Shown: positions 1 to 64,000 of the stretch, piece after piece
Layout of the letters: each line of letters begins with the position of its first letter
How positions within the stretch are numbered: position 1 is the first letter of the stretch
From: Moraxellaceae bacterium
GTDB taxonomy: Bacteria; Pseudomonadota; Gammaproteobacteria; Pseudomonadales; Moraxellaceae
Direction: 5' to 3'
DNA: 64,000 nt
Assembly: GCA_030680295.1 (NCBI GenBank)
Contig: JAUXVU010000018.1
Location: forward strand, 248,001-312,000
Program-made: the position numbers and the translations under genes
The notes under the pieces: model-generated
Databases searched by the model: none
Seen by the model: only the letters and a program-made list of their open reading frames with translations
What the model was told of the DNA's origin: nothing

Positions 1-2084
1 AGTATTTGTCGCTCGACTTTCTGCAGGCACAACGCGAGACATTGACGGCACAGTTTGTACAAAACCCAGTTTTGATCGCAGGCATTTATTTGCTGATTTA
101 TGTCGTGGTCACTGCCTTAAGCATTCCGGGTGCGGCGGTCATGACCTTGGCGGGTGGCGCCATTTTTGGTTTGTTCTGGGGTGTGGTTTTGGTGTCATTT
201 GCCTCCACCATTGGTGCGACCTGTGCTTTCTTAGGCGCCCGTTATGTGTTGCGTGATGCTGTGCAAAATCGCTTTGGCGATAGGCTAAAACCCATCAATG
301 CCGGTATAACGCGTGATGGTGCATTTTATTTATTTACCCTGCGCTTGGTGCCGGTGTTTCCCTTCTTTTTGATTAATCTGCTGCTTGGTCTGACACAAAT
401 GCGTGCTTGGACATTTTTCTGGGTCAGCCAGGTTGGTATGTTGGCCGGCACCATTGTTTACGTGAATGCCGGAACGCAGTTGGCGCAAATTACTAGCCTA
501 TCGGGCATTTTGTCACCGGCACTTATTGGTGCTTTTGTACTGCTCGGCATCTTTCCGTTGTTGGCGCGTAAATTAGTGGATGTGATTAAAGCGCGTCAGG
601 TGTATCGCGGCTGGACTCACCCCAAACAGTTTGACCGTAACCTGATTGTGATCGGTGCTGGTGCTGCTGGATTGGTTACTAGTTATATTGCTGCAGCGGT
701 AAAAGCCAAGGTGACACTGATTGAGCGCGAGGCCATGGGTGGCGACTGCTTGAACTCAGGCTGTGTGCCGTCAAAAGCATTACTTCGTTCGGCGAAATAT
801 GCACATCAGTTAAAAAAAGGCTCCGCTTTTGGTTTTGCCAATGTATCGGGGCAGGCTGATTTTGGCGCAGTGATGACACGTGTGCATGAGGTCATTAAAG
901 CCATTGAGCCGCATGACTCCGTTGAGCGTTATACCGACTTAGGGGTTGAGGTGTTGCAGGGTGAGGCTTTTTTAGTGGACCCATGGACGGTAGCGGTAAC
1001 ACTTGCCGATGGCAGCACACAGCACTTAACAGCACGCAGTATTGTCATTGCTACCGGAGCTGCACCGGTAGTGCCGAATATTCCCGGCCTACGTGAAAGT
1101 GCCTATTTAACGTCCGAGACCTTGTGGTCTTTAACTGAGCTGCCTAAGCGCTTGGTGGTGCTGGGTGGTGGGCCCATTGGTACTGAGCTAACGCAGGCCT
1201 TCGCACGCTTAGGTAGTCATGTCACGCAAGTGGAAATGGCGCCTAGGTTGCTGATGAAAGAAGACTCAGAGGTCTCTGAAGCGGTAGCGGAAAACCTGCA
1301 ACGTGATGGTGTGGATCTGCGTTTAGGCAGTCGTGCCGTGGCGGTAGAAAACTTAAGCGATGAGTCGTACCTAGTCATTGAAAGCAATGGCCAGCAAGAA
1401 CGCATTGCCTTTGATCATATTCTGGTTGCCGTCGGCAGACAGGCCAGAGTGGATACCTGTGGTTTGCAAAATATTGGTGTGGTGACCGAACGAACGGTGG
1501 TGGTGGATGGTTTTTTACGCACCAATTTTCCGCATATTTTTGCCTGCGGTGATGTCGCCGGCCCTTATCAATTTACCCATACCGCAGCACATATGGCTTG
1601 GTATGCCGCAGTGAATAGTTTATTTGCACCCATATTGGCGCTGCGTGGTGGTTTGTTTAAGGTCGACTACTCGGTGATTCCATGGGCAACCTTTTGCGAC
1701 CCGGAAGTGGCGCGTGTTGGCTTAAATGAGCAGGATGCGAAAGAGCAGGGTATAACTTATGAAGTGACGTGTTACGGCATTGATGATTTGGATCGAGCCA
1801 TTGCCGATGGCAGTGCGCACGGTTTTGTTAAAGTGCTGACGGTGCCTGGCAAAGATAAAATTTTAGGCGTGACCATCGTCGGTGAGCATGCTGGCGATTT
1901 GATTGCTGAATTTGTGTTGGCCATGCGTCATGGTCTAGGACTAAACAAAGTGCTGAGCACAATTCATATTTACCCAACGTTTGCTGAGTCAAATAAGTAT
2001 GTAGCAGGGGCTTGGAAGCAAGCACATAAACCAGAAGAATTATTACGCTGGGTTCAGCGTTGGTTTGCTTGGCGACGGGGCTAA
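1..2084 (+). CDS. DedA/SNARE-associated membrane domain fused to FAD-dependent disulfide oxidoreductase (5' end outside window)
   Basis: The frame is open to the left edge (a Tyr codon precedes the first TTG at 6), so the N-terminus probably lies upstream of the window. About 200 residues of hydrophobic segments match the TVP38/TMEM64/DedA-like family, including the stretch ALSIPGAAVMTLAGGAIFG. A soluble class-I pyridine nucleotide-disulfide oxidoreductase follows: Rossmann motif VIGAGAAGL, redox-active CLNSGC, a second NAD-binding motif GGGPIGTEL, the FAD motif FACGDV, and a C-terminal dimerisation domain. It resembles mercuric reductase or dihydrolipoamide dehydrogenase in fold, but no mercury-binding HMA domain is visible. 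It probably acts as a membrane-anchored NAD(P)H-dependent oxidoreductase; the substrate is unknown. It ends 16 bp before the island's left attachment site. Confidence 0.85.
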   Translation, partial: YLSLDFLQAQRETLTAQFVQNPVLIAGIYLLIYVVVTALSIPGAAVMTLAGGAIFGLFWGVVLVSFASTIGATCAFLGARYVLRDAVQNRFGDRLKPINAGITRDGAFYLFTLRLVPVFPFFLINLLLGLTQMRAWTFFWVSQVGMLAGTIVYVNAGTQLAQITSLSGILSPALIGAFVLLGIFPLLARKLVDVIKARQVYRGWTHPKQFDRNLIVIGAGAAGLVTSYIAAAVKAKVTLIEREAMGGDCLNSGCVPSKALLRSAKYAHQLKKGSAFGFANVSGQADFGAVMTRVHEVIKAIEPHDSVERYTDLGVEVLQGEAFLVDPWTVAVTLADGSTQHLTARSIVIATGAAPVVPNIPGLRESAYLTSETLWSLTELPKRLVVLGGGPIGTELTQAFARLGSHVTQVEMAPRLLMKEDSEVSEAVAENLQRDGVDLRLGSRAVAVENLSDESYLVIESNGQQERIAFDHILVAVGRQARVDTCGLQNIGVVTERTVVVDGFLRTNFPHIFACGDVAGPYQFTHTAAHMAWYAAVNSLFAPILALRGGLFKVDYSVIPWATFCDPEVARVGLNEQDAKEQGITYEVTCYGIDDLDRAIADGSAHGFVKVLTVPGKDKILGVTIVGEHAGDLIAEFVLAMRHGLGLNKVLSTIHIYPTFAESNKYVAGAWKQAHKPEELLRWVQRWFAWRRG

Positions 2085-2100
2085 AAAAGATAAGGGGGGG

Positions 2101-2156
2101 TGGCGGAAGCGGTGAGATTCGAACTCACGAACCCTTTCGGGTCGCCGGTTTTCAAG
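2101..2156 (-). repeat. Left attachment site: duplicated 3' portion of tRNA-Ser
   Basis: The 56 bases are identical to 19591-19646 and equal the tRNA 3' part from the CCA end through the anticodon loop; identity stops just past the anticodon. It lacks the tRNA 5' half, so it is a non-functional remnant. A core that reaches the anticodon loop is typical of tyrosine integrases using tRNA genes. Confidence 0.93.
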
Positions 2157-2194
2157 TCTGTATTAATTGCATCTATTAACAATAGGTTAGGTCG

Positions 2195-2280
2195 AAATCA
2201 TCTCCGCAAGGAGCCACTGGCTATAGGGCTTGAAACCCAGTTGCCATGCGGGTTCCTGAAAACGATGCGGAGATGATTTT
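2195..2280. repeat. Inverted pair of integrase arm-type repeats near left end
   Basis: The 14-mer AAATCATCTCCGCA (2195-2208) is the reverse complement of TGCGGAGATGATTT (2266-2279). The longer form GATGCGGAGATGATTTT at 2264-2280 recurs exactly at 19532-19548 near the other end. Repeats confined to both inner ends of an island are what arm-type sites for integrase or its directionality factor look like; that role is inferred. The 57 bp between the arms contains smaller hairpins. Confidence 0.6.
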
Positions 2281-2335
2281 GGCCTCTCAAGATGCTTTGG
2301 CGTAACGCTGTAACCAGTGTTTCTCCTATGTATTC

Positions 2336-2363
2336 CTGAGGTGGCTCATCAGATCCACCACAG
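2336..2363. other. Hairpin just upstream of mobB; candidate oriT element or regulatory stem
   Basis: CTGAGGTGG (2336-2344) pairs with CCACCACAG (2355-2363), eight base pairs with one A-A mismatch and a 10-nt loop. It ends 22 bp before the mobB start. Origins of transfer of mobilizable elements often sit beside the mob genes and contain such inverted repeats. No nic site can be identified by eye. Confidence 0.3.
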
Positions 2364-2385
2364 TGAACTATATAGGAAACACAAA

Positions 2386-4041
2386 ATGCTGAATGAAATG
2401 CTGGTGAGCCTGCTACAGGCTTGGATTGATCTCTATTTGGTTAACTACAAAATGTGGGGCGCTATTTGCGGCGTCTCATTGATGTTGATGGCCTTCCTCA
2501 GGAATACCGACTATTGGGCATACTTTGCCGTGCCTGCGCTGCTTTCATTTACGATTTCGGTGCCGCTGTTCATATTGTTACCTGAAATGACACTTGCACT
2601 CAGTGGTCGCGCGGTTTCTTTTCCAACGAATCACCTTTACTGGTTGATTGGGGGCATTTTTATGCCGCTCATGGTCTTCGTACTCTTCAGTAATGTTGGC
2701 AGCAGGAGACAAGGCCGAACTGATATTCGATCCGTAACAGAAACACTGCCCGGTGGGCTGCAGCAAGATTACGATCCAACTCGATATTTCAACAGTGGCA
2801 AAGGAATGTTCCTTGGCCTTAATGCTTCGAAGAAGCCCATTTATATTCCTATCGCTGATTGGCGGAAAAGCCACTGCCAAGTGCTCGGTACAACTGGCTG
2901 CGGTAAAGGAGTTGTGGCTGGGGTCTTACTAGCTCAAGCAGTTCAGCAAGGCGAAGCGGCAATTGTAATTGACCCCAAAGCAGATGAGTTTTTGCCATGG
3001 GTCATGGCAAGCGCTGCAAAGGAGGCTGACGTTCCATTTATTTACTTGGACTTTCTCGGCAAACGAGCTCAGTGGAATCCATTCCTTGGCAAGGATGCGC
3101 AGGAAATTGAAGAGCTGTTGACAGCGGGTCTCAGCATGGGTGATAGCGGTTCCGATGCTGATTTTTACCGAGTTGAGGACAGACGAGTTGCTCGAAAGTT
3201 TGCCACTTTCTGTAGCCAAAGAAGTGCGCCAATCCAACAGCAATTCGTGGAATTTTTCGCGGCCAATTCAGGGCTAATTGATGTGGCGAAAAAGTTTTAC
3301 GCCGATTTGGAGGAGCTCGTCTCTTCGCCCGTTGTGCAAGCTTCTGAAGGGCTCGATTTGTCTGCCATGCTACAAGTTGGAGCCGTCATTTATGTTCGTG
3401 GATCTACGCGCAACCCACGCATCCTGAAGCTGCAAAAGATCTTTCTACTGGCATGTATGCAAGCCATTGAAGTGCGTAATCGTGAAACTGCAAGACATGT
3501 CGTTATGTTTCTCGATGAGTTCAAGTATGTGCTGTCGCGACCTGCAATTGAGGCACTGGGAGCAATTCGTGACAAACGCGCGCATGTTGTGGTCGCACAC
3601 CAGTCCCTTGGTGATTTAAAGGATTGCGGAGACGATCTGACGCCTGAGGCGGTGATCGGTGGCGTTGTTGAAAATTGCGCCATCAAGATTGCTTATAAGG
3701 TCAGAGACCCGGCCACAGCAGACTGGTTATCGCGTCTATCAGGTACGATGCTATACACGGAAGAAAGCAAGTCTTTTACCTGTACTGGTCATATGGGCGG
3801 AGAAAAGGTTGCACAGCGAACATTACGCCAAGCTGAAAGGCCTCTTGTGGATATCAATCAGCTGCTTGCACTGCCCAATCGAACGGCTGTTTGCTATGGC
3901 GTTGGTCGTGCCAGATTCATTTACACATCACCCATTAAGATCAATAAGGATGCAAACCAGATTGATGTCGGCGGGGAAGAACTCAGCCAAATCAACCCTG
4001 ATCCTCAGTCGCTTGCTGGGTCGCTCCTCAATGTTGATTGA
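2386..4041 (+). CDS. mobB: MobB-like type IV coupling protein (TraG/VirD4/TraD ATPase)
   Basis: This 551-residue protein has N-terminal membrane segments (about residues 25-65 and 85-103), Walker A GTTGCGKG (168-175), and Walker B VVMFLDE followed by FKYV (about 372-380), where the TraM-recognition part of VirD4 proteins begins. Such proteins dock the relaxase-DNA complex to a type IV secretion channel in the inner membrane. An upstream in-frame ATG exists at 2317, but 2386 is preferred because TAGGAAAC lies just before it. The stop overlaps the next gene by 11 bp. A coupling protein directly followed by a roughly 240-aa MobC is the CloDF13 mobB-mobC arrangement, hence the name; the ATPase identity is firmer than the symbol. 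Confidence 0.82.
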   Translation: MLNEMLVSLLQAWIDLYLVNYKMWGAICGVSLMLMAFLRNTDYWAYFAVPALLSFTISVPLFILLPEMTLALSGRAVSFPTNHLYWLIGGIFMPLMVFVLFSNVGSRRQGRTDIRSVTETLPGGLQQDYDPTRYFNSGKGMFLGLNASKKPIYIPIADWRKSHCQVLGTTGCGKGVVAGVLLAQAVQQGEAAIVIDPKADEFLPWVMASAAKEADVPFIYLDFLGKRAQWNPFLGKDAQEIEELLTAGLSMGDSGSDADFYRVEDRRVARKFATFCSQRSAPIQQQFVEFFAANSGLIDVAKKFYADLEELVSSPVVQASEGLDLSAMLQVGAVIYVRGSTRNPRILKLQKIFLLACMQAIEVRNRETARHVVMFLDEFKYVLSRPAIEALGAIRDKRAHVVVAHQSLGDLKDCGDDLTPEAVIGGVVENCAIKIAYKVRDPATADWLSRLSGTMLYTEESKSFTCTGHMGGEKVAQRTLRQAERPLVDINQLLALPNRTAVCYGVGRARFIYTSPIKINKDANQIDVGGEELSQINPDPQSLAGSLLNVD

Positions 4042-4753
4042 GTCGTTTGAGGAGCGCATGGCGCGCCAGAGAGCTCGGCACCGTATGGTGCTGAGTTTCC
4101 TGCGCGATGAAGTTTGGTCATCTTCGCAAGTGTTGACTGTGCTGTTGGGTGGTTCGCCAGCTCTGACTTCAAAGACAATGTCCCAACTTGAGCGGCGAGG
4201 ATATGTCCTACGACATCAGCTAGAGCCTTTGCGTCAGCTGTTGTGGGGCATCACGCCGCATGGACTTGCGCATGCATGGGATGATGAGCAAATGCAGTTC
4301 AGAGCGTATTTCGAACCATCGAAGCTGTCTGCTTTAGCTGTTCCACATCATCTTGATATTCAGTATGTGCGGCTTAAAGCGCAGAGTGCTGGCTGGTCGA
4401 ATTGGACGCCCGAAGCTTTGCTACCACGCGGCTTGGCAAAGCGTCCCGATGCCACAGTGCTTGACCCGGCTGGACGCAAAATCGCTGTCGAAATCGAGCG
4501 CCGTGTGAAAACTGTTAAGCGTTACGAAGCGATTTTTTCAGTTTACCTACAGGCAATTAAGCGCGGGGAGTACGACCAAGTTCACTATATTGTGTCGGAT
4601 AACAAGTTAGCTGCCCGTTTGCAGCGTGTTTTTGGTCTCATAAAGTCGGTGCCAGTGCTTGGTGAGCGGATCCAACTGACGGAGAAGCACAGGGCGCGGT
4701 TTACTGTAGTCTCTCTAAGTGATTGGACTTGCTGCCAAGGGCCAGCTGTTTGA
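4031..4753 (+). CDS. mobC: MobC-like relaxase (MOBC family, PD-(D/E)XK-related)
   Basis: This 240-residue protein, close to the size of CloDF13 MobC, starts inside the end of mobB (11-bp overlap, suggesting coupled translation). Residues 10-85 look like a winged helix (SKTMSQLERRGYVLRH). Residues 138-165 carry RPDA, then AVEIERRVKTVKRY, that is D140 with E154/E156 and K160. This fits the acidic/lysine signature of MOBC and Replic_Relax proteins, which resemble restriction endonucleases and lack the histidine triad of other relaxases. The last 12 residues (WTCCQGPAV and before) look poor. From about 4712 another frame reads GLAAKGQLFDELWAQLGVVY then stops at 4792, so a late frameshift is possible. 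An internal ATG at 4058 is an alternative start. Confidence 0.66.
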   Translation: MLIESFEERMARQRARHRMVLSFLRDEVWSSSQVLTVLLGGSPALTSKTMSQLERRGYVLRHQLEPLRQLLWGITPHGLAHAWDDEQMQFRAYFEPSKLSALAVPHHLDIQYVRLKAQSAGWSNWTPEALLPRGLAKRPDATVLDPAGRKIAVEIERRVKTVKRYEAIFSVYLQAIKRGEYDQVHYIVSDNKLAARLQRVFGLIKSVPVLGERIQLTEKHRARFTVVSLSDWTCCQGPAV

Positions 4754-5062
4754 TGAGTTGTGGGCACAACTAGGCGTCGTCTATTCTGATTGAGTATTGG
4801 GTGCGTATCTGCTGTCGACTCAAAGCGGACGGGTGGCACTTCTGCGCCCTTATTGGCACTTGCACGAATTGCTCAGCGCAGTCATGCTCAAGCAATGAAA
4901 GTGTTGCAGTTCTATCGGTAATAAGTGCTGCGTCAGATTTTTTAGCCATTGAAACGGCTGATCTCTCACATCTTCCATCGACGTTATGCTGCGGTCAAAA
5001 TTTATTACACAGCAGTAATTGCTGCATAATTCAAGTTAAGTGTTGCCCATAAAAGAGATCTC
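4754..5062. other. Gap between mobC and first cassette; coding-like debris only
   Basis: No convincing gene is present. Two short reading stretches look protein-like: the alternative mobC tail ending at 4792, and 4790-4921 starting with TTG (…APLLALARIAQRSHAQAMKV…). They may be remains of an interrupted mobilization gene. Near 5033 a GTTAAGT string fits the right-hand core of a cassette recombination site, which would mark the left border of the cassette run; a full attC could not be built. Confidence 0.3.
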
Positions 5063-5347
5063 ATGAATACAGAAAATGGAAAAATCGAAGGCAATATTAA
5101 TATCACTGAAGACTTTCAGTTGAACGGAGTAGTTACTGGTAGTGCCTCAGTAATTAATGGAGCTTACTTTAAGCTTAATGGTGTTGTGTCAAAAGATTTG
5201 ACTATAGCTGCAGGCTCCTCCGTTGACGTAAATGGTGTAGTTAATGGAAATATCATCAACGAAGGCGGCGTTGTAAACGTTGCGGGTGTTGTTCGTGGCA
5301 GTATTTACGGGCCAGCTAATGTTAGTGCAAATGCAGTTATTGGCTAA
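5063..5347 (+). CDS. Bactofilin-like repeat protein (cassette gene 1)
   Basis: This 94-residue acidic protein without a signal peptide is built from repeats of about 17 residues ending in NGVV or AGVV (FQLNGVV, FKLNGVV, VDVNGVV, VNVAGVV), each followed by a Gly-rich turn. Regular Val/Ile/Gly spacing of this kind indicates a right-handed beta-solenoid, as in bactofilin/polymer-forming cytoskeletal proteins, though it is shorter than typical bactofilins. It has a Shine-Dalgarno-like AGAGAT before the ATG. The gene is followed directly by an attC-like site, so it sits in a cassette. Its function is unknown; polymerisation is only an inference from the fold. Confidence 0.6.
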   Translation: MNTENGKIEGNINITEDFQLNGVVTGSASVINGAYFKLNGVVSKDLTIAAGSSVDVNGVVNGNIINEGGVVNVAGVVRGSIYGPANVSANAVIG

Positions 5348-5352
5348 TCCCA

Positions 5353-5429
5353 CACTTAACAAGTGGTTCAAACCGTTCGCTGTACTCACTGGGACGGGCT
5401 ACAGCCCGCCCCTTAACCAAAGTTAGGGG
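5353..5429. other. attC-like cassette recombination site 1
   Basis: It begins with CTTAACAAG (5355-5363) and ends with AGTTAGG (5421-5427). The inner left arm is TGGTTCAAACCG and the inner right arm is CCCCTTAACC, and the centre folds as GGGACGGGCT/AGCCCGCCC. Arm order and imperfect complementarity match integron attC sites. Confidence 0.72.
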
Positions 5430-5435
5430 GCTAAT

Positions 5436-5735
5436 GTGACTATTACTGAGGCTCTGATCGCTTTCGGAGCATGGTTATCTTGGACGGCATTCATTCTAAT
5501 TGTTGGACGCTGTCTCTCGAAGAAGCGTGGGTGGTTCTATGCTGGCGCGCTTGCATTGATAGGTGCAGTGTTTGGCGCTCTCGCCATCCACTTCTTTCTT
5601 GGGCAAAAGTTGCAATGCCAAGACTCATCATGCTGGTCTGACAAAGCGCTCGTCGATACTCTTTTGCAGTTTGTTCTGATCACATGGGGTGCTATGGGCG
5701 GGGCTATGATTGCTCGTATAGTTGATGAGAAGTAA
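5436..5735 (+). CDS. Small membrane protein, unknown function (cassette gene 2)
   Basis: The start is a GTG preceded by AGGGGG at good spacing; this purine run partly belongs to the attC right end, as is common in cassettes. The 99 residues hold three likely transmembrane helices (about 5-25, 33-53, 74-93) with a short Cys-containing loop (LQCQDSSCW) between the second and third. No family is recognised. Promoterless, same-strand and followed by a classical attC, it is a typical orphan cassette membrane protein. Confidence 0.65.
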   Translation: MTITEALIAFGAWLSWTAFILIVGRCLSKKRGWFYAGALALIGAVFGALAIHFFLGQKLQCQDSSCWSDKALVDTLLQFVLITWGAMGGAMIARIVDEK

Positions 5736-5741
5736 TACGCC

Positions 5742-5801
5742 CTCTAACAATTCACTTAAGCCGACGCCGCTTTACGGCGCGGCTTAATTCCAACGTTAGG
5801 C
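5742..5801. other. attC site 2 (classical 60-bp element)
   Basis: It runs from CTCTAACAATTC to CAACGTTAGGC with inner arms ACTTAAGCCGACGCCGC and GCGGCGCGGCTTAATT in imperfect inverted form. This is the clearest attC in the window and closely follows the 59-base-element consensus (left core with TAAC, right core GTTAGGC). Confidence 0.9.
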
Positions 5802-5816
5802 ACCAAGGAGAGAGTT

Positions 5817-6539
5817 GTGCCAAACATTACCTACGAGCAACGCGCTGTTGCTTTCATTGATGTTTTGGGCTTCAAGCAATTAGTCGATGCTTCGGTGCGA
5901 AATGATACGGCCCGGCACGAACTTGAGTCCCTTATCGGCAACTTGGAATCCGCAATTCCTGTGCTTGATGCGGGTGTCAGTGAGACTGTTCCAGAGAGAT
6001 TGATCCCAAAGCACACGTACATATCAGATTGTATAATATTGAGCGCGCCTCTGGATGATCCAAATGTAAAGAATTACAGTGGCTTAGAAACCGTTGTAAT
6101 GCGCGCTATACAGGTAACGCACCGAATGCTCGATGCCGGTTACCTACTAAGGGGAGGTATATCCGTAGGTCCGCTCTGGCACGGAGATGGAAACTTGGTG
6201 GGCCCTCCATATCAGGAGGCCTATCTCCTCGAACACAACGGTAATGAACCTAGAATTGTCCTGTCCCCATCCGCCGTTGAACACTGGGGAAAGGGGTTTG
6301 GTGCAGGCTCGCGGATGTGCATTAGGCAGGATGATGTTGCGTTCGTAAATGGGCTTCATGACTTCTATGTGCCAGATAAGTCTTACGGAGGTGCCGAGCG
6401 GGCATTCAACAAATATGCGGCCATCGCCGCAGATAGGGTGGCATCGGGGCTGTCAAAGTCCGTCCGGGAGAAATGGGAATGGTTCCAGAGTTACTTGGAG
6501 GCCGAGCGTTCGGAAGCAGAAAAGTGGTTCAAGGCTTAG
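5817..6539 (+). CDS. Class III nucleotidyl cyclase-fold protein (cassette gene 3)
   Basis: The GTG start sits 5 bases after AAGGAGAGA. The 240-residue soluble protein has the order AFIDVLGFKQLV (12-23), YISDCIIL (68-75), LRGGISVGPLWHGDG (about 111-125) and GPPYQEAYLLE. This mirrors the metal-Asp motif, central Asp strand and RxGIxxG motif of class III cyclases. The family is widespread and poorly characterised; the substrate-specifying residues of true adenylate or guanylate cyclases are not evident. In a cassette within a defence-rich island, a role in nucleotide-signal immunity is possible but unproven. Confidence 0.6.
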   Translation: MPNITYEQRAVAFIDVLGFKQLVDASVRNDTARHELESLIGNLESAIPVLDAGVSETVPERLIPKHTYISDCIILSAPLDDPNVKNYSGLETVVMRAIQVTHRMLDAGYLLRGGISVGPLWHGDGNLVGPPYQEAYLLEHNGNEPRIVLSPSAVEHWGKGFGAGSRMCIRQDDVAFVNGLHDFYVPDKSYGGAERAFNKYAAIAADRVASGLSKSVREKWEWFQSYLEAERSEAEKWFKA

Positions 6540-6580
6540 TGCAATTGGCGCCTCAAACGCACCTCAGCTCAGGCGTTAGT
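6533..6580. other. Degenerate attC-like site 3
   Basis: Right core GCGTTAGT (6573-6580) is present and CGCCT (6549-6553) pairs with AGGCG (6571-6575), but the left core is poor (CTTAGTGCAAT). It is accepted mainly because it lies between two cassette genes at the expected place. Confidence 0.4.
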
Positions 6581-6588
6581 TTTCACTC

Positions 6589-7338
6589 ATGATTACGAGC
6601 AGAGAGCCAGATTCATGGCAAGACCTCCAGAATCAAGTCGCATTAGTGCTTGAGGAGTGTGGCTTCAATGTTGAAGTCGAGAAAAAGATTAAAACCGCCC
6701 GAGGTGAAGTTGAGCTTGATATTTATGCAGAGGAAAAAATTAAGGGTAGAAAATACTCTATCGCTGTAGAGTGCAAAAACTGGAGCAACAATATTCCGCA
6801 GCATGTTGTGCACGGCTTTAGAACAGTAGTTGCTGATTTAGGGATTAATGCTGGATATATCGTTGCCAAAACGGGCTTTCAGTCTGGTGCATTTTCTGCG
6901 GCAGATTTAACGAATATTGAGCTGTTAACTTGGACTGACTTTCAAACACAGTTTTTTGAATCTTGGTATGAAAATTACTTTACCCAAACCGTGGCCAAGA
7001 AACTAGATGGTCTAATGACTTACTCTGAACCATTCTTGCCGACTTGGTTTGAAGTTATGGAAGAAAATGATAAGGAACTTTACTTTAGCTACAAGCAGGA
7101 ATTTGATGTCTTTGGTATGGTTATGCAATCTATGGGGCCTTGGTCTCGAATATTAAGGCCAAATGAAATAGCACAACTTCCCCTGATAAATAGGCTTGCT
7201 CCAGGTAAAGAGCGCGATACGATTCCAGAAGAAATTCTAAATGAACTGTATTATCGGGAATTTCTTGATATGGCAATTCAGCACGGAGAGTATGCACTTG
7301 GCTTGTTTAGAGTATTACGTGACAAATACAAAACCTAA
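6589..7338 (+). CDS. Mrr-like restriction endonuclease-fold protein (cassette gene 4)
   Basis: This 249-residue protein has an N-terminal PD-(D/E)XK nuclease core: an amphipathic helix (about 8-25), EVELDIYA with candidate metal ligands E42/D44, and AVECKNW (59-65) with E61 and K63, followed by an Ile/Val/Gly strand-helix unit. This layout matches the Mrr_cat/restriction endonuclease type IV family. The C-terminal half (120-249) is not recognised. No methyltransferase is nearby, consistent with a modification-dependent or structure-specific nuclease. It starts with ATG soon after the previous recombination core. Confidence 0.72.
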   Translation: MITSREPDSWQDLQNQVALVLEECGFNVEVEKKIKTARGEVELDIYAEEKIKGRKYSIAVECKNWSNNIPQHVVHGFRTVVADLGINAGYIVAKTGFQSGAFSAADLTNIELLTWTDFQTQFFESWYENYFTQTVAKKLDGLMTYSEPFLPTWFEVMEENDKELYFSYKQEFDVFGMVMQSMGPWSRILRPNEIAQLPLINRLAPGKERDTIPEEILNELYYREFLDMAIQHGEYALGLFRVLRDKYKT

Positions 7339-7404
7339 CAATCCGCTGCTGCCGGACAAATTTTCCGCGGCGCTCCAAATTCGCCGCAGGGCGCGGCGTT
7401 AACG
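7334..7404. other. attC-like site 4
   Basis: Left core CCTAACAATCC overlaps the stop codon of the preceding gene; right core GGCGTTAACG is at 7395-7404. The interior is GC-rich with complementary GCGGCG/CGCCGC strings. Position and cores fit an attC. Confidence 0.62.
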
Positions 7405-7412
7405 AGCACAGA

Positions 7413-7724
7413 ATGAATAGCAAACGTTACGTATGGGTAGTTGACTTGGAAGGGAATACAACGACCAGGATGTATCGCCCTGATAAACTATTCAATTTGC
7501 GCGAGGCGGAAATCATGGCACCTGGAAGGTGTGCAACGATTCACGTTGATCAAGGAGTTGTGTTCGTCGCCGGTCATGCGCGCTGTGCTCCAAGGCTCTG
7601 GAGAGAAGCCACTGGAAGCGATGAACATCGACCTAATGCGCCGTGGGCTGCGTATCGCGGGATATCTGAAGAAAAGGTAAGTAGGATTGCTTGGGCTTGG
7701 CTCGCTGAAAAGCAGTTAGTGTGA
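7413..7724 (+). CDS. Hypothetical protein (cassette gene 5)
   Basis: This 103-residue protein begins 8 bp after the preceding recombination core and has no obvious Shine-Dalgarno. It has no signal peptide or membrane segment. The N-terminal half has alternating hydrophobic strands (RYVWVVDLEGN, ATIHVDQGVVFVAG), suggesting a small beta-rich domain, and it is Trp/Arg-rich towards the end. No family is recognised. A second frame (7441-7680) is open in the same place, but the spacing to both recombination sites favours this one. Confidence 0.5.
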   Translation: MNSKRYVWVVDLEGNTTTRMYRPDKLFNLREAEIMAPGRCATIHVDQGVVFVAGHARCAPRLWREATGSDEHRPNAPWAAYRGISEEKVSRIAWAWLAEKQLV

Positions 7725-7730
7725 AATGCT

Positions 7731-7797
7731 CGCTAACAAGTGGCTCAAAACGATTTCAGCGCTATAGCGCCTCCGCGTTTTAGTTAATCGTTATGCA
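7731..7797. other. attC-like site 5
   Basis: Left core CGCTAACAAG with TGGCTCAAAACG; right arm CGTTTTAGTTAAT followed by right core CGTTATGC (7789-7796). The arms CAAAACG/CGTTTTAG are complementary, and the centre AGCGCTATAGCGC is a palindrome. This closely matches chromosomal-integron attC sites. Confidence 0.78.
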
Positions 7798-7817
7798 ATA
7801 AGGCCTTTGGAGGAAAC

Positions 7818-8078
7818 ATGGGAACTTTGGGTAATCAACCAGTAAGAAATCAGTACAGTATTAATTTGGAATCATTAGGCTATTTCCTTGAAGATGCCGC
7901 AGAACTCGCGAAAAAGCACAAAATAAGTATTGAGGCGGTTATAAGCGCGAAGCACGTATTAGAATTGGCGCGCCAAAACAATATTGCAGTTCAAGGCGGA
8001 GACTACACTGATGAACAAGCGGGTGGTATTGGTGAAATACTGTCTCGCATAGCAACAGCGCTTGAAAAGCGTGCATAA
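7818..8078 (+). CDS. Hypothetical protein (cassette gene 6)
   Basis: This 86-residue protein has TTGGAGGAAAC directly upstream of the ATG, a strong ribosome site. It is mostly helical: about 20-60 (LGYFLEDAAELAKKHKISIE) and 65-86. There is no membrane segment and no recognised domain. The stop lies inside the left core of the next recombination site, as is usual for compact cassettes. Confidence 0.55.
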   Translation: MGTLGNQPVRNQYSINLESLGYFLEDAAELAKKHKISIEAVISAKHVLELARQNNIAVQGGDYTDEQAGGIGEILSRIATALEKRA

Positions 8079-8157
8079 CAAGGCTAGGCACGGCGACGAA
8101 CTTTATTTTTCGGCTTCACCTTCACCATAAAGTCGCTCGTGCTGGCGGCGTTATACA
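8073..8157. other. attC-like site 6
   Basis: Left core GCATAACAAGGC and right core GGCGGCGTTATAC flank complementary arms GCACGGCGACGAACTTTAT and ATAAAGTCGCTCGTGC. The inverted repeat is long and imperfect, the hallmark of attC. Confidence 0.8.
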
Positions 8158-8177
8158 CACAAGAAAATGGGTGTCGC

Positions 8178-8738
8178 ATGGAAACGCAGCAACTACTAGA
8201 AGCAGCACAAACAATCGAAGTACTCCAATCACTTTTTCGAAGCGAGCCAAACGAGTGGCTACCTGTAATTGCAGCCATAGGTGGCGCTTTTGTTGGTGGT
8301 ATATCAACTTTCTTTCCATCCTATTTCCTTGAGGCAAGGAGGCATCGATTAGAGCGCAAGGGAATAACCGCCGCATTGATATCAGAGATATCAGCCCTAT
8401 TAAAAATAATAGAGCGCAGAAACTTTCTCGGCGGCTTTTTCGATGCAATACAGTATTTAGAAGAAAATCCAAATGACCGATACACGCTAACGGTAAAAGT
8501 TCCTGACCATTACTCTAGGGTTTACCAGTCGCACATTGATCGCATCGGCCTTGTAGAACCTAAGTTAGCAGCGGACATAATTGAGTTCCATCAATTAATT
8601 GACGCAGTCGTTCAAGATATTGTGCCAGGAAGCCCCCTGCAGGAATATGGCGGCGACATTGAAGCATTTGAGGAGCTAATAAAAATCCTTGGATCTGCGA
8701 AACATTTAGGCCACAAAATATTGAGTAGGTACGTATAA
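8178..8738 (+). CDS. Membrane-anchored hypothetical protein (cassette gene 7)
   Basis: An in-frame ATG at 8139 lies inside the preceding recombination site, so the ATG at 8178 (METQQLL…) is preferred; the protein is then 186 residues. One clear transmembrane segment (about 30-50, WLPVIAAIGGAFVGGISTFF) is followed by a basic stop-transfer (EARRHRLERKG) and a helical cytoplasmic C-terminus. No family is recognised. A single N-terminal helix with a soluble helical tail is common among small effector or regulatory proteins in cassettes, but no function can be assigned. Confidence 0.58.
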   Translation: METQQLLEAAQTIEVLQSLFRSEPNEWLPVIAAIGGAFVGGISTFFPSYFLEARRHRLERKGITAALISEISALLKIIERRNFLGGFFDAIQYLEENPNDRYTLTVKVPDHYSRVYQSHIDRIGLVEPKLAADIIEFHQLIDAVVQDIVPGSPLQEYGGDIEAFEELIKILGSAKHLGHKILSRYV

Positions 8739-8754
8739 CAATGCGCCCGTTAGC
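8733..8754. other. Collapsed attC-like site 7
   Basis: Left core GTATAACAATGC (8733-8744) runs directly into right core GCCCGTTAGC (8745-8754) with no arms between. It looks like an attC that has lost its interior, which would have frozen the junction with the following gene. Confidence 0.42.
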
Positions 8755-8773
8755 TTAATCGTGATAACTCATA

Positions 8774-10024
8774 ATGAACGCACAACTGATCAAAAAAATT
8801 GCAGACCAGCTCAAAAGTGTAGCGGAGGGTGTTTTACCCCTAGGTAAGGAGTCTGAGTTTCTCGGCTTTAAAATGCATGATGGTGTTGCTTACAGCTTAA
8901 CGAGTGAAGCTGCCATAACTTTTAACGATGTGGTATCGAAGCTTCTTTGTCAAAAACAGTTTTCAAAAAAGTTCTCATCTATATATATAGAAAAAAAGTT
9001 AAAAACTATTTTTGCAGAATTGCTCTCTAATCCCGAGTGTGACATTGAAAAAAAAATTAGTGATCTAGGAGAAGAACTATCCAACTTCAATCATAGCAAT
9101 ATTGTTTTTCTTAAAATAGAAGGAATAGTGTTATCAGCGTGCTTAATTATAGGAAGGGTTCGCTTTGTTCCGGGCGACGAATACCTGATACAAAATATCA
9201 ACGATAAATCCAGCGCAATTATTAAAACGTCAAAAAATGATGAAGAATCTAAGAAAATCTTACAGGAATTTATCGAGAAGCAAAGTAGAGACGAATTACA
9301 AGGTGGATGTGTTGGTGTTGTTGAAGTAAATGCTGAACCAGAGCGGGCTTTCGAATACGCTAAAGAAGAAGTCCGTAGAGCAATCGACCTTCTTAGATTT
9401 TCAACGAAGGCAACTTATCCTTTGTCTGAGGATATTCGCATCGGTCTAAAAGGAGATCATCCAAAAAATCAAAGGCAAGGATTCATTGCCTCAGAGAGTG
9501 GATTTAATACTCGAGGCGACTCCGTTGGCTCTGTTCGACCATTTGAGATTAACGAAAATACGATTCGAAGAATGGATGAAATTGGCATTTTTCTTGTCTC
9601 AGATGCATTGTCGAAAACACAAACTAATAGTCTGGAAGAGGCAATAATTAGAGCTATTCACTGGTTTTCTGTTGCGCTTACACAGAATGATTCAAGTAAT
9701 GCCTTTCTATTTCTAATAGTTGCATTAGAGTCATTATTCAAAGCAGAAATGGGTAATTCAATTGGAGGTACTGTGGCCGAGTCCGTGGCTTTTATTATGG
9801 CTGATAATCTCGAAGGAAGAAAACAATTAATATCAATAGTTCGGAATTACTATGGAAAAAGAAGTGGTGTCGCCCATGGTGGTAATAAATCTATATCTGA
9901 TTTAGAACTATTGACCCTAACCAACATTGTGAGTACAGCAATTATGATTATTATTAAGAAGCTAAATAAGTTCAGCTCTCAAAAAGAATTAATGGGCTGG
10001 ATTGAAGAGATGAAACTAAAGTAA
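8774..10024 (+). CDS. Apea-like HEPN-domain protein, candidate RNase effector
   Basis: This 416-residue AT-rich gene has a C-terminal half that is all-helical and carries the HEPN signature: AIHWFSVALTQNDSSNAF, FLFLIVALESLF, then YYGKRSGVAHGG with R363 and H368 forming the Rx4H catalytic motif. The layout (long variable N-terminus, then helical Rx4H domain) matches the Apea-like HEPN group. HEPN proteins of this kind often cleave RNA in toxin-antitoxin or abortive-infection systems. No antitoxin lies beside it. Base composition is unlike the upstream cassettes, and no attC follows, so it may be a separate insertion or the last cassette. Confidence 0.72.
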   Translation: MNAQLIKKIADQLKSVAEGVLPLGKESEFLGFKMHDGVAYSLTSEAAITFNDVVSKLLCQKQFSKKFSSIYIEKKLKTIFAELLSNPECDIEKKISDLGEELSNFNHSNIVFLKIEGIVLSACLIIGRVRFVPGDEYLIQNINDKSSAIIKTSKNDEESKKILQEFIEKQSRDELQGGCVGVVEVNAEPERAFEYAKEEVRRAIDLLRFSTKATYPLSEDIRIGLKGDHPKNQRQGFIASESGFNTRGDSVGSVRPFEINENTIRRMDEIGIFLVSDALSKTQTNSLEEAIIRAIHWFSVALTQNDSSNAFLFLIVALESLFKAEMGNSIGGTVAESVAFIMADNLEGRKQLISIVRNYYGKRSGVAHGGNKSISDLELLTLTNIVSTAIMIIIKKLNKFSSQKELMGWIEEMKLK

Positions 10025-10037
10025 TTGATGAGGTTTA

Positions 10038-10625
10038 TTTTCAAGCGACTCTCTGCTTCATTCGCCCAGTGCTTTGACCGAGCGCGGAGAGTATTTGCGC
10101 GATAGCATGTTGCCTGAGTTCGGCGGTCGAAATATCACTGAGCCAAACGAAACATATCCCGTGCGTCCTGATGTGGCCGTTGATCTCGATGAGCTATTTT
10201 TCCAAAAGGCCTTGTTTAGTTTGCTTTCCTTATGAGTACCTTTTGTGAGAAAGGCACGTTAATGCTTGTGGAGTATCATTTTGTCAGTTTGCGGCAAAGC
10301 GCTGAGCGTTTGTCACGTCATTGGTATGACTTGTTCATGCTGGCGAGAAGCGACATCTGGCGGCAAGCCATCACGCAGAGTGATTTGTTGGGTGGTGTTT
10401 GAAGTACAAGTAAGTCTTCTATGCAGCAACGTATGCGCACTATCAGGAATGTCTCACGTGTCAGTTACGTTTAATCTCTGATGAGAAGAGGCAACCTTAA
10501 TGGCCTTGGTAGATGACTATCGCCCTATGGTGAGCGCTGGCATGCTTATTGGCGAACCGCCTGGATTTACCGAGATTGTTGCCGAATTTTGCGATCTAAA
10601 ATTGGCCATCGATCGGCTCTCATGA
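10038..10625 (+). pseudogene. Decayed AbiEii/AbiGii-type nucleotidyltransferase toxin
   Basis: Four fragments in shifting frames give a collinear AbiEii C-terminal half: 10038-10235 (GGRNITEPNETYPVRPDVA), 10262-10402 (ERLSRHWYDLFMLARSDI), 10432-10500 (YAHYQECLTCQLRLISDE) and 10500-10625 (GMLIGEPPGFTEIVAEF). The order and the RLSRHWYDL and GEPPxF motifs match this toxin family; the N-terminal nucleotidyltransferase core (GGTSLSK, DxD) is missing and a central piece is deleted. No AbiEi antitoxin is present. It is clearly non-functional and is a fossil of an earlier toxin-antitoxin system on the island. Confidence 0.75.
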
Positions 10626-10635
10626 TCGTAAAGTT

Positions 10636-11340
10636 AGATGGGATTTTGTAGTTTCCCATCTGCGTTTCCCATCTAGCTCCACCAACTTAAAACCTGACTC
10701 GGCATCGGCTGATGCCTTCTCAGAGGAGCCATCCTCTCAAGCGTTATGTGGCTGAACGCCCCGAAACCCTTGATTCACCTCGCGCGGCTTGTCTGGACGA
10801 CAGTCTCGCTAGGAGGGCAAGCCCTCTTAAAACTTTCGTTCGCTGGACGCTCTCTACAGTCTTAATTCACCCAGCCGGCGTTGTCGCTGGCGCGCAACTC
10901 CCGACTTCATCGGCTGCGCTGCGGCCCTTGTTGGGCTGTGCAGCTTGGTCGCGCTTACGCACGACGCGTCAAGACGCTTGCGTCTCGACCTGTCCCGTAT
11001 CGGACATGTCGAGTCTTAAGCTTTTCCGCCCGCGAAGCCGGGAGTTGCGCGCCTGCTTGAGCAGGCTCACAACGCCGGCGAGCCGGACACGAGTACCGAC
11101 CGCTGGGGCGGTCGCTCCTCTTGACGCGTTTGGGAACGCGTCATTCCAGCTTATGTTCCCAGTCTGGACGACTGGCAATCCTCAGCCAGCAGCTGCTTGC
11201 TGAGGACGCGATCAATTGCAGCTGGCGTGGGCGCGCCGGTCTACATTTGTCTGGCCGTAGGCGGCCAGACTCGCGCATTTCTTCGCGTGTGGGCACGCTG
11301 CGCAGCTAAAGCAATTCAGAGTGAATTACTTTTCTTTGCA
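10636..11340 (+). ncRNA. Candidate large structured RNA: about 20 hairpins in 700 bp
   Basis: Nearly every segment folds. Perfect stems seen: 10636/10654 (8 bp), 10701/10711, 10722/10732, 10813/10821, 10972/10980, 11123-11130/11135-11142 (8 bp), 11159/11170, 11179-11186/11199-11206 (8 bp) and 11249-11257/11262-11270 (9 bp). Two long-range stems nest: 10874-10884 with 11069-11079 (11 bp) and 10889-10903 with 11039-11053 (15 bp), enclosing further hairpins, so the whole is a multi-branched fold. TGGG tetraloops recur three times (11104, 11131, 11090+200=11290) and TGGAC loops twice (10794, 11165). The final stem is followed by T-rich DNA, suggesting plus-strand transcription. The one long frame through it (10712-11203) has shadow-like composition. 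The family is unknown. Confidence 0.5.
11313..11337 (+). terminator. Possible intrinsic terminator at end of hairpin array
   Basis: AATTCA (11313-11318) pairs with TGAATT (11322-11327) across a 3-nt loop, followed by ACTTTTCTTT. The stem is short and AT-rich, so it would be a modest terminator on the plus strand. Confidence 0.4.
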
Positions 11341-11603
11341 TTGGAGTTCAGAGCAACAAATTAATGTATGAGTTGGTTCGAGTGGGTTAGGTTGGTCTTG
11401 CTGATTCCTGAAAGCTGGACTGCGATGTATTTCGAAGGTTCTTAGCGTTTCCGTTCGCATAATTATAGGGCCCCAGCTCCTTTTTTGACGATAATGACAA
11501 CATCGTGTCTGACAACCCAAAGGTGGAACGAAAAGTTTTTGTCGCTAAGGTTGAATATACTAAAAAATTAAAATCTTTAAATATTTCATCACTAAGTAAA
11601 GTG

Positions 11604-12905
11604 TCAATCAGTATTTTCAGCCAAGTAAATTTCATGCTGTAATCTTGACCATAAAGGTTTGATTTGCTTTCTTATTGCGCTTGAATTCATTATTTTTGAT
11701 GCTTTTAGTGCATAAGAAATAAAGTTTTTTCTGCCTAAATGTGAATATTTTTTGTATAAAGATTTTTTATAAATATTGGAAGTTTGTTTTCCATTAATTA
11801 ATCTTATTTTATTATGTTTTCTTGCTGTTTGTTTTGCTAGACTCACTCCCGACTTCATTTTCATAGAGTAGCGAGCAAATGCAGCAGATCGTATGATTTT
11901 ATTTTTTCCATCAAAAGTAAACCCCAAATATTGCATGGGTTTTCCAGAAATTACTGAGAGGCTATTATTGGCTTTATGAGAAAATATTGATATTTCTTGT
12001 TTTTTTTGATTTGAGGTTAATCCCATATCTGAAATTTGTGACTCAATTAAATCAAGTAATTCGTTGTACTCTAGTCCGGGTATGATAACAAGTATGTCAT
12101 CACAGTATCTAAAATATTTTCCAGCGCGGCTGTTAACAATATTATTTATTTTTATATCAAAGTCTATCATATAAATATTTGATAGGATGGCGCTTATTGG
12201 TGATCCTTGGGGGATGCCATAATTTTTTTTATTGTTCTCAATAATCCCAGTTGGCCTGATTTTTTTTCTAAAATCACTGGATGAGCATAGTCCATCCCTT
12301 GACTTCGGAGGATTGTTTTTTGAGAGTCCTAAAATATCAAATATTTCTAATCTATCAATATATGAGTACTTAGTAATTGATTTGTATATTGCAAAATGAT
12401 CATCTGGAAGATGATTGCTATTTATTGTGTATGACCATGATTTTTTAAGAAGGTTGTGATCTATATGATCAAAAAAACCAGTAATATCAAGAGCAATAAC
12501 ACAGCAATTGTAATATGACTTGATGCAATCAAAAGCATCATTTGCAAAATTTATGTTTGATTTTTCTAGTTTACGAAAAGCAATTACGCTTTTTTCTAAA
12601 TTATGTTCAGATATTTTTTTCTCATAAAAATCAGACAGGATATATGAGTAATATGAATATATATGAGAGTCTATGTGTGATGCAAAGCGTATGTCTCTAT
12701 TTTTTTTGACAATCGAAAGCTTGCCCGAATCAACATCCTTTTTTACTTTCTGAGAAACTATTTCGTATGAAAGCAATGGGAAAAATGCATGCTTAGCAAC
12801 AGTTGAAGGATTTTTTACAATTTTTGATGCTCTTTCGTACCCGATTGGCTTATCAAAATGTGCATACCCTCGCGACCTAAACCACTTTTCTGGCTTCTTG
12901 GTCAA
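11604..12905 (-). CDS. drt2: DRT2-like defence-associated reverse transcriptase
   Basis: Read from the TTG at 12905 this is a 433-residue RT, preceded by AAAGGAAG 10 bases upstream. The frame stays open to 13187, but that part is the ncRNA region and the sequence there is not RT-like. Motif A is ALDITGFFDHID (D140), motif B IPQGSPIS (231-238), and the catalytic box RYCDD (Y267-D270). The N-terminus has GYAHFDKPI and ASHIDSHIYSYYSYIL, and the C-terminus KKYSHLGRKNFISYALKASK. There is no maturase or HNH domain, so it is not a group II intron RT. Length, the N-terminal block and an upstream hairpin-rich ncRNA fit the DRT2 (UG2) class, which makes concatemeric cDNA during phage infection. The gene is very AT-rich. 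It could be another unknown-group (UG) RT. Confidence 0.68.
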   Translation of the reverse strand: MTKKPEKWFRSRGYAHFDKPIGYERASKIVKNPSTVAKHAFFPLLSYEIVSQKVKKDVDSGKLSIVKKNRDIRFASHIDSHIYSYYSYILSDFYEKKISEHNLEKSVIAFRKLEKSNINFANDAFDCIKSYYNCCVIALDITGFFDHIDHNLLKKSWSYTINSNHLPDDHFAIYKSITKYSYIDRLEIFDILGLSKNNPPKSRDGLCSSSDFRKKIRPTGIIENNKKNYGIPQGSPISAILSNIYMIDFDIKINNIVNSRAGKYFRYCDDILVIIPGLEYNELLDLIESQISDMGLTSNQKKQEISIFSHKANNSLSVISGKPMQYLGFTFDGKNKIIRSAAFARYSMKMKSGVSLAKQTARKHNKIRLINGKQTSNIYKKSLYKKYSHLGRKNFISYALKASKIMNSSAIRKQIKPLWSRLQHEIYLAENTD

Positions 12906-13039
12906 TTTAGTTAGGCTTCCTTTGTTAGTGTTAGCCAAACCGAGGGTGGAAAGAATCCCGGCCATTCTAAAAGCCACCCTCGGCATAACCAAACGTATAA
13001 ACGTCATCCACGTTGAACGTGCGCCGGTACATGCTGGAC

Positions 13040-13165
13040 ATGGTGTATAATGTCTACACGAGGAGAACTGATATGCTAAATATCTTACTCGCCGTGTTTG
13101 TTTGGCTGTCGGTTGGTGCCGGTCTTGAGACCGTTCCGGTTGACATCCATCTACACTTCCCTTAA
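13040..13165 (+). other. Antisense small ORF, candidate repeat unit of a 'neo' gene
   Basis: On the strand opposite the ncRNA, AGGAG (13061-13065) precedes ATG at 13073 by 7 nt. The frame has no stop from 13001 to the TAA at 13163. From 13073 it reads MLNILLAVFVWLSVGAGL then 12 more residues; an in-frame ATG also occurs at 13040. The predicted peptide has one hydrophobic helix. In the genome it is a dead-end mini-ORF. If nucleotides 13040-13156 (117 nt) were tandemly repeated, the frame would never meet a stop, giving a 39-residue repeat protein. This is inference by analogy with DRT2. Confidence 0.5.
13046..13145 (+). promoter_or_regulatory. Split promoter: -10 box before and -35 box after the antisense ORF
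   Basis: TATAAT lies at 13046-13051, about 10 bases before the Shine-Dalgarno. TTGACA, a perfect -35, lies at 13140-13145, downstream of the ORF rather than upstream. No good -35 exists at the normal place. In a tandem repeat of period P the boxes would be P-100 bp apart, so a 117-nt period gives an ideal 17 bp. Confidence 0.5.
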
Positions 13166-13200
13166 GCCCAAGTCTTAAGGCATACATAATGTATCAGTCA

Positions 13201-13590
13201 TGCTCTCAGATTAACAGTGTTTTTTACATTGCAAGTTATATTACACCGTAGCTCTAAATATTTTTTCGTGCTGATCTCAAGCTATTACGTGCTTATACAT
13301 AAGCATTGGATTGAGTTGATTTGTGAACGCCAAATCTCTGCTATTAAAAGTTTTCTTATTAAGAAGTTGTGATGGTTTTTGGCATCCTTAGCTACTTATT
13401 GCTTGCTGAAGTCATGATTTATTGTGGTTAGCATAGATGACAAGTTTTGAGAGTTTTCACGCTGCGGTGTCAACGCAACTTCTAATAAATTTTTTGCTTT
13501 GGAGTAACGAGTAAGAAGATACAGTATGAGTAAGCTTAAACACTGTAGCTTGGTGGCTTTTTGGGCGCCATCATTGCTGTTATTTAACTA
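13201..13590. other. Mostly non-coding stretch between DRT2 ncRNA and next gene
   Basis: AT-rich DNA that should contain the leftward promoter of the ncRNA; TTGCAA followed by TAATCT on the minus strand near 13230-13210 is one possibility, with a short 15-bp spacer. A 21-codon plus-strand frame (13526-13591, MSKLKHCSLVAFWAPS…) ends in TAATG, sharing its A with the start of the next gene, so it could be a translationally coupled leader. Nothing else is seen. Confidence 0.3.
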
Positions 13591-13875
13591 ATGTCTCCTG
13601 TGAGACAGGTAACGGATACTCAAATGATTAAGACAATTGCTCGAATTCAGCTAACAGATAATGATCAGTCCTTCATGATGGCATATCACACACAGCTACC
13701 CTTTGTGCTGCCGGCAGGCGCATGTGTTCGTCTTGACACGGCTGGCGAGATCTATGTGATCAAAGATGTATTTTTTGACTCACCCTTACAAACGTTAGAT
13801 ATCTTGTTTGAGCCCATGAATTTTGATGGTTCCGTCAAGCAACATATGAACTTGAACTGGTTCCTAGAACTTTAA
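13591..13875 (+). CDS. Hypothetical protein
   Basis: This 94-residue soluble protein is rich in beta-type sequence (IKTIARIQLTDNDQSFMMAY, GEIYVIKDVFFD) and ends NWFLEL. The ATG at 13591 overlaps the stop of a 21-codon frame (TAATG), which favours this start; the alternative ATG at 13624 would give 83 residues. No domain is recognised. It stands alone between the DRT2 unit and a divergent XRE regulator, so no role can be inferred. Confidence 0.5.
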   Translation: MSPVRQVTDTQMIKTIARIQLTDNDQSFMMAYHTQLPFVLPAGACVRLDTAGEIYVIKDVFFDSPLQTLDILFEPMNFDGSVKQHMNLNWFLEL

Positions 13876-13987
13876 TAAGTCTGGTCAAAAGAAGTTGAAA
13901 TTTTTGAGCAATTAATATGTTGTTAGCGAAAGTAGTAGTCTTTAGCTCGCTTCCGTTGCTAGCAACAAATACTGCTGCTGAATACCG

Positions 13988-14245
13988 TTAAAGTGTGAAC
14001 TCATCGTCCGTGTCCGAGATATGCTCAGGTTGCAATAACCGATACAAATCAATTTCAAGAGCTGCCGCCAGTCTCGTCATGATGAGAAGGGAAGGGTTGC
14101 CAATGCCTCTTTCAATTTGACTCACGAAAGTTCTATCCACATCAGCAACTAAGGCTAATGCTTCTTGAGATAGGCCCAGCATTTTGCGCCGACGCTTGAG
14201 CTGCGCGGCAAAGTTAATAAATGCGGGGGGGATATGCTGTTTCAT
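13988..14245 (-). CDS. XRE-family helix-turn-helix regulator
   Basis: This 85-residue protein is one HTH_3 domain: LKRRRKMLGLSQEALALVADVD is helices 1-2, RTFVSQIERGIGNPSLLIM the recognition helix and turn, and ALEIDLYRLL the last helix. It resembles restriction-controller (C) and phage repressor proteins. It is divergent from a small membrane-protein gene, with a palindrome in the shared promoter region (14268-14280). A second inverted repeat GCTGTT/AACAGC (14236-14251) surrounds its own start codon, suggesting autoregulation. It probably controls island genes, but the targets are inferred. Confidence 0.85.
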   Translation of the reverse strand: MKQHIPPAFINFAAQLKRRRKMLGLSQEALALVADVDRTFVSQIERGIGNPSLLIMTRLAAALEIDLYRLLQPEHISDTDDEFTL

Positions 14246-14264
14246 AACAGCAGTTTTTGCTTTA

Positions 14265-14292
14265 TTGGGATTGCAAATCCACGGGATATAAT
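14265..14292 (+). promoter_or_regulatory. Promoter with embedded palindrome, probable XRE operator
   Basis: TTGGGA (14265-14270), a 16-bp spacer and TATAAT (14287-14292) point towards the gene at 14392. The perfect inverted repeat GGATT-GCA-AATCC (14268-14280) overlaps the -35 and spacer, where a repressor would block polymerase. The adjacent divergent XRE protein is the obvious candidate binder. Confidence 0.55.
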
Positions 14293-14391
14293 CTACAAAG
14301 CAAAATTGATAGATAAAAAATCACGGTAAGTGGATCAGTTGAGGCTCCTGTTTGCATCAGTTTCAACGTACATACTCTAAAGGAGAGTGAA

Positions 14392-14679
14392 ATGAGTGAG
14401 GCGAAAAAGGTTTTTGAGCATCAGGCTCAAGCGGGAATGTTGTTTCCAAAGCTTCTCAAATGGTTGGGTTGGCTTGGGATTGCTCTTGGCGCCCTTCTAA
14501 CCATTACAATTATTGGCGCCATTATTGGTATCCCAATGATCGTCACGGGCATCGTTTCTTTATTTCTTTCAAAGTACCTATCTAAACAGATGATGGTAAC
14601 GGGTAAGGCTATGGCTGAAGCTGCGGAGATTCACGAACATAATTTGCGAAATGCTCGAAATGAGAGGGATCGTACTTAA
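14392..14679 (+). CDS. Small membrane protein under probable XRE control
   Basis: This 95-residue protein has a charged N-terminus, a long hydrophobic region that can form two helices (about 22-62: LLKWLGWLGIALGALL and IIGIPMIVTGIVSLFL), then a charged helical tail. AAAGGAGAG sits 6 nt upstream of the ATG. No family is recognised. Its promoter overlaps a palindrome beside the divergent XRE gene, so expression is probably repressed until an inducing event, a pattern seen for effector membrane proteins and for prophage-type genes. Confidence 0.6.
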   Translation: MSEAKKVFEHQAQAGMLFPKLLKWLGWLGIALGALLTITIIGAIIGIPMIVTGIVSLFLSKYLSKQMMVTGKAMAEAAEIHEHNLRNARNERDRT

Positions 14680-14874
14680 CCACACATACAAGCCGACGCC
14701 ATTTCATAGAGCCGTTATTCAGGCGTTCAACATAGGTTTGTGTACTTTCTTTGCGGGGAGCATATCAACGCAGTACGAAAGCTGGAGTGATTATTGTTGG
14801 ATTTTGTCAGGGATTTTATTTTAAGTGCTCTGTAATAACTGAATCTGAGTATTGAATCAAAAGGAAAAATAATA

Positions 14875-16446
14875 ATGAAAAAGGAATTAATGGTTGTCTT
14901 GGTTATGCTTCTGCTTGTTGCCTGTGGTGGAGGCGGCGGAGGCGGAGGCGGTGGTGGCAACAATAACACGCCTAACCCCAACCCAAATCCTGTACCTGAA
15001 GAACCTAATGAGCCTGAAGAGCCCGTGGTTCAACCGCGCACTCTGACCATCCAGAACATGGCGTGGCTGCAAGTGGTACAGCAGGACATGGACGATGAGG
15101 ATGCGGTACTGGCCTCAAATAAAGAGACTCGTGTTCGTGTGGATGTGACCAGTGAGCGCAACAACGAAGTGCTGCCCGTTAATTCGGCATTGCGTCTGTG
15201 CTCAGCCCCGACGACTTGTGAGAGCTTTACGCTAACACCCAATGCGATTAATGCACCACAGGCTATTAATGATGCCAATCTAAACGGTAGCTATGTGGCG
15301 GTTATTCCGGCTAACAAAATGCTGAGCAATATCACTAGCTATCAGGTGCATGTGGATACCACTAGCCCTGCTGAGGTAACCAACCCACTGTTTAAAACCG
15401 GCGCGGTTGTCGTCAATGATATTCGCACTGAGTCGATTGTGGTTCGCCAAGTAACCTTTAATGGACAGACCGGTGTGTTCCCCTCTAATGCTGATCTGAA
15501 GTCATTATTGGAGCGTACCTATCCGCATTCAGGACTGACAGTAACGTCTGCTGAAACGATCGTGTCCGAAGTACTTGCAAGTGCCACACCAACGAGTATT
15601 GAAAACGGCATTCATACGTTTCCTCAAGCGGTCTTGGATGAGTTCATGAATGAGATGGATTTGAACTACTGCCGTGAACAAAACTCAGGGTCGATTTGTG
15701 TTACGGCATGGCCAGACAATGTGCGATTTACCTTTGGGTCCGGCTTCATTGTGGGTGGTTATGCGAATGGTCTTAATACCATTCTGAACCAATCCTTTAG
15801 TGCAACGGATAACTTAAGTGTTAATTCACCCTATGAAGTGAGTGATTGGCTTTCGCATGTGGCTAACATCTTTGCTCATGAGTTTGGCCACATGATGAAT
15901 CTTGGTCATGCCGCGTGCAATGTTGAACCCGGTGATGTCAATGTGGGCTATCCCGATGGCCGCATTGGTTCTAACGGTGGTGGCTTTGATGTTGGTCGTA
16001 ACTTCTACTTCAGCACCGCTGGTGGCCAATTCTCTGACTTCATGAGCTACTGCGCCAAGAACTGGACATCGGATATTAACTACCGTCAGGTGATTAAAAC
16101 ACAACGCAATGATTCAGATGAGCAAATTACACGTGATATTACCCGTGCTCGCCTGAATCGTGATAACTCACATGATCACACCCATTCACAACAAGTGACC
16201 ACAAAGCAGTACATGGGCTTTTACCGACTAAACGGTAAATGGGTCATGAAGCTGGTCGATATCGAACCTAACAAACTCAAGCACTTCAATGGCCACCGGA
16301 GTGGCGCGTCGATTCACCCTGCGTTGAAAGGGTTGAGCCTGCAATCCGTTCAAACCCACTTTGGTCAACCAGAAACCGGCCCGTTCTTTGTGCCAGCAAC
16401 GGTTGTTTTGAAGAGTTTAATTAGCGAAGGTGAAATTACCTTTTGA
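14875..16446 (+). CDS. Secreted lipoprotein zinc metalloprotease (metzincin type)
   Basis: The 523-residue protein has a lipoprotein signal (hydrophobic residues 6-15, lipobox LVAC with C17) followed by 11 consecutive glycines and an Asn/Pro/Glu-rich linker to about residue 55, a typical tether from membrane to globular domain. The catalytic site is HEFGHMMNLGH (H335, E336, H339, H345), the metzincin HExxHxxGxxH, with a probable Met-turn FMSYC (M390). Residues 55-200 are a beta-rich N-terminal region. It is a cell-surface or periplasmic protease; the substrate is unknown. It is the only exported enzyme on the island and has no obvious partner gene. Confidence 0.82.
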   Translation: MKKELMVVLVMLLLVACGGGGGGGGGGGNNNTPNPNPNPVPEEPNEPEEPVVQPRTLTIQNMAWLQVVQQDMDDEDAVLASNKETRVRVDVTSERNNEVLPVNSALRLCSAPTTCESFTLTPNAINAPQAINDANLNGSYVAVIPANKMLSNITSYQVHVDTTSPAEVTNPLFKTGAVVVNDIRTESIVVRQVTFNGQTGVFPSNADLKSLLERTYPHSGLTVTSAETIVSEVLASATPTSIENGIHTFPQAVLDEFMNEMDLNYCREQNSGSICVTAWPDNVRFTFGSGFIVGGYANGLNTILNQSFSATDNLSVNSPYEVSDWLSHVANIFAHEFGHMMNLGHAACNVEPGDVNVGYPDGRIGSNGGGFDVGRNFYFSTAGGQFSDFMSYCAKNWTSDINYRQVIKTQRNDSDEQITRDITRARLNRDNSHDHTHSQQVTTKQYMGFYRLNGKWVMKLVDIEPNKLKHFNGHRSGASIHPALKGLSLQSVQTHFGQPETGPFFVPATVVLKSLISEGEITF

Positions 16447-17016
16447 GCATTATATAGGCTCAAATTTGTTGATTTGGGTTGCTAACAGTTTGAGAAGTAC
16501 CAGTACAGCATGGGAGCCCTTTTCGTACTAGATAGATAAATATTCATGTAGTTCATCATTAGAGCGAGCAAAGTAAGTAGGGCCTTCCATGTTAGGAGGA
16601 AGTGCCCACTTTGTTTGATGCAAAGCCTCATTAGCCTTGAAAACCATGTGGAATATAGCCACTTTTTTGTTCTTTTTGGTTAAAAAATAGACAATCAGAT
16701 GGGGGCGAATTTTAGCTCATTTTCATAAAATTTTTTAGCTAAGGTGAGTTTCAAAGATTTGAATTTTTAACTTTTTGTTCTTCATATAAAACATTGGGTT
16801 AAGTGCATAAAAAACGTCCAACATATAAAAAGTTGCTTTTTTTTGACAGCTCGAAAAGGGCGTTTTTATATAAAAAATATCGTTTTTTTGATAGGTGATT
16901 TTGACAAAAATACTATTTAAATCAGTGCTTTGCTGAAAAATCATAGTTGATCTTCCAGTTGTTTAGGGGTAATAATTTTTATGTCCCTATAACTGTGTTT
17001 AAGTCGAGATTATAAA
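16447..17016. other. AT-rich intergenic region, no gene recognised
   Basis: A weak stem TTTGAGC/GCTCAAA follows the protease stop (16443-16469). The rest is AT-rich with long T and A runs. A 69-codon minus-strand frame (16735-16944) lacks a ribosome site and looks like composition noise. As it lies directly upstream of the replication-initiator-like gene, it is a reasonable place for promoters or an origin, but no iterons are visible. Confidence 0.3.
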
Positions 17017-18096
17017 ATGGCAAAGTATAAGCCTTTATCACCTGACGCAATGTGGCGGGATCCAGCAGTATCGGATCTTGATGCGTTGACTCGTTTTCTA
17101 GAGGTATATTTTTTAACCTCTCCATCAGCAAATATAGTCGGCTGTTACAAGGTTGCTTGGAAGGTTGTTTTAGGTGAAGTAGGTCTGACCATTGAGGAGC
17201 TGAAGAGAGCTGTTAATACGCTATCTGAACATAATTTAATTACTGTCTATAGTGAATATATTTTGGTTAGGCGTTGGTTCAATCACCATATTTGGCGAAG
17301 TGTTGCTACTGGTAATGTTTCGGTGCGCGCATTAGATGAGTTGTCATTATTGCCAGCAGATCTATTAGATCAGTGGGTGGACAGTTGTGAGAAGGCAGGA
17401 GTACCCAAAGAGTCATTATTGACATTTTGCAAGAGGCTTCAGGCTTCGCCTCAAGGGGCTGGAGAGTACCTTCCCAACTTAACTAACCCAGAACAGCAAC
17501 AACAACCAGAACAGCAACAACAAACTGACCCTCAAAGTATCTTCTGTGGCCAAGGGTCTTTGTTTCTTTCAAGAAAAGTTGAGCCACATAGAGAGCTAAT
17601 TGAGCAATCAACCGTTCATCTCTCGCGTCAAACCGCCCAACTAATTGCTTATGAGGTGATGGGAGCTTTTGAGGCTGTGGAAGCAAAAAAGAGACCTGAG
17701 ATTGGAAATTTGAAAAGCTGGCTAGCAGTAGTTGTTAAAAGTGCTGAGCGGGGTGTGTTCGAGCCTCAGTGGGGCATAGGTATTAAACAAAAGCATGAAG
17801 CCAGATTAAGAGATGAGCGCAAGCAATCCTGCGATCAGGAAATAGAGCGTATTGAAAGACAAAGCTTAGATTTGAGAATGCAGGCTGCTCAAGAGTCGTT
17901 GAAGCTATTAAGCCCAGAGTTATTGGATGAGCTACAAGTCAAAATCGCTTCAGATATGCCCAGTAAAGATATCGCAAAACGAGTTTTAGAAAATATTCGC
18001 CAGCGATTATTGCCTGCAGGATTAGGCTGTATTCAAGTCGTGGAAGCACTCGAGGATATGAGTCGATTGGGGGCCAAAGATGCCTGCATTGTTTGA
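17017..18096 (+). CDS. Replication initiator-like DNA-binding protein of the island
   Basis: This 359-residue protein's N-terminal part (about 10-115) looks like a winged helix (IVGCYKVAWKVVLGE, LTIEELKRAVNTLSEHNLI, YILVRRWFNHHIW), as in phage replication protein O/DnaD-type initiators. A Gln-rich linker (about 157-170) separates a helical C-terminal half with many charged residues. There is no helicase or primase motif. It is placed two genes upstream of the integrase and overlaps the following gene by 17 bp, forming an operon with it. Initiator function is inferred from fold and position; a regulatory role is possible. Confidence 0.55.
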   Translation: MAKYKPLSPDAMWRDPAVSDLDALTRFLEVYFLTSPSANIVGCYKVAWKVVLGEVGLTIEELKRAVNTLSEHNLITVYSEYILVRRWFNHHIWRSVATGNVSVRALDELSLLPADLLDQWVDSCEKAGVPKESLLTFCKRLQASPQGAGEYLPNLTNPEQQQQPEQQQQTDPQSIFCGQGSLFLSRKVEPHRELIEQSTVHLSRQTAQLIAYEVMGAFEAVEAKKRPEIGNLKSWLAVVVKSAERGVFEPQWGIGIKQKHEARLRDERKQSCDQEIERIERQSLDLRMQAAQESLKLLSPELLDELQVKIASDMPSKDIAKRVLENIRQRLLPAGLGCIQVVEALEDMSRLGAKDACIV

Positions 18097-18334
18097 AATG
18101 TCATTTGAATCGGAGACGCTTACAAAAAAAGAGCTAGCTGAAATCACTGGCTCATTGTGTCGAAATCATCAAATCATCTGGCTTAAAGCGCACACTTGGC
18201 AATTTGTTATTACAAAGTCTGGTGATCCGATTGTAGGGAGGCTATATGCGCGGCTGAAGCTGGCTGGATACGCTTCAATTGTGACAAGCACTATTGAGTT
18301 AGTTAAAGGGCCTGATTTGAGTAAAGTCCGTTAG
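18080..18334 (+). CDS. DUF4224 family protein, probable excision/integration accessory factor
   Basis: This 84-residue protein carries LTKKELAEITGSLCRNHQIIWL and later GDPIVGRLYARLKLAG, the conserved features of DUF4224 proteins, which are regularly encoded just upstream of tyrosine integrases in prophages and islands. The N-terminus resembles a winged helix. It overlaps the preceding gene and ends 9 bp before the integrase, so it is in the same operon. An excisionase-like role is plausible from position but not shown. Confidence 0.75.
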   Translation: MPALFEMSFESETLTKKELAEITGSLCRNHQIIWLKAHTWQFVITKSGDPIVGRLYARLKLAGYASIVTSTIELVKGPDLSKVR

Positions 18335-18343
18335 GAGAAAGAA

Positions 18344-19414
18344 ATGAGACCAAAAACATCAGGTCGTGATTTGCCACCTCGCATGCTACGACGCTCTAAA
18401 AAACTTAAAAACGGAAAGGAATGGTTTTCATACTATTACAACGGTCGAGATGACGACGGTCGAAGAGTTGAAATACCTCTAGGCTCAGATATCAGTGAGG
18501 CAAAAAAACGATGGGCAGAGTTTGAGATGCAGTCCACCCCGCAAAATTCCAAGCAGCTTAATGTTATTTTTGATCGATACATTAAAGAAATTTTGCCCTT
18601 AAAGATGCCACGAACTCAAAAAGATAATCTCGACTGTTTTAAATTCCTGCGTCCTGTTTTTGGTGAAATGCTACTCGAGGATCTTGTTCCTCAGCATTTT
18701 GCGTTATATCGCGATAAACGCTCTGCGAAAGTGCGAGCAAATAGAGAGCTATCACTACTATCACATGTGTTTAATTGCGCCCGTGAATGGGGTTACACCT
18801 GCCGTGATAATCCATCTAGAGGAGTCAGGAAAAATAAAGAGTCTCCAAGAGATTTTTATGTTGATGACGCTGTTTGGGAAGCTGTATATGAGTTTGCTGT
18901 CAATGAGCTAAAGGATGCTATGGATCTGGCCTATCTAACTGGCCAGAGGCCAGCAGACATCCTAAAAATTAGCGTGCGTGATATTCAAGAAGACATACTT
19001 TATGTGCAGCAAGGAAAAACAAATAAAAAATTAAGAATTTTGTTGAAAAACTCAGACGGATCCATGAGTCAATTGGCACAAGTATTAAACAGGATTCGCA
19101 CTCAGCCACGCAAAGTTAGTAGCATTTTCTTGGTCGCAACGCCGTCTGGCGTTCCATTAAACAAAAATATGTTGCGTACTCGATTTGACTCTGCACGGAT
19201 CTTGGCTGCCGCAAATGCTGAGAAAATAGGCACAGAGGAAATGCTTGATCTTGCAAAGCGTATTAAGAGCTTTCAATTTAGAGATATTCGCCCAAAAGCC
19301 GCGAGTGATATGGGTGATCTTGCTGCGGCTAGTAGACTACTTGGTCATACTGAGCAGCAAATAACTAAGAAAGTTTACATTAGAGTAGGGGAGGTAGTTA
19401 GACCAACAAAATAA
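18344..19414 (+). CDS. int: Tyrosine recombinase integrase of the island
   Basis: This 356-residue protein has an N-terminal arm-binding domain (KLKNGKEWFSYYYNGRD, ISEAKKRWAEFE), a SAM-like core-binding domain (about 60-160) and a catalytic domain: R202 in TGQRPADIL, a Lys in the QQGKTNKK beta-hairpin, R316 in RDIRPK, H335 in LLGHTE and nucleophile Y345. In the box-II HxxR position the first residue is Arg (R313) instead of His; related phage integrases with RDLRAKAA show the same, so it is probably active. AGGAGA precedes the ATG. It lies 176 bp from the tRNA attachment site and faces it. Confidence 0.93.
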   Translation: MRPKTSGRDLPPRMLRRSKKLKNGKEWFSYYYNGRDDDGRRVEIPLGSDISEAKKRWAEFEMQSTPQNSKQLNVIFDRYIKEILPLKMPRTQKDNLDCFKFLRPVFGEMLLEDLVPQHFALYRDKRSAKVRANRELSLLSHVFNCAREWGYTCRDNPSRGVRKNKESPRDFYVDDAVWEAVYEFAVNELKDAMDLAYLTGQRPADILKISVRDIQEDILYVQQGKTNKKLRILLKNSDGSMSQLAQVLNRIRTQPRKVSSIFLVATPSGVPLNKNMLRTRFDSARILAAANAEKIGTEEMLDLAKRIKSFQFRDIRPKAASDMGDLAAASRLLGHTEQQITKKVYIRVGEVVRPTK

Positions 19415-19512
19415 CCAAATATGCAGAAGTTGTGAAAGTTAAGTTTAAAGGCAGTAACAAGCACTTTTTTTGCAACATTAGGTACCTTCAACTGCCTTGC
19501 TGGGACAACAGT

Positions 19513-19548
19513 TGCGGAGATGATGCAAAAAGATGCGGAGATGATTTT
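19513..19548. repeat. Direct pair of integrase arm-type repeats near right end
   Basis: TGCGGAGATGAT occurs at 19513-19524 and, within GATGCGGAGATGATTTT, at 19532-19548. The 17-bp form is identical to 2264-2280 at the other end of the island. Sites lie 42-78 bp from the att core, the usual distance for integrase arm sites. Confidence 0.6.
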
Positions 19549-19590
19549 GTTACTTACACCTAAAGTATATATGTAAATAACTGATTATAT

Positions 19591-19646
19591 TGGCGGAAGC
19601 GGTGAGATTCGAACTCACGAACCCTTTCGGGTCGCCGGTTTTCAAG
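19591..19646 (-). repeat. Right attachment site within tRNA-Ser
   Basis: The 56 bases are identical to 2101-2156. Together they define the duplicated core produced by integration. Confidence 0.93.
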
Positions 19647-19678
19647 ACCGGTGCATTCAACCACTCTGCCACGCTTCC
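19591..19678 (-). tRNA. tRNA-Ser (UGA anticodon)
   Basis: This 88-nt gene includes an encoded CCA end. The acceptor stem GGAAGCG/CGCTTCC pairs perfectly, the anticodon stem CCGGT/ACCGG holds the loop CTTGAAA with anticodon UGA, a long variable arm GCGACCCGAAAGGGTTCGT is present as in class II tRNAs, and the T arm contains GTTCGAATC. Its 3' part is the island's integration target and it remains complete after integration. Confidence 0.97.
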
Positions 19679-19713
19679 AACGGGGGTGAAGCCTACCAGA
19701 GTCAGAATTATCG

Positions 19714-21126
19714 TCAAGATTTTTTGTGCTTTCGATAGCGACGATTTGCAATTCTTAGCAAATGAATGCTGATCCATGCGCTAAAAAAGCCTAAAGGCCA
19801 TGCAATCCATTCTGGCTTCCAAAACGCAAAAATTGCCAACAGCATGCCCAGTGTACCTAGCAGGGCTAAAAGACTGGCATCCGTTGGGCTAAGCGGACGA
19901 GATTCGCGCACGGCCATGGCAACTGCACGGGTTAAACGCAAGGTGGTGACTGAGCTCTGTTGTGGGCGCTGGGTTCGTTTTTGTTTGGGTCGTGGCTCAG
20001 CTAGCTGAATACGTTCGGCGGGGCTTAACACGATTTCTGTGGCGTTCGTTAGGTCCTTTTCGAATTGTGCTTCCATGACCTCGGCAAAGGGTCCGTCTTC
20101 AATGACTAAGTCTAGTTCATAATTTCCAATCCAAGATGCAGGGTTTAAATTGCTAGAGCCAACTCGGCACCACATGCCATCAATAACGGCTGTTTTGGCA
20201 TGCAACATGGAGCCGTCCCATTCATACACTTTGACGCCGGCTTCGAGCAGTGCCCGGTAGCTCGAACGAGATAACAAACCAATCAAGGGTAAGTCAGAGC
20301 TGCCAGGTACGAGTAAGCGCACGTCTACGCCTTGGCTAGCGGCTTCACGCAGGGCTTGTAAATAGATTGGCGTGCCGACGGGGTAGGCGTCGGTAATCCA
20401 GATGCGTTCTTGCGCCAATGCAATTATAAATAAATCTAAGCGTAGTAATGGACTGGACTGCGGACGACCTACTAATAAGCGAACGCGTGCGTTATCACTG
20501 GTCATTTCCATGTTTGACAGTGGGCAAGCGGGGTTGTCAATTGCTGAATTGATAAGCGGTGGGCCACCTGACATCGACCATGTTTGGCTGAAGGCTTCTT
20601 CGGCAAGCGCCACGGTTTGACCTGAAACTCGTACACCGGTGTCACGCCACGGGGCGACGTGTTCATTGCCACGCCACTCGGCACTTAAACACCAGCCACT
20701 AATAATGGCCTCACAACCGTCTATGCTGATTAACTTGCGATGATTTCGAATAATCCAACCTAATGGTTTGGTTATTACTGGCGGATTAAAAAAGCGAAAC
20801 TCGCCACCGGACGCTTGTAGGCGTCGACGCCAAGCTCGACTGAGGCGACCAAAGCTGCCCAGCCAGTCCACTAAGACAAATACTTGAACACCGGCTTGTG
20901 CCTTATGGCATAAGGCCTCAAGCAGTACTTGCCCCCAATCGTCATCAACTAGGCGGTAATTTTCAATAAAAATATGGTGTTTGGCGCTAAGGATGATTTC
21001 GAGCGTTGCCGCTTCATGCTCGCTGCTGTCACGCAGCAGCTGTAAACGATGATGAGCCAGCGCCACAGAGCCAGTCACGCGACGAAATAAGTTATCGACG
21101 TTGACGATGGGTCTGGGCGTGGTCAC
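19714..21126 (-). CDS. Phospholipase D-family cardiolipin synthase-like protein
   Basis: This 470-residue protein has two HKD catalytic motifs, NHRKLISIDG with the following GWCLSAEW and LHAKTAVIDG with GSSNLNPASW, the arrangement of bacterial cardiolipin synthases of the ClsB/ClsC kind. Unlike ClsA there are no N-terminal membrane helices; instead a hydrophobic C-terminal segment (about 420-455, ASLLALLGTLGMLLAIFAFW and onward) precedes a basic tail. It probably transfers phosphatidyl groups to make cardiolipin at the inner membrane. It begins 13 bp downstream of prc on the same strand and may be co-transcribed with it. Confidence 0.85.
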   Translation of the reverse strand: MTTPRPIVNVDNLFRRVTGSVALAHHRLQLLRDSSEHEAATLEIILSAKHHIFIENYRLVDDDWGQVLLEALCHKAQAGVQVFVLVDWLGSFGRLSRAWRRRLQASGGEFRFFNPPVITKPLGWIIRNHRKLISIDGCEAIISGWCLSAEWRGNEHVAPWRDTGVRVSGQTVALAEEAFSQTWSMSGGPPLINSAIDNPACPLSNMEMTSDNARVRLLVGRPQSSPLLRLDLFIIALAQERIWITDAYPVGTPIYLQALREAASQGVDVRLLVPGSSDLPLIGLLSRSSYRALLEAGVKVYEWDGSMLHAKTAVIDGMWCRVGSSNLNPASWIGNYELDLVIEDGPFAEVMEAQFEKDLTNATEIVLSPAERIQLAEPRPKQKRTQRPQQSSVTTLRLTRAVAMAVRESRPLSPTDASLLALLGTLGMLLAIFAFWKPEWIAWPLGFFSAWISIHLLRIANRRYRKHKKS

Positions 21127-21138
21127 AGTTTCGCTCGC

Positions 21139-23325
21139 TTAGCGCTCAGCTACAGGCGCTCGTTTAGTCGTCGGCAATACTGGGCGGTTGCTGGTGCGTG
21201 CCGGTTGAGCTAAGTCAACAGTGATTTCGGCAGCTTCACGCAGCAATGCCCGTTCTTCAGGGCGTTCAAAGTTCGGATCTTGCGTTGGATTTTCTTTTTC
21301 CGTTTGCTCGCTGAACTCTTCCCACGTTTTAATGGCAGGCAGGTTTTTAGCTGCACGACGCTTATTTTCGATCGCTAAGCGGCGCTGATCTAGAGCCTCT
21401 TTCTCAGCTTTGCGCTTGGCAATATTTAATGTTGTTGTTTTTTGCTCGCGCAAATCCGCCAGTAGCTTCTTCTGATCGAGTACATAAACAAAGTCGGGAT
21501 CCTTGGTTTGGCGCGCCTGAGAGAGTGTTTTGATATCAGCAATGCGCCGACTTAAATCAGCGATACGACGGAAACCAGCAGGTTTAATGGTGTTCCAAGG
21601 TAGGGCACCAGTAAGGGCTGACTCACCAATTTCTTCTGGATTAAACAACTCTGGAAACTCGATGTCGGGCTCAACCCCGCGGTTTTGCGTGCTAGCACCA
21701 GAGATGCGATAAAACTTCGCTTCAGTTAGTTTGAGTTGGCCATGGCCCACATCACGCATGGACTGCACGGTACCCTTGCCAAAGGTTGTGCCACCCACAA
21801 CTATGCCGCGGCCATAATCCTGAACTGCACCAGCAAAAATTTCGGCGGCTGAAGCAGATAAACGATTGGTTAAAACCACCAACGGACCAGCATAAGACAT
21901 GTCAGGATTGCCATCGCCCAAGACTTCAACACGTCCACGTGCGTCACGAACCTGCACTGTTGGTCCGGTGGTAATGAATTCACCAACTAAATCATTAACC
22001 TCGGTCAATGAGCCGCCACCATTGTTGCGTAAGTCCAGCACCAAGCCCGTCATGCCATCGGCTTTTAATTCGTTGATTAGTCGGCGCACATCACGTGTGG
22101 TGCTGCGATAGTTTGGGTCACCGTTTTGCATGGCTTGGAAGTCGGCATAAAACGTGGGCAGTTTAATCACGCCAACACGATGGGTTTTTTCACCGCGCTT
22201 AATGTTGATGACGCGTTTGCTGGCTGCCTGGTCTTCAAGGTTTACGGTGTTACGTTCTAAGGTAATTTCTTTGGCAGCAGAAACTTCATTGCTGGTGCCG
22301 CTGAGAACTTGCAGGCGCAAGGTTGTACCTTTTGGGCCGCGAATTAAGCTAACCACTTCATCAATGCGCCAGCCGACAACATCAACAAACTCTTTTTTGC
22401 CTTCGGCTACTGCAATGATGCGGTCACCCGGCTTTAATTGGCGTGAACGGTCTGCAGGACCGCCAGTGACCAAGCGGACAATCTTGGTGTACTCATCTTC
22501 GGTTTGTAAAACTGCACCAATGCCTTCCAGTTGTAGGCTCATATTGATGTTGAAGTTTTCTGAGCTACGTGGCGAGTAGTACTCGGTATGTGGGTCAAAG
22601 GTCTCAGCAAATGAGTTAATAAAGGTTTGGAAAACATCATCAGCACGAATTTGATCTGCTGCTTTAAGCTGTGCTTTGTAGCGCTTCTCAAGCGTACTAA
22701 GGACTTCTTTGTCGCTCTTGCTAGCCAAGTGCAAACTCAATGCCGCTGCTTTTAAGCGTAAGCGCCATAACTGATCTTGCTCGGCTTTTGTGGTGGGCCA
22801 CGCTTCTTCTTTGCGATCATTGATAATGCTGTCGTCTTTATCAAAGTCCAAAATAGCCTTGCCGTTAGCAATTTCAGTTAAGGCAAAACTTAGGCGTTCA
22901 CGCAGGCGTTGCTGATAGCGATTATGAATTGTAAAAGCAGGGCCCATCAGACCAGCGCGCAGCTGGTCGTCAATCTGTGTTTTCCAACGATTAAATGCTT
23001 GGATGTCTTCTGCCAAAAAGTACAGGCGCTGGCCGTCTAAGTTATTCAGATAGCGCTTAAGGATCTCTTCGGATAACTCATCGTTTACCGGTGTGCGGTT
23101 GTAATGCAGCACTGCTAATTGACGCGTAATTAGGCGAGCAACTTTGCCCTGGACGTCAGTTGGCTGCAGCGTTGGCGCATCGGCGTAAGAGATTGGCGCA
23201 AGTGATAATGCAGCAGCTAAGGCCGGCAATACGACAGATTTGCGCAGCAAGCGACGAGCATAAGAGTCGACAACAGTAGAGCGATCAGCAGGCATTGGCA
23301 TAGACAGACAGTTATCACACGGCAC
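21139..23325 (-). CDS. prc: Tail-specific (C-terminal processing) periplasmic protease
   Basis: This 728-residue protein has a signal peptide (about 27-48, LPALAAALSLAPISYA), an N-terminal helical domain typical of Prc/Tsp, a PDZ domain (LQLEGIGAVLQTEDEYTKI… RDRIIAVAEG region) and an S41 peptidase domain with the catalytic Ser in NRLSASAAEIFAGA and Lys in GTTFGKGTVQ. The C-terminal DUF3340 region is Lys/Glu-rich. Prc degrades proteins with apolar C-termini and, with NlpI in enterics, tunes peptidoglycan hydrolases. Start alternatives at the nearby MPMPADR would shorten the N-terminus by 8 residues. Confidence 0.95.
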   Translation of the reverse strand: MPCDNCLSMPMPADRSTVVDSYARRLLRKSVVLPALAAALSLAPISYADAPTLQPTDVQGKVARLITRQLAVLHYNRTPVNDELSEEILKRYLNNLDGQRLYFLAEDIQAFNRWKTQIDDQLRAGLMGPAFTIHNRYQQRLRERLSFALTEIANGKAILDFDKDDSIINDRKEEAWPTTKAEQDQLWRLRLKAAALSLHLASKSDKEVLSTLEKRYKAQLKAADQIRADDVFQTFINSFAETFDPHTEYYSPRSSENFNINMSLQLEGIGAVLQTEDEYTKIVRLVTGGPADRSRQLKPGDRIIAVAEGKKEFVDVVGWRIDEVVSLIRGPKGTTLRLQVLSGTSNEVSAAKEITLERNTVNLEDQAASKRVINIKRGEKTHRVGVIKLPTFYADFQAMQNGDPNYRSTTRDVRRLINELKADGMTGLVLDLRNNGGGSLTEVNDLVGEFITTGPTVQVRDARGRVEVLGDGNPDMSYAGPLVVLTNRLSASAAEIFAGAVQDYGRGIVVGGTTFGKGTVQSMRDVGHGQLKLTEAKFYRISGASTQNRGVEPDIEFPELFNPEEIGESALTGALPWNTIKPAGFRRIADLSRRIADIKTLSQARQTKDPDFVYVLDQKKLLADLREQKTTTLNIAKRKAEKEALDQRRLAIENKRRAAKNLPAIKTWEEFSEQTEKENPTQDPNFERPEERALLREAAEITVDLAQPARTSNRPVLPTTKRAPVAER

Positions 23326-23487
23326 CAGCGTCTGGGCACCGAACTACTCTGATCATACCATTCTATGCGCGTGTTAACAGTACGGTCATATAAGCTTGTG
23401 CTTGACGAAAATACGACAGAGAAATACTGACGTTATTTGGCTGGACAAGGCAGAATAGTGACCTGAGATTTTTTACTGGAGTTGATT

Positions 23488-24408
23488 ATGCCCGCGTCGA
23501 ATAAACCATGTGATCTTGCTTTGGCCCGTGCGGGTCGTGGCCCATTAATGGTTGATGTGGGTGGCCTAACACTGACAGCTGAAGACAAAGAAGTGTTGGC
23601 GCACCCTTGGGTGGGTAGCGTGATTTTGTTTAGTCGCAATGTTGATACACCAGCACAGATCAAAGCCTTGACTGATGAAATGCGTGCCGTGAAGCCCGAT
23701 TTGTGGATTGCGGTTGATCAAGAGGGCGGTCGAGTGCAGCGCTTTCGTGAAGGCTTTACACGTTTGCCGGCTATGCGCACATTTGGTGATCAATATGATC
23801 GCGACCCAGTTGCTGCGTTAGCAGCAGCACGCGCTTGTGGCCAGTTGATGGCGACTGAAGTGAAAGCCGTGGGTGTGGACTTTAGTTTTGCGCCAGTGCT
23901 GGATTTGGATGGTGGTATTAGCACCGTTATTGGTGATCGTGCATTTCACAGTGCCGTAAACCCGGCCATTGCCTTGCAACGTGCATTTATTGAGGGCATG
24001 AAAGCCGCTGGCATGATGACTATTGGCAAGCATTTTCCAGGCCATGGCTCAGTCGCTGCTGACTCGCATGTCGACCTGCCGGTAGACGATCGCAGCTGGA
24101 ATGAAATCGAAGCCTACGACTTGCGCCCCTTTGCAGCTCTTGCCGCAGAGTTAGACGGTATTATGCCAGCACATGTGGTGTACCCTCAGATTGATCCGTT
24201 ACCCGCAGGTTTTTCCGAGCATTGGTTGCAAACGGTATTACGTCAGCAGCTAGGCTTTAAGGGCCTTATTTTTTCTGATGATTTGTGCATGCAGGGAGCT
24301 GTCGATATTGGACCAATTACTGAGCGTGTTGATGTGGCCTTGGCGGCAGGTTGTGATGTGGTATTGATCTGTAATGACCGTGGGGCGGTGCTGGAGGTTT
24401 TGGGCTAA
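23488..24408 (+). CDS. nagZ: Beta-N-acetylhexosaminidase
   Basis: This 306-residue GH3 enzyme has the landmarks GSVILFSRN, VDQEGGRVQRFREGFT and GKHFPGHGSVAADSH, where the His/Asp dyad of NagZ sits, plus SDDLCMQGA with the nucleophile Asp. NagZ removes GlcNAc from 1,6-anhydro-muropeptides in cytosolic peptidoglycan recycling. ATG 23488 is chosen over the TTG two codons earlier because CTGGAG sits 6 nt upstream. It is divergent from prc, and its stop overlaps the next gene (TAATGA). Confidence 0.94.
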   Translation: MPASNKPCDLALARAGRGPLMVDVGGLTLTAEDKEVLAHPWVGSVILFSRNVDTPAQIKALTDEMRAVKPDLWIAVDQEGGRVQRFREGFTRLPAMRTFGDQYDRDPVAALAAARACGQLMATEVKAVGVDFSFAPVLDLDGGISTVIGDRAFHSAVNPAIALQRAFIEGMKAAGMMTIGKHFPGHGSVAADSHVDLPVDDRSWNEIEAYDLRPFAALAAELDGIMPAHVVYPQIDPLPAGFSEHWLQTVLRQQLGFKGLIFSDDLCMQGAVDIGPITERVDVALAAGCDVVLICNDRGAVLEVLG

Positions 24409-25361
24409 TGATAAAAGTAGGTGTTACGCAAAAGGATGCTAGAACAGACTATCGAGACGTAGCCGTTTTATTGCCTGCTTATAACGAAGAGGCGGCGGTA
24501 AGCGAGACAGTTAAGGCCTTTTTGCGAGCACTGCCAGGCTGCACCGTGGTAGTTTGCAATAACTGCTCAACCGATCAAACCGCCTCAGCTGCTCGTGCAG
24601 CAGGTGCACAGGTTATTGACGAGAACATGCCGGGTAAAGGCAATGCGGTAAGACGACTTTTTGCTACGGTAGATGCCAACTTATACGTTATGGCGGATGC
24701 GGATACGACGTATGACGCTGATGCGGCACGTGGCATGATTGAAAAAATGCAGGATGAACATTTGGATATGGTGACTGGCGTGCGTGTGCACTCCGATAAA
24801 ACGGCTTATCGCCGTGGCCATGTTTGGGGCAATCTGCTTTTTAATAAGCTCTTTAGTCGACTCTTTAAATCAACCACACAGGATGTTTTTTCAGGCTATC
24901 GCGTTTTAAGTGGTCGTTTTGCACGTTCATTGCCTGTGCAGTCAACAGGTTTTGAAATTGAAACCGAAATGACTGCTGTTGCAACCATTCTAAAGCTCTC
25001 AGTTGGTGAGGTTCCCGTTAATTATTATCCAAGACCGGCGGGCAGTTTTAGTAAGTTAAATACCTATAAAGACGGCTTCAAAATCCTCTTAACCTACATA
25101 CGACTCATCAGGCATTTTTACCCCAAAAGATTCTATGGTCTTATTTCAGTTTTGTTGGCGGCCGTGAGTGTGTTCCTGGGGCTGCCTGTCGTTTTTGAAT
25201 ACTTGGAGACGGGCCTAGTGCCGAGGTTCCCAACCGCAATTTTGGCAAGCAGTGTTGGCATATTGTCGGTGTTTACACTCATGTCTGGTTTGCTTTTGGA
25301 ATCAATTGCCAAGAGTCGAATTGAGCAAAGGCAGCTTGCACTACTTATTAAAGAAAAGTAG
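24408..25361 (+). CDS. GtrB-like family 2 polyprenyl-phosphate glycosyltransferase
   Basis: This 317-residue protein has a GT2 catalytic domain (VLLPAYNEEAAVSETV, NNCSTDQT, MADADTTYD, DVFSGYRVLSGRF) followed by two C-terminal transmembrane helices (about 245-265 and 275-298). This is the layout of bactoprenol-phosphate glucosyltransferases (GtrB) and dolichol-phosphate mannosyltransferase homologues that charge undecaprenyl phosphate with one sugar. Its start overlaps the nagZ stop, so translation is coupled. The following GtrA-like flippase and large membrane protein make a gtr-type three-gene set. Confidence 0.86.
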   Translation: MIKVGVTQKDARTDYRDVAVLLPAYNEEAAVSETVKAFLRALPGCTVVVCNNCSTDQTASAARAAGAQVIDENMPGKGNAVRRLFATVDANLYVMADADTTYDADAARGMIEKMQDEHLDMVTGVRVHSDKTAYRRGHVWGNLLFNKLFSRLFKSTTQDVFSGYRVLSGRFARSLPVQSTGFEIETEMTAVATILKLSVGEVPVNYYPRPAGSFSKLNTYKDGFKILLTYIRLIRHFYPKRFYGLISVLLAAVSVFLGLPVVFEYLETGLVPRFPTAILASSVGILSVFTLMSGLLLESIAKSRIEQRQLALLIKEK

Positions 25362-25370
25362 CTATTGCTT

Positions 25371-25745
25371 ATGCCAAAACATAGCAAAGAAACGCGGTTT
25401 ATTTTTGTTGGAACGGCAGCTTTTCTGATCCAATTTTTACTGACTTGGTTTTTTCTAAGTATTGGCCTGAGGGCAGCATTTTCTGTCGGTGGCGCCTTTA
25501 CTGTCGCATTTATAGTGGCTTATCTGGCTCATAAATATTGGACTTTCTCTTCCAGTGTTCCACATCATCGTGCGCTGCCAAAGTATTTCGCTGTACAAAT
25601 GTTGGCACTCTCTTTTGGCGCACTTATCGCTGAGCTCTTTGCAAATTTCCTGTTGTTTCCTAACGGCTTAACGGCCATTGCTGCAACAGTGGGGTCAGCG
25701 CTTATTTCGTTTTACTTAAGTTCACGTTGGGTTTTTACAAAATGA
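25371..25745 (+). CDS. GtrA-like flippase family membrane protein
   Basis: This 124-residue protein has four predicted transmembrane helices (RFIFVGTAAFLIQFLLTWFF first, ending SRWVFTK) and the conserved AYLAHKYWTF segment after helix 2, typical of the GtrA/DPMS-associated family. GtrA proteins are thought to flip polyprenyl-phosphate-linked sugars to the periplasm. It lies 9 bp after the GT2 gene and its stop overlaps the next start (AATGA). Confidence 0.86.
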   Translation: MPKHSKETRFIFVGTAAFLIQFLLTWFFLSIGLRAAFSVGGAFTVAFIVAYLAHKYWTFSSSVPHHRALPKYFAVQMLALSFGALIAELFANFLLFPNGLTAIAATVGSALISFYLSSRWVFTK

Positions 25746-27487
25746 CGTTTAACTGGACGTACAAGAGGGCGCTTGCAGCGGCCGTATTCATTATGTTGGT
25801 CATGCTGACCAAAAATGTGATTGATCAATACGATGATCTGTTAAGTGCCAACCTGCCTAACCCTGATAGTTATTACAAGTTGGTATTGATTAAAGACTAT
25901 GAACCGGCTCATGGCTTTCAATATATCGCTAGAGACAATGCGCCAGAGGGCAGCTGGATTCATTGGTCGATACCGCATACCTGGACAGTGATGCAACTCC
26001 ATAAAGGTCTCATGCTATTTGGTGTCGAGTCAGAAAAGGCCTTGTTGATGGCGGGTGGCGGGCTGACCATTTTTTGTATGCTTTTATTGGCAATTTTTGT
26101 TGCTGTGACGGTATTGAATATTGGTTCAAATCTCGCTGCGGTGTTGTCAGTATTGGCGCTGGCAACAAGCTTTCCGTTATTTGGTTATGGCCAGCTTTTA
26201 CAAATCACACATCATATTTACATGCTGGTGCCAATAGCGGCTGCGTGCATGTTTTTCTTTCTTAAGGATATGCAGACTCGCAAGAGTTTTGATTTTTTAG
26301 GAGGTTTATTGCTTGGTTTAGCAATATGGATTTCCCCCGAAACTATGCCGCTGGTGCTGGCGATAGCAGCTGCTAGAGCTGCCCTGCAGTTGCAGCAGTC
26401 GTCCCCAACATTTCTGTGGCCTGCCGCTGTTGGTCTGATGCTGATGTTAACGGTAGGCTGGTTGATAGATCCGCCACCACCCACTTTTGAATCATGGGCC
26501 TTAGACCATATTAGTTTGGCTTGGCTGCTATTTGGTGTGTTGGTTAGTGCTTTGATGTTGATAGCAGATTTGTGTGTCTATCGAGGCGTTAGCTTTTTGC
26601 GCTCATTACTTGTGTTGTCTGGGTCGTTGATAGTTTGTTTTGGTGTTTGGTTATTAACGGTGCCAGGCGCATTGTCTGGTCCATCAGGGCTTGTTACTTT
26701 AGAGCTTAAAGAGTTGTGGTGGAGCCAAATAAATGAGCTGCAGTCAATTAGCAAGCCATCACAGTACATTGCTTACTTAACGATTCCTCTGCTAGCAGGT
26801 TGTTGGCTTCTTTATATTTCATGGCGTGAACAAAAACTGTGGTTGGCTGTTGTTTCACTAACAGTCATAACTTACGGTGTTCTTGGTGCTGTTTATATAC
26901 GGATGGGCGCGGCATCTAGTTTGATATCAGCAATTGCGTTTGGTGTCTGTATCAGCAGATTAAGAGTTTTCTCAATAGACAGAGATTCGATCGCGCTTCC
27001 AATGCAAGACCAGCTTTTTGGTGCTTTTATAGTGCTACTGCTGCCTCTTCATGTGTTTGTTGTAACGGGGCTAGCAAGCCTTGAAACTGCTAAGCAGTCA
27101 GAAAATAATTGTCTACTAAATGATGTAGTTGATGGTTTTGTCGACCTGCCTCAAGGTGTGGTGATGTTGCCTGTCAACTATGGTCCCGAGTTGTTATATA
27201 AAACATATCATTCCATAGTAGCTGGAAACTACCATCATAACGCTTCAGGAATTCTTGATGTTATTAACTTTTTTCGTGCAAGCAATACTGATGAAGTAGT
27301 TGATACGCTTAATAAGAGAGAGGCTGTTTATATAGCATTTTGCAATGGAGAGTTTATCTCTAGCGATAGTTTTCTAATTGCTGGTGTCGATGGAGAGCTG
27401 CCTGACTGGCTGGTTAATTTGGAGCTGGATGGTAGTACGAATTGGACAGTTTATAATGCTAAAACTGAGAATTTAAGTCCTCGATAG
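25742..27487 (+). CDS. Polytopic GT-C-like membrane protein, probable glycosyl transfer to surface target
   Basis: This 581-residue protein has about 12 hydrophobic segments and an acidic first periplasmic loop NLPNPDSYYKLVLIKDY, an Asp-containing loop as in GT-C transferases, and a soluble C-terminal domain (about 450-581). ATG 25742 overlaps the GtrA stop by 4 bp. By gene order it would be the third, specificity-determining member of a gtr-like system that moves the flipped sugar onto its acceptor. Its family is not recognised by me; acceptor could be O-antigen, teichoic-like polymer or the neighbouring Flp pilin. Its 3' end overlaps an antisense pilin gene by 29 bp. Confidence 0.6.
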   Translation: MTFNWTYKRALAAAVFIMLVMLTKNVIDQYDDLLSANLPNPDSYYKLVLIKDYEPAHGFQYIARDNAPEGSWIHWSIPHTWTVMQLHKGLMLFGVESEKALLMAGGGLTIFCMLLLAIFVAVTVLNIGSNLAAVLSVLALATSFPLFGYGQLLQITHHIYMLVPIAAACMFFFLKDMQTRKSFDFLGGLLLGLAIWISPETMPLVLAIAAARAALQLQQSSPTFLWPAAVGLMLMLTVGWLIDPPPPTFESWALDHISLAWLLFGVLVSALMLIADLCVYRGVSFLRSLLVLSGSLIVCFGVWLLTVPGALSGPSGLVTLELKELWWSQINELQSISKPSQYIAYLTIPLLAGCWLLYISWREQKLWLAVVSLTVITYGVLGAVYIRMGAASSLISAIAFGVCISRLRVFSIDRDSIALPMQDQLFGAFIVLLLPLHVFVVTGLASLETAKQSENNCLLNDVVDGFVDLPQGVVMLPVNYGPELLYKTYHSIVAGNYHHNASGILDVINFFRASNTDEVVDTLNKREAVYIAFCNGEFISSDSFLIAGVDGELPDWLVNLELDGSTNWTVYNAKTENLSPR

Positions 27488-27638
27488 TTTCTGCCGTATT
27501 GCTGAGTATGAAAGACGCTTGGTCTGCTAAATTCGCAGTGGCAAAAAATATAACTATAGCTATTAGTGCAACAATTAAGGCATATTCAATCATGCTGGCG
27601 CCCTTTTGGGGGCCTTTAGTTTTATCTTTGTAATGCAT
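27459..27638 (-). CDS. Short Flp-type pilin or pseudopilin
   Basis: This 59-residue protein is easily missed because of its size. It contains QKGASMIEYALIVALIAIVI: the class IVb prepilin cleavage context (Gly before Ala-Ser) with the Glu and Tyr at +5/+6 expected for Flp pilins, followed by a hydrophobic helix and an acidic tail ending IEDLNSQF. It sits downstream of the main flp gene across a bidirectional terminator and overlaps the end of the convergent glycosyltransferase gene by 29 bp. It may be a minor pilin. Confidence 0.75.
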   Translation of the reverse strand: MHYKDKTKGPQKGASMIEYALIVALIAIVIFFATANLADQASFILSNTAETIEDLNSQF

Positions 27639-27651
27639 GGCGCGATTAAAA

Positions 27652-27687
27652 AAAAGGCAAGTAGAGAAGCTCTACCTGCCTTTTTTT
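27652..27687. terminator. Bidirectional intrinsic terminator after flp
   Basis: AGGCA-GTAGAG pairs with CTCTAC-TGCCT over a short loop, with A-run on the left and T-run on the right, so it can stop transcription from both sides. It separates the main pilin gene from the small pilin gene, which must be expressed at lower level or from its own promoter. Confidence 0.85.
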
Positions 27688-27714
27688 ATTAATAATGCGT
27701 GAGATTTTCACGCA

Positions 27715-27906
27715 TTAGCCGCCTTCACCAACACTACCACCGGCACCTTCCATTTCTTCGCCAATAGTTTCCATTGTGTTTTTAACGGAATTGCCTACTA
27801 GGCCAAATGCGAAAATAGCAGCGACAGAAATCAAAGCAGCAATCAAAGCATACTCAATCACAGTAGCGCCTTTTTGTTTGTTACGCAGTTCTTGAACTTT
27901 TTTCAT
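27715..27906 (-). CDS. flp: Flp-family type IVb major pilin
   Basis: Start at 27906 (MKKVQELRNKQKG…) gives 63 residues; TTGGAGAG lies just upstream. Upstream in-frame codons to 27948 look non-coding. The prepilin motif KQKGATVIEYALIAALISV gives cleavage after Gly with Glu+5 and Tyr+6, then a hydrophobic helix and a Gly/Glu-rich tail (GEEMEGAGGSVGEGG). It is the probable structural subunit of the Tad pilus, divergent from the assembly operon, with a strong terminator behind it. Confidence 0.93.
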   Translation of the reverse strand: MKKVQELRNKQKGATVIEYALIAALISVAAIFAFGLVGNSVKNTMETIGEEMEGAGGSVGEGG

Positions 27907-27948
27907 CATTCTCTCCAAGATATCCCGGCTAACTACCGGATGAGTCAT

Positions 27949-28162
27949 AGTCTACGCCTTTGGTCGGCCATGACTATATCTGTAAGTTGCCAATTTGTTT
28001 GGCATTTGTAAAGAGCTGTAATCTCGAATCGACAAACTGTCATGTATCTGTAACTAGTTGTTTTGTTGTATTTTCTTTACAGCTCGTTCCACAAGTCAGC
28101 ATAGCTTGATAGGATGATCCTAGTCAGAATTTTTTGATGACCTTGAATTAAGGAGAAACGGC
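27949..28162. promoter_or_regulatory. Divergent control region of flp and cpaB with repeated CTGTAA boxes
   Basis: CTGTAA occurs at 27980-27985, 28016-28021 and 28048-28053 and inverted (TTACAG) at 28077-28082, spaced 36, 32 and 29 bp, roughly three helical turns. A perfect inverted repeat TGCCAA-TTTGT-TTGGCA lies at 27988-28004. Repeats on one helix face suggest cooperative binding of a regulator to both divergent promoters; the protein is unknown. Confidence 0.45.
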
Positions 28163-29113
28163 ATGAATAGCCGTGTCATGTTAGTGCTGGCTGTTTTACT
28201 TATCGTCGGTGCAGCTATTGCTGGTTACTTAGGGTACAAGACTACGCAAGATGCAAAGCAAGCGGCGGAGCAGGCGGCGCGTGAGGCTGAAGTTGTTAAA
28301 GCGCAAGCTATAGTCGTCCCGGGTAAAGTGCCCGTTGTAGTGGCTGTACGCGAAATTCCAGCCTACAAAACCATTGCTGCTGAAGATGTTGCACTGGACT
28401 ACATCAAAGTTGAGCCTCCTTATACCTTCCGTGCGACTGAAGACTTAGTGGGCCAAGTTCTCCAAGTACCCATTAAGCCCGGCACATTAATATCTCAAGA
28501 ACACTTGCAGCCCGGCAGCGAAATTGCTCGCTTGTTAAAGCCGGGTGAGCGCGCAGTCGCCATTGCCATTGATGAGGTTGTTGGTGGCGGCGGTTTTGTG
28601 CAGCCAGGCGATATTGTTGATGTCCTCTTATTTGCTCAAGGCGATAACCGCCCCAGTGCATCTGCACAAGTTGTTATGCGTGCATTACGTGTGGTGGGTT
28701 TTGGCATTCAATTAATTGGCCCGGAAGGTGGTCCGCAAACTGCGGAAGCAAAGGACGGTAAGCGGGCTGAGCGTCAACGTGCCCGCACCGCTGTATTGGC
28801 TGTTGAGGAAAAAGATGTCACGCGTTTGATGTTAGCTAGCAGCATAGGCACTTTGCGCTTAGCGATTCGCCCTGCCAGTGAAGCGATTGCTGATGCTGAG
28901 TTGGCTGAAGAAATGTCTGAGTTAACCGCTGCTCAGCAAGCTGCAGCAGCCAAGAAAAAAGAAGCAGAAGAGTCTCGTTTATTACGTGCCAGTGCCATTG
29001 TGCCTTCGACTATTGCCGAGCGTCAGCCAGCTGCAGGTGGCGGGGCTAGGGCGCCGGCTCGTCCAGCACAACCTCCCGTGACTATTTTCCGTGGATTGGA
29101 ACGTGGCAACTAA
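28163..29113 (+). CDS. cpaB: Flp pilus assembly protein CpaB/RcpC
   Basis: This 316-residue protein has an N-terminal membrane anchor (VMLVLAVLLIVGAAIAGYLG) followed by an SAF-like domain (VVVAVREIPAYKTIAAEDV, GTLISQEHL) and the RcpC/CpaB domain (LLKPGERAVAIAID, VQPGDIVDVLL). The tail is Ala/Pro-rich. It is periplasmic and probably links the secretin to the pilus base. First gene of the rightward Tad operon; AAGGAG precedes the ATG. Confidence 0.92.
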   Translation: MNSRVMLVLAVLLIVGAAIAGYLGYKTTQDAKQAAEQAAREAEVVKAQAIVVPGKVPVVVAVREIPAYKTIAAEDVALDYIKVEPPYTFRATEDLVGQVLQVPIKPGTLISQEHLQPGSEIARLLKPGERAVAIAIDEVVGGGGFVQPGDIVDVLLFAQGDNRPSASAQVVMRALRVVGFGIQLIGPEGGPQTAEAKDGKRAERQRARTAVLAVEEKDVTRLMLASSIGTLRLAIRPASEAIADAELAEEMSELTAAQQAAAAKKKEAEESRLLRASAIVPSTIAERQPAAGGGARAPARPAQPPVTIFRGLERGN

Positions 29114-29138
29114 GCCAATACAGCTAAGGATTTCTGAC

Positions 29139-30401
29139 ATGACAGTTCATCGTTTATTTTGGCAAAAAACTAAGGCGGCCATATTAGCGGCTTCAGTGCT
29201 CGGCATGATGCCATTACTTGCGCAGGCAGACTGCAAAGATCCTGAGCAGCAACTACCGCCGGACTTCACCATCAAGGCAGGTCTGCAGGAGCCATTTACC
29301 CTGCCTGCTGCCATGGTGCGTGTGGCGGTTGGTGAGCCGACCATTGCAGATGTTGCCGTTGTAGATGTGCGTACCTTATTGCTGCAGGGCCGTAAAGCGG
29401 GTGAAACCAGCTTGCTGGTGTGGACACAGTGTGATCCAAAAACACCCCAGCGAGTGTTGATTCGTGTGCTGTCTGATTTATCGGCTGCACAGCAGTTAGC
29501 ACAAGCAGACACCCCGGAAACGCTCGCTGAGCTGCCTTCGCAGGTTCAAGCTGATATTCGTTTTGTGGAAGTAAGCCGCTCCAAGCTGATTGAAGTCGGC
29601 ACACGTTTGCAGATGCGCAGTGGCAGTGGTCGTAGTAACTTTTTTGGGGCGCCTTCATCGGGTGGCACTGCATCTCCTGGTGCTGCGGTGCCCAGTACGG
29701 GTGGCAGCTTTCCGCTAGACCCCAATGCCTTTAACATTGTTTGGGGTGGTAATAGCAGTCGTTTTTTATCTGCCATTAATCTGTTGGAAAGTAACGGTTA
29801 CGCCTACACCTTATCGCGCCCATCACTGGTGGCGTTAAGTGGTCAGACAGCAAACTTTTTGGCGGGTGGTGAAGTGCCTGTTCCTGTACCTCAAGGTCAG
29901 GGTGCTGTTGGTATTGAGTTCAAAGAGTTTGGTGTTCGTTTAACGATTTCACCCACTGTGCTTAGCTCAAAGCAAATTTTGCTGCGTGTTGCGCCAGAAG
30001 TGAGTGAGCTGGACTTTACTAATGCTGTCAGCATTAATGGCAGCATTGTGCCGGCGCTTCGAATTCGTCGAACTGACACCAGCATTTCTTTGGCAGATGG
30101 TGAAAGCTTTATTATTAGCGGTTTAGTTTCGCGCAACACACTCAGCAACGTCGATAAGCTGCCGGGCCTTGGCAATATTCCTGTGCTGGGCGCATTTTTC
30201 CGTTCAAATCGTTTTGAGTCTGAAGACCGCGAACTGCTGATGATTGTCACCCCGCGCCTTGTGCGGCCTATCGCTGCAGACGCACGTCTACCGGCAATGC
30301 CAGCAGAAGCCTGGCGTCGTTACCAGCCCGGTGCTGGCAGTCTTTTCTGGCAGGGTGTGACGCCGCCCTATACCGAACGCCCAATTGAAGCAGGACGCTG
30401 A
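29139..30401 (+). CDS. cpaC: Tad pilus outer-membrane secretin CpaC/RcpA
   Basis: This 420-residue protein has a signal peptide (KAAILAASVLGMMPLLAQA), an N-terminal BON/POTRA-like domain (PFTLPAAMVRVAVGEPTIADVAVVD region), a Ser/Gly-rich insert, and the secretin domain (FLAGGEVPVPVPQGQG, VEFKEFGVRLTISPTV, ISGLVSRNTLSNVDKLPGLG). The DKLPGLGNIPVLGAFF motif is diagnostic. It forms the outer-membrane pore for the Flp pilus. ATG 29139 is chosen because the preceding 16 codons are outside the signal peptide. Confidence 0.92.
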   Translation: MTVHRLFWQKTKAAILAASVLGMMPLLAQADCKDPEQQLPPDFTIKAGLQEPFTLPAAMVRVAVGEPTIADVAVVDVRTLLLQGRKAGETSLLVWTQCDPKTPQRVLIRVLSDLSAAQQLAQADTPETLAELPSQVQADIRFVEVSRSKLIEVGTRLQMRSGSGRSNFFGAPSSGGTASPGAAVPSTGGSFPLDPNAFNIVWGGNSSRFLSAINLLESNGYAYTLSRPSLVALSGQTANFLAGGEVPVPVPQGQGAVGIEFKEFGVRLTISPTVLSSKQILLRVAPEVSELDFTNAVSINGSIVPALRIRRTDTSISLADGESFIISGLVSRNTLSNVDKLPGLGNIPVLGAFFRSNRFESEDRELLMIVTPRLVRPIAADARLPAMPAEAWRRYQPGAGSLFWQGVTPPYTERPIEAGR

Positions 30402-30403
30402 TT

Positions 30404-31636
30404 ATGCCTACTAATGATCAATCAGTGGTAATTGTCTCTAAGCAGCGCGACTTGGCTGTTTGGTTAAGCAACTCATTGGAAGGCACTGCCGAAGTGGTGC
30501 CCTGTCAGCAGACTGACCTTAATGATGTGCTGCAGCTCATCAACATGGCGTCAGCGTCAATTGTTTTTATTCCAGTGGAAAAAGACACATGGCAAACCGA
30601 TGTGCGCTTTATTGAAAGCTTGATGGTGGCGCGCCCAACATTGGCCTGCGTGGTGTTGGCTGAGTCATTGGACCAAGAGCGTTTGTTGGCCGTTATGCGT
30701 GCGGGAGCAAAAGACTTTTTAACGTTTGCCTCGCGGCCTAGTGATTTAGCGGGCTTAGTTCGTCGTTTAGCAGAGCGAACGCCAGCAGTTGTTAGTGCGC
30801 CTATGCAGCAAGGATTAATGATCACTTTAGCCAGCGAGCGCCCAGTCGTGCATTCGGCGTTTCATGCCATGCATTTATGTGCAGCCATTAAAGCTAAAGA
30901 TCGTGATGCCAATGTACTGTTAGTGGATTTGGGGCAGCCCTTTGCTGAGGCTCAACAGGTCTTTGGCCTTGAAGGTCAATTCACCTTTATGGATGCCTTA
31001 CGCAACTTACGTCGTTTAGATAAAACGCTGGTCGAAACCACGTTTCCTAAACACAAGGCGGGTATCCGTGTGTTGTCAGCACCAGCAGAAGGTATTCCGC
31101 TGCTCGACATTACTACCTCAGAAATGTACTTGCTGATTGGCACATTTCGCAGCCTATTTACTCATGTGGTATTCAACATCGCTGGTTTGCCAACGGTGGA
31201 CTTTACGGAGTTGTTAATTGGCAACTCCAACAATGTTGTATTCCCTGTAGATCAGTCCATTACTAGCTGTCGTGCTGGCTTGGACTTGGTGGCACGTTTA
31301 AAAGAAATTGGTGTGCCGATTGCTAGCCCGATGCTGTTGATTGACCACTATCACGCCAAGGTATCGCCGGACGATAAAGCGATTGCGCGTTCATTTTCGA
31401 TGGACGACTTTATTGACTTGCCTGAAGCATCTGAGCTGCGTTTGCGCGCGATGAACTTAGGCCAGCTAATGTTTGAGCTGGCACCCCAAGACTTGCTGAG
31501 TAAGCAGTATCGCCAGTGGGCTACGCTTGTTTGCAATACTGAGGACGCAAAGCGTGTTGCAGAAGTCCATAAAACTAAGCCTCAGGAAGCATCCAGTGGG
31601 TTTTTAGACAAATTCAAAAAATCGCTATCCAAGTGA
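30404..31636 (+). CDS. tadZ: TadZ/CpaE-like pilus localisation protein with degenerate P-loop
   Basis: This 410-residue protein has an atypical receiver domain (about 5-110, AGAKDFLTFASRPSDL) followed by a MinD/ParA-like domain (VLLVDLGQPFAEAQQVFG, HVVFNIAGLPTVDF, VVFPVDQSITSCRAG). The deviant Walker A (GGxGKS) expected near residue 140 reads LASERPVVHSAF, with no Gly-Lys, so nucleotide binding is doubtful. TadZ proteins mark the pole for pilus assembly. It lies 3 bp after cpaC. Confidence 0.86.
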   Translation: MPTNDQSVVIVSKQRDLAVWLSNSLEGTAEVVPCQQTDLNDVLQLINMASASIVFIPVEKDTWQTDVRFIESLMVARPTLACVVLAESLDQERLLAVMRAGAKDFLTFASRPSDLAGLVRRLAERTPAVVSAPMQQGLMITLASERPVVHSAFHAMHLCAAIKAKDRDANVLLVDLGQPFAEAQQVFGLEGQFTFMDALRNLRRLDKTLVETTFPKHKAGIRVLSAPAEGIPLLDITTSEMYLLIGTFRSLFTHVVFNIAGLPTVDFTELLIGNSNNVVFPVDQSITSCRAGLDLVARLKEIGVPIASPMLLIDHYHAKVSPDDKAIARSFSMDDFIDLPEASELRLRAMNLGQLMFELAPQDLLSKQYRQWATLVCNTEDAKRVAEVHKTKPQEASSGFLDKFKKSLSK

Positions 31637-31647
31637 GGGTGTAAGTC

Positions 31648-32925
31648 ATGGGCATGGGTTACATTCCGGGTGGTCGCTTAGCAGCCAAGCGCGTTGACCA
31701 AGATATTTCCAAGGTCAAATTCATGTTCCACCGTTATCTTATCGATTCGGTGGACGACGACGGCTTTAATATTTTAGAGAATCAACGCCCCGTCATTCTG
31801 GAATATGTGCAGCGCAAGCTGAATACCTATATTTCCGAACACTCATTGCCAGTTTCGCGCTTTGAAGCTGATCGTTTATCGGAAGAATTAGTTGATGAGC
31901 TGGTGGGCTTTGGTCCTTTAGAGTCCATGCTGAAAGACACATCGATTTCCGAAATCATGGTCAACGGACCAAACAAAATATTCTTTGAGCGTGACGGTAA
32001 AATTCAGTTCAGCGAACTTCGTTTTGTTGACGACAATCATGTTGCGCGAGTGATTCAGCGCATTTTGGCACCGATTGGCCGTCGCTTAGATGAGTCTAGC
32101 CCCATGGTGGATGCGCGCATGCCAGATGGCAGTCGTGTTAACGCCATTATTCCACCTATTGCACTTGATGGACCAACCATCAGCATTCGTAAATTCCGTA
32201 AAGACTTGCTGCAAGCCAGTGACTTGGTGACTTACAAATCACTTAGTCCGGATATGCTGACATTTTTACAAAAAGCAGTTAGCCAACGTGCCAATATTTT
32301 GGTCAGTGGCGGTACTGGTACGGGTAAAACAACGTTTCTGAACGTGCTGTCGAGCATGATTAATCACGACGAACGTATTGTGACTGTAGAAGATACCGCC
32401 GAGCTGCAGTTATCAAACGATCACGTGGTGCGTTTAGAAACACGCCCGCCAAATGCCGAAGGTTTTGGTGAGGTGAGTGCACGCGACTTGATTCGTAACG
32501 CACTGCGTATGCGTCCTGACCGCATTATTGTTGGTGAGGTGCGTAGCTACGAAGTAATGGATATGTTGCAGGCCATGAACACTGGTCACGAAGGCTCGAT
32601 GAGTACCTTGCACGCAAACAATGCTGCAGATGCTTTGCTGCGTTTGGAAACACTGGTTGGCTTGTCTGGTCAGAAAATTTCAGAATCTACACTGCGTGCC
32701 ATTATTGTTTCGGCGCTGGACATTGTGGTGCAGTTGGCGCGTTTACCCAGTGGCCGTCGTTGTGTGTCGGAAATTGTTGAGGTCGTTGAATTGCGGGATG
32801 ATCAGTACGTGACCAACACCTTGTTTAAGCTTGATCGCATTAGTGGTGAGCATGAGCGCGTTAGCATGAATCCTGCAAAACCAAGGGTGATTGAGCTGAT
32901 GAAACAAGCTGAGGCTAAACGCTAA
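31648..32925 (+). CDS. tadA: Tad pilus assembly ATPase TadA/CpaF
   Basis: This 425-residue hexameric secretion ATPase has an N-terminal domain ([23 protein letters not shown]), Walker [14 protein letters not shown] (about 221-233), Asp box VEDTAELQL, Walker [12 protein letters not shown] and the His box [10 protein letters not shown]. It powers extension (and in some systems retraction) of Flp pili. Follows tadZ by 11 bp; stop overlaps tadB start. Confidence 0.95.
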
Positions 32926-33803
32926 TGGCAGTATTGGTTTATGTTTTCATAGCCCTGCTCATGGCGCTGGGTGCGTTGTATTTTATTTGGACTGGACAAG
33001 AGCAAGCACGCGAAGAGATGGTGGCAAAACGCTTATCGTCTGTGGGTGTTCAAGCGATTGAGTTTCCAGCAAAAGATCGTTTAACGGTTTATTTGGAACG
33101 CGCTGGCATTTATTTGGATGTGAATCACCGTCGCATGATTTTATGGGTGGTGTTTTTACTGATTGTGCTGTGTGCTTTTCAATTTGGCATTGCTTTAGCG
33201 CTGCTGCTGACGTTTGCGATTACGTTTTTTAGCTATACCGCACTGGGTGTTCTTTATACGCGTCGTCAAAGTTTAATTGTTACTCAGTTGCCTCGCTTGC
33301 TGGATCAAGTGGTGCGTTTAATGCGCTCGGGTAAAACCTTGGGTGATGGTTTTGCAATTGCAACTAAAGATGCAGATGACCCTTTGCGTGTAGTTATGCA
33401 AAAGCTGCAACGTAATATTGCACTAGGCATGACCATTACCGAAGCTTTTCAGGAACTGTCTGACACCTACAATCTTAAAGAGCTGCAAGTATTGGCTTTG
33501 GGTGTTTCGGTGAACTCGCGTTATGGCGGCAGTCTGATTGATCTGCTTAATAACGTCATCACCTTGATTCATCAACGCGAACATTTAACTCGTCAATTAC
33601 GCGCGATGACTGGTGAGACACGCACTAGTGCTGTTGTGTTATCGGCGCTGCCATTGTTAGTTGGCACTTTCATGATTTTTTCTAACCCCGACTATATTTT
33701 CACCATGATTGATGACCCGACAGGTAAGTGGGTTTTATACAGTGCAGCTGCAATGCAAATTACCGGTATGGCCGTTATTTGGCGCATGTTGAGGAGTGTT
33801 TAA
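32925..33803 (+). CDS. tadB: Tad inner-membrane platform protein TadB
   Basis: This 292-residue protein has membrane helices near the N-terminus and at about 70-108, a T2SSF (GspF) domain in the middle (LDQVVRLMRSGKTLGDGFAIA, LGVSVNSRYGGSLIDLLNNV) and two C-terminal helices. It forms the platform with TadC. ATG overlaps the tadA stop by one base (TAATGG). Confidence 0.93.
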   Translation: MAVLVYVFIALLMALGALYFIWTGQEQAREEMVAKRLSSVGVQAIEFPAKDRLTVYLERAGIYLDVNHRRMILWVVFLLIVLCAFQFGIALALLLTFAITFFSYTALGVLYTRRQSLIVTQLPRLLDQVVRLMRSGKTLGDGFAIATKDADDPLRVVMQKLQRNIALGMTITEAFQELSDTYNLKELQVLALGVSVNSRYGGSLIDLLNNVITLIHQREHLTRQLRAMTGETRTSAVVLSALPLLVGTFMIFSNPDYIFTMIDDPTGKWVLYSAAAMQITGMAVIWRMLRSV

Positions 33804-33804
33804 C

Positions 33805-34704
33805 ATGGGCTTTGGCATACTCTTTTTTGTCATAGTGGTGGCAGCCATCGCGTTGGGTATTTATGTATTAACTCGAATTGCTGCGGAAAAGCGGTTGGTT
33901 GAAAAGCGTCTGTCCGTTCGAGGCGATAGCCAAGCCGATGCGCGTGTTTTATCCATGCGTTTTGCAGACTTGTTTGACGACCAAGACCGTATCCGTAAAC
34001 ACATTAATAAAGACTCTGAACTGGCATTGGCCATGTGGCAGGCGGGATATCGAGCCCCTATTGAGCGTGCCACGCTTTATGGTGTGCAAGTGTTGGTGCC
34101 GATAGCTGCACTAGTGCTGACGGCACTTTGGGTATTGATTAACGGCTACTCTCAAAATGCCTTGTTGGGTGGTGTGATTGTGGTCATTTTATCAGTGCTG
34201 GCGCCTAAGCGTGTACTTAAAGCCCGGGCCATGGTGCGCATGAAAGCGATTGATGAAGAGCTTTCTTTGTTCGTGCAAATGTTACGTATATTGTTTGATT
34301 CGGGTCTTGCTGTTGAGCAGGCACTAAAAGTGCTTTCTACTGACGCAGAGAAAGTACTACCTGAACTGACCAAGGAAATTCGCCCCATTTTGCGGCGTGC
34401 AGAACAAGGTTTGGATTTAGGTGAAGAACTGCAAAAGTCCTCACAAGCCTTGCAACATACGGACTATACCGATGTTGTTGTGATTGTTCGGCAAATGCTG
34501 AAGCAAGGTGGCAGCGCTCGTGCATCGTTAACCAAAATGGTTGAGCTGATTGAAGGTCGTCGCCTGTCAGGCATGCAGGAAAAAGTCAGTAAGTTGTCCG
34601 CCAAAATGACCGTTGTCATGATTGTATTTTTCTTCCCCGCCTTAGTGATTTTGTTGGCTGGCCCCGGCTTTATTTCTATTGGCGACTCGATGGGTGATAT
34701 GTGA
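33805..34704 (+). CDS. tadC: Tad inner-membrane platform protein TadC
   Basis: This 299-residue second T2SSF-domain protein has LSLFVQMLRILFDSGLAVEQAL and VVIVRQMLKQGGSARASL as the GspF core and hydrophobic ends. The ATG at 33805 follows GAGGAG at 8-nt spacing and lies one base after the tadB stop. Confidence 0.93.
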   Translation: MGFGILFFVIVVAAIALGIYVLTRIAAEKRLVEKRLSVRGDSQADARVLSMRFADLFDDQDRIRKHINKDSELALAMWQAGYRAPIERATLYGVQVLVPIAALVLTALWVLINGYSQNALLGGVIVVILSVLAPKRVLKARAMVRMKAIDEELSLFVQMLRILFDSGLAVEQALKVLSTDAEKVLPELTKEIRPILRRAEQGLDLGEELQKSSQALQHTDYTDVVVIVRQMLKQGGSARASLTKMVELIEGRRLSGMQEKVSKLSAKMTVVMIVFFFPALVILLAGPGFISIGDSMGDM

Positions 34705-35486
34705 TGTTTGTACGTAGAGCCCTATGTCTTCTTAGTTTGGTAGCTGTCTTATCCTCTTGTACAACGATTTCAACGTCATCAAATCGCTCTATAAATACAG
34801 GTAATACAGTCGAAGTAGAGTCGCGCAATTTAGAGGGTGACGCTGTTAAAGCAAGCTTGCCATCTCGTATTGAATGCCGACGAGAGTTGACACAAGAGGA
34901 AGAGCTAAAGCGCTCTATGGCGCAAGAGTTGGCGGAACAAGGTAGTTATTACGCGGCTTTAGCGCAAACCGAAAGCCTGCCACAACATATGGCAAAAGTA
35001 GCGTTGTTAAAAGCGGACATCTTAAGGCGTTTAGATCCAAATCAGTCTGAGTTATGGTTTCGCGCTTTGTTAGGAACCTGTCAAGCAGGCTTTGCAGAGC
35101 ATGGTTTAGGTTTATTAGAAGCGAGTCGTGGCCGTTATAGCGATGCGGTTACACGGCTAGCGGAAGCAGCACGTGTCTATCCAGCGGATGCCCGTATTCG
35201 TAATGATTATGGTGTTGCCTTATTACATTTAGGGCGTGATGAAACGGCTCGCTTTGAGTTACGGACATCACATGAACTAGCACCTGAAGATGCTCAGCCA
35301 CAATTTAACTTAATGCTATTGAGTCTTTTGACGAACGATATTCCCGCATGGCAGCAAATGCGTTCACGTTGGCAGCCATCAGTGCCTGTGAGAGCAGAGC
35401 TTCGGACAGTCTGTCAGCGATTACAGCAAATTCGTCAGGCGACTGGTGTTGTGACACGTGGATGCCTAATTGATACGTCACTGTAA
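34704..35486 (+). CDS. tadD: TadD-like TPR lipoprotein
   Basis: This 260-residue protein has a lipoprotein signal (LCLLSLVAVLSSC), so it is anchored in a membrane, and tetratricopeptide repeats in the second half (YSDAVTRLAEAARVYPADARIRNDYGVA… HLGRDETARFELRTSH). TadD pilotins help secretin assembly. ATG shares one base with the tadC stop (TGATG). Confidence 0.85.
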   Translation: MFVRRALCLLSLVAVLSSCTTISTSSNRSINTGNTVEVESRNLEGDAVKASLPSRIECRRELTQEEELKRSMAQELAEQGSYYAALAQTESLPQHMAKVALLKADILRRLDPNQSELWFRALLGTCQAGFAEHGLGLLEASRGRYSDAVTRLAEAARVYPADARIRNDYGVALLHLGRDETARFELRTSHELAPEDAQPQFNLMLLSLLTNDIPAWQQMRSRWQPSVPVRAELRTVCQRLQQIRQATGVVTRGCLIDTSL

Positions 35487-35579
35487 TGTAGTGTCGTTTT
35501 GTTGTAGTGGATTTGTAGGAACACCTTTGTTGGTGTGTTTTTCAACGTATTCTTCATATGTCATGAGCGGAGATGTGCC

Positions 35580-35903
35580 ATGAAAACCGTAATAGTTGCT
35601 GCAATTGTGTTGACGACAGCCTCTTGGGCGGCAGCAGAAGAAGTGATTGTTCAGCCAGAGTCTAAGCCATTCACATTAATGGGTTGGTTAAACGAGCGTC
35701 AGTTACAACATGACAATTTACCTGTTCCTGGTGATACCACAGAGAGTTGGCTAGCCATGCAGCGCGAAGGCAATATGGCTTCTGAGAACCCTCAAGCTGC
35801 TACGCGGGAGCTTCGTGAAAAAGCAGCTGAACGGTTTCTTAAAACCTATGACTTTCCAATTCCTGAAAATGTGTACGGTACTGAGTTCAAAGCAGGAAAA
35901 TAA
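35580..35903 (+). CDS. DUF3613 protein of the Tad locus
   Basis: This 107-residue exported protein has a signal peptide MKTVIVAAIVLTTASWAAA. The mature part holds GDTTESWLAMQREG and RFLKTYDFPIPE, features of DUF3613 proteins commonly found between tadD and tadG. Function unknown. The ATG at 35580 is preferred over 35535 since it starts the signal peptide. A 93-bp gap without overlap separates it from tadD, so it may have its own promoter. Confidence 0.78.
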   Translation: MKTVIVAAIVLTTASWAAAEEVIVQPESKPFTLMGWLNERQLQHDNLPVPGDTTESWLAMQREGNMASENPQAATRELREKAAERFLKTYDFPIPENVYGTEFKAGK

Positions 35904-35921
35904 GCGATTTGGAGTAACGTG

Positions 35922-38042
35922 ATGCGCCTTGCCGCGATCAGTCGCCCTTCGGCAAACAGTCAGCGTGGAGCCGTTGTCATTATGACGGTTGGCTTTATGC
36001 TGCTTGCCATTTTGTTTTTGGCACTGGTCGTTGATACGGGACGTTTGTATCTCGACAAGCGTAGTTTGCAGCGTGTCGCTGATATGGCGGCATTAGAAGC
36101 GATTACACAAAATGGTGTTTGTCGTATCCCGGAAGCTGGAGAGCTTGATGCGCAAACCGTAGCCGTAGTCAGTGCTCAGCGAAATAACTTTCTTGTAGGA
36201 GATGGTCGTACTGTATTGGCTGAGTGCGGCGAAGTGATGACGGTTACAGGTACGCGTAGATTTAATGTGAACCCTGATTCGCTAGATGCTGTCCGTGTCA
36301 CGGTTACTAGGTCAGTGCCCGCAAGTATTATTGCAGGTGGTATTTTCGGCAATAACATTTTATTAAGAGCTGAGGCAACCGCTGCACGTGGTTCAAACAA
36401 TCTGGCACAACTGACTATTCGAAGTGAAATTCTAAATATTGATGCAAGTCGAGGCGCATTACTCAACTCACTCGTTGGTGGCCTACTAGGTGGATCTTTA
36501 AATGTATCCGTAGGTGGGTGGCAAGGTCTTGTCGGGACGAACATCAGTTTGCTCGAATTTAGCGATCAGTTAGCGACCAACCTAGGTTTGAATTTGGGTG
36601 GTTACGATCAGGTATTGAGTACGAATGTATCGGTTGGTCAATTGATTGATGCTGCAGTTGATGTGTTGGAGCGTGATGGCAATACAGCATCTGCAACAAT
36701 AACTGCACTGCAAGCAATTCGCCTTGCAGCAGCAGCGTCACCAGCAAATTTACAACTGGGCGATATTCTTAATCTGGCGACTGGGTCAGAGTCATCTGGC
36801 TTGGAGTCACAAGTTAATCTATTTGATCTGGTACAGGGCTTTGCTCAACTTGCAAACTCTTCAAGTGCTTTAGCGGCGGATGTGCCAATTAGTTTGCCAG
36901 GCTTATTGAACGTCAATATCAAGGTAAAAGTGACAGAACCTCCTTTGCTTTCAGCAATTGGTAATCCTGCTTTAGCAAAAGAAAACCCAGATGGCGAGAA
37001 TCGTATTTTTGTTCGAACGGCTCAAGCTCGCGTTTTAATTTCATTAGAACTTGGCAATGTATTGTTAGGTAGCTTACAACCACTACTAAATGCGCTCAGT
37101 GCGGTTAATAACAATCAGTTGGTGAATGCAACAGCTGACTTATTAGGTGGTAATTTTATTGGATTTGTGGGTGGTCTAGTGGGGGGTGTTTTGGATTTAT
37201 TATTGCCTCTAAATAGCGTCAAGGATGAGGTTGATATACAAATTGTTAATCCCTTACGAATTGATATTTATGTAGATGGTGGTGGTGCAGATGCCAAGGT
37301 AACGGACTTTAGTTGCTCTGGTGAAAAAGCGCTTGAGTCGGAGGCTAATACCTATACGGCCAAAGTACTGATTGGTAATTTGGGCGTGACATATCAAGAT
37401 GCTGTTAATAATGCATTTTCTTCAGTAAACCCTATCGTGAATGCTGGGCCTGTGCCTATTTTGGACATTGGTAGTCTACGTGTTCGTCGTCGTTGCACCA
37501 TTGGCCTTTGTCTTCTTGGGATTGGCGTAGTGACTGAATATAGTAGAGCTTCTAACGGTGCATTTACGCCGGCCGCTAACGTTACCCAGAATCGAAGCCT
37601 GGCATTTCGTACGCCGTTTAAAGGTGGTGGTATTGGAATTGATTTTATTAATCCGGGTGTATTAACGTCACCACCTCGAACATTGACCTTTGAAGATCCG
37701 CCTTCATTAAATGAAAATTTAGTCGACCCAGATGATTATATTTCGGTAAGTAGTGATACCACACAGTTGGTTAATAGCTTGTCGGGCACTTTGGCGAATG
37801 TTCAAGTCAAAGTATTTCAGCCAGGAGTTAGTAATCTACTTGGCAATGTGTTGGCTACGGCCGGGACGGTTATTAATTTAGTTAGTAATGCGGCAAGAGG
37901 GCTGATTTCTGGCGTGTTATCACCTTTGTTAGACCCTATCTTGAATTTAGTGATGCAGCAGCTGGGTGTTAACTTGGCCAATGCAGATGTTGCCGCCAAG
38001 TTAACGTGTGGTGATGAAAGTGGTGTTCGTCTTATTCAATAA
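35922..38042 (+). CDS. Large TadG-like pilus-associated protein, copy 1
   Basis: This 706-residue protein has the Tad/TadG-like N-terminal motif QRGAVVIMTVGFMLLAIL, a single membrane helix, and DTGRLYLDKRSLQRVADMAA, the conserved segment after it. The long extracytoplasmic region is rich in Leu/Asn/Gly/Val repeats and ends with ANADVAAKLTCGDESGVRL. It is longer than usual TadG proteins. ATG 35922 has GGAG 8 nt upstream. It is clearly paralogous to 39186-41195. Probably a minor or tip-associated pseudopilin or adhesin. Confidence 0.82.
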   Translation: MRLAAISRPSANSQRGAVVIMTVGFMLLAILFLALVVDTGRLYLDKRSLQRVADMAALEAITQNGVCRIPEAGELDAQTVAVVSAQRNNFLVGDGRTVLAECGEVMTVTGTRRFNVNPDSLDAVRVTVTRSVPASIIAGGIFGNNILLRAEATAARGSNNLAQLTIRSEILNIDASRGALLNSLVGGLLGGSLNVSVGGWQGLVGTNISLLEFSDQLATNLGLNLGGYDQVLSTNVSVGQLIDAAVDVLERDGNTASATITALQAIRLAAAASPANLQLGDILNLATGSESSGLESQVNLFDLVQGFAQLANSSSALAADVPISLPGLLNVNIKVKVTEPPLLSAIGNPALAKENPDGENRIFVRTAQARVLISLELGNVLLGSLQPLLNALSAVNNNQLVNATADLLGGNFIGFVGGLVGGVLDLLLPLNSVKDEVDIQIVNPLRIDIYVDGGGADAKVTDFSCSGEKALESEANTYTAKVLIGNLGVTYQDAVNNAFSSVNPIVNAGPVPILDIGSLRVRRRCTIGLCLLGIGVVTEYSRASNGAFTPAANVTQNRSLAFRTPFKGGGIGIDFINPGVLTSPPRTLTFEDPPSLNENLVDPDDYISVSSDTTQLVNSLSGTLANVQVKVFQPGVSNLLGNVLATAGTVINLVSNAARGLISGVLSPLLDPILNLVMQQLGVNLANADVAAKLTCGDESGVRLIQ

Positions 38043-38045
38043 TAT

Positions 38046-38495
38046 TTAAAGAAGTAATGATGCCCGTGCAACGAGATCATTTGGAACTCGAGGTACTGGG
38101 CCTAATCCCGGCAACGAAATAATTGGCACAATTGGGTTGCTTCTGTAATTTGGGTATCTAGCTTCGACAACGAGCAAGCAAGTAGGGCGAGCCATTGAAC
38201 ATTCTGGGCTTGTGTTAAAGCTAACGGATTGTGTAATTGGTGTTCGCCAGCCAGCAGGTAACCAAGCTAACTGTTGTGTCATTTCATTTGCCGCTGCGTT
38301 AGACGCAATTTCAATAAAGTTGCTTTGTAATGGACTTTCTTCAGCTGCGACACGAGCGCCTTCCGCTACTGCACGATTCATGCTTTGCAGCACAATTAAT
38401 GGAAATGTGTAACTTACAATTCCCCAAAATACGAAAAACAACAATGAAAATACTAAAGCAAATTCAATGGTTGCTACTCCTTTTTGCTTTCTCAT
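38046..38495 (-). CDS. TadE-like pseudopilin 1
   Basis: This 149-residue protein has MRKQKGVATIEFALVFSLLFFVF, the TadE N-terminus (cleavage after Gly, Glu+5 equivalent, long hydrophobic helix), then a soluble domain ending PGLGPVPRVPNDLVARASLLL. It is encoded on the opposite strand and convergent with tadG copy 1 (3 bp apart). Similar throughout to its neighbour 38511-38975. Confidence 0.85.
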   Translation of the reverse strand: MRKQKGVATIEFALVFSLLFFVFWGIVSYTFPLIVLQSMNRAVAEGARVAAEESPLQSNFIEIASNAAANEMTQQLAWLPAGWRTPITQSVSFNTSPECSMARPTCLLVVEARYPNYRSNPIVPIISLPGLGPVPRVPNDLVARASLLL

Positions 38496-38510
38496 ACTAG
38501 CAGCCCTCCA

Positions 38511-38975
38511 TTAATTTTGTGATGGCAGGCGTAGGCGCGAAGAGGCCCTTAAGTCACCTGGTAAGTTGGGAATAGGCCCAAGACCCGGCAGGTTGAGCAC
38601 AGGTATAATGGGTTGCGAACTGTAGTTGGGGTAGGTCAAAGTAACGATTAGGTAACGCTGTGTGCCCACATCTTGAACTTCGACAGTGGTGATTAGGTTG
38701 GTTCGAAATTTTGGTGGCAGTACGCTTAATTCATTCAGAATTTCTTGGTTGGCAAGTTCTTGTAGCACAGCTTCATAGGATGGTTCATCTGGGTCTGCTC
38801 TCACAGCGAAACGAGCGCCTTCTGCTACGGCATGATTCATGACCTGATTCAAGAAAAATGGAAGGGCATAACTAATGGTCGCCCAGAAAATACCAAACAA
38901 CAAACTGAAGACAATCGCAAATTCGATCGCGGTAGCGCCCCTTTGCTTTTGTGTACCTAGCCTTAGCATCGTCAT
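38511..38975 (-). CDS. TadE-like pseudopilin 2
   Basis: This 154-residue protein contains KQRGATAIEFAIVFSLLFGIF and ends LPGLGPIPNLPGDLRASSRLRL, a clear paralogue of the next TadE gene 15 bp downstream in the same operon. ATG 38975 (MTMLRLG) is preferred over 39014 because the upstream codons do not extend the conserved N-terminus. The promoter would lie in the gap to the divergent tadG copy 2. Confidence 0.85.
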   Translation of the reverse strand: MTMLRLGTQKQRGATAIEFAIVFSLLFGIFWATISYALPFFLNQVMNHAVAEGARFAVRADPDEPSYEAVLQELANQEILNELSVLPPKFRTNLITTVEVQDVGTQRYLIVTLTYPNYSSQPIIPVLNLPGLGPIPNLPGDLRASSRLRLPSQN

Positions 38976-39185
38976 CTGTCCTAAACCTGTATTAGCCTCA
39001 TAGTATCGCCTCATTTACCGTTGAAACTATTGTAGTTATGTAATAAACGCCGTTTTTGTAGTGTTTGCGTCATTACCTTGCAAATGCCTGTTTCAGTTTG
39101 GTTGTGACTGTGCAATATGGTGATTTTTTGATCATAAAAGTCGTTATTGTGTAAGGAGTATAGGTTCAAATTCGGGTCGTTTTAC

Positions 39186-41195
39186 ATGAAAAAGCGCATT
39201 AGCAGGCAGTCCCAACACGGTGCAGTATTTGTGCTGGTGGCGGGATTTATGCTTTTAGCTATTAGCTTTTTGGCTTTATCAGTTGATTCTGGACGCTTGT
39301 ATCTTGATAAGCGTAGTTTGCAGAAAGTGGCTGATGCTGCCGCTCTTGAAGCAGCAGGGCGACTGGGTAATTGTGCTGATGCACTAACAGCTGCACAAGC
39401 CAGTGCTGCAAGAAACAACTTTGCTGACGATGGTAGCAGTCGCATCATTACTGTTCGTTGTGGCAATGTAGTGTCGAGTCAAGGGATACGCGACCTTCAG
39501 GACGATGCAGACCTTGCCACTGCAGTATTAGTCACTGCAAGGCGCACTTCGCCCGCCAGTCTAATTGCTGGTGGTTTGTTTGGTGATGATATTGAGCTAC
39601 GTGCCGAGGCCATGGCATCCCGTAAAGGAAACCCATTGGCAGCTTTAACTATTCGTAGCACCTTGTTGGGTGTTTCAGTCACAAACAATAATCAAGCTAA
39701 CCGTTTGAATGCGATGTTGGGCACCATGCTGGGTGGTTCGGTGAACCTATCTGTGGGTGCTTGGAACGGCCTGTTGCACACAGATATTAACTTGTTCGAA
39801 TACATTGATCAGCTAGCCCTCAATCTTGGCTTGTCAGCAGGCCAGGTGGATCAGGTGTTATCGGCTAATGTGTCGGCGGGGACATTAATCCAGGCGGCGA
39901 TCGACGTTATTGACAGCAAGATTGGTACACCTCAGGCGACTATCAACGCACTTGATGCAATTGTTGCCATGGATCACATCAATGTTATTGCGAGCATTTC
40001 ACCGACCTCATTAAATGTTGGACAAATGTTGGGGGTAGACCCAAACGGTAAATATGATGGCGCGTTACTTCATTTGCAGTTATTTCAGTTGGTGCAGGGC
40101 ATTGTGCAGTTGGCCAATAGTGAAAATGCTGCCGTTGCTGTAGTGCCATTAAGTATTGGTGGAGTTGGTACCGTTGAAGTGCGTACCAAGGTCATAGAAC
40201 CACCCCGTTTTTCGGCTGTTGGCGATCCATTTAAGTCTTTAAGCGGTGAAAGAGACCCAATCTATGTGCGTACTGCGCAAGTACGTATTTTGTTATCAGT
40301 GACATTGAGTACGGCGTTGTCGACACTGATTAACAACTTACAAACGCATATCAACAATATTGTGAACCCACTCAGTGACTTGCTGAATAACCTGTTTTCA
40401 TTAAATTTGGCTGGTTTGTTGAATAACTTATTGTGTGTTGGTTGCTGGCAGAACTTGTCTGATGTTCGAGCGCTACCTTCGCCATTGCGTTTTGATATCA
40501 ATATCGATGTGGCTGCTGGTGAAGCTGAAGTGTCAGCCGTCAGTTGCGGTAGTGGAGACAGTCGTTCGTTAACGGTTCCCGTGAATACATCGGCGGTGAC
40601 AATTCGTATTGGTAAAATGGGCACATCAGCCGCGGATGCTGCATCGCGGGTGTTTTCTTCAACGCTAGCACCTGATGTTGAGGCTGTGCCGTTAATTGAT
40701 TTTGGTATGGAGCGCTGTCAGGTCACTTGTATATTAGGCATATGCAGTAAATCAAACTGTCAGCCTCGTGTTCCTTTTCATGGTGGTGGTATTGCTTTGA
40801 AAGAGGAGCGTGTGTTGCTCGGTCGTCAACAAACGCTATTGTATGAGTCGCCGGCTGTGACAAATTTGCCTGAGCTAAAGTCGCTACCTAGGTTTCAAAC
40901 GATTAGCACGAACAGTGACATCGTTAGCAATCTATCCGAGTCTTTGTACAGCCCGAAAGTGCTGATGTATGCACCATCGGGAGGCGGCCCTTTATCTATG
41001 TTACTCAATGGTGTGGGTACGCTTTTGGACACGTTAATAGGTTTATTGCACAGCGCAATCAGAACAGTGCTGACGCCACTATTAGATCCCGTGCTTAACC
41101 TGTTGATTTTGACCGCCGGTATCGATTTGGCCAAAACAGAAGTAGGGGCTAACTTAACCTGTTCGTCAGAAACCGGCGTACAGCTTTTACGCTAA
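39186..41195 (+). CDS. Large TadG-like pilus-associated protein, copy 2
   Basis: This 669-residue protein has SQHGAVFVLVAGFMLLAISF and DSGRLYLDKRSLQKVADAAA. Collinear similarity to copy 1 is seen throughout, for example ISLLEFSDQLATNLGLN versus INLFEYIDQLALNLGLS and the ends LTCGDESGVRL versus LTCSSETGVQL. It ends with a 3-bp overlap with the convergent mfd stop. ATG 39186 starts the basic N-terminus (MKKRISRQSQ). Role as for copy 1. Confidence 0.82.
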   Translation: MKKRISRQSQHGAVFVLVAGFMLLAISFLALSVDSGRLYLDKRSLQKVADAAALEAAGRLGNCADALTAAQASAARNNFADDGSSRIITVRCGNVVSSQGIRDLQDDADLATAVLVTARRTSPASLIAGGLFGDDIELRAEAMASRKGNPLAALTIRSTLLGVSVTNNNQANRLNAMLGTMLGGSVNLSVGAWNGLLHTDINLFEYIDQLALNLGLSAGQVDQVLSANVSAGTLIQAAIDVIDSKIGTPQATINALDAIVAMDHINVIASISPTSLNVGQMLGVDPNGKYDGALLHLQLFQLVQGIVQLANSENAAVAVVPLSIGGVGTVEVRTKVIEPPRFSAVGDPFKSLSGERDPIYVRTAQVRILLSVTLSTALSTLINNLQTHINNIVNPLSDLLNNLFSLNLAGLLNNLLCVGCWQNLSDVRALPSPLRFDINIDVAAGEAEVSAVSCGSGDSRSLTVPVNTSAVTIRIGKMGTSAADAASRVFSSTLAPDVEAVPLIDFGMERCQVTCILGICSKSNCQPRVPFHGGGIALKEERVLLGRQQTLLYESPAVTNLPELKSLPRFQTISTNSDIVSNLSESLYSPKVLMYAPSGGGPLSMLLNGVGTLLDTLIGLLHSAIRTVLTPLLDPVLNLLILTAGIDLAKTEVGANLTCSSETGVQLLR

Positions 41196-44100
41196 GCGCC
41201 GGCCAATACCGCTAATAAATCGTTAACTGCTTTTATGCGAGTTTCTGCCTTATTTAAGGTGTCGCTAAAACGTAGTTTGTCTCCACCTTCCAGCTTGTAT
41301 TTGCGTGGTTCTTTTTGAATTAGTGTGATTAGGCGGCGTGGGTCAACGGTGGTATCACTGCCAAACTCAAATCGGCCACCGGTGGGGCCAACATCGATTT
41401 TGCGGATGCCCAGTGTGTTGGCCTGCAGCTTTAAGCGGCTGACTGCAAACAGGTTTTTGGCTGGCTCTGGCAGCAGGCCAAAACGGTCAATCATTTCCAC
41501 TTGTAGCTCATCGAGAGCGTCATCGCTGTCAGCACTGCTGATGCGCTTATAAAGCGTTAAACGGTTGTGTACATCTGGCAGGTAGTCATCAGGAATTAAC
41601 GCGGATAAGCGCAGGTTGATATCTGCCCCTAGGGTAAATGGTTGGTCCATATTAGGGGTTTTGCCGTTACGAATGGCTTTCACCGCACGGTCTAACATGT
41701 CCATGTACAGGCTAAAACCAATGCTATGAATATTGCCACTTTGTTCTTCACCTAATAGCTCACCGGCACCCCGAATTTCTAAGTCTTGTGATGCCAAGAC
41801 AAAACCAGCACCTAAGTCATCTGCAGCCGCGATGGCTTCTAGACGCTTTTCGGCATCACCGGTCATGGCTTTTTTCGGTGGTGTTAACAAATAGGCATAG
41901 GCTTGGTGGTGTGAACGACCCACACGGCCGCGCAATTGGTGCATCTGCGCTAGGCCCAGTTTATCGGCACGATCCATGATGATGGTGTTGGCACTGGGCA
42001 CATCAATGCCGGTTTCAATAATGGTGGAGCAGACCAAAATATTGTGTTGCTTGTGATAAAACTGCTGCATCACTTGCTCTAGTTCACGCTCGCGCATTTG
42101 CCCGTGGGCAATGCCAATGCGTGCCTCTGGCACCAGTGCAGTTAATTCCTGTGCGCATTTTTCAATACTGTCGACTTCGTTATGCAGGTAATACACCTGA
42201 CCACCACGCAGTAGCTCACGCAGTATGGCTTCTTTAATGACCATGGGCTGTGATTCGCGCACAAAGGTTTTAACCGCTAAGCGTTTGGCAGGTGGCGTGG
42301 CAATAATCGATAGATCACGCATGCCAGACAGCGCCATATTCAGTGTGCGCGGAATCGGCGTAGCGGTCAGTGTCAGCATGTCGACTTCGGCGCGTCGTTG
42401 TTTCAGCGCTTCTTTGTGGCGCACCCCAAAACGGTGTTCTTCATCAACAATAATCAATCCTAGCTGTTTAAAGTCCATGTCGTCGCTAAGCAGTTTATGA
42501 GTGCCAATTAAGATATCAATACGGCCATCTTTGGCCGCTGTCATGGCGAGTTTTTGCTCTTTGGCCGACTTAAAGCGTGACAGCACTTCAATGCGTACTG
42601 GCCAGTCGGCAAAACGGTCACGGAAGTTTTCATAATGCTGCTGAGCCAGTAGGGTAGTGGGCACCAATACCGCCACTTGTTTGCCAGCTTGCACTGCCAC
42701 AAAAGACGCGCGCATGGCGACTTCAGTCTTGCCGAAACCAACATCACCACACACCAAACGATCCATGGGTTTAGGTGAGCGCATGTCTGCCAGTGTGGCC
42801 AAAATCGCATTGGCTTGATCTGCCGTTTCTTCAAAGGGAAAGCCGGAAGCAAACAAGGCGTATTCGGCGTGATCAAAGGGGAAGCCATAACCTTGGCGGG
42901 CGGCACGGCGAGCATACAGGTTCAATAATTCGGCAGCCGTGTCGCGTACTTGTTCTGCCGCTTTGCGACGCGCTTTGCTCCATTGCTCGGTGCCTAAACG
43001 ATGCAGTGGTGCGCTATTGTCATCGGCACCGGCATAACGCGAAATGGCCTCTAGATTGGCAACCGGCACATAAAGTTTGGCTTTGTCGGCATATTCCAGC
43101 AGCAAAAATTCTTGTACTTGGCCGTCCATATCTAATGTGACCAGACCTTGGTAACGTCCCACGCCATGGTCAACATGAACAACCGGCGCACCCGTTTGTA
43201 GCTCAGTTAATGAGCGTATGGCGAGCTCGGCCTGGCCATCACTGGAGGTAGCCTTGCGTCGGCGTCGTTGGGCGACTCGTTGGCCAAACAACTGCGATTC
43301 GGCAATGATGGCCATATCTGGCGCCATCACCCCTTCATCTAAGGCAGCGATAGTGATACCAAAACTGACGTCACTTTGACTAAAGGTCTGCCAGTCGGAG
43401 ACAGCCTGTGGTGTTAGTTGCCAGCGGGCCAATAACTCCAGCAGGCTTTCGCGGCGACCGGCACTTTCGGCACATAACAAGACACGACGCTGACCACTTT
43501 GTTGGTCAAGAAATTCTTGCAAGGCGTGTAGTGGGGCTTCTGCTTTTGCTTCGACTGGCAGCGCAGGAGGTGTTATGAATGGCAGGTTGTAATTACCAGC
43601 TTTGCTGGGCAGCGCACTGGCGTGAAGCTCAATGCGGGGCCAGCGTTTTAGCCCGGCAAACCAATCGTTTTCGCGCAAAAACAAGTGTTCGGGTGATAAC
43701 AAGGGGCGGGTGTTATCACCACCGTATTGTTCATAACGGTACAACACGTCTTGCCAAAACTGACCGAGTTTGTCTGGGGCGTGCGCATCCAGCATGAGCA
43801 AGGCATTGCTGGGTAAGTAGTCAAACAGTGTGCCGGTGTCTTCAAAAAACAGCGGTAAATAATATTCAATGCCGTTACCGGCTAAACCACTGACCACGTC
43901 TTGATACAAGCTGCTGCGCTTAGGGTCACCATTAAAGTGATTAGCCCACTGATCGCGGAAACGTCGAATGCCGGCCTTATCCAGCGGGAACTCGTGCGCT
44001 GGCATCAATACGAGTTGATCTATGGGGTTCACCGTGCGCTGAGTGTCGACATCAAACAGGCGCAGGGTTTCAATTTCATCGTCAAATAGCTCGACGCGCA

Positions 44101-44650
44101 CGGGGTATTCAGCACCCATGGGAAATAAATCAATCAAGCTGCCACGAACAGCAAATTCACCATGCTCATAGACGGTGTTGACGGCACGATAACCCGCCGC
44201 TTCTAACTGGGTTCGGGTGTCATCTAGGGTGAGTTTTTGTCCACGCTTTAGCTCGATGGCTTGGCCTAATAACCAGTCACGCGGTGCAAGGCGATGGGCT
44301 GCTGTGGTGATGGGCACCACCAAAATGCCACGCTTGGCGGTGGGCAGTTGTGACAGCACCTGCAAACGTGTGGAAATAATGTCTTGGTGTGGTGAAAACT
44401 GGTCGTAAGGCAGGGTTTCCCAGTCGGGGAAATGCCACAGTGGAAAGTTCGCGTCTTCACCTAAAAAAAACGTTAACGCTTCTTCAAGTTGAGTCGCTGT
44501 GCGTGTGTCTTGAGTGATGACCACCACCAAGCCCGGATGTTGTTGTGTGACGGCAGCCAAACTTAAGGCACGCGCACAGCCATCTAACTGGCCCCAGCTG
44601 CGTTTGTCTTCAGCAAGGCGTGGCAATTCGGGTAAAAACGGTAGTGACAT
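41192..44650 (-). CDS. mfd: Transcription-repair coupling factor
   Basis: This 1152-residue protein carries the UvrB-homologous N-terminal domains (VVITQDTRTATQLEEAL), the RNA-polymerase interaction domain (GAPVVHVDHGVGRYQGLV), helicase motifs GDVGFGKTEVAMRA and VDEEHRFGVRH, TATPIPRTLNMAL, ETGIDVPSANTII, the QLRGRVGR motif and the TRCF C-terminal domain. Mfd removes stalled polymerase and recruits UvrA. The ATG at 44650 (MSLPFLPEL) is favoured over 44671, which adds seven non-conserved residues. Confidence 0.97.
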   Translation of the reverse strand: MSLPFLPELPRLAEDKRSWGQLDGCARALSLAAVTQQHPGLVVVITQDTRTATQLEEALTFFLGEDANFPLWHFPDWETLPYDQFSPHQDIISTRLQVLSQLPTAKRGILVVPITTAAHRLAPRDWLLGQAIELKRGQKLTLDDTRTQLEAAGYRAVNTVYEHGEFAVRGSLIDLFPMGAEYPVRVELFDDEIETLRLFDVDTQRTVNPIDQLVLMPAHEFPLDKAGIRRFRDQWANHFNGDPKRSSLYQDVVSGLAGNGIEYYLPLFFEDTGTLFDYLPSNALLMLDAHAPDKLGQFWQDVLYRYEQYGGDNTRPLLSPEHLFLRENDWFAGLKRWPRIELHASALPSKAGNYNLPFITPPALPVEAKAEAPLHALQEFLDQQSGQRRVLLCAESAGRRESLLELLARWQLTPQAVSDWQTFSQSDVSFGITIAALDEGVMAPDMAIIAESQLFGQRVAQRRRRKATSSDGQAELAIRSLTELQTGAPVVHVDHGVGRYQGLVTLDMDGQVQEFLLLEYADKAKLYVPVANLEAISRYAGADDNSAPLHRLGTEQWSKARRKAAEQVRDTAAELLNLYARRAARQGYGFPFDHAEYALFASGFPFEETADQANAILATLADMRSPKPMDRLVCGDVGFGKTEVAMRASFVAVQAGKQVAVLVPTTLLAQQHYENFRDRFADWPVRIEVLSRFKSAKEQKLAMTAAKDGRIDILIGTHKLLSDDMDFKQLGLIIVDEEHRFGVRHKEALKQRRAEVDMLTLTATPIPRTLNMALSGMRDLSIIATPPAKRLAVKTFVRESQPMVIKEAILRELLRGGQVYYLHNEVDSIEKCAQELTALVPEARIGIAHGQMRERELEQVMQQFYHKQHNILVCSTIIETGIDVPSANTIIMDRADKLGLAQMHQLRGRVGRSHHQAYAYLLTPPKKAMTGDAEKRLEAIAAADDLGAGFVLASQDLEIRGAGELLGEEQSGNIHSIGFSLYMDMLDRAVKAIRNGKTPNMDQPFTLGADINLRLSALIPDDYLPDVHNRLTLYKRISSADSDDALDELQVEMIDRFGLLPEPAKNLFAVSRLKLQANTLGIRKIDVGPTGGRFEFGSDTTVDPRRLITLIQKEPRKYKLEGGDKLRFSDTLNKAETRIKAVNDLLAVLAGA

Positions 44651-44746
44651 AACAACAGTTCCAGCAAGCAAACAATAGCCATTTTGCGGCTGCAGTGGCG
44701 GGGCAGAATCTAGCGTGGCATGAAGTGTAACGCAGACCTATGGGGG

Positions 44747-44780
44747 TGCGACAATATGTCGCAGGCCAATATAAGTTGGC
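44747..44780. promoter_or_regulatory. Two adjacent palindromes upstream of the TonB receptor
   Basis: A perfect 17-bp inverted repeat TGCGACA-ATA-TGTCGCA (44747-44763) is followed after one base by GCCAA-TATAAG-TTGGC (44765-44780), whose centre resembles a -10 box. They sit 45-78 bp before the receptor start, the place of a repressor operator. Neither resembles the Fur consensus. Confidence 0.5.
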
Positions 44781-44824
44781 TTGAGTAGAATGCACGGCAT
44801 CAAAAACAAAAAAGGCGCAAGTTC

Positions 44825-46900
44825 ATGCCAGCTTTTCGACCGTCTCCAATTGCCTATGCCATTTTTTTAAGTGTTTATGCACTGCCCGCTAGTGCGATGC
44901 ACTCATTGCCAGACGTTCATGTGTCAGCTGAAGTTTACCAATCAGCTTTTTCAATGACGCCAACGGCCGCCAAAAAACAACTTGAAAAAACGGCTGGTGG
45001 TGTAGGTGTTGTTGATGCAAAAGACTATCTAACAGGTCGTGCTGGCAACATGGAAGATACTTTGCGTTTAGCCACAGGTGTGTTTATTGCATCACGTTTT
45101 GGGTCGGATGAAGCGCGCGTTTCGATTCGCGGCTCTGGCTTGCAACGTACCTTTCATGGCCGTGGCTTAATGCTCTTACAAGATGGTGTGCCAATTAATT
45201 TGGCTGATGGTGGTTTTGATATGCAAACCATTGAGCCGGGCGCTACACGTTATATTGAAGTGCAGCGTGGTGCCAACGCATTGCGTTACGGCAGTAGCAC
45301 ATTAGGTGGTGCAATTAATTACGTCAGCCATACTGGCCACTCAGCACCACCGATGATGCTGCGTGCAGAAGCAGGAAGTTTTGGCTATCAGCGTTATCAA
45401 GCTGCAGCAGCAGGAGTTAGTGGCGACTTTGATGGCTATGCATCGATTAGTCATTCTGAGCAAGATGGTTTCCGTGATCATGCTCGTCAGCGTAATGGAC
45501 GTTTCTTTGGTAATGTTGGCTGGCAATTGTCTGATCGTATAGAAACTAGACTTTATGCCACTGTCGTAGATACAAATTCTGAGCTGCCGGGCAACCTGAG
45601 TTATAACGACCTTAAAAACAACCCACGTAAAGCGGATGCTGGCAGTGTTAATCGTGATGCCAAACGTGACTTCCCGCTGTATCGATTAGCAAGCCGAACC
45701 GCTATTCAACATGAGCATGGTGGTCAAACTGAGTTCACAGCATTTGCTGCACGCAAGCAGTTATTTCACCCGCTTGCTTTTGCACGCTTAGAACAAAGCA
45801 ATCGCGACATTGGTTTAGGTGTGCGCCATGAGCACCCCTCTCATGTCTTAGGCGTCCGTCAAGACAATGTTATTGGTGTGCAATGGCAGCGAGGCTTAAC
45901 TGAAGATGAACAGTGTAGTTATGCACTAGGAACAACCGGCCATGCATGTGCTGCGACTACTAAGCTCAACAAAACAACTGCAGAAAATCTGACGGTTTAT
46001 GGTGAGTCGCGCTGGCACGTGCAGCCTAGTACTACGGTATCGATTGGTGGACAGTGGACAGATGCTAATCGTCGTGTCACGACTGATCAGTTGTTACCAT
46101 CAACAGGCCCACTTTATGACGAGTCGTATCGACGTTTTTCACCAAAGGTTGGTGTCATTCAGCGGCTTTCTGAGCAAACGGAGGTTTATGCCAATGTCAG
46201 TGGTAGTTTTGAGCCACCCAGCTTTTCAGAAGGCCCTGTGGGTGGCCAACCACTAGATGCGCAAAAGGCAACCACGTATGAAATTGGTGCCCGTGGCGAT
46301 TATCAAATTAAAGCTGCAAATATTGGTTATGACCTAAGTTACTATCGTGCATTAATAAAAAATGAACTGCTGGCGCTAACTCCTCCCGGTGGTTTGCCCG
46401 CCACACAAAATGCCGATAAAACACTGCACCAAGGTGTGGAGGCGGGAATGTCTATTCAATCTGACCGTGTTAAGTTGTTGGCCAGTTATTTGTTTAATGA
46501 CTTCCGTTTTCAGCATTCAAATGACCCAGCGATTACTTCAGGAAATGATATTGCTGGTGTCCCTCGCCAAGTGCTTAATGCTGAGTTGGGATATCGAGTC
46601 ATTAACACACTTTATGCAGGCCCAACGGTACGTGCGGCCTCACAAACCTTTGTTGATCATGCTAATACCACCACAGCCCCGGGTTATGCGGTTTATGGTT
46701 TTAAGCTGAATCAATCACTAAGCAACGGTATGAGCTGGTTTGTTGAGGCTCGTAACCTAACAAATAAATCTTACGCAGCAACCACGGGTGTTGTGCGTGA
46801 TGCGAGTGTGCCTGCAAATATGTTAGTAGGCCGCGACCAAGCCCTATTTAGCCCCGGTGATGGCCGTTCACTCTACGCTGGCATCAGCAAGGCATTTTAA
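44825..46900 (+). CDS. TonB-dependent outer-membrane receptor
   Basis: This 691-residue protein has a signal peptide (about 1-24), a plug domain (GVGVVDAKDYLTGRAGNMED, VSIRGSGLQRTFHGRGLML, IEVQRGANALRYGSSTLGGA) and a 22-strand barrel ending GRSLYAGISKAF with the terminal aromatic. It resembles siderophore or metal-chelate receptors; the ligand cannot be told. Two bases separate its stop from the next gene, a PepSY-type membrane protein of the sort that often reduces or processes imported iron chelates. Confidence 0.9.
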   Translation: MPAFRPSPIAYAIFLSVYALPASAMHSLPDVHVSAEVYQSAFSMTPTAAKKQLEKTAGGVGVVDAKDYLTGRAGNMEDTLRLATGVFIASRFGSDEARVSIRGSGLQRTFHGRGLMLLQDGVPINLADGGFDMQTIEPGATRYIEVQRGANALRYGSSTLGGAINYVSHTGHSAPPMMLRAEAGSFGYQRYQAAAAGVSGDFDGYASISHSEQDGFRDHARQRNGRFFGNVGWQLSDRIETRLYATVVDTNSELPGNLSYNDLKNNPRKADAGSVNRDAKRDFPLYRLASRTAIQHEHGGQTEFTAFAARKQLFHPLAFARLEQSNRDIGLGVRHEHPSHVLGVRQDNVIGVQWQRGLTEDEQCSYALGTTGHACAATTKLNKTTAENLTVYGESRWHVQPSTTVSIGGQWTDANRRVTTDQLLPSTGPLYDESYRRFSPKVGVIQRLSEQTEVYANVSGSFEPPSFSEGPVGGQPLDAQKATTYEIGARGDYQIKAANIGYDLSYYRALIKNELLALTPPGGLPATQNADKTLHQGVEAGMSIQSDRVKLLASYLFNDFRFQHSNDPAITSGNDIAGVPRQVLNAELGYRVINTLYAGPTVRAASQTFVDHANTTTAPGYAVYGFKLNQSLSNGMSWFVEARNLTNKSYAATTGVVRDASVPANMLVGRDQALFSPGDGRSLYAGISKAF

Positions 46901-46902
46901 GC

Positions 46903-48342
46903 ATGGTTCTTCGTCGTATTCGTCAGCGTTTGGCTCCTTGGCATCGCCGCTTAGCGTGGCTAGTGGTGTTGCCAGTATTGGCATGGTCTTTAAGTGGTTT
47001 GCTACACCCGGTGATGTCTCGCTGGCAACCTTCGGCGGCAGCCATGATGGTGCCGCCGATGTTTTTAGCGCCGCCAGCAGACACTGCCTGGTCGGATTTC
47101 CCGTCACCTAATCAAACGTTGCCTGCTGATTGGCAAATGCGTGAAGTACGAGCGGTGACTTGGCAAGATCAGCCTTACTGGCAGGTTCAGCTAAGTGATG
47201 GTTCGGTAAGCCAAGTTCATGCCAAAACAGGTGAGGTCGTTGACCTGACTCAAGACATCGTGACTCATCTTGCGCGGCATTACACCGGTGAACAACGTGC
47301 AGCGGTTAGCTTGAGTGTGGTCAATGAGTTCAGCAGTGAGTACAGCGTGATTAACCGTTACTTGCCGGTGTATCGGGTGGCATTTGACCGCCCGGATGGA
47401 CTTATTGCATTTGTCGAGCCGCGCAGCCTGCAGCTGGCGGGTCTTACGGACGACTGGAAAACACAATTTGGTACATTTTTTCGCGCAATGCATAACTGGT
47501 CGTGGTGGCCACACGCGCCGTCAAGGGCGTGGGTGATGGCGGGTTTGCTGTCGTTAGCCCTGATTGTGGCTGTGTCAGGCATTGTTCGTGCTTGGCCAAG
47601 CTCGGTAAAACGTCGGAAGCCACATGTTTGGCATCGCCGCATTGGCTTAGTGGTAGCCCTAGCTGCATTCGCTTGGTTTAGCACAGGTGCTTTGCATGCA
47701 TTGGTTATGAATAGCCGTGTAGGAGGCTTTCAGACCTATCCTTTGGTGACTTATTTCACTGCGGATCAGTTGGCTGCTAAGGCACCGAGCGATGTGCCAG
47801 AAGGTGCAAGACTGCAAATTGTGTCAGGCCCTAATGGACCACTTTGGTATTGGCATCAGCTGGTTCGCGCTGCGACTGATGATGCGCATGCACATCATGG
47901 GCACTCAGCGCCACGCACTTTAAATGCAGCTTATTTTGGGGCTACTAATGGCGAGCCAGTACAAGCTGAGCGCTATTGGGCTGCTTTGGCGCAACCCGTG
48001 GCAGGGCAGGCGCACTTGTTATCAGTAAAGCCAATTACTGGTTTTTTTCCTGAGTATGGCTTTGTGCAAAAGCGTCTGCCGGTGCAACAGTTAACATTTC
48101 ATACTGCCGACAATCTAACAGTTTATGTTGATCCTGCCGATGCGGCGGTTGCTTCCGTGGTGCGTGACTTGGATCGTGTGGAAGGATTGAGTTTTGCTTA
48201 TTTACATAAGGTGCAGTTTTTGGATCCTATTATTGGGAAGGATGCCCGCGACGCAGTAGCAGGTGTATTTGCGGCAATGATTTTCAGCTTGACTCTGATG
48301 GGTTTATGGATGTTAAGACGTCGCACATTGCGCAATGACTAA
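46903..48342 (+). CDS. PepSY-associated membrane protein
   Basis: This 479-residue protein has four main transmembrane segments (about 15-37 RLAWLVVLPVLAWSLSGLL; 205-228; 245-265; 455-475), an RxxHR-like motif near each pair (PWHRRLAW and VWHRRIGL), and two periplasmic PepSY-like regions. Family members (PiuB/iron-regulated membrane proteins) go with TonB receptors and probably reduce or strip metal from siderophores in the periplasm. A His-rich loop DDAHAHHGHSAP may bind metal. Operonic with the receptor. Confidence 0.84.
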   Translation: MVLRRIRQRLAPWHRRLAWLVVLPVLAWSLSGLLHPVMSRWQPSAAAMMVPPMFLAPPADTAWSDFPSPNQTLPADWQMREVRAVTWQDQPYWQVQLSDGSVSQVHAKTGEVVDLTQDIVTHLARHYTGEQRAAVSLSVVNEFSSEYSVINRYLPVYRVAFDRPDGLIAFVEPRSLQLAGLTDDWKTQFGTFFRAMHNWSWWPHAPSRAWVMAGLLSLALIVAVSGIVRAWPSSVKRRKPHVWHRRIGLVVALAAFAWFSTGALHALVMNSRVGGFQTYPLVTYFTADQLAAKAPSDVPEGARLQIVSGPNGPLWYWHQLVRAATDDAHAHHGHSAPRTLNAAYFGATNGEPVQAERYWAALAQPVAGQAHLLSVKPITGFFPEYGFVQKRLPVQQLTFHTADNLTVYVDPADAAVASVVRDLDRVEGLSFAYLHKVQFLDPIIGKDARDAVAGVFAAMIFSLTLMGLWMLRRRTLRND

Positions 48343-48427
48343 AGGGCAAAAACTAAAACCCATTTGTAATGCAGTAAATTAAGTTTTTGTTGCCATGTTT
48401 TTAGGGGACTGTTAGCGTTCTTTTTCA

Positions 48428-48766
48428 ATGAGCACTAACGAGCCCATCATGTCAGACGACTTGATCCACGATGACGAATTTCAAGAAATGATGCGCGGTT
48501 TTGCTCAAAACTTCTGGGCTAGCCGTATTCCCGATTTTTTACAGTTGGCGCAGCTGCAGACAGCTAATACAGCAGGGCTTGAATTAAAGCGGGCAGTTCA
48601 TGGTTTGGCCGGTACCGCTGAAATGATCAACGAAAAAGGTATTGGTGATTTAGCGCGTCAGGCAGAAACCTGTTGGGATGTCAGTGGTGCTCAGTCCGAA
48701 ATCACTTTAGCCGCCATTGAGGCGCTAATTGAGTTCATCAAACAGCGCCAAGCACTTCAGAACTAA
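48428..48766 (+). CDS. Hpt (histidine phosphotransfer) protein
   Basis: This 112-residue four-helix protein has phospho-accepting H58 in LKRAVHGLAGTAEMI. It stands alone as a phosphorelay carrier. A second ATG seven codons later (MSDDLIHDD) is possible. The gene is convergent with, and directly abuts, the exopolysaccharide-like operon whose first gene is a lone response regulator (52036-52416), a plausible phosphate acceptor. Confidence 0.82.
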   Translation: MSTNEPIMSDDLIHDDEFQEMMRGFAQNFWASRIPDFLQLAQLQTANTAGLELKRAVHGLAGTAEMINEKGIGDLARQAETCWDVSGAQSEITLAAIEALIEFIKQRQALQN

Positions 48767-50224
48767 CTATTTGCTGTCGTCACTGATCCAGCCGGTATTC
48801 CGCTTCATGTCACCCCATTTAGACTCAGAGCCTTTGAAGTGTTGGAAGGTGCCGTATAGGCGCCACCATGAATTTAGTTGGCGATAACCAAAGTTTTCAA
48901 TAATGGCTAAGAAGAAGAGTTTTATGCTGGGGCGGTAGCCGGGATAAACGTGAAAGCTACGCTCTTCTAACAAGATGGCCGAGGTTGATAGCAATAAGCC
49001 TAAGCCCACCGAGGCAAACATAAAAACGAGTGCTGCAGCACCATTTAAATAGCCAAAAAAGTACATTAATAGCGTAAAAATTAAACCAAGAAACTCCATT
49101 ATTGGACTAATGGCCTCAACGATAATCATGAAGGGATATGCTACCCAGCCCACTGTGCCCGAGCGTCTGGCAAACAGCAGCGACCGATGCTTTATCAGTA
49201 CTTCAAGGAGACCGCGTTGCCAACGTATTCGCTGCTTTTTGAGCGTTGGTAAGTCTTCAGGCGCATCAGTCCAGCAAACCGGATCAGGCACGAAATTAAT
49301 GTGATAGGAGATGTTGTTTTCAATGTGATGTTTGTGCATTTTCACCACCAAATCCATGTCTTCACCAAGACATTTAGCGGTGAAACCACCCACAGTAATG
49401 ACTGTGTCGCGTTTAAAGACGCCGAATGCGCCACTGATAATCAGCAACGCTTTAAGCGTAGACCAACCCAGTCGTCCAAATAAAAATGCTCGTAGGTATT
49501 CCAAGACTTGAAAGCGAGCTAAATACGATGCTGGCAGATTGATGCTGACTAGATTGCCATCTTTAACTTTGCAGCCATTAATAATACGTACGGTGCCGCC
49601 GGCGGCAATAGTGCCCGGTTTATTCAAAAACAGGCGCACCACTCGCTGCAAAGCATCACGCTCTAAAATGGAGTCTGCATCCATGCTGCAAAACAGCTCT
49701 TTGCGCGCGATATTAATGCCTGCATTGTTGGCATCTGCTTTGCCGCCGCCGTTTTCTTTATCTACTAAAATCAAGTTGGGATATTTCTCAGACTTATAAA
49801 CAGCTTTGATGCGAGCGCAAGGAACTTCATATCGAAATGCTGCGGGGTAGGGGTGCATTTCGAAAGAGTTAATCATGACGCCCATCGTATTGTCGGTGCC
49901 GCCATCATGAATAACGATCAACTCGAAATCAGGGTAGTTAAGTTGCAATAGTGATTTGACGGAGGCCGCAATGAGTTGCTCTTCGTTGTAGGCTGTTAAC
50001 AATAGGCTAACACCGGGCAGTGAACGCTCATGTAGCTTGGGCATATAGAGCTCACGACCATCACGTGTGGCACGTCGAACGGCAAATAAAGCAATTAAGT
50101 TAAGCGTTAGATAGCTGCCTGTGACAATTATTGAATAAATTAAAAAGATAAAAAAAGTGATGACAATGGCAACACCAACGGCACCGCTGGCAAGGCCTTG
50201 GGTGGTTAACCACAGTTCATTCAT
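48767..50224 (-). CDS. Processive family 2 glycosyltransferase (polysaccharide synthase-like)
   Basis: This 485-residue protein has an N-terminal membrane helix, then a GT2 domain: LLTAYNEEQLI, VIHDGGTDNT, FCSMDADSIL, EDMDLVVKMH and the processive-synthase motif QRIRW, followed by three or four C-terminal helices. This matches cellulose, hyaluronan or poly-GlcNAc synthase-like enzymes that polymerise and extrude a polysaccharide. No PilZ domain is seen. Last gene of a four-gene operon (start overlaps the HEAT gene stop by 4 bp). Confidence 0.86.
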   Translation of the reverse strand: MNELWLTTQGLASGAVGVAIVITFFIFLIYSIIVTGSYLTLNLIALFAVRRATRDGRELYMPKLHERSLPGVSLLLTAYNEEQLIAASVKSLLQLNYPDFELIVIHDGGTDNTMGVMINSFEMHPYPAAFRYEVPCARIKAVYKSEKYPNLILVDKENGGGKADANNAGINIARKELFCSMDADSILERDALQRVVRLFLNKPGTIAAGGTVRIINGCKVKDGNLVSINLPASYLARFQVLEYLRAFLFGRLGWSTLKALLIISGAFGVFKRDTVITVGGFTAKCLGEDMDLVVKMHKHHIENNISYHINFVPDPVCWTDAPEDLPTLKKQRIRWQRGLLEVLIKHRSLLFARRSGTVGWVAYPFMIIVEAISPIMEFLGLIFTLLMYFFGYLNGAAALVFMFASVGLGLLLSTSAILLEERSFHVYPGYRPSIKLFFLAIIENFGYRQLNSWWRLYGTFQHFKGSESKWGDMKRNTGWISDDSK

Positions 50225-51315
50225 ACCGCCTCCGTGGCTTGCCAGCTATCTGGCAGTAGCCAACCTTTGTGGTACATGGCCTCTAATAAATGCGATCTCG
50301 CCATACCTTCTGGCAGGCTATTGAGCAGTGTTTGTGCCTTAGTGCTGGTCATGGTCGGTAGGCTCATTAGTGCGGTTGCGGCACACCGTTGAGTTAGCCA
50401 GTCGTTATCGTTTAGTGCTTGCTCTAATACCAGTTGCTCATCGTCTAGGCTTAGCTTTGCGATGGCAGTAATGCCTGCACGACGAACAAGGGTATTTTCA
50501 TGACGACAGGCTGTGCGTGCTAGGGGCGTGAAATGAGGGCTGATGGTTAGGCTTAATACGGTGATAATAATATCAGCGTCGTCTGGGAAACGTGCCAAGG
50601 CATTTCTAGCGATTGCTCCGAATTCTCGCTCAGCCTGTGTGTGAACAATGTCTAGCAATAACGGGATATGTGACTGAGGCGCGGTGGCAATAGCTTGAGA
50701 TAAGAAGTCCAGTAAAAGAATTTCGGATGGTACGGTATCGAATAATGAATTGATCTTATGCAAAGGCCAGTTTTGCTGAGTCAAACGAGAGAGAACCATT
50801 GGAATAGCTGTTTCAGGTGACCTTACCATTAGCATCTTTGCGGCCATGTGAGACAGCAGATCGTAAGAGTGATCAAAAAGTGCTTGAGCGTGTGGTAGTG
50901 CGCGTTCGTCTTTAAGTGCTGTCATTAGCATTAAAGCAATGAGCTTGTTGTCAGTGCTGCGCGATTGTAAAAGCTTTGGCAGTGCTTCTGGAATTGATAA
51001 AGCGGTTAACAAATCGAGAAGTGACTGTGCGCTGTCGCCGCGTACACGTTGATACAAGCTCAACCAAACAATACCGAAATTAGGAATGTCTCGTTGTTTA
51101 AGACGAGGTAAGTCTGTAGGGATTTCACCAGAAACCACGGCATAAATAACAGGGCGCCAAATGGCTTCCAGTCTTTTTTGTTTGCGTTCTTTACGGTAGC
51201 GAAAAAAGCGTAAAGTTAAGCTGGCAAATAAACATAAAAAGCTTGCGCCAAACAGGCCATAGGCTGTCCATAACGCAATTGCTATTCCCGCATTAGAAGT
51301 TTCGGCGTAACCCAA
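50221..51315 (-). CDS. Membrane-anchored HEAT-repeat protein of the polysaccharide-like operon
   Basis: This protein of about 364 residues has one N-terminal transmembrane helix (IALWTAYGLFGASFLCLFA) and a long alpha-solenoid of HEAT-like repeats (DERALPHAQALFDHSYDLLSH, ENTLVRRAGITAIAKLSLDDE, NDNDWLTQRCAATALMSLPT). A GTG at 51345 is possible, but the TTG at 51315 has CGGGAG 6 nt upstream. It overlaps the YaiO-like gene by 23 bp and the GT2 gene by 4 bp. Probably a scaffold linking inner-membrane synthase and periplasmic or cytoplasmic partners. Confidence 0.75.
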   Translation of the reverse strand: MGYAETSNAGIAIALWTAYGLFGASFLCLFASLTLRFFRYRKERKQKRLEAIWRPVIYAVVSGEIPTDLPRLKQRDIPNFGIVWLSLYQRVRGDSAQSLLDLLTALSIPEALPKLLQSRSTDNKLIALMLMTALKDERALPHAQALFDHSYDLLSHMAAKMLMVRSPETAIPMVLSRLTQQNWPLHKINSLFDTVPSEILLLDFLSQAIATAPQSHIPLLLDIVHTQAEREFGAIARNALARFPDDADIIITVLSLTISPHFTPLARTACRHENTLVRRAGITAIAKLSLDDEQLVLEQALNDNDWLTQRCAATALMSLPTMTSTKAQTLLNSLPEGMARSHLLEAMYHKGWLLPDSWQATEAV

Positions 51316-52039
51316 GACGAACTCCCGTTTGCGTAAAAAAATCACCTTGTTTGGTTTGGCTTAAGGTATAGGTAAGCAACCATGGACCAGAGATTGTGTG
51401 CATGCCAGTGACACCATAGGCTTTTACCGATGTGGTGCTGATGGCGCTAGGGTCGTTTTCAACCACTTCTTGGTCGTCACCAAAGGCATAAAAAACGCCG
51501 GTACGGTCTATGTCATTCCAAAAGTAGTCGGCACGTACTTGGTGGTTAAGTGCGTTTTCATTGCGCAGGCTTACATTGGCAATCTGATACACCAAGCGCC
51601 ATGGACCGGTATATTTTTCCGTGACTAAGGCTGTACGTTCAACGCGTAAGTTACTAAACGAAGTCACTTGATAGGATGGTTCAAACGTCCAACCATGGCC
51701 GGCATCCCAGTAGTAGCCGGCATACAACACATGCCCCGGTGTTAGGTTGCGGCTAGGGCTTAGCTTGGTTTCCAAATGCAATTTGCCCGTTGGTGTGACT
51801 GGAATGTAACCACCTAAGGTAAATTGGCTGTCGACTTTTTCAAATCGATCACTGCGAGTGACGTCACCATATACGGTGAGGCCATTTTGTTCCCACGCAC
51901 CGGCAATGTATTCAATGTTGGCGTTGGCACGACCATTGGTATAGTCCTGAAACTCAGCGCCAACTTCTAGCCATGTATTGGCCCAAGTATTTGAAGCCAA
52001 GGCAGATAGTCCTAATGCTAAGAAGTAGGATGGCTTCAT
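51293..52039 (-). CDS. YaiO-family outer-membrane beta-barrel protein
   Basis: This 248-residue protein has a signal peptide ending SNTWA and many amphipathic beta-strands (WLEVGAEFQDYTNG, LTVYGDVTRSDRFE, WTFEPSYQVTSF), ending GVRLGLRRNF with a terminal Phe. This matches the YaiO outer-membrane family. In the operon it could be the export pore for the GT2 product. ATG overlaps the response-regulator stop by 4 bp. Confidence 0.8.
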   Translation of the reverse strand: MKPSYFLALGLSALASNTWANTWLEVGAEFQDYTNGRANANIEYIAGAWEQNGLTVYGDVTRSDRFEKVDSQFTLGGYIPVTPTGKLHLETKLSPSRNLTPGHVLYAGYYWDAGHGWTFEPSYQVTSFSNLRVERTALVTEKYTGPWRLVYQIANVSLRNENALNHQVRADYFWNDIDRTGVFYAFGDDQEVVENDPSAISTTSVKAYGVTGMHTISGPWLLTYTLSQTKQGDFFTQTGVRLGLRRNF

Positions 52040-52416
52040 GACTTAATTTCTCGCGAGAGTCGATTGATGCGAGCCAACAATTCTGCTGGCTGAAAGGGTT
52101 TGACCAAATAATCGTTAGCGCCCATGTCTAGTGCTTGCACAATATCTCGCTCACCCGTTTTGGCGGTCAGCATAAGAACGGGTAAATCTTTAGTGACGGC
52201 ATTGTTGCGTATGTTTTTCAGCACGGTAAAGCCATCAACAAACGGCATGAGTACGTCTAATACCACCAGTTGAGGCTGCCATTCGCTGAGGAGCTTTTCA
52301 CCTTCTGCACCGTCAATCGCGGTTTTTACCTCATGACCTTGTCGTTTCAGCAGAAACTCGATGAGCTCCGCCGTCATTTCATCGTCTTCCATGAGCAGGA
52401 TTTTGTGAGCAGCCAT
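52036..52416 (-). CDS. Stand-alone receiver-domain response regulator
   Basis: This 126-residue CheY-like protein has acidic pocket MEDDE, phospho-acceptor D54 in VVLDVLMPFVDGF, conserved Thr in LMLTAKTGERD and Lys in DYLVKPFQPAELL. There is no output domain. It is the first gene of the overlapping operon with the YaiO barrel, HEAT protein and GT2, so it probably acts by protein-protein contact on the polysaccharide machine. The Hpt gene at the other end may feed it. Confidence 0.9.
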   Translation of the reverse strand: MAAHKILLMEDDEMTAELIEFLLKRQGHEVKTAIDGAEGEKLLSEWQPQLVVLDVLMPFVDGFTVLKNIRNNAVTKDLPVLMLTAKTGERDIVQALDMGANDYLVKPFQPAELLARINRLSREIKS

Positions 52417-52512
52417 GATGACCCTATGTAATCTGAAACATTTGTTGAGTTAATACTAACCTGTTAATGGAAAATGCTAGAAGAAGATTGTTGTGTGTGA
52501 AATGTATTTTTA

Positions 52513-52538
52513 AAAAAAGGGCTCATGATGAGCCCTTA
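52513..52538 (-). terminator. Intrinsic terminator of the MerR-type regulator gene
   Basis: AGGGCTCAT and ATGAGCCCT (52519-52527 and 52529-52537) form a stem; on the minus strand it is followed by a run of T (52513-52519). It lies 18 bp after the regulator stop. Confidence 0.85.
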
Positions 52539-52555
52539 AAAGTACTGCGTAAGGT

Positions 52556-53494
52556 TCAGCGTGGACCATTTGCAACACGCCAGTTTTTTACGGCCTGGCG
52601 AATACTCGGTAAGTCATGGAAGAACTCAACCGCTTCAACACGACGACGTGTGGAGCGCAGAGAGCTGCCACCTGCCCAAATTTCAATGTTTAGTGGTAGC
52701 TTAAAGCGTAGATCTTCCAAGAACTCAATGGCTTGAGTGGTCGGGTAGGCGGCACTAAATGACAGCGCAACAATGTTCATCTTATGTCGCTGGACAGCTT
52801 GAGCCACATCTCGTACCGACATTTGTGCACCATAACAAACGGCATCGGCATTATCTAAACGTAATAATGCTTCCACCATCAAAATACCCTGAGTATGAGT
52901 TTCGGTAGGTGGTGTGGTTAATAAAATCCGTGGTGGTCGATTTACTGCACGTAAATTGGCAATGGCTTGGCGCATTATTTTTTGCACCAGCTCCATAAAT
53001 AAATGTTCCTCATGAACTTCAATAACGCCACGTGACCAACTATCACCAATTAAACCATTAGCGTGTTGTAAAAAGTCTAATACAAAACGCTCTAAACCCA
53101 TGGTTACCATTTGGTGAGCCAAGTAGTCTTGAATCTCGTTCGAATTAGACGTTTTGATGACTTCTAATAGTTCGGTTTCAAACTCAGGCGACACTTCATG
53201 GCGTGCTTGTGTTTGCGACTTCAGCATATGCTCAAGGTCATCAGCACTTAGTGACATGAGTTTGCTGGGACGATATCCGGCATCAATTAGACGACGAACT
53301 AAGCGTAATTTAGCAACCTGATCAACAGGATAGACACGATCACCTTGGGCGTCGCGTTGTGGGGCAGGGAAGCTGTATCGACGCTCCCACATACGTAAAA
53401 GCTCTTTGGTGACACCGGTTTCGCGCTCTACCGCGTTAATCGGCAATAGAACGGGTAGCTCGGAATTTTGTTGCAGTGCTAGTTTTGCGTTCAT
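52556..53494 (-). CDS. MerR-family regulator with B12-binding-like domain (CarH/LitR type)
   Basis: This 312-residue protein has a MerR HTH at about 18-90 (INAVERETGVTKELLRMWERRY), a helical Met/Trp-type domain with WSRGVIEVHEEHLF (the W…EH motif that contacts cobalamin in CarH), and a Rossmann domain with ETHTQGILM (E-x-H-x-x-G) corresponding to the DxHxxG base-off B12 motif. It is probably a cobalamin-dependent, light- or redox-responsive repressor. No carotenoid or photolyase genes are nearby, so the targets are elsewhere. Confidence 0.85.
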   Translation of the reverse strand: MNAKLALQQNSELPVLLPINAVERETGVTKELLRMWERRYSFPAPQRDAQGDRVYPVDQVAKLRLVRRLIDAGYRPSKLMSLSADDLEHMLKSQTQARHEVSPEFETELLEVIKTSNSNEIQDYLAHQMVTMGLERFVLDFLQHANGLIGDSWSRGVIEVHEEHLFMELVQKIMRQAIANLRAVNRPPRILLTTPPTETHTQGILMVEALLRLDNADAVCYGAQMSVRDVAQAVQRHKMNIVALSFSAAYPTTQAIEFLEDLRFKLPLNIEIWAGGSSLRSTRRRVEAVEFFHDLPSIRQAVKNWRVANGPR

Positions 53495-53696
53495 GGTAAG
53501 CCTCTCTTGCGTAGGACGTGTTTGTCTAGGACAAAGATGAGGTCAACGCGCTAGAGTCCACACTGTACAGAGATGACACAAATGTGATTTTTGCAAGAGA
53601 CTAATGAGTCATATAAAAAAGTGTTTCATTTTTGGGTAATGGCAATGCTGTCTTGGTTTTGTTAGAAATCTAAATACTTACTTAGAGCTAACCTAA

Positions 53697-54506
53697 ATGA
53701 ACTTTTTGACAAAGGTTTTAATTATGCTGAGCGCAATTTTTGTACTTGGCTGCACGAGCAAACCAATGATATCTAGCGCTGAGCATACCTACACACCATC
53801 ATCTTGGCCGGAGCCTTTACAGGGTGATTTAATGCGACCAGATGGCGTCGTACGGCCACCGGTGGTGGTAGTCATTCATGGCGGCGGTTGGCGTTCAGGC
53901 TCTCGTCACAGCGGATATGTTCAGCGCATCAATCAGGAAGTGCTGAGTGCGGGTTATGCCGTATTTAATGTTAGCTATCGTTTTGCCCCGAATTATCGTT
54001 TTCCGGCACAACTAGAAGATATCACTCAAGCCATAACGTGGTTGCAGCAAGAAGGCGAAGCGCTTGGTGTTGATACTCAGCGGGTTGCATTGTGGGGGTA
54101 TTCAGCCGGTGCTCACTTGGCAAGCCTTGCTGCAATGAAAGAGCAAGCCTTGCCGATTCGAGCTGTGATAGCGGGCGGAACACCAGCAGACTTGCAAGTA
54201 TGGCCGCGCTCACCCATGGTGATGGCCTTAATTGGTCAGTCTAAAGATGAAGCGCCAATTATTTGGGCTAAGGCCTCTCCTGTGACACAAGTCAGCACAA
54301 AGACACCACCCCATTTTCTTTATCATGGACGTTGGGATACCTTGGTTGCATTTGAGCAGGCATTAAAGCTTGAAGCTGCGTTGCAAGCGAAAGGTGTGCC
54401 TGTTCAGTTGGTGGCAAGGCCGATGTACGGGCATTTGTTAACGGCGGCATTGCCTGGCAGTAGTTATCGGCAAGCTACTGCGTTTTTAGCGCAGTACCTG
54501 CGTTAA
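53697..54506 (+). CDS. Lipoprotein alpha/beta-hydrolase (carboxylesterase-like)
   Basis: This 269-residue protein has a signal with lipobox VLGC (Cys at about 19), oxyanion-hole motif VIHGGGWRSG and nucleophile elbow GYSAG; the acid and His are in RWDTLV and GHLLTAA. It belongs to the BD-FAE/hormone-sensitive-lipase-like esterases. Acts at the cell envelope; substrate unknown. The 3' end overlaps the convergent GST-like gene by 21 bp. Confidence 0.85.
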   Translation: MNFLTKVLIMLSAIFVLGCTSKPMISSAEHTYTPSSWPEPLQGDLMRPDGVVRPPVVVVIHGGGWRSGSRHSGYVQRINQEVLSAGYAVFNVSYRFAPNYRFPAQLEDITQAITWLQQEGEALGVDTQRVALWGYSAGAHLASLAAMKEQALPIRAVIAGGTPADLQVWPRSPMVMALIGQSKDEAPIIWAKASPVTQVSTKTPPHFLYHGRWDTLVAFEQALKLEAALQAKGVPVQLVARPMYGHLLTAALPGSSYRQATAFLAQYLR

Positions 54507-55403
54507 GCGAAAGCCGACTTTGGGAAAGTGACGGTGTAGCTTTCCTACGTCGACATCCTCACTAGATAACACCCAAGTGGATACACTGCTATCAACCAGT
54601 AGGCCCTTGGTAGGGATTTGGCCATAGTCGTTTGGCGACACCTCGACTAACTGTCCAAGCAGTGCTTCGTCATTACTTTGGGTGACTGTCCTTGGCGCAT
54701 GATTTTTCGCAATTGATAGTGCGTCTTGTGCACTAATTTCACTGCGCTGTCCTTCGCCAAGGTTTTTCATTCTGGCCATCCATGCGGTCAGCTTTGGGTG
54801 TTGGTCAAACTGCTTTTCGGCCAGCTCATGTGCAAACCACAAGGGGTGGTAGGTGGCAAAGTCAGCGTGATTTGGCTTGTTGCCAAATAAAAAGAGATTA
54901 GTTTGTAGCAGGTTTTCAACGTGATCTAAGTGCTTGGCCATGACAGCTTTAGCGGTGGATGGCGACATTTTTACCGAAGAGTCCTTGCCTAGTTGAATGC
55001 GATCCCAAGCAAACTTGAGCATGTCTATCATGGAAAGGCTACTTTTAGCTTTAGCTAAAACTTTGCCGTTGGCACTGCTCATCAAGCAGGCAATAAGTAC
55101 TTTTAGTTCAGCATGTTGCACGTACTTTTGAATGTCAGGACTGCAGTTTTCTAAGGCTAGGTCTGGCAGTCCACTCAGTCGTGCAATTTCACTGGCAATG
55201 CTATGTGAGTCACAAAAAATGTCAGCGCCAATTTGGCCAACTGGGATTTTACGATAACCGCCGGCCAGTATTTGTAGGTGCGGGCGCGGCAGCATTTCGC
55301 GGGTAGTGACCGACTGCCACGGCAGGTTGGCATAGCCCAGCATACTGCGCATTTTCTGCGAAAATGGCGACATGGGGTAGTGATGCAAAATCAATGAGGT
55401 CAT
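54486..55403 (-). CDS. Glutathione S-transferase-like protein
   Basis: This 305-residue protein has a thioredoxin-fold N-terminus (HHYPMSPFSQKMRSML, with SPFS at the usual active-site place; KIPVGQI as cis-Pro region; DSHSIASEI) and an all-helical GST_C domain (FGNKPNHADFATYHPLWF). An extra C-terminal extension of about 70 residues (VEVSPNDYGQIPTKGLLVD onward) is beta-rich and not part of a normal GST. Start overlaps the stop of the PAP2-DUF368 gene by 4 bp, so it is second in that operon. Confidence 0.82.
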   Translation of the reverse strand: MTSLILHHYPMSPFSQKMRSMLGYANLPWQSVTTREMLPRPHLQILAGGYRKIPVGQIGADIFCDSHSIASEIARLSGLPDLALENCSPDIQKYVQHAELKVLIACLMSSANGKVLAKAKSSLSMIDMLKFAWDRIQLGKDSSVKMSPSTAKAVMAKHLDHVENLLQTNLFLFGNKPNHADFATYHPLWFAHELAEKQFDQHPKLTAWMARMKNLGEGQRSEISAQDALSIAKNHAPRTVTQSNDEALLGQLVEVSPNDYGQIPTKGLLVDSSVSTWVLSSEDVDVGKLHRHFPKVGFRLTQVLR

Positions 55404-57079
55404 GAAGCTTTGCTCGCTAGTTTTTCAATTCCTCGATATAAGAACACGCCTATGATCATCATCACAATGCCACTAAGTACGGCGCCATCAAAATGTTGTG
55501 GTATGTAAGGCGTAGCATCGAGTAGGCGTTGTTTGCCGCCTACCTCCTCGTAGATCCAATGTTGGTATGGCCACACTGCCAATAACGAACCGGTGAGCAC
55601 CCCAATAACGGTGAGCATAGTGCGCTGACGATAATTTGCTAATAACCAGCTAATACTGCTAGCAAAGGCAATAGCGCCAGTGGCAACACCGGCTATTAAA
55701 GGCAGAATGAAAGTCATATTGAAGCTTGCCAGCGCCTCTAAAACCTCGGCGTACTTACCTAAAACCAGTAGTACAAATGAGCCTGAAACGCCAGGTAGCA
55801 ACATAGCGGTGGCGGCGATGGCACCACACAAGAATATAAACCATGCGCTAGAAGGTGTTTGTGCAGGGACTAGCATAACCACAAATAGGCCGGCAGCTAG
55901 GCCGGCTACCCACCATAACCAAGACCGTAAGCGGGTGACGTTAAGTGACAGTAATAGCGATACAACCGATGCGGCAATCAAGCCAAAGAATAAACCAAAA
56001 GTGGCTTCTGGTACTTCGCGAATTAACCAGCCAACGGGTATGACGCGGCTAAAAAAGACAATAGCAATTAAAATGCCAATGCCAAGTGGTAAGACAAACA
56101 GGAAATCGATATGGCGGAGTGCCTCACTAAAGCGGGCTTTACTTACGAGCTTGACGAAGTCGCGATTCACTCCGGCAATGGCATTTAGTAGGCGTTGATA
56201 AATGCCCAAAATCAATGCCATGGTGCCGCCGGACACGCCGGGAATTAAGTCTGCAGTGCCCATGCACGCACCACGAATGATTTGTTGCCCCATGGGTTCG
56301 TTAGGCAAATCAGGGTTGCTAAAGCGTCGCTTGATCATGGCCTCGAAAGCAAAAATACCGCCGGCCATCCACTGTGAAGCTCGTTGAATCCAGCCATTTA
56401 ATGGTGTTAGCTGCAAAATGCCGGCCGCTAGTAGCGCTGAAAAAACACCACCAATGAGGGTGTCTGTGGCTTGGTGAGCACCAGCAGCCATACGTGGTAA
56501 AGCAAAAAGAATGGTTAAGACAAGTGCTAATAAACCTATACGACGCCCACCTGCTTGCCACCAAAGCCACGTAATCAAACACATAAAAGTAGCGTGATCA
56601 CTGGGGAAGGTAGAGCCTGCGGTTTCTTTTGCGCGGGACCAAGGCACAACGTCTTTAATGGAGTAAAAAGGTTCTAGATAAAGTGAGGGAGAAGGGCTTG
56701 CTACCACTAAAATTTCGCGCTGATAAGTGACGACTAAAAAGATCACAATCAGCATATAAAAGCCTAGTGCAACACCCTGTCGCCACTGGGTTTCTGTACC
56801 ATTTAGCCAGCGCGCATAAAAAATACTGAGAATTAATACACCACAAAATAGATCGAAGCGGCGATCGCCCGTGGCTGCCCAAATTTCTGGCCAAGGTGAG
56901 CCCCACTGCACGGTGCCATTCATGGCAAAGTACACCGCGTCATCCAGAGCATCCCACCACTCATTGGTGATAGGAATGAACCATGAGCCCATTAACAATG
57001 CTGCAATCAGTAGGCAAATTAAACCATTACGTTTGTTGCTGACAGGCATTAAATGTTCGCGATTGTTCGGTTGGGTCAT
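55400..57079 (-). CDS. PAP2 phosphatase fused to DUF368 polyprenyl-phosphate transporter
   Basis: This 559-residue membrane protein. N-terminal part (1-235): PAP2-type phosphatase with FPSDHATF and RMAAGAHQATDTLIGG (Arg, His, Asp of motif 3). C-terminal part (260-555): a DUF368 transporter with the duplicated signature GTADLIPGVSGGTMALILG and LLPGVSGSFVLLVLG. PAP2 enzymes dephosphorylate undecaprenyl pyrophosphate on the periplasmic side; DUF368 (PopT-type) proteins return undecaprenyl phosphate to the cytosol. One chain would couple both steps of carrier-lipid recycling. An internal ATG at residue 11 is an alternative start. Confidence 0.88.
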   Translation of the reverse strand: MTQPNNREHLMPVSNKRNGLICLLIAALLMGSWFIPITNEWWDALDDAVYFAMNGTVQWGSPWPEIWAATGDRRFDLFCGVLILSIFYARWLNGTETQWRQGVALGFYMLIVIFLVVTYQREILVVASPSPSLYLEPFYSIKDVVPWSRAKETAGSTFPSDHATFMCLITWLWWQAGGRRIGLLALVLTILFALPRMAAGAHQATDTLIGGVFSALLAAGILQLTPLNGWIQRASQWMAGGIFAFEAMIKRRFSNPDLPNEPMGQQIIRGACMGTADLIPGVSGGTMALILGIYQRLLNAIAGVNRDFVKLVSKARFSEALRHIDFLFVLPLGIGILIAIVFFSRVIPVGWLIREVPEATFGLFFGLIAASVVSLLLSLNVTRLRSWLWWVAGLAAGLFVVMLVPAQTPSSAWFIFLCGAIAATAMLLPGVSGSFVLLVLGKYAEVLEALASFNMTFILPLIAGVATGAIAFASSISWLLANYRQRTMLTVIGVLTGSLLAVWPYQHWIYEEVGGKQRLLDATPYIPQHFDGAVLSGIVMMIIGVFLYRGIEKLASKAS

Positions 57080-57149
57080 GATGAGCAGGTTTTGTGCTGA
57101 GGAGAGAACGACGATTCTAGAGGAATTGACTGGTAAATAAAAATGAGAA

Positions 57150-57181
57150 GGCCAAGAGCTTGAGTGTAAAAGCTCTTGGCC
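57150..57181 (-). terminator. Intrinsic terminator after metal-dependent hydrolase gene
   Basis: GGCCAAGAGCTT and AAGCTCTTGGCC form a perfect 12-bp stem with an 8-nt loop, followed on the minus strand by T-rich sequence. It isolates the upstream hydrolase gene from the PAP2-DUF368 operon. Confidence 0.88.
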
Positions 57182-57187
57182 ACTGTG

Positions 57188-58081
57188 CTACTGAAGTGTT
57201 GGTGTACTTAACTGTTCACTGAGTAGGCCTTGCTTGCCAAACAACGTTTCGCGCCATTGCTGCTCAAGTGCGGTAGTGTCGTCTTGGGATGGATGAAAGC
57301 CTTTCTTAAAAAAGTCAGGTATGCGACGAGGTACATGTTTTAGTAAGCCATGTTTGCCAAATAACATAGCAGCACCTTTCAGGTGCGACTTGATATGGCG
57401 TTTTTGCAGCTGATTATCATGTGCCAAGATGGCAACAAGGCTAGCCAAAATTCCTGGCAATATCGCGGCCACTACCAGTGGCCCTGCTTGTAGTTTCAGT
57501 CGCCAACTATTGCTGACCTGTGTATAGACATCGTATGCCACGGATTTATGTTCAAGTTCTTCTAATGCATGCCAAGTCCATAGTTTTAATGACTCAGGCT
57601 CGCAGGCATCACGGAATTGACGGTGCTGCAAAAAGGACTCGCCAAAAATCGCTGTAAAGTGTTCCATAAAAATAGTGCAGGCTAACTGCTGTTCTGGTGA
57701 AAAACGCGCCAGTATGGCCAGACCCATTCCTACGCCTTTTTCAGCAAAATCAACACGAATGCCCATATCACTGAAGATCGCATTTAAACGTTCGTGTTCA
57801 CGGCCATGTAAGGCCTCTTGGCCGATAAAACCAGACACTTGAGCTTTAAGCACAGGGTCGGTGATTTGGTCACGAAAGTGACGCACAGACTCAACAAAAA
57901 AACGCTCACCTGGTGGGAAAATGCCGGAAAGGACGGCAATAAAGCTCGATGCAAAGGCATTGTCAGCAATGGGGTAGCGCCTTTTGCTGTAGTACTGATG
58001 TGCAAACTGGATGTTGCGTGGCGGAATGCCAACACTTGCACCGGCTAATGGGCGTTGCTTTACTGAGGCTGGAGATGTCAT
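57188..58081 (-). CDS. Predicted metal-dependent hydrolase (PF10118 family)
   Basis: This 297-residue protein has ferritin-like metal-ligand motifs: FFVESVRHFRDQI, GQEALHGREHERLN, FMEHFTAIFGESFL and HALEELEHKSVAYDVY. The E/ExxH pattern over four helices points to a di-iron site. A hydrophobic stretch (about 200-222) suggests membrane contact. Family function is uncharacterised; similar proteins are often near fatty-acid or lipid genes. Single gene with its own terminator. Confidence 0.82.
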   Translation of the reverse strand: MTSPASVKQRPLAGASVGIPPRNIQFAHQYYSKRRYPIADNAFASSFIAVLSGIFPPGERFFVESVRHFRDQITDPVLKAQVSGFIGQEALHGREHERLNAIFSDMGIRVDFAEKGVGMGLAILARFSPEQQLACTIFMEHFTAIFGESFLQHRQFRDACEPESLKLWTWHALEELEHKSVAYDVYTQVSNSWRLKLQAGPLVVAAILPGILASLVAILAHDNQLQKRHIKSHLKGAAMLFGKHGLLKHVPRRIPDFFKKGFHPSQDDTTALEQQWRETLFGKQGLLSEQLSTPTLQ

Positions 58082-58191
58082 AACCTGCTCCTATGTGACA
58101 TTTTGTAATGACACATTAACAATGTCATGACTTGGTGGTCACAATCAAGTGGGCATTGACATATTTTTTGTTAAAAGTGGGTAGCAAAAGA

Positions 58192-58662
58192 TTAACGAAT
58201 GGCCTGTGTTACCAAAGTCGCTGCTTGCTTAATACGCACACCCTTTAGCACAGCAAAAACGCCGGCTGCTAAAAAAGCACCTGAAATTAGCCAATGAAAA
58301 GGAAAGCCGTTGATGTGTGCACCATTTAGCGATAAGCCTAAATACACGGAGATTGCGACTAGAACAGGCCCAGCAACTAAGTGAGACCAAATGCCGTCAT
58401 GGCTATGAGCCCCGTTGCTCAAGTTGTGGTGCGCAAGAGCATGTAGGCTGCCATGCTTAGTGGTGCCGGCCAAAATCAGCTGGTCACCATCATTAATAGC
58501 AATGGGGTGATGTGTACGAATGACCACGGCTTTGCCTTGCACTGTCAGCAAGCAGATATGAGTGCTGTGGACAGAGCGGTGTCGATTTAGACCATGTCCA
58601 CTCATATGTACAGTGTGCCGTACTTGCTCTGCTCGGCCTTGCAATGTCTCCATGCGTGTCAT
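58192..58662 (-). CDS. His-rich membrane protein of unknown function
   Basis: This 156-residue protein has an N-terminal soluble part (1-85) rich in His (HTVHMSGHGLNRHRSVHSTH; HALAHHNLSNGAHSH) with a beta-rich core (VVIRTHHPIAINDGDQLILAG), then two transmembrane helices (about 92-112 and 120-140). It could bind metal through the His clusters. No family recognised. A second ATG three codons in (METLQGR) is possible. Confidence 0.6.
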   Translation of the reverse strand: MTRMETLQGRAEQVRHTVHMSGHGLNRHRSVHSTHICLLTVQGKAVVIRTHHPIAINDGDQLILAGTTKHGSLHALAHHNLSNGAHSHDGIWSHLVAGPVLVAISVYLGLSLNGAHINGFPFHWLISGAFLAAGVFAVLKGVRIKQAATLVTQAIR

Positions 58663-58715
58663 CCTAATCGGGTAGGGGGCGTTGTCTTAGTACACATTCC
58701 AATGAGGTAGTTTAA

Positions 58716-59063
58716 ATGAAAATGCGTTATATCTTGCCACTAAGCTTAATGTTAGCCACTACCACTGTGGTTGCTGACGACCACCGATCTTACGGCAAAG
58801 CCGATGGTGCTAAATACAGTGAACACAGAATTGAGCGTATGGATAAGCATGCTGAGCTTAATTTGACTGACGCGCAAAAAGCTCAGCTCAAAGCCATTAT
58901 GGATGAAACCAAACAGCGTCACGGCGAAATCCGTAAGCAGTCAGATGAGAAGGTTAATGCTGTGCTGACTACTGAGCAACGAGCAAAATATGCCAAGCAT
59001 CGTGAACAGATGATTGAAAAGATGAAAGCTAAAAAAGCTGAGCATAGCGCTAAACAAAACTAA
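58716..59063 (+). CDS. Spy/CpxP-like periplasmic protein
   Basis: This 115-residue protein has a signal peptide (MRYILPLSLMLATTTVVA) and a very charged helical mature part with LNLTDAQKAQLKAIMDE and LTTEQRAKYAKHREQMIEKM, the paired LTxxQ features of Spy/CpxP and LTXXQ proteins. It probably acts as an envelope stress chaperone or metal-responsive factor. The 3' end overlaps the convergent OsmC-like gene by 4 bp. Confidence 0.8.
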   Translation: MKMRYILPLSLMLATTTVVADDHRSYGKADGAKYSEHRIERMDKHAELNLTDAQKAQLKAIMDETKQRHGEIRKQSDEKVNAVLTTEQRAKYAKHREQMIEKMKAKKAEHSAKQN

Positions 59064-59467
59064 GTGCTGGCTCGCTGAGTGCTAATGCTCGCGCCTGTTG
59101 CTAATGTTTTAGTGACAGGCGTTTTACTGGCAATGTCCAATAATCGTTGCCACTGCTCTTCGTTTAAATTGGCTGTGCAATGCAATACTCGCTCAATATG
59201 AGTATTACCTTCGTGATCTTTTAGCAGCGTAAGTGCAACACTGATGTGACCTAAATCCCACCCTTTTTTGTCGGCATACATACGCAGTGTCATGGTGGTG
59301 CACGCGCCTAAGCCACTTAAAACCAGCCCGTAAGGTGAGGGGCCAGCATCTTGCCCACCCGCACTAACTGGTTCATCGGCCGCGAGTTGGTGATTGCCGG
59401 TTTGAATTTTTTGTGCATACGGCACGCCGGTTGCTGTGACATGTGCCTTTGCTATTTCACGCATCAT
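59060..59467 (-). CDS. OsmC-family peroxiredoxin-like protein
   Basis: This 135-residue protein shows the OsmC/YhfA pattern: DAGPSPYGLVLSGLGACTTMTLRMYADKK holds a conserved Cys, but a second Cys (LHCTANL) is at the distal position, as in organic-hydroperoxide-reducing members. Start overlaps the pirin gene stop by 4 bp, so both are co-translated, consistent with an oxidative or electrophile response unit. Confidence 0.86.
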   Translation of the reverse strand: MMREIAKAHVTATGVPYAQKIQTGNHQLAADEPVSAGGQDAGPSPYGLVLSGLGACTTMTLRMYADKKGWDLGHISVALTLLKDHEGNTHIERVLHCTANLNEEQWQRLLDIASKTPVTKTLATGASISTQRAST

Positions 59468-60363
59468 GCACCGCCTTTTAAATTTAAACCGTCCAGTGAG
59501 GGCGCTATCAGTCGTGGTGACGGGCTGCCTTTTACTTCATCAAAATAGCGTCCCTCGTTCCATTGCATGGTGGCTTGTTCGATTTCAGCTTGAGTGCGAG
59601 CAACAAAGTTCCACCAAACCAAAATCTCTTCTTTAAATGGCTCGCCACCGAGCAACAGAACCTGGCACTCTTCATTACATTCAATGTTTAGCTGATCAAG
59701 CTGTGTGCCCAAATACAGTAAGGTGCCCGGAGTTAACGCTTCACCAGCAATGGTGGCACTGCCGCGTAATACCAGTGCGCCATGTTCAAACTCAGGCTTT
59801 AAGGGGATTGTTGTCTTAGCTGCACCTGTAGTGCTGATGTCTAGTCCTAATAAAGGAGAATAGAGTTTAACAGGAGATCTTTTCCCCAAGCATTCGCCCG
59901 CTAACACAGTCACACACACATCATCTTGAGTAACTACTGGAAGTTCTGGGTAGTGATCAAAAGCGGGCTCACGGTGACGCTCGGCATCCGGCAGGGCAAT
60001 CCAAAGCTGCGCAGCATGCAACGTGCCCGGCTGATTATCGACAGCATCCTCAGCATGCACAATGCCGCTGCCGGCAGTCATTAAATTAACCTGCTTAGGG
60101 CGAATGACTTGCTCGTATCCAAGGCTGTCACGGTGCATGATCTGGCCTTCAATCATCCACGTAAATGTTTGCAGACCAATATGCGGGTGTGGTCCGACTT
60201 GTAGACCTTCGCCCGGGCCATACTGCATGGGGCCGGCATGATCCAGAAAACACCATGCACCCACCATACGGCGTTCTTTGCTGGGTAGAGCGCGGCGAAT
60301 AACGAGTCCTTCACCAATCACACCTTGTCGTGTGGCTATTTTTTCAATCACGATTGCACTCAT
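59464..60363 (-). CDS. Pirin-family protein
   Basis: This 299-residue bicupin has the N-terminal cupin HPHIGLQTFTWMIEGQI with metal-binding His, and GSGIVHAEDAVDN (His and Glu), plus a C-terminal pirin domain (PEFEHGALVLRGSATIAGE; LLLGGEPFKEEILVWWNFV). Some pirins have quercetinase activity or act as redox sensors. It lies between a Kef-type antiporter gene (33 bp upstream) and osmC; a likely stress operon. Confidence 0.9.
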   Translation of the reverse strand: MSAIVIEKIATRQGVIGEGLVIRRALPSKERRMVGAWCFLDHAGPMQYGPGEGLQVGPHPHIGLQTFTWMIEGQIMHRDSLGYEQVIRPKQVNLMTAGSGIVHAEDAVDNQPGTLHAAQLWIALPDAERHREPAFDHYPELPVVTQDDVCVTVLAGECLGKRSPVKLYSPLLGLDISTTGAAKTTIPLKPEFEHGALVLRGSATIAGEALTPGTLLYLGTQLDQLNIECNEECQVLLLGGEPFKEEILVWWNFVARTQAEIEQATMQWNEGRYFDEVKGSPSPRLIAPSLDGLNLKGGA

Positions 60364-60396
60364 CGTAGTACTCCTTCAACAGATTCAGCCATTCGT

Positions 60397-62220
60397 TTAT
60401 TTGGATTGCTGCAAGATGGCCGCGGTTTCTTCATTCGCTGCCTTGGCTTGGTGTAGTGGTGCCGCTAACGGTGTTGGCTTGGGTGCGTTACCGACTAATA
60501 AATCTTGGCCCGAATTAACATCACCCGACATTTGGGCAGCGAGGCGCTCAAGATCGCGCTGTTCAACGTCGGCCATGGTGTCTAGTACTTGATCAAATGG
60601 AACGCCTAACTCTACCAACGCTTCTTGGCCTAACCGCAATGCGGACAATAGTGTTTCGCGCTGCTGGAACGTGGCACCCACTTGCTGAAGACGTATAGCG
60701 GTAAGGCGATTATTGGCTCTGACCAAAATCGGTGTATTAGGTAGCTCGTGACGTAACATCTCAGTAATTTGGATTTGCTCGTCATGATTATCTACACAGA
60801 TGATAATTGCCGCAGCATGATGAGCACCTGCGGCATGTAGTACATCCGAGCGACAGCCGTCACCGTAATACACTCTAAAGCCGAACTTAGCGGCATCACG
60901 GATACTGTCTGGATTTTTGTCCACGATGGTGACATCAAACCCACGCAACAACAGGGGTTGGCTGACTAGTTGTCCTACGCGACCAAAACCAATGAGCAAG
61001 ACCGATGCACTTAAGTTCTCAGCTTCAAGTAGGTCATCTGTTGTCTCTTTAGCGGGTTTAATCAGTCGATCGTGTGCCATTAAAATAAAGGGCGTCATAA
61101 TCATCGACAAAATAACAGTGGTGGCAAAAATCGCACTTTCTTCTGCACCAATAAGGCCAAATGTTGCTGCGGTAGCAAAAATAACAAAGGCAAACTCACC
61201 ACCTTGCATCATCACGGCGGAACGCTCAGTGACTTCCTTGTGGCTACTGCGCAATGTTCGACCAACCACATAAATGACTAGGCCTTTTAACACCATAAAA
61301 GCAATCAGTAGTGCCAATATGTGGTGCCAACTTTGTTGGATAACGGTGAGGTTGAGCGCCATACCAACGCCCATAAAAAACAGGCCAAGCAGCAAGCCAC
61401 GAAAAGGCTCAATGTCAGCCTCTAACTGGTGTCTAAACTTACTTTCAGACAATAAAACGCCGGCTAAAAATGCACCCATGGCCATGGACAGTCCGCCTAG
61501 CTCCATTAAATACGCTGAGCCTAAAACCACGAGTAGGCTAGCACCTGTCATGAGCTCACGTAGTCCGACTCTGGCAATACGCTCAAAAACTGGGTTGAGC
61601 AAATAACGCCCAATTAAAATAAGCCCTAACACGGCGCCTGCCGCTACTAGGATGGAAACTAAGCGATTTTCGAGTGTGACTTCGCTGCTTCCGGCTGCCA
61701 TGAAGCCAAGTAGAGCGAGAATAGGCACAATGGCAAGGTCTTCTAATAGCAGCACCGACACAATGCGTTGGCCTTTTGCCGAGGCCATTTGCCGTCGTTC
61801 ATTGAGCATTTGGAAGACGATGGCAGTAGACGTCATGGTGAAACCAATGCCGAAAATAAAAGCTGGGATTGTGCCGTAGCCAAAGCTAATGCCAGCCAAC
61901 GTCAGCGTGAGGCCAGCAAGTGCGACCTGCAAAACGCCTAGGCCAAAGATCTCTTTTCGTAGCCCCCACAGCCGTGAGGTTTGCATCTCTAAACCAATGA
62001 TGAACAGAAACATCACAACGCCTAGTTCGGCAAAGTGAATGATGGCGTCGGGGTCAGTGAAAATACCAAAACCAAAAGGTCCAATGATTAAGCCAGCGGT
62101 TAAATAACCCAAGACAGCATCTAGCTTGAAGCGCTTAAAAATAGGTACCACAACAATAGCGGCTACTAACAGGGCAACAGCAGGCATTAATTGAACAGCA
62201 GAGGATGCATCAGCAGCCAT
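60397..62220 (-). CDS. KefB/KefC-like cation:proton antiporter (CPA2) with TrkA-N domain
   Basis: This 607-residue protein has about 12-13 transmembrane helices with the CPA2 core (GYLTAGLIIGPFGFGIF, GIGFTMTSTAIVFQML, SVLLLEDLAIVPILALLG) followed by a Rossmann TrkA-N domain (LLIGFGRVGQLVSQPLLL, YYGDGCRSDVL). Kef systems release K+ in exchange for protons when glutathione adducts form, protecting against electrophiles; the adjacent pirin and OsmC genes fit. No TrkA-C domain is evident. Confidence 0.9.
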   Translation of the reverse strand: MAADASSAVQLMPAVALLVAAIVVVPIFKRFKLDAVLGYLTAGLIIGPFGFGIFTDPDAIIHFAELGVVMFLFIIGLEMQTSRLWGLRKEIFGLGVLQVALAGLTLTLAGISFGYGTIPAFIFGIGFTMTSTAIVFQMLNERRQMASAKGQRIVSVLLLEDLAIVPILALLGFMAAGSSEVTLENRLVSILVAAGAVLGLILIGRYLLNPVFERIARVGLRELMTGASLLVVLGSAYLMELGGLSMAMGAFLAGVLLSESKFRHQLEADIEPFRGLLLGLFFMGVGMALNLTVIQQSWHHILALLIAFMVLKGLVIYVVGRTLRSSHKEVTERSAVMMQGGEFAFVIFATAATFGLIGAEESAIFATTVILSMIMTPFILMAHDRLIKPAKETTDDLLEAENLSASVLLIGFGRVGQLVSQPLLLRGFDVTIVDKNPDSIRDAAKFGFRVYYGDGCRSDVLHAAGAHHAAAIIICVDNHDEQIQITEMLRHELPNTPILVRANNRLTAIRLQQVGATFQQRETLLSALRLGQEALVELGVPFDQVLDTMADVEQRDLERLAAQMSGDVNSGQDLLVGNAPKPTPLAAPLHQAKAANEETAAILQQSK

Positions 62221-62264
62221 GTCAGAACCCTAGGCAGAGAGGAGAGTTTTCAACAATAACAAAG

Positions 62265-62290
62265 CGGGGTTTGATTGGCACCAAACCCCG
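62265..62290 (-). terminator. Intrinsic terminator after isochorismatase-family gene
   Basis: CGGGGTTTG (62265-62273) pairs with CAAACCCCG (62282-62290); on the minus strand it is followed by CTTTGTTATTG. Stem is strong, the T-tract moderate. Confidence 0.75.
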
Positions 62291-62299
62291 GTCGGAAAA

Positions 62300-62932
62300 T
62301 TACTTTTCTGCAGTCAGTGTGAAATAGCTAGTCATCAAGTTACGGTAGTCAGGAATGTGGTTGGAGAACAATGTTCCCAAACCTTCGATGTCATTGCGCC
62401 AGTCGCGGTGTAACTCGCAAGCTGCGCCAAACCATGTCATTAATTGAGCGCCAGCAGCAGACATACGGTCTAAGGCAGCGTCACGTGTCATTTCATTGAA
62501 TGTGCCGGAAGCATCGGTAATAACAAATACTTCATAACCTTCTTCTAAAGCAGACAGTGTTGGAAAGGCAACACAGACTTCAGTGACAACACCAGCAATG
62601 ATCAGCTGTTTTTTACCTGTTGCTTTAACCGCTTTAACGAAGTCTTCATTGTCCCAAGCGTTAATTTGGCCTGGACGAGCAATATAAGGAGCATCTGGGA
62701 ACTGTTCTTTCAGCTCTGGAACGAGTGGGCCATTAGGACCGGTTTCAAAGCTGGTGGTCAAGATAGTAGGTAAGTTGAAGTACTTTGCGAGATCACCTAG
62801 GGCTAATACATTGTTCTTGAATTTGTCTGGATCAATGTCACGAACTAAAGACAATAGACCTGCTTGGTGGTCGACCAAAAGCACAGCAGCGTTGTTTTTG
62901 TCTAAACGATTGTAGCGAAATGGTTGTGTCAT
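62300..62932 (-). CDS. Isochorismatase-family hydrolase (YcaC-like)
   Basis: This 210-residue protein has catalytic Asp in LLVDHQAGL, Lys in the FVKAVKATGKKQLIIAG region and Cys in VVTEVCVAFP with the cis-peptide just before, the cysteine-hydrolase triad. Similar to YcaC-type proteins of unknown substrate. ATG 62932 is chosen for the TTGGAG 6 nt upstream (the ATG at 62944 precedes it). Divergent from a LysR regulator 109 bp away, probably its activator. Confidence 0.9.
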   Translation of the reverse strand: MTQPFRYNRLDKNNAAVLLVDHQAGLLSLVRDIDPDKFKNNVLALGDLAKYFNLPTILTTSFETGPNGPLVPELKEQFPDAPYIARPGQINAWDNEDFVKAVKATGKKQLIIAGVVTEVCVAFPTLSALEEGYEVFVITDASGTFNEMTRDAALDRMSAAGAQLMTWFGAACELHRDWRNDIEGLGTLFSNHIPDYRNLMTSYFTLTAEK

Positions 62933-63041
62933 TTTGTGCTCCAAATGAGTTGATGGCCTTGGGACTAACCACTCTAAAAGCTATACAAACATCAGACAAT
63001 ATCGGTTAAATTGACCTCAGTGTTCTATTTGGGGAACAGTT

Positions 63042-63932
63042 GTGCATGATTTAAACGATTTGTATTTTTTCGTTCAAGTAGTGGATCACGGTGGTTTTGC
63101 AGCAGCAGGTCGAGCACTTGGTCAGCCAAAATCTAAATTGAGTCGACGTATTTCACAATTAGAAGATCGCTTAGGTGTTCGCTTATTGCAGCGCTCAACA
63201 CGGCATTTTTCTGTGACGGAAATGGGGCAGGCGTTTTATCAAGAGTGTGTGGCGATGCTGGTGCAAGCAGACTCAGCGTTTGAGCTGGTCGAGCGCCACC
63301 GCTCTGAACCGCAGGGCGTTATTCGCCTAAGCTGTCCAAATACCTTGCTCAACTATCGCGTTGGTCCATTGCTCAGCCGCTTTATGGTCAAGTATCCGCG
63401 TGTGCAGATTCACTTAGAAGCGACGAATCGGCGTGTTGATATGATTGCTGAAGGTTTTGATATTGCCTTGCGAGTTCGCTTTCCTCCACTAGAGGACAGC
63501 GATTTAGTGATGCGGGTTTTAGTTGAAAGTCCACAGCGTTTAGTCGCTAGCCCTGAATTGTTAGCATCCTATACAAGCGAATTAAATCCGGCGGATTTGA
63601 GTCGTTTGCCCAGCATGTCATGGGGTGTAGCAAATGACTATGCTTGGTGCATGGAAGGACCAGACGGTGCACAAGAGCAGGTGAGTTATAGGCCCCGTTT
63701 TGTCACAGAAGAAATGACGGCATTACGACAAGCGGCATTGGCGGGTGTGGGTGTGGTGCAATTACCACTAATGGTGGTTGATAAAGATTTGGCTGAAGGT
63801 CGACTGGTGAATATCTGCCCGGACTGGGTGCCTAGGTCTGGCATTGTACATGCCGTTTTCCCTTCGCGACGTGGTGTCTTACCAAGTGTCAGGGCGTTGA
63901 TTGATTTCTTGGCAGAAAATATTTGGGAATAA
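63042..63932 (+). CDS. LysR-family transcriptional regulator
   Basis: This 296-residue protein starts at GTG (TTGGGGAACAG upstream). N-terminal HTH: LYFFVQVVDHGGFAAAGRAL and PKSKLSRRISQLEDRLGVRL; then the LysR substrate domain (GVIRLSCPNTLLNYRVGPLL, VQIHLEATNRRVDMI). The SxQPxS-type pattern resembles regulators that control divergent hydrolase genes, here the isochorismatase-family gene. Confidence 0.9.
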   Translation: MHDLNDLYFFVQVVDHGGFAAAGRALGQPKSKLSRRISQLEDRLGVRLLQRSTRHFSVTEMGQAFYQECVAMLVQADSAFELVERHRSEPQGVIRLSCPNTLLNYRVGPLLSRFMVKYPRVQIHLEATNRRVDMIAEGFDIALRVRFPPLEDSDLVMRVLVESPQRLVASPELLASYTSELNPADLSRLPSMSWGVANDYAWCMEGPDGAQEQVSYRPRFVTEEMTALRQAALAGVGVVQLPLMVVDKDLAEGRLVNICPDWVPRSGIVHAVFPSRRGVLPSVRALIDFLAENIWE

Positions 63933-64000
63933 AAAACTGCAGTACCCGTTATGCTGAACTGATCTTGATATGTAAAAAAGTGGGAAATATAAAAGAGAAG

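Follow-up and report, generated by a model that had tools for sequence, protein, structure and literature searches.

The window, by which we mean the whole 64-kb stretch of DNA analysed, carries a gene for a reverse transcriptase (RT) and, directly upstream on the same strand, a structured non-coding RNA (ncRNA) that matches Rfam family RF03016 (Table 1). Judged from its sequence, the RT is a DRT2 enzyme, of the same family as the solved KpDRT2. It matches PADLOC Drt2 with an E-value of 7.9e-180, contains a Pfam RVT_1 domain, and in a PDB search matches the solved DRT2 chains 9lje, 9c0i and 9lv7 with E-values of ~1e-131 to 1e-133. The YCDD and ALDxxGFFD motifs align to a PDB DRT2 chain, and both the active site and the reading frame are intact. 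The start codon is probably the TTG at 12903-12905, with AAAGGAAG upstream. The DRT2 identity put forward in a preliminary description of this DNA is borne out by the agreement of the PADLOC, PDB and RT-12 matches.

Table 1. Features of the DRT2 locus, in window coordinates
Feature	Position	Strand	Basis or remark
DRT2 reverse transcriptase	11604..12905	-	~433 aa, YCDD active site; PADLOC, Pfam and PDB matches
DRT2 ncRNA 3ʹ scaffold, Rfam RT-12 (RF03016)	12931..13036	-	56.5 bits, gathering threshold 44.2, model 1-117 of 117
Whole ncRNA, approximate inferred ends	12931..13181	-	3ʹ end: RT-12 match; 5ʹ end: position after extended -10 and homolog alignment
ncRNA 5ʹ handle hairpin (SL1)	13160..13180	-	CCTTAAG/CTTAAGG inverted repeat, paired in homolog consensus fold
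Weak extended -10 promoter (TGA-TACATT), for ncRNA and RT	13188..13196	-	TGN-TANNNT at equal position in most homologs, by eye
ACA-1 position; ncRNA reads GAU	13149..13151	-	homolog alignment
ACA-2 position; ncRNA reads GCA	13032..13034	-	homolog alignment
Predicted repeat unit (neo template), 117 nt	13035..13151	+ (antisense to ncRNA)	homolog rule, endless frame
Predicted primer site GACAT, counterpart of KpDRT2 GATAT	13037..13041	+	unit nt 3-7
-10 element TATAAT	13046..13051	+	sequence; perfect in nearly all close homologs
Ribosome binding site AGGAG	13061..13065	+	sequence
neo start codon ATG	13073..13075	+	sequence
-35 element TTGACA, usable across repeat junction only	13140..13145	+	sequence

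A covariance-model search of the ncRNA, proposed in the preliminary description, returned the RT-12 match listed in Table 1. The full length of the model matches the 3ʹ scaffold in the window, and the RT-12 consensus has a longer first hairpin in this scaffold than the window has. This is the only RF03016 match in the genome, and a scan of 398 genomes of the phylum found no match besides the window; hence, homologs were gathered by RT protein instead. The 5ʹ end of the ncRNA (13115-13182) resembles another family, Rfam RT-6 (RF03027), at 22.8 bits, below the gathering threshold of 46.7. A strict sigma-70 scan found no promoter for the ncRNA itself. In the 5ʹ handle of the homologs, the stretch preceding ACA-1 seems by eye to covary with the one next to the -10 element (TGTC/GACA, TATC/GATA), in line with the template hairpin that has been published. 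For the window, again by eye, a possible alternative is pairing of the handle GTGTA with TACAC across the -10 element.

Reading back the coordinates of the preliminary description found TATAAT, AGGAG, ATG and TTGACA where it had placed them, antisense to the ncRNA. The frame of this ATG, said to lack a stop from 13001 to 13163, is open from 13001 to 13162 and closes with a stop at 13163-13165. We conclude that this stretch very probably serves a DRT2 anti-phage system as its template, with 117-nt units and a 39-codon Neo frame. At the level of sequence, the RT, the ncRNA, the template, a split promoter, a ribosome site, a start codon, an endless frame and a conserved geometry are all present. 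Published KpDRT2 work is our basis for inferring the later steps, in which the template would be reverse transcribed, the second strand made upon infection, the repeats transcribed from the junction promoters and growth arrested by Neo. The RT would copy ncRNA bases 13035 to 13151 (plus-strand coordinates) repeatedly into tandem 117-nt repeats. At each junction a spacer of 17 bp would separate TTGACA from the TATAAT that follows it, and double-stranded repeats could thereby be transcribed. The resulting mRNA would carry the ribosome site and the endless 39-codon frame (MLNILLAVFVWLSVGAGLETVPVDIHLDMVYNVYTRRTD), and the Neo protein product would halt the infected cell's growth. The DRT2 neo system is already known (published in 2024); the stretch adds a member in which the usual copy-jump signal is largely missing.

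The layout published for KpDRT2 equals that of the window (PMC12039810, PMC11100668). KpDRT2 (Klebsiella pneumoniae, UG2; PDB 9c0i, 9ljf) shares with it the RT family, the upstream ncRNA on the same strand, the inverted -10/-35 pair, the 17-bp junction spacer, the start codon past the -10 element and the endless in-frame unit. The KpDRT2 primer site, GATAT (PMC12039810), is similar to GACAT in the window; this position reads GATAT in locus L055 and GACAT in L054. In contrast, the KpDRT2 unit is 120 nt long rather than 117 nt, its RT and Neo sequences are diverged from those of the window, and it has ACA-1 and ACA-2 where the window has GAU and GCA. Close KpDRT2 homologs most often have repeats of 117 nt (PMC12039810, PMC11100668).

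RT relatives were drawn from genome contigs, plasmids, the family, order and class of the window, and one E. coli genome; a search of viral contigs found none. We treat as close homologs L054, L055, L002, L003, L056, L063, L051, L004 and L005-L008, with 42-51% RT identity. In the closest dozen, TATAAT and TTGACA (TTGACT in L004) stand in inverted order as in the window, and in the close homologs the spacer across the junction of adjacent repeats is 17 bp at every period: 111 nt in L002, L004 and L051, 117 nt in L063 as in the window, 120 nt in L054, L055 and L056, 129 nt in L003, and 132 nt in L005-L008. All these periods are divisible by three, each with exactly one stop-free frame; L052 is the single exception among homologs of similar identity. 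RT-12 scores above threshold in L063, L051, L002, L056, L003 and L054. The layout is also kept in the more distant L023 and L026, with one -10 mismatch and units of 153 and 150 nt, and in L017, with 129 nt. The tandem-repeat mechanism and 17-bp spacer of the preliminary description are therefore matched by the same architecture in homologs, where the inverted promoter order and the frame, whose conservation it had proposed to check, are kept. Neither of the findings it had named as contrary, stops in every frame and a period not divisible by three, occurs in the close homologs, L052 again excepted.

L052, on a plasmid of Nitratidesulfovibrio vulgaris DP4 (45% RT identity), has a unit of 145 nt and no endless frame. 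Upstream of its drt2 gene lie a perfect inverted promoter pair and a CAGT jump match; were a TCAA match used instead, the unit would be 144 nt with a 16-bp spacer, and its single endless frame would be hydrophilic. Either the L052 unit is damaged or it is read differently.

Where would the RT jump? In KpDRT2 the jump takes place between two motifs: ACA-1 is copied last, and ACA-2 adjoins the template on its 3ʹ side (PMC11100668, PMC12039810). In the homologs, the jump match ends 6 nt past TTGACA and 11 nt ahead of TATAAT. The match is TGT in L054, L002, L003, L056, L063 and L005-L008, CAAT in L004, CAGT in L052, AGAT in L023 and L026, and CAATC in L017; it is weaker in L055 (GT) and L051 (T, with one mismatch before it). 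The terminal base of the pair matches in all 13 loci, and the last three bases match at 35 of 39 positions; a 3-nt shift in the direction of the -10 element lowers this to 11 of 39. Since the match is fixed at 6/11 nt in 13 loci, the geometry is constant and the sequence of the match varies. In L004, L017, L023, L026 and L052, the matched pairs are neither ACA nor TGT and stand at the fixed position, as though a change in one copy went with a change in the other.

Applied to the window, this geometry predicts a junction at 13151|13035, a period of 117 and 39 codons. The unit boundaries given in the preliminary description, 13040-13156, are thus moved by 5 nt at unchanged length, and its period of 117 with an endless 39-codon frame agrees with both the homolog junction rule and the junction peptide. 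The predicted window peptide across the junction, VDIHLDMVYNV, aligns without gaps to VDILLDMVYNV in L054, LDILLEMTYNV in L003 and LDILLAMIYNV in L056, which argues for a period of 117 independently of any base match. L054 has a window-like layout, and its VDI-LDMVYNV at the junction is almost exactly that of the window. Other periods tested in the window were 97, 105, 114, 116, 118 and 120. Three of these (97, 116 and 118) break the frame. The other three keep it, 120 doing so from 15 of 17 unit starts, but set the promoter spacer at 5 bp (105), 14 bp (114) and 20 bp (120).

Could it be by coincidence that promoter halves and an open frame lie on the antisense strand of an ordinary ncRNA? An endless frame alone is common, being kept in 2,024 of 5,000 shuffled cores (40%), and the weight of the argument therefore rests on the promoter pair and the homologs. 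A perfect inverted -10/-35 pair 60-145 bp apart occurs once in the 64-kb window, both strands searched, and in 60 of 20,000 dinucleotide shuffles of 12905-13250; the pair together with a period divisible by three at a 17-bp spacer and an endless frame occurs in 3 of 20,000. The pattern also recurs in distant homologs, which in practice refute coincidence, and we give it almost no credence. The hydrophobicity of the predicted protein counts against the neo reading: the GRAVY value of the window Neo frame, 0.75, is no more hydrophobic than the 0.72 of the neighbouring frame 0. A different jump was also suggested in the preliminary description, by way of ACAT repeats (13029/13143) that are indeed present. 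This would give a 114-nt unit of 38 codons, also endless, from the longest exact in-frame match of the template ends except for GACAT at 105. However, the promoter spacer would be only 14 bp, and the match stops one base beyond the -35 element and so falls 5 nt before the point where the homologs have their junction, making such a jump highly improbable. The TCTACAC repeats (13053/13150) that it had also noted are likewise present, and the jump of 97 that they would give is out of frame and off the homologs' junction position.

The window lacks a matching ACA-1/ACA-2 pair, motifs that were defined for KpDRT2 and its close kin. This match is not a family-wide DRT2 criterion, as L004, L052, L023/L026 and L017 lack ACA and keep another match. 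The Escherichia coli N921 system (L063), which has the window layout and also a 117-nt unit, keeps TGT/ACA at the jump, as do L054 and the similarly arranged L003 and L056; the window does not. Its template ends in TCCATC and is flanked by ACATGC, so that C alone matches, or CT with one more base copied; at the equal positions L054 reads TCTTGT and ACATGT. Compared with L054, both ACA motifs carry G in place of the initial A, a joint change that preserves the terminal pair, and their remaining two bases are mismatched. CAT-C and CATGC could pair with one bulged base. A three-base CAT match exists at 118, out of frame. Either the jump in the window tolerates 1-2 bp or bulged pairing, or this copy jumps poorly.

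The latter would be an impaired DRT2 copy, in which loss of the ACA-1/ACA-2 match makes jumping rare or imprecise and yields little Neo. Indeed, KpDRT2 mutants with broken ACA-1/ACA-2 homology lose defence (PMC11100668), the window motifs read GAU and GCA, and the CAT match at 118 would compete out of frame. Nonetheless, we consider impairment unlikely: the RT frame, the -35 and -10 elements, the ribosome site, the start codon and the endless frame are all intact, the otherwise intact L055 and L051 also match weakly, and the terminal base is matched throughout the 13 loci. We tentatively propose, as a possibility that falls somewhat short of probable, a working DRT2 with no need for ACA, in which re-priming at the terminal pair or through bulged CAT-C/CATGC would be guided by ncRNA geometry. 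More generally, the jump signal may be a matched, freely varying short pair located 6/11 nt from the promoter halves.

What is the significance of a DRT2 locus of this kind? The window presents a natural DRT2 whose neo gene would be readable from the genome despite the absence of the published jump motif, and annotation that relies on the motif would pass over it. As a simple rule, neo genes in diverged DRT2 loci can be sought by the fixed 6/11-nt geometry, and the window offers a natural test of the minimal homology for template jumping. In most other relatives (28-44% identity), a convincing promoter pair with a jump match was not recognisable, in agreement with the report that Neo is harder to annotate in divergent clades (PMC11100668). 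An RT tree did not resolve the nearest neighbour of the window, the type of jump motif showed no clear fit to clades in this tree, and no relative close enough to the window copy for a test of purifying selection was found.

The surroundings of the RT gene have features of their own. A small helix-turn-helix protein at 13988-14245 (minus strand) is like the control proteins of restriction-modification systems (PADLOC E-value 5e-14), and no restriction enzyme was recognised beside it among the neighbours scanned. The RT gene, measured over 12001-13000, has a G+C content of 33%, compared with mostly 40-50% nearby; no other part of the window's first 24 kb is as rich in AT, which fits horizontal transfer. 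A phage-type integrase gene (18344-19414, plus strand) adjoins a tRNA gene (19594-19678, minus strand) ~5 kb from the DRT2 operon, which suggests that the operon sits in an integrated island.
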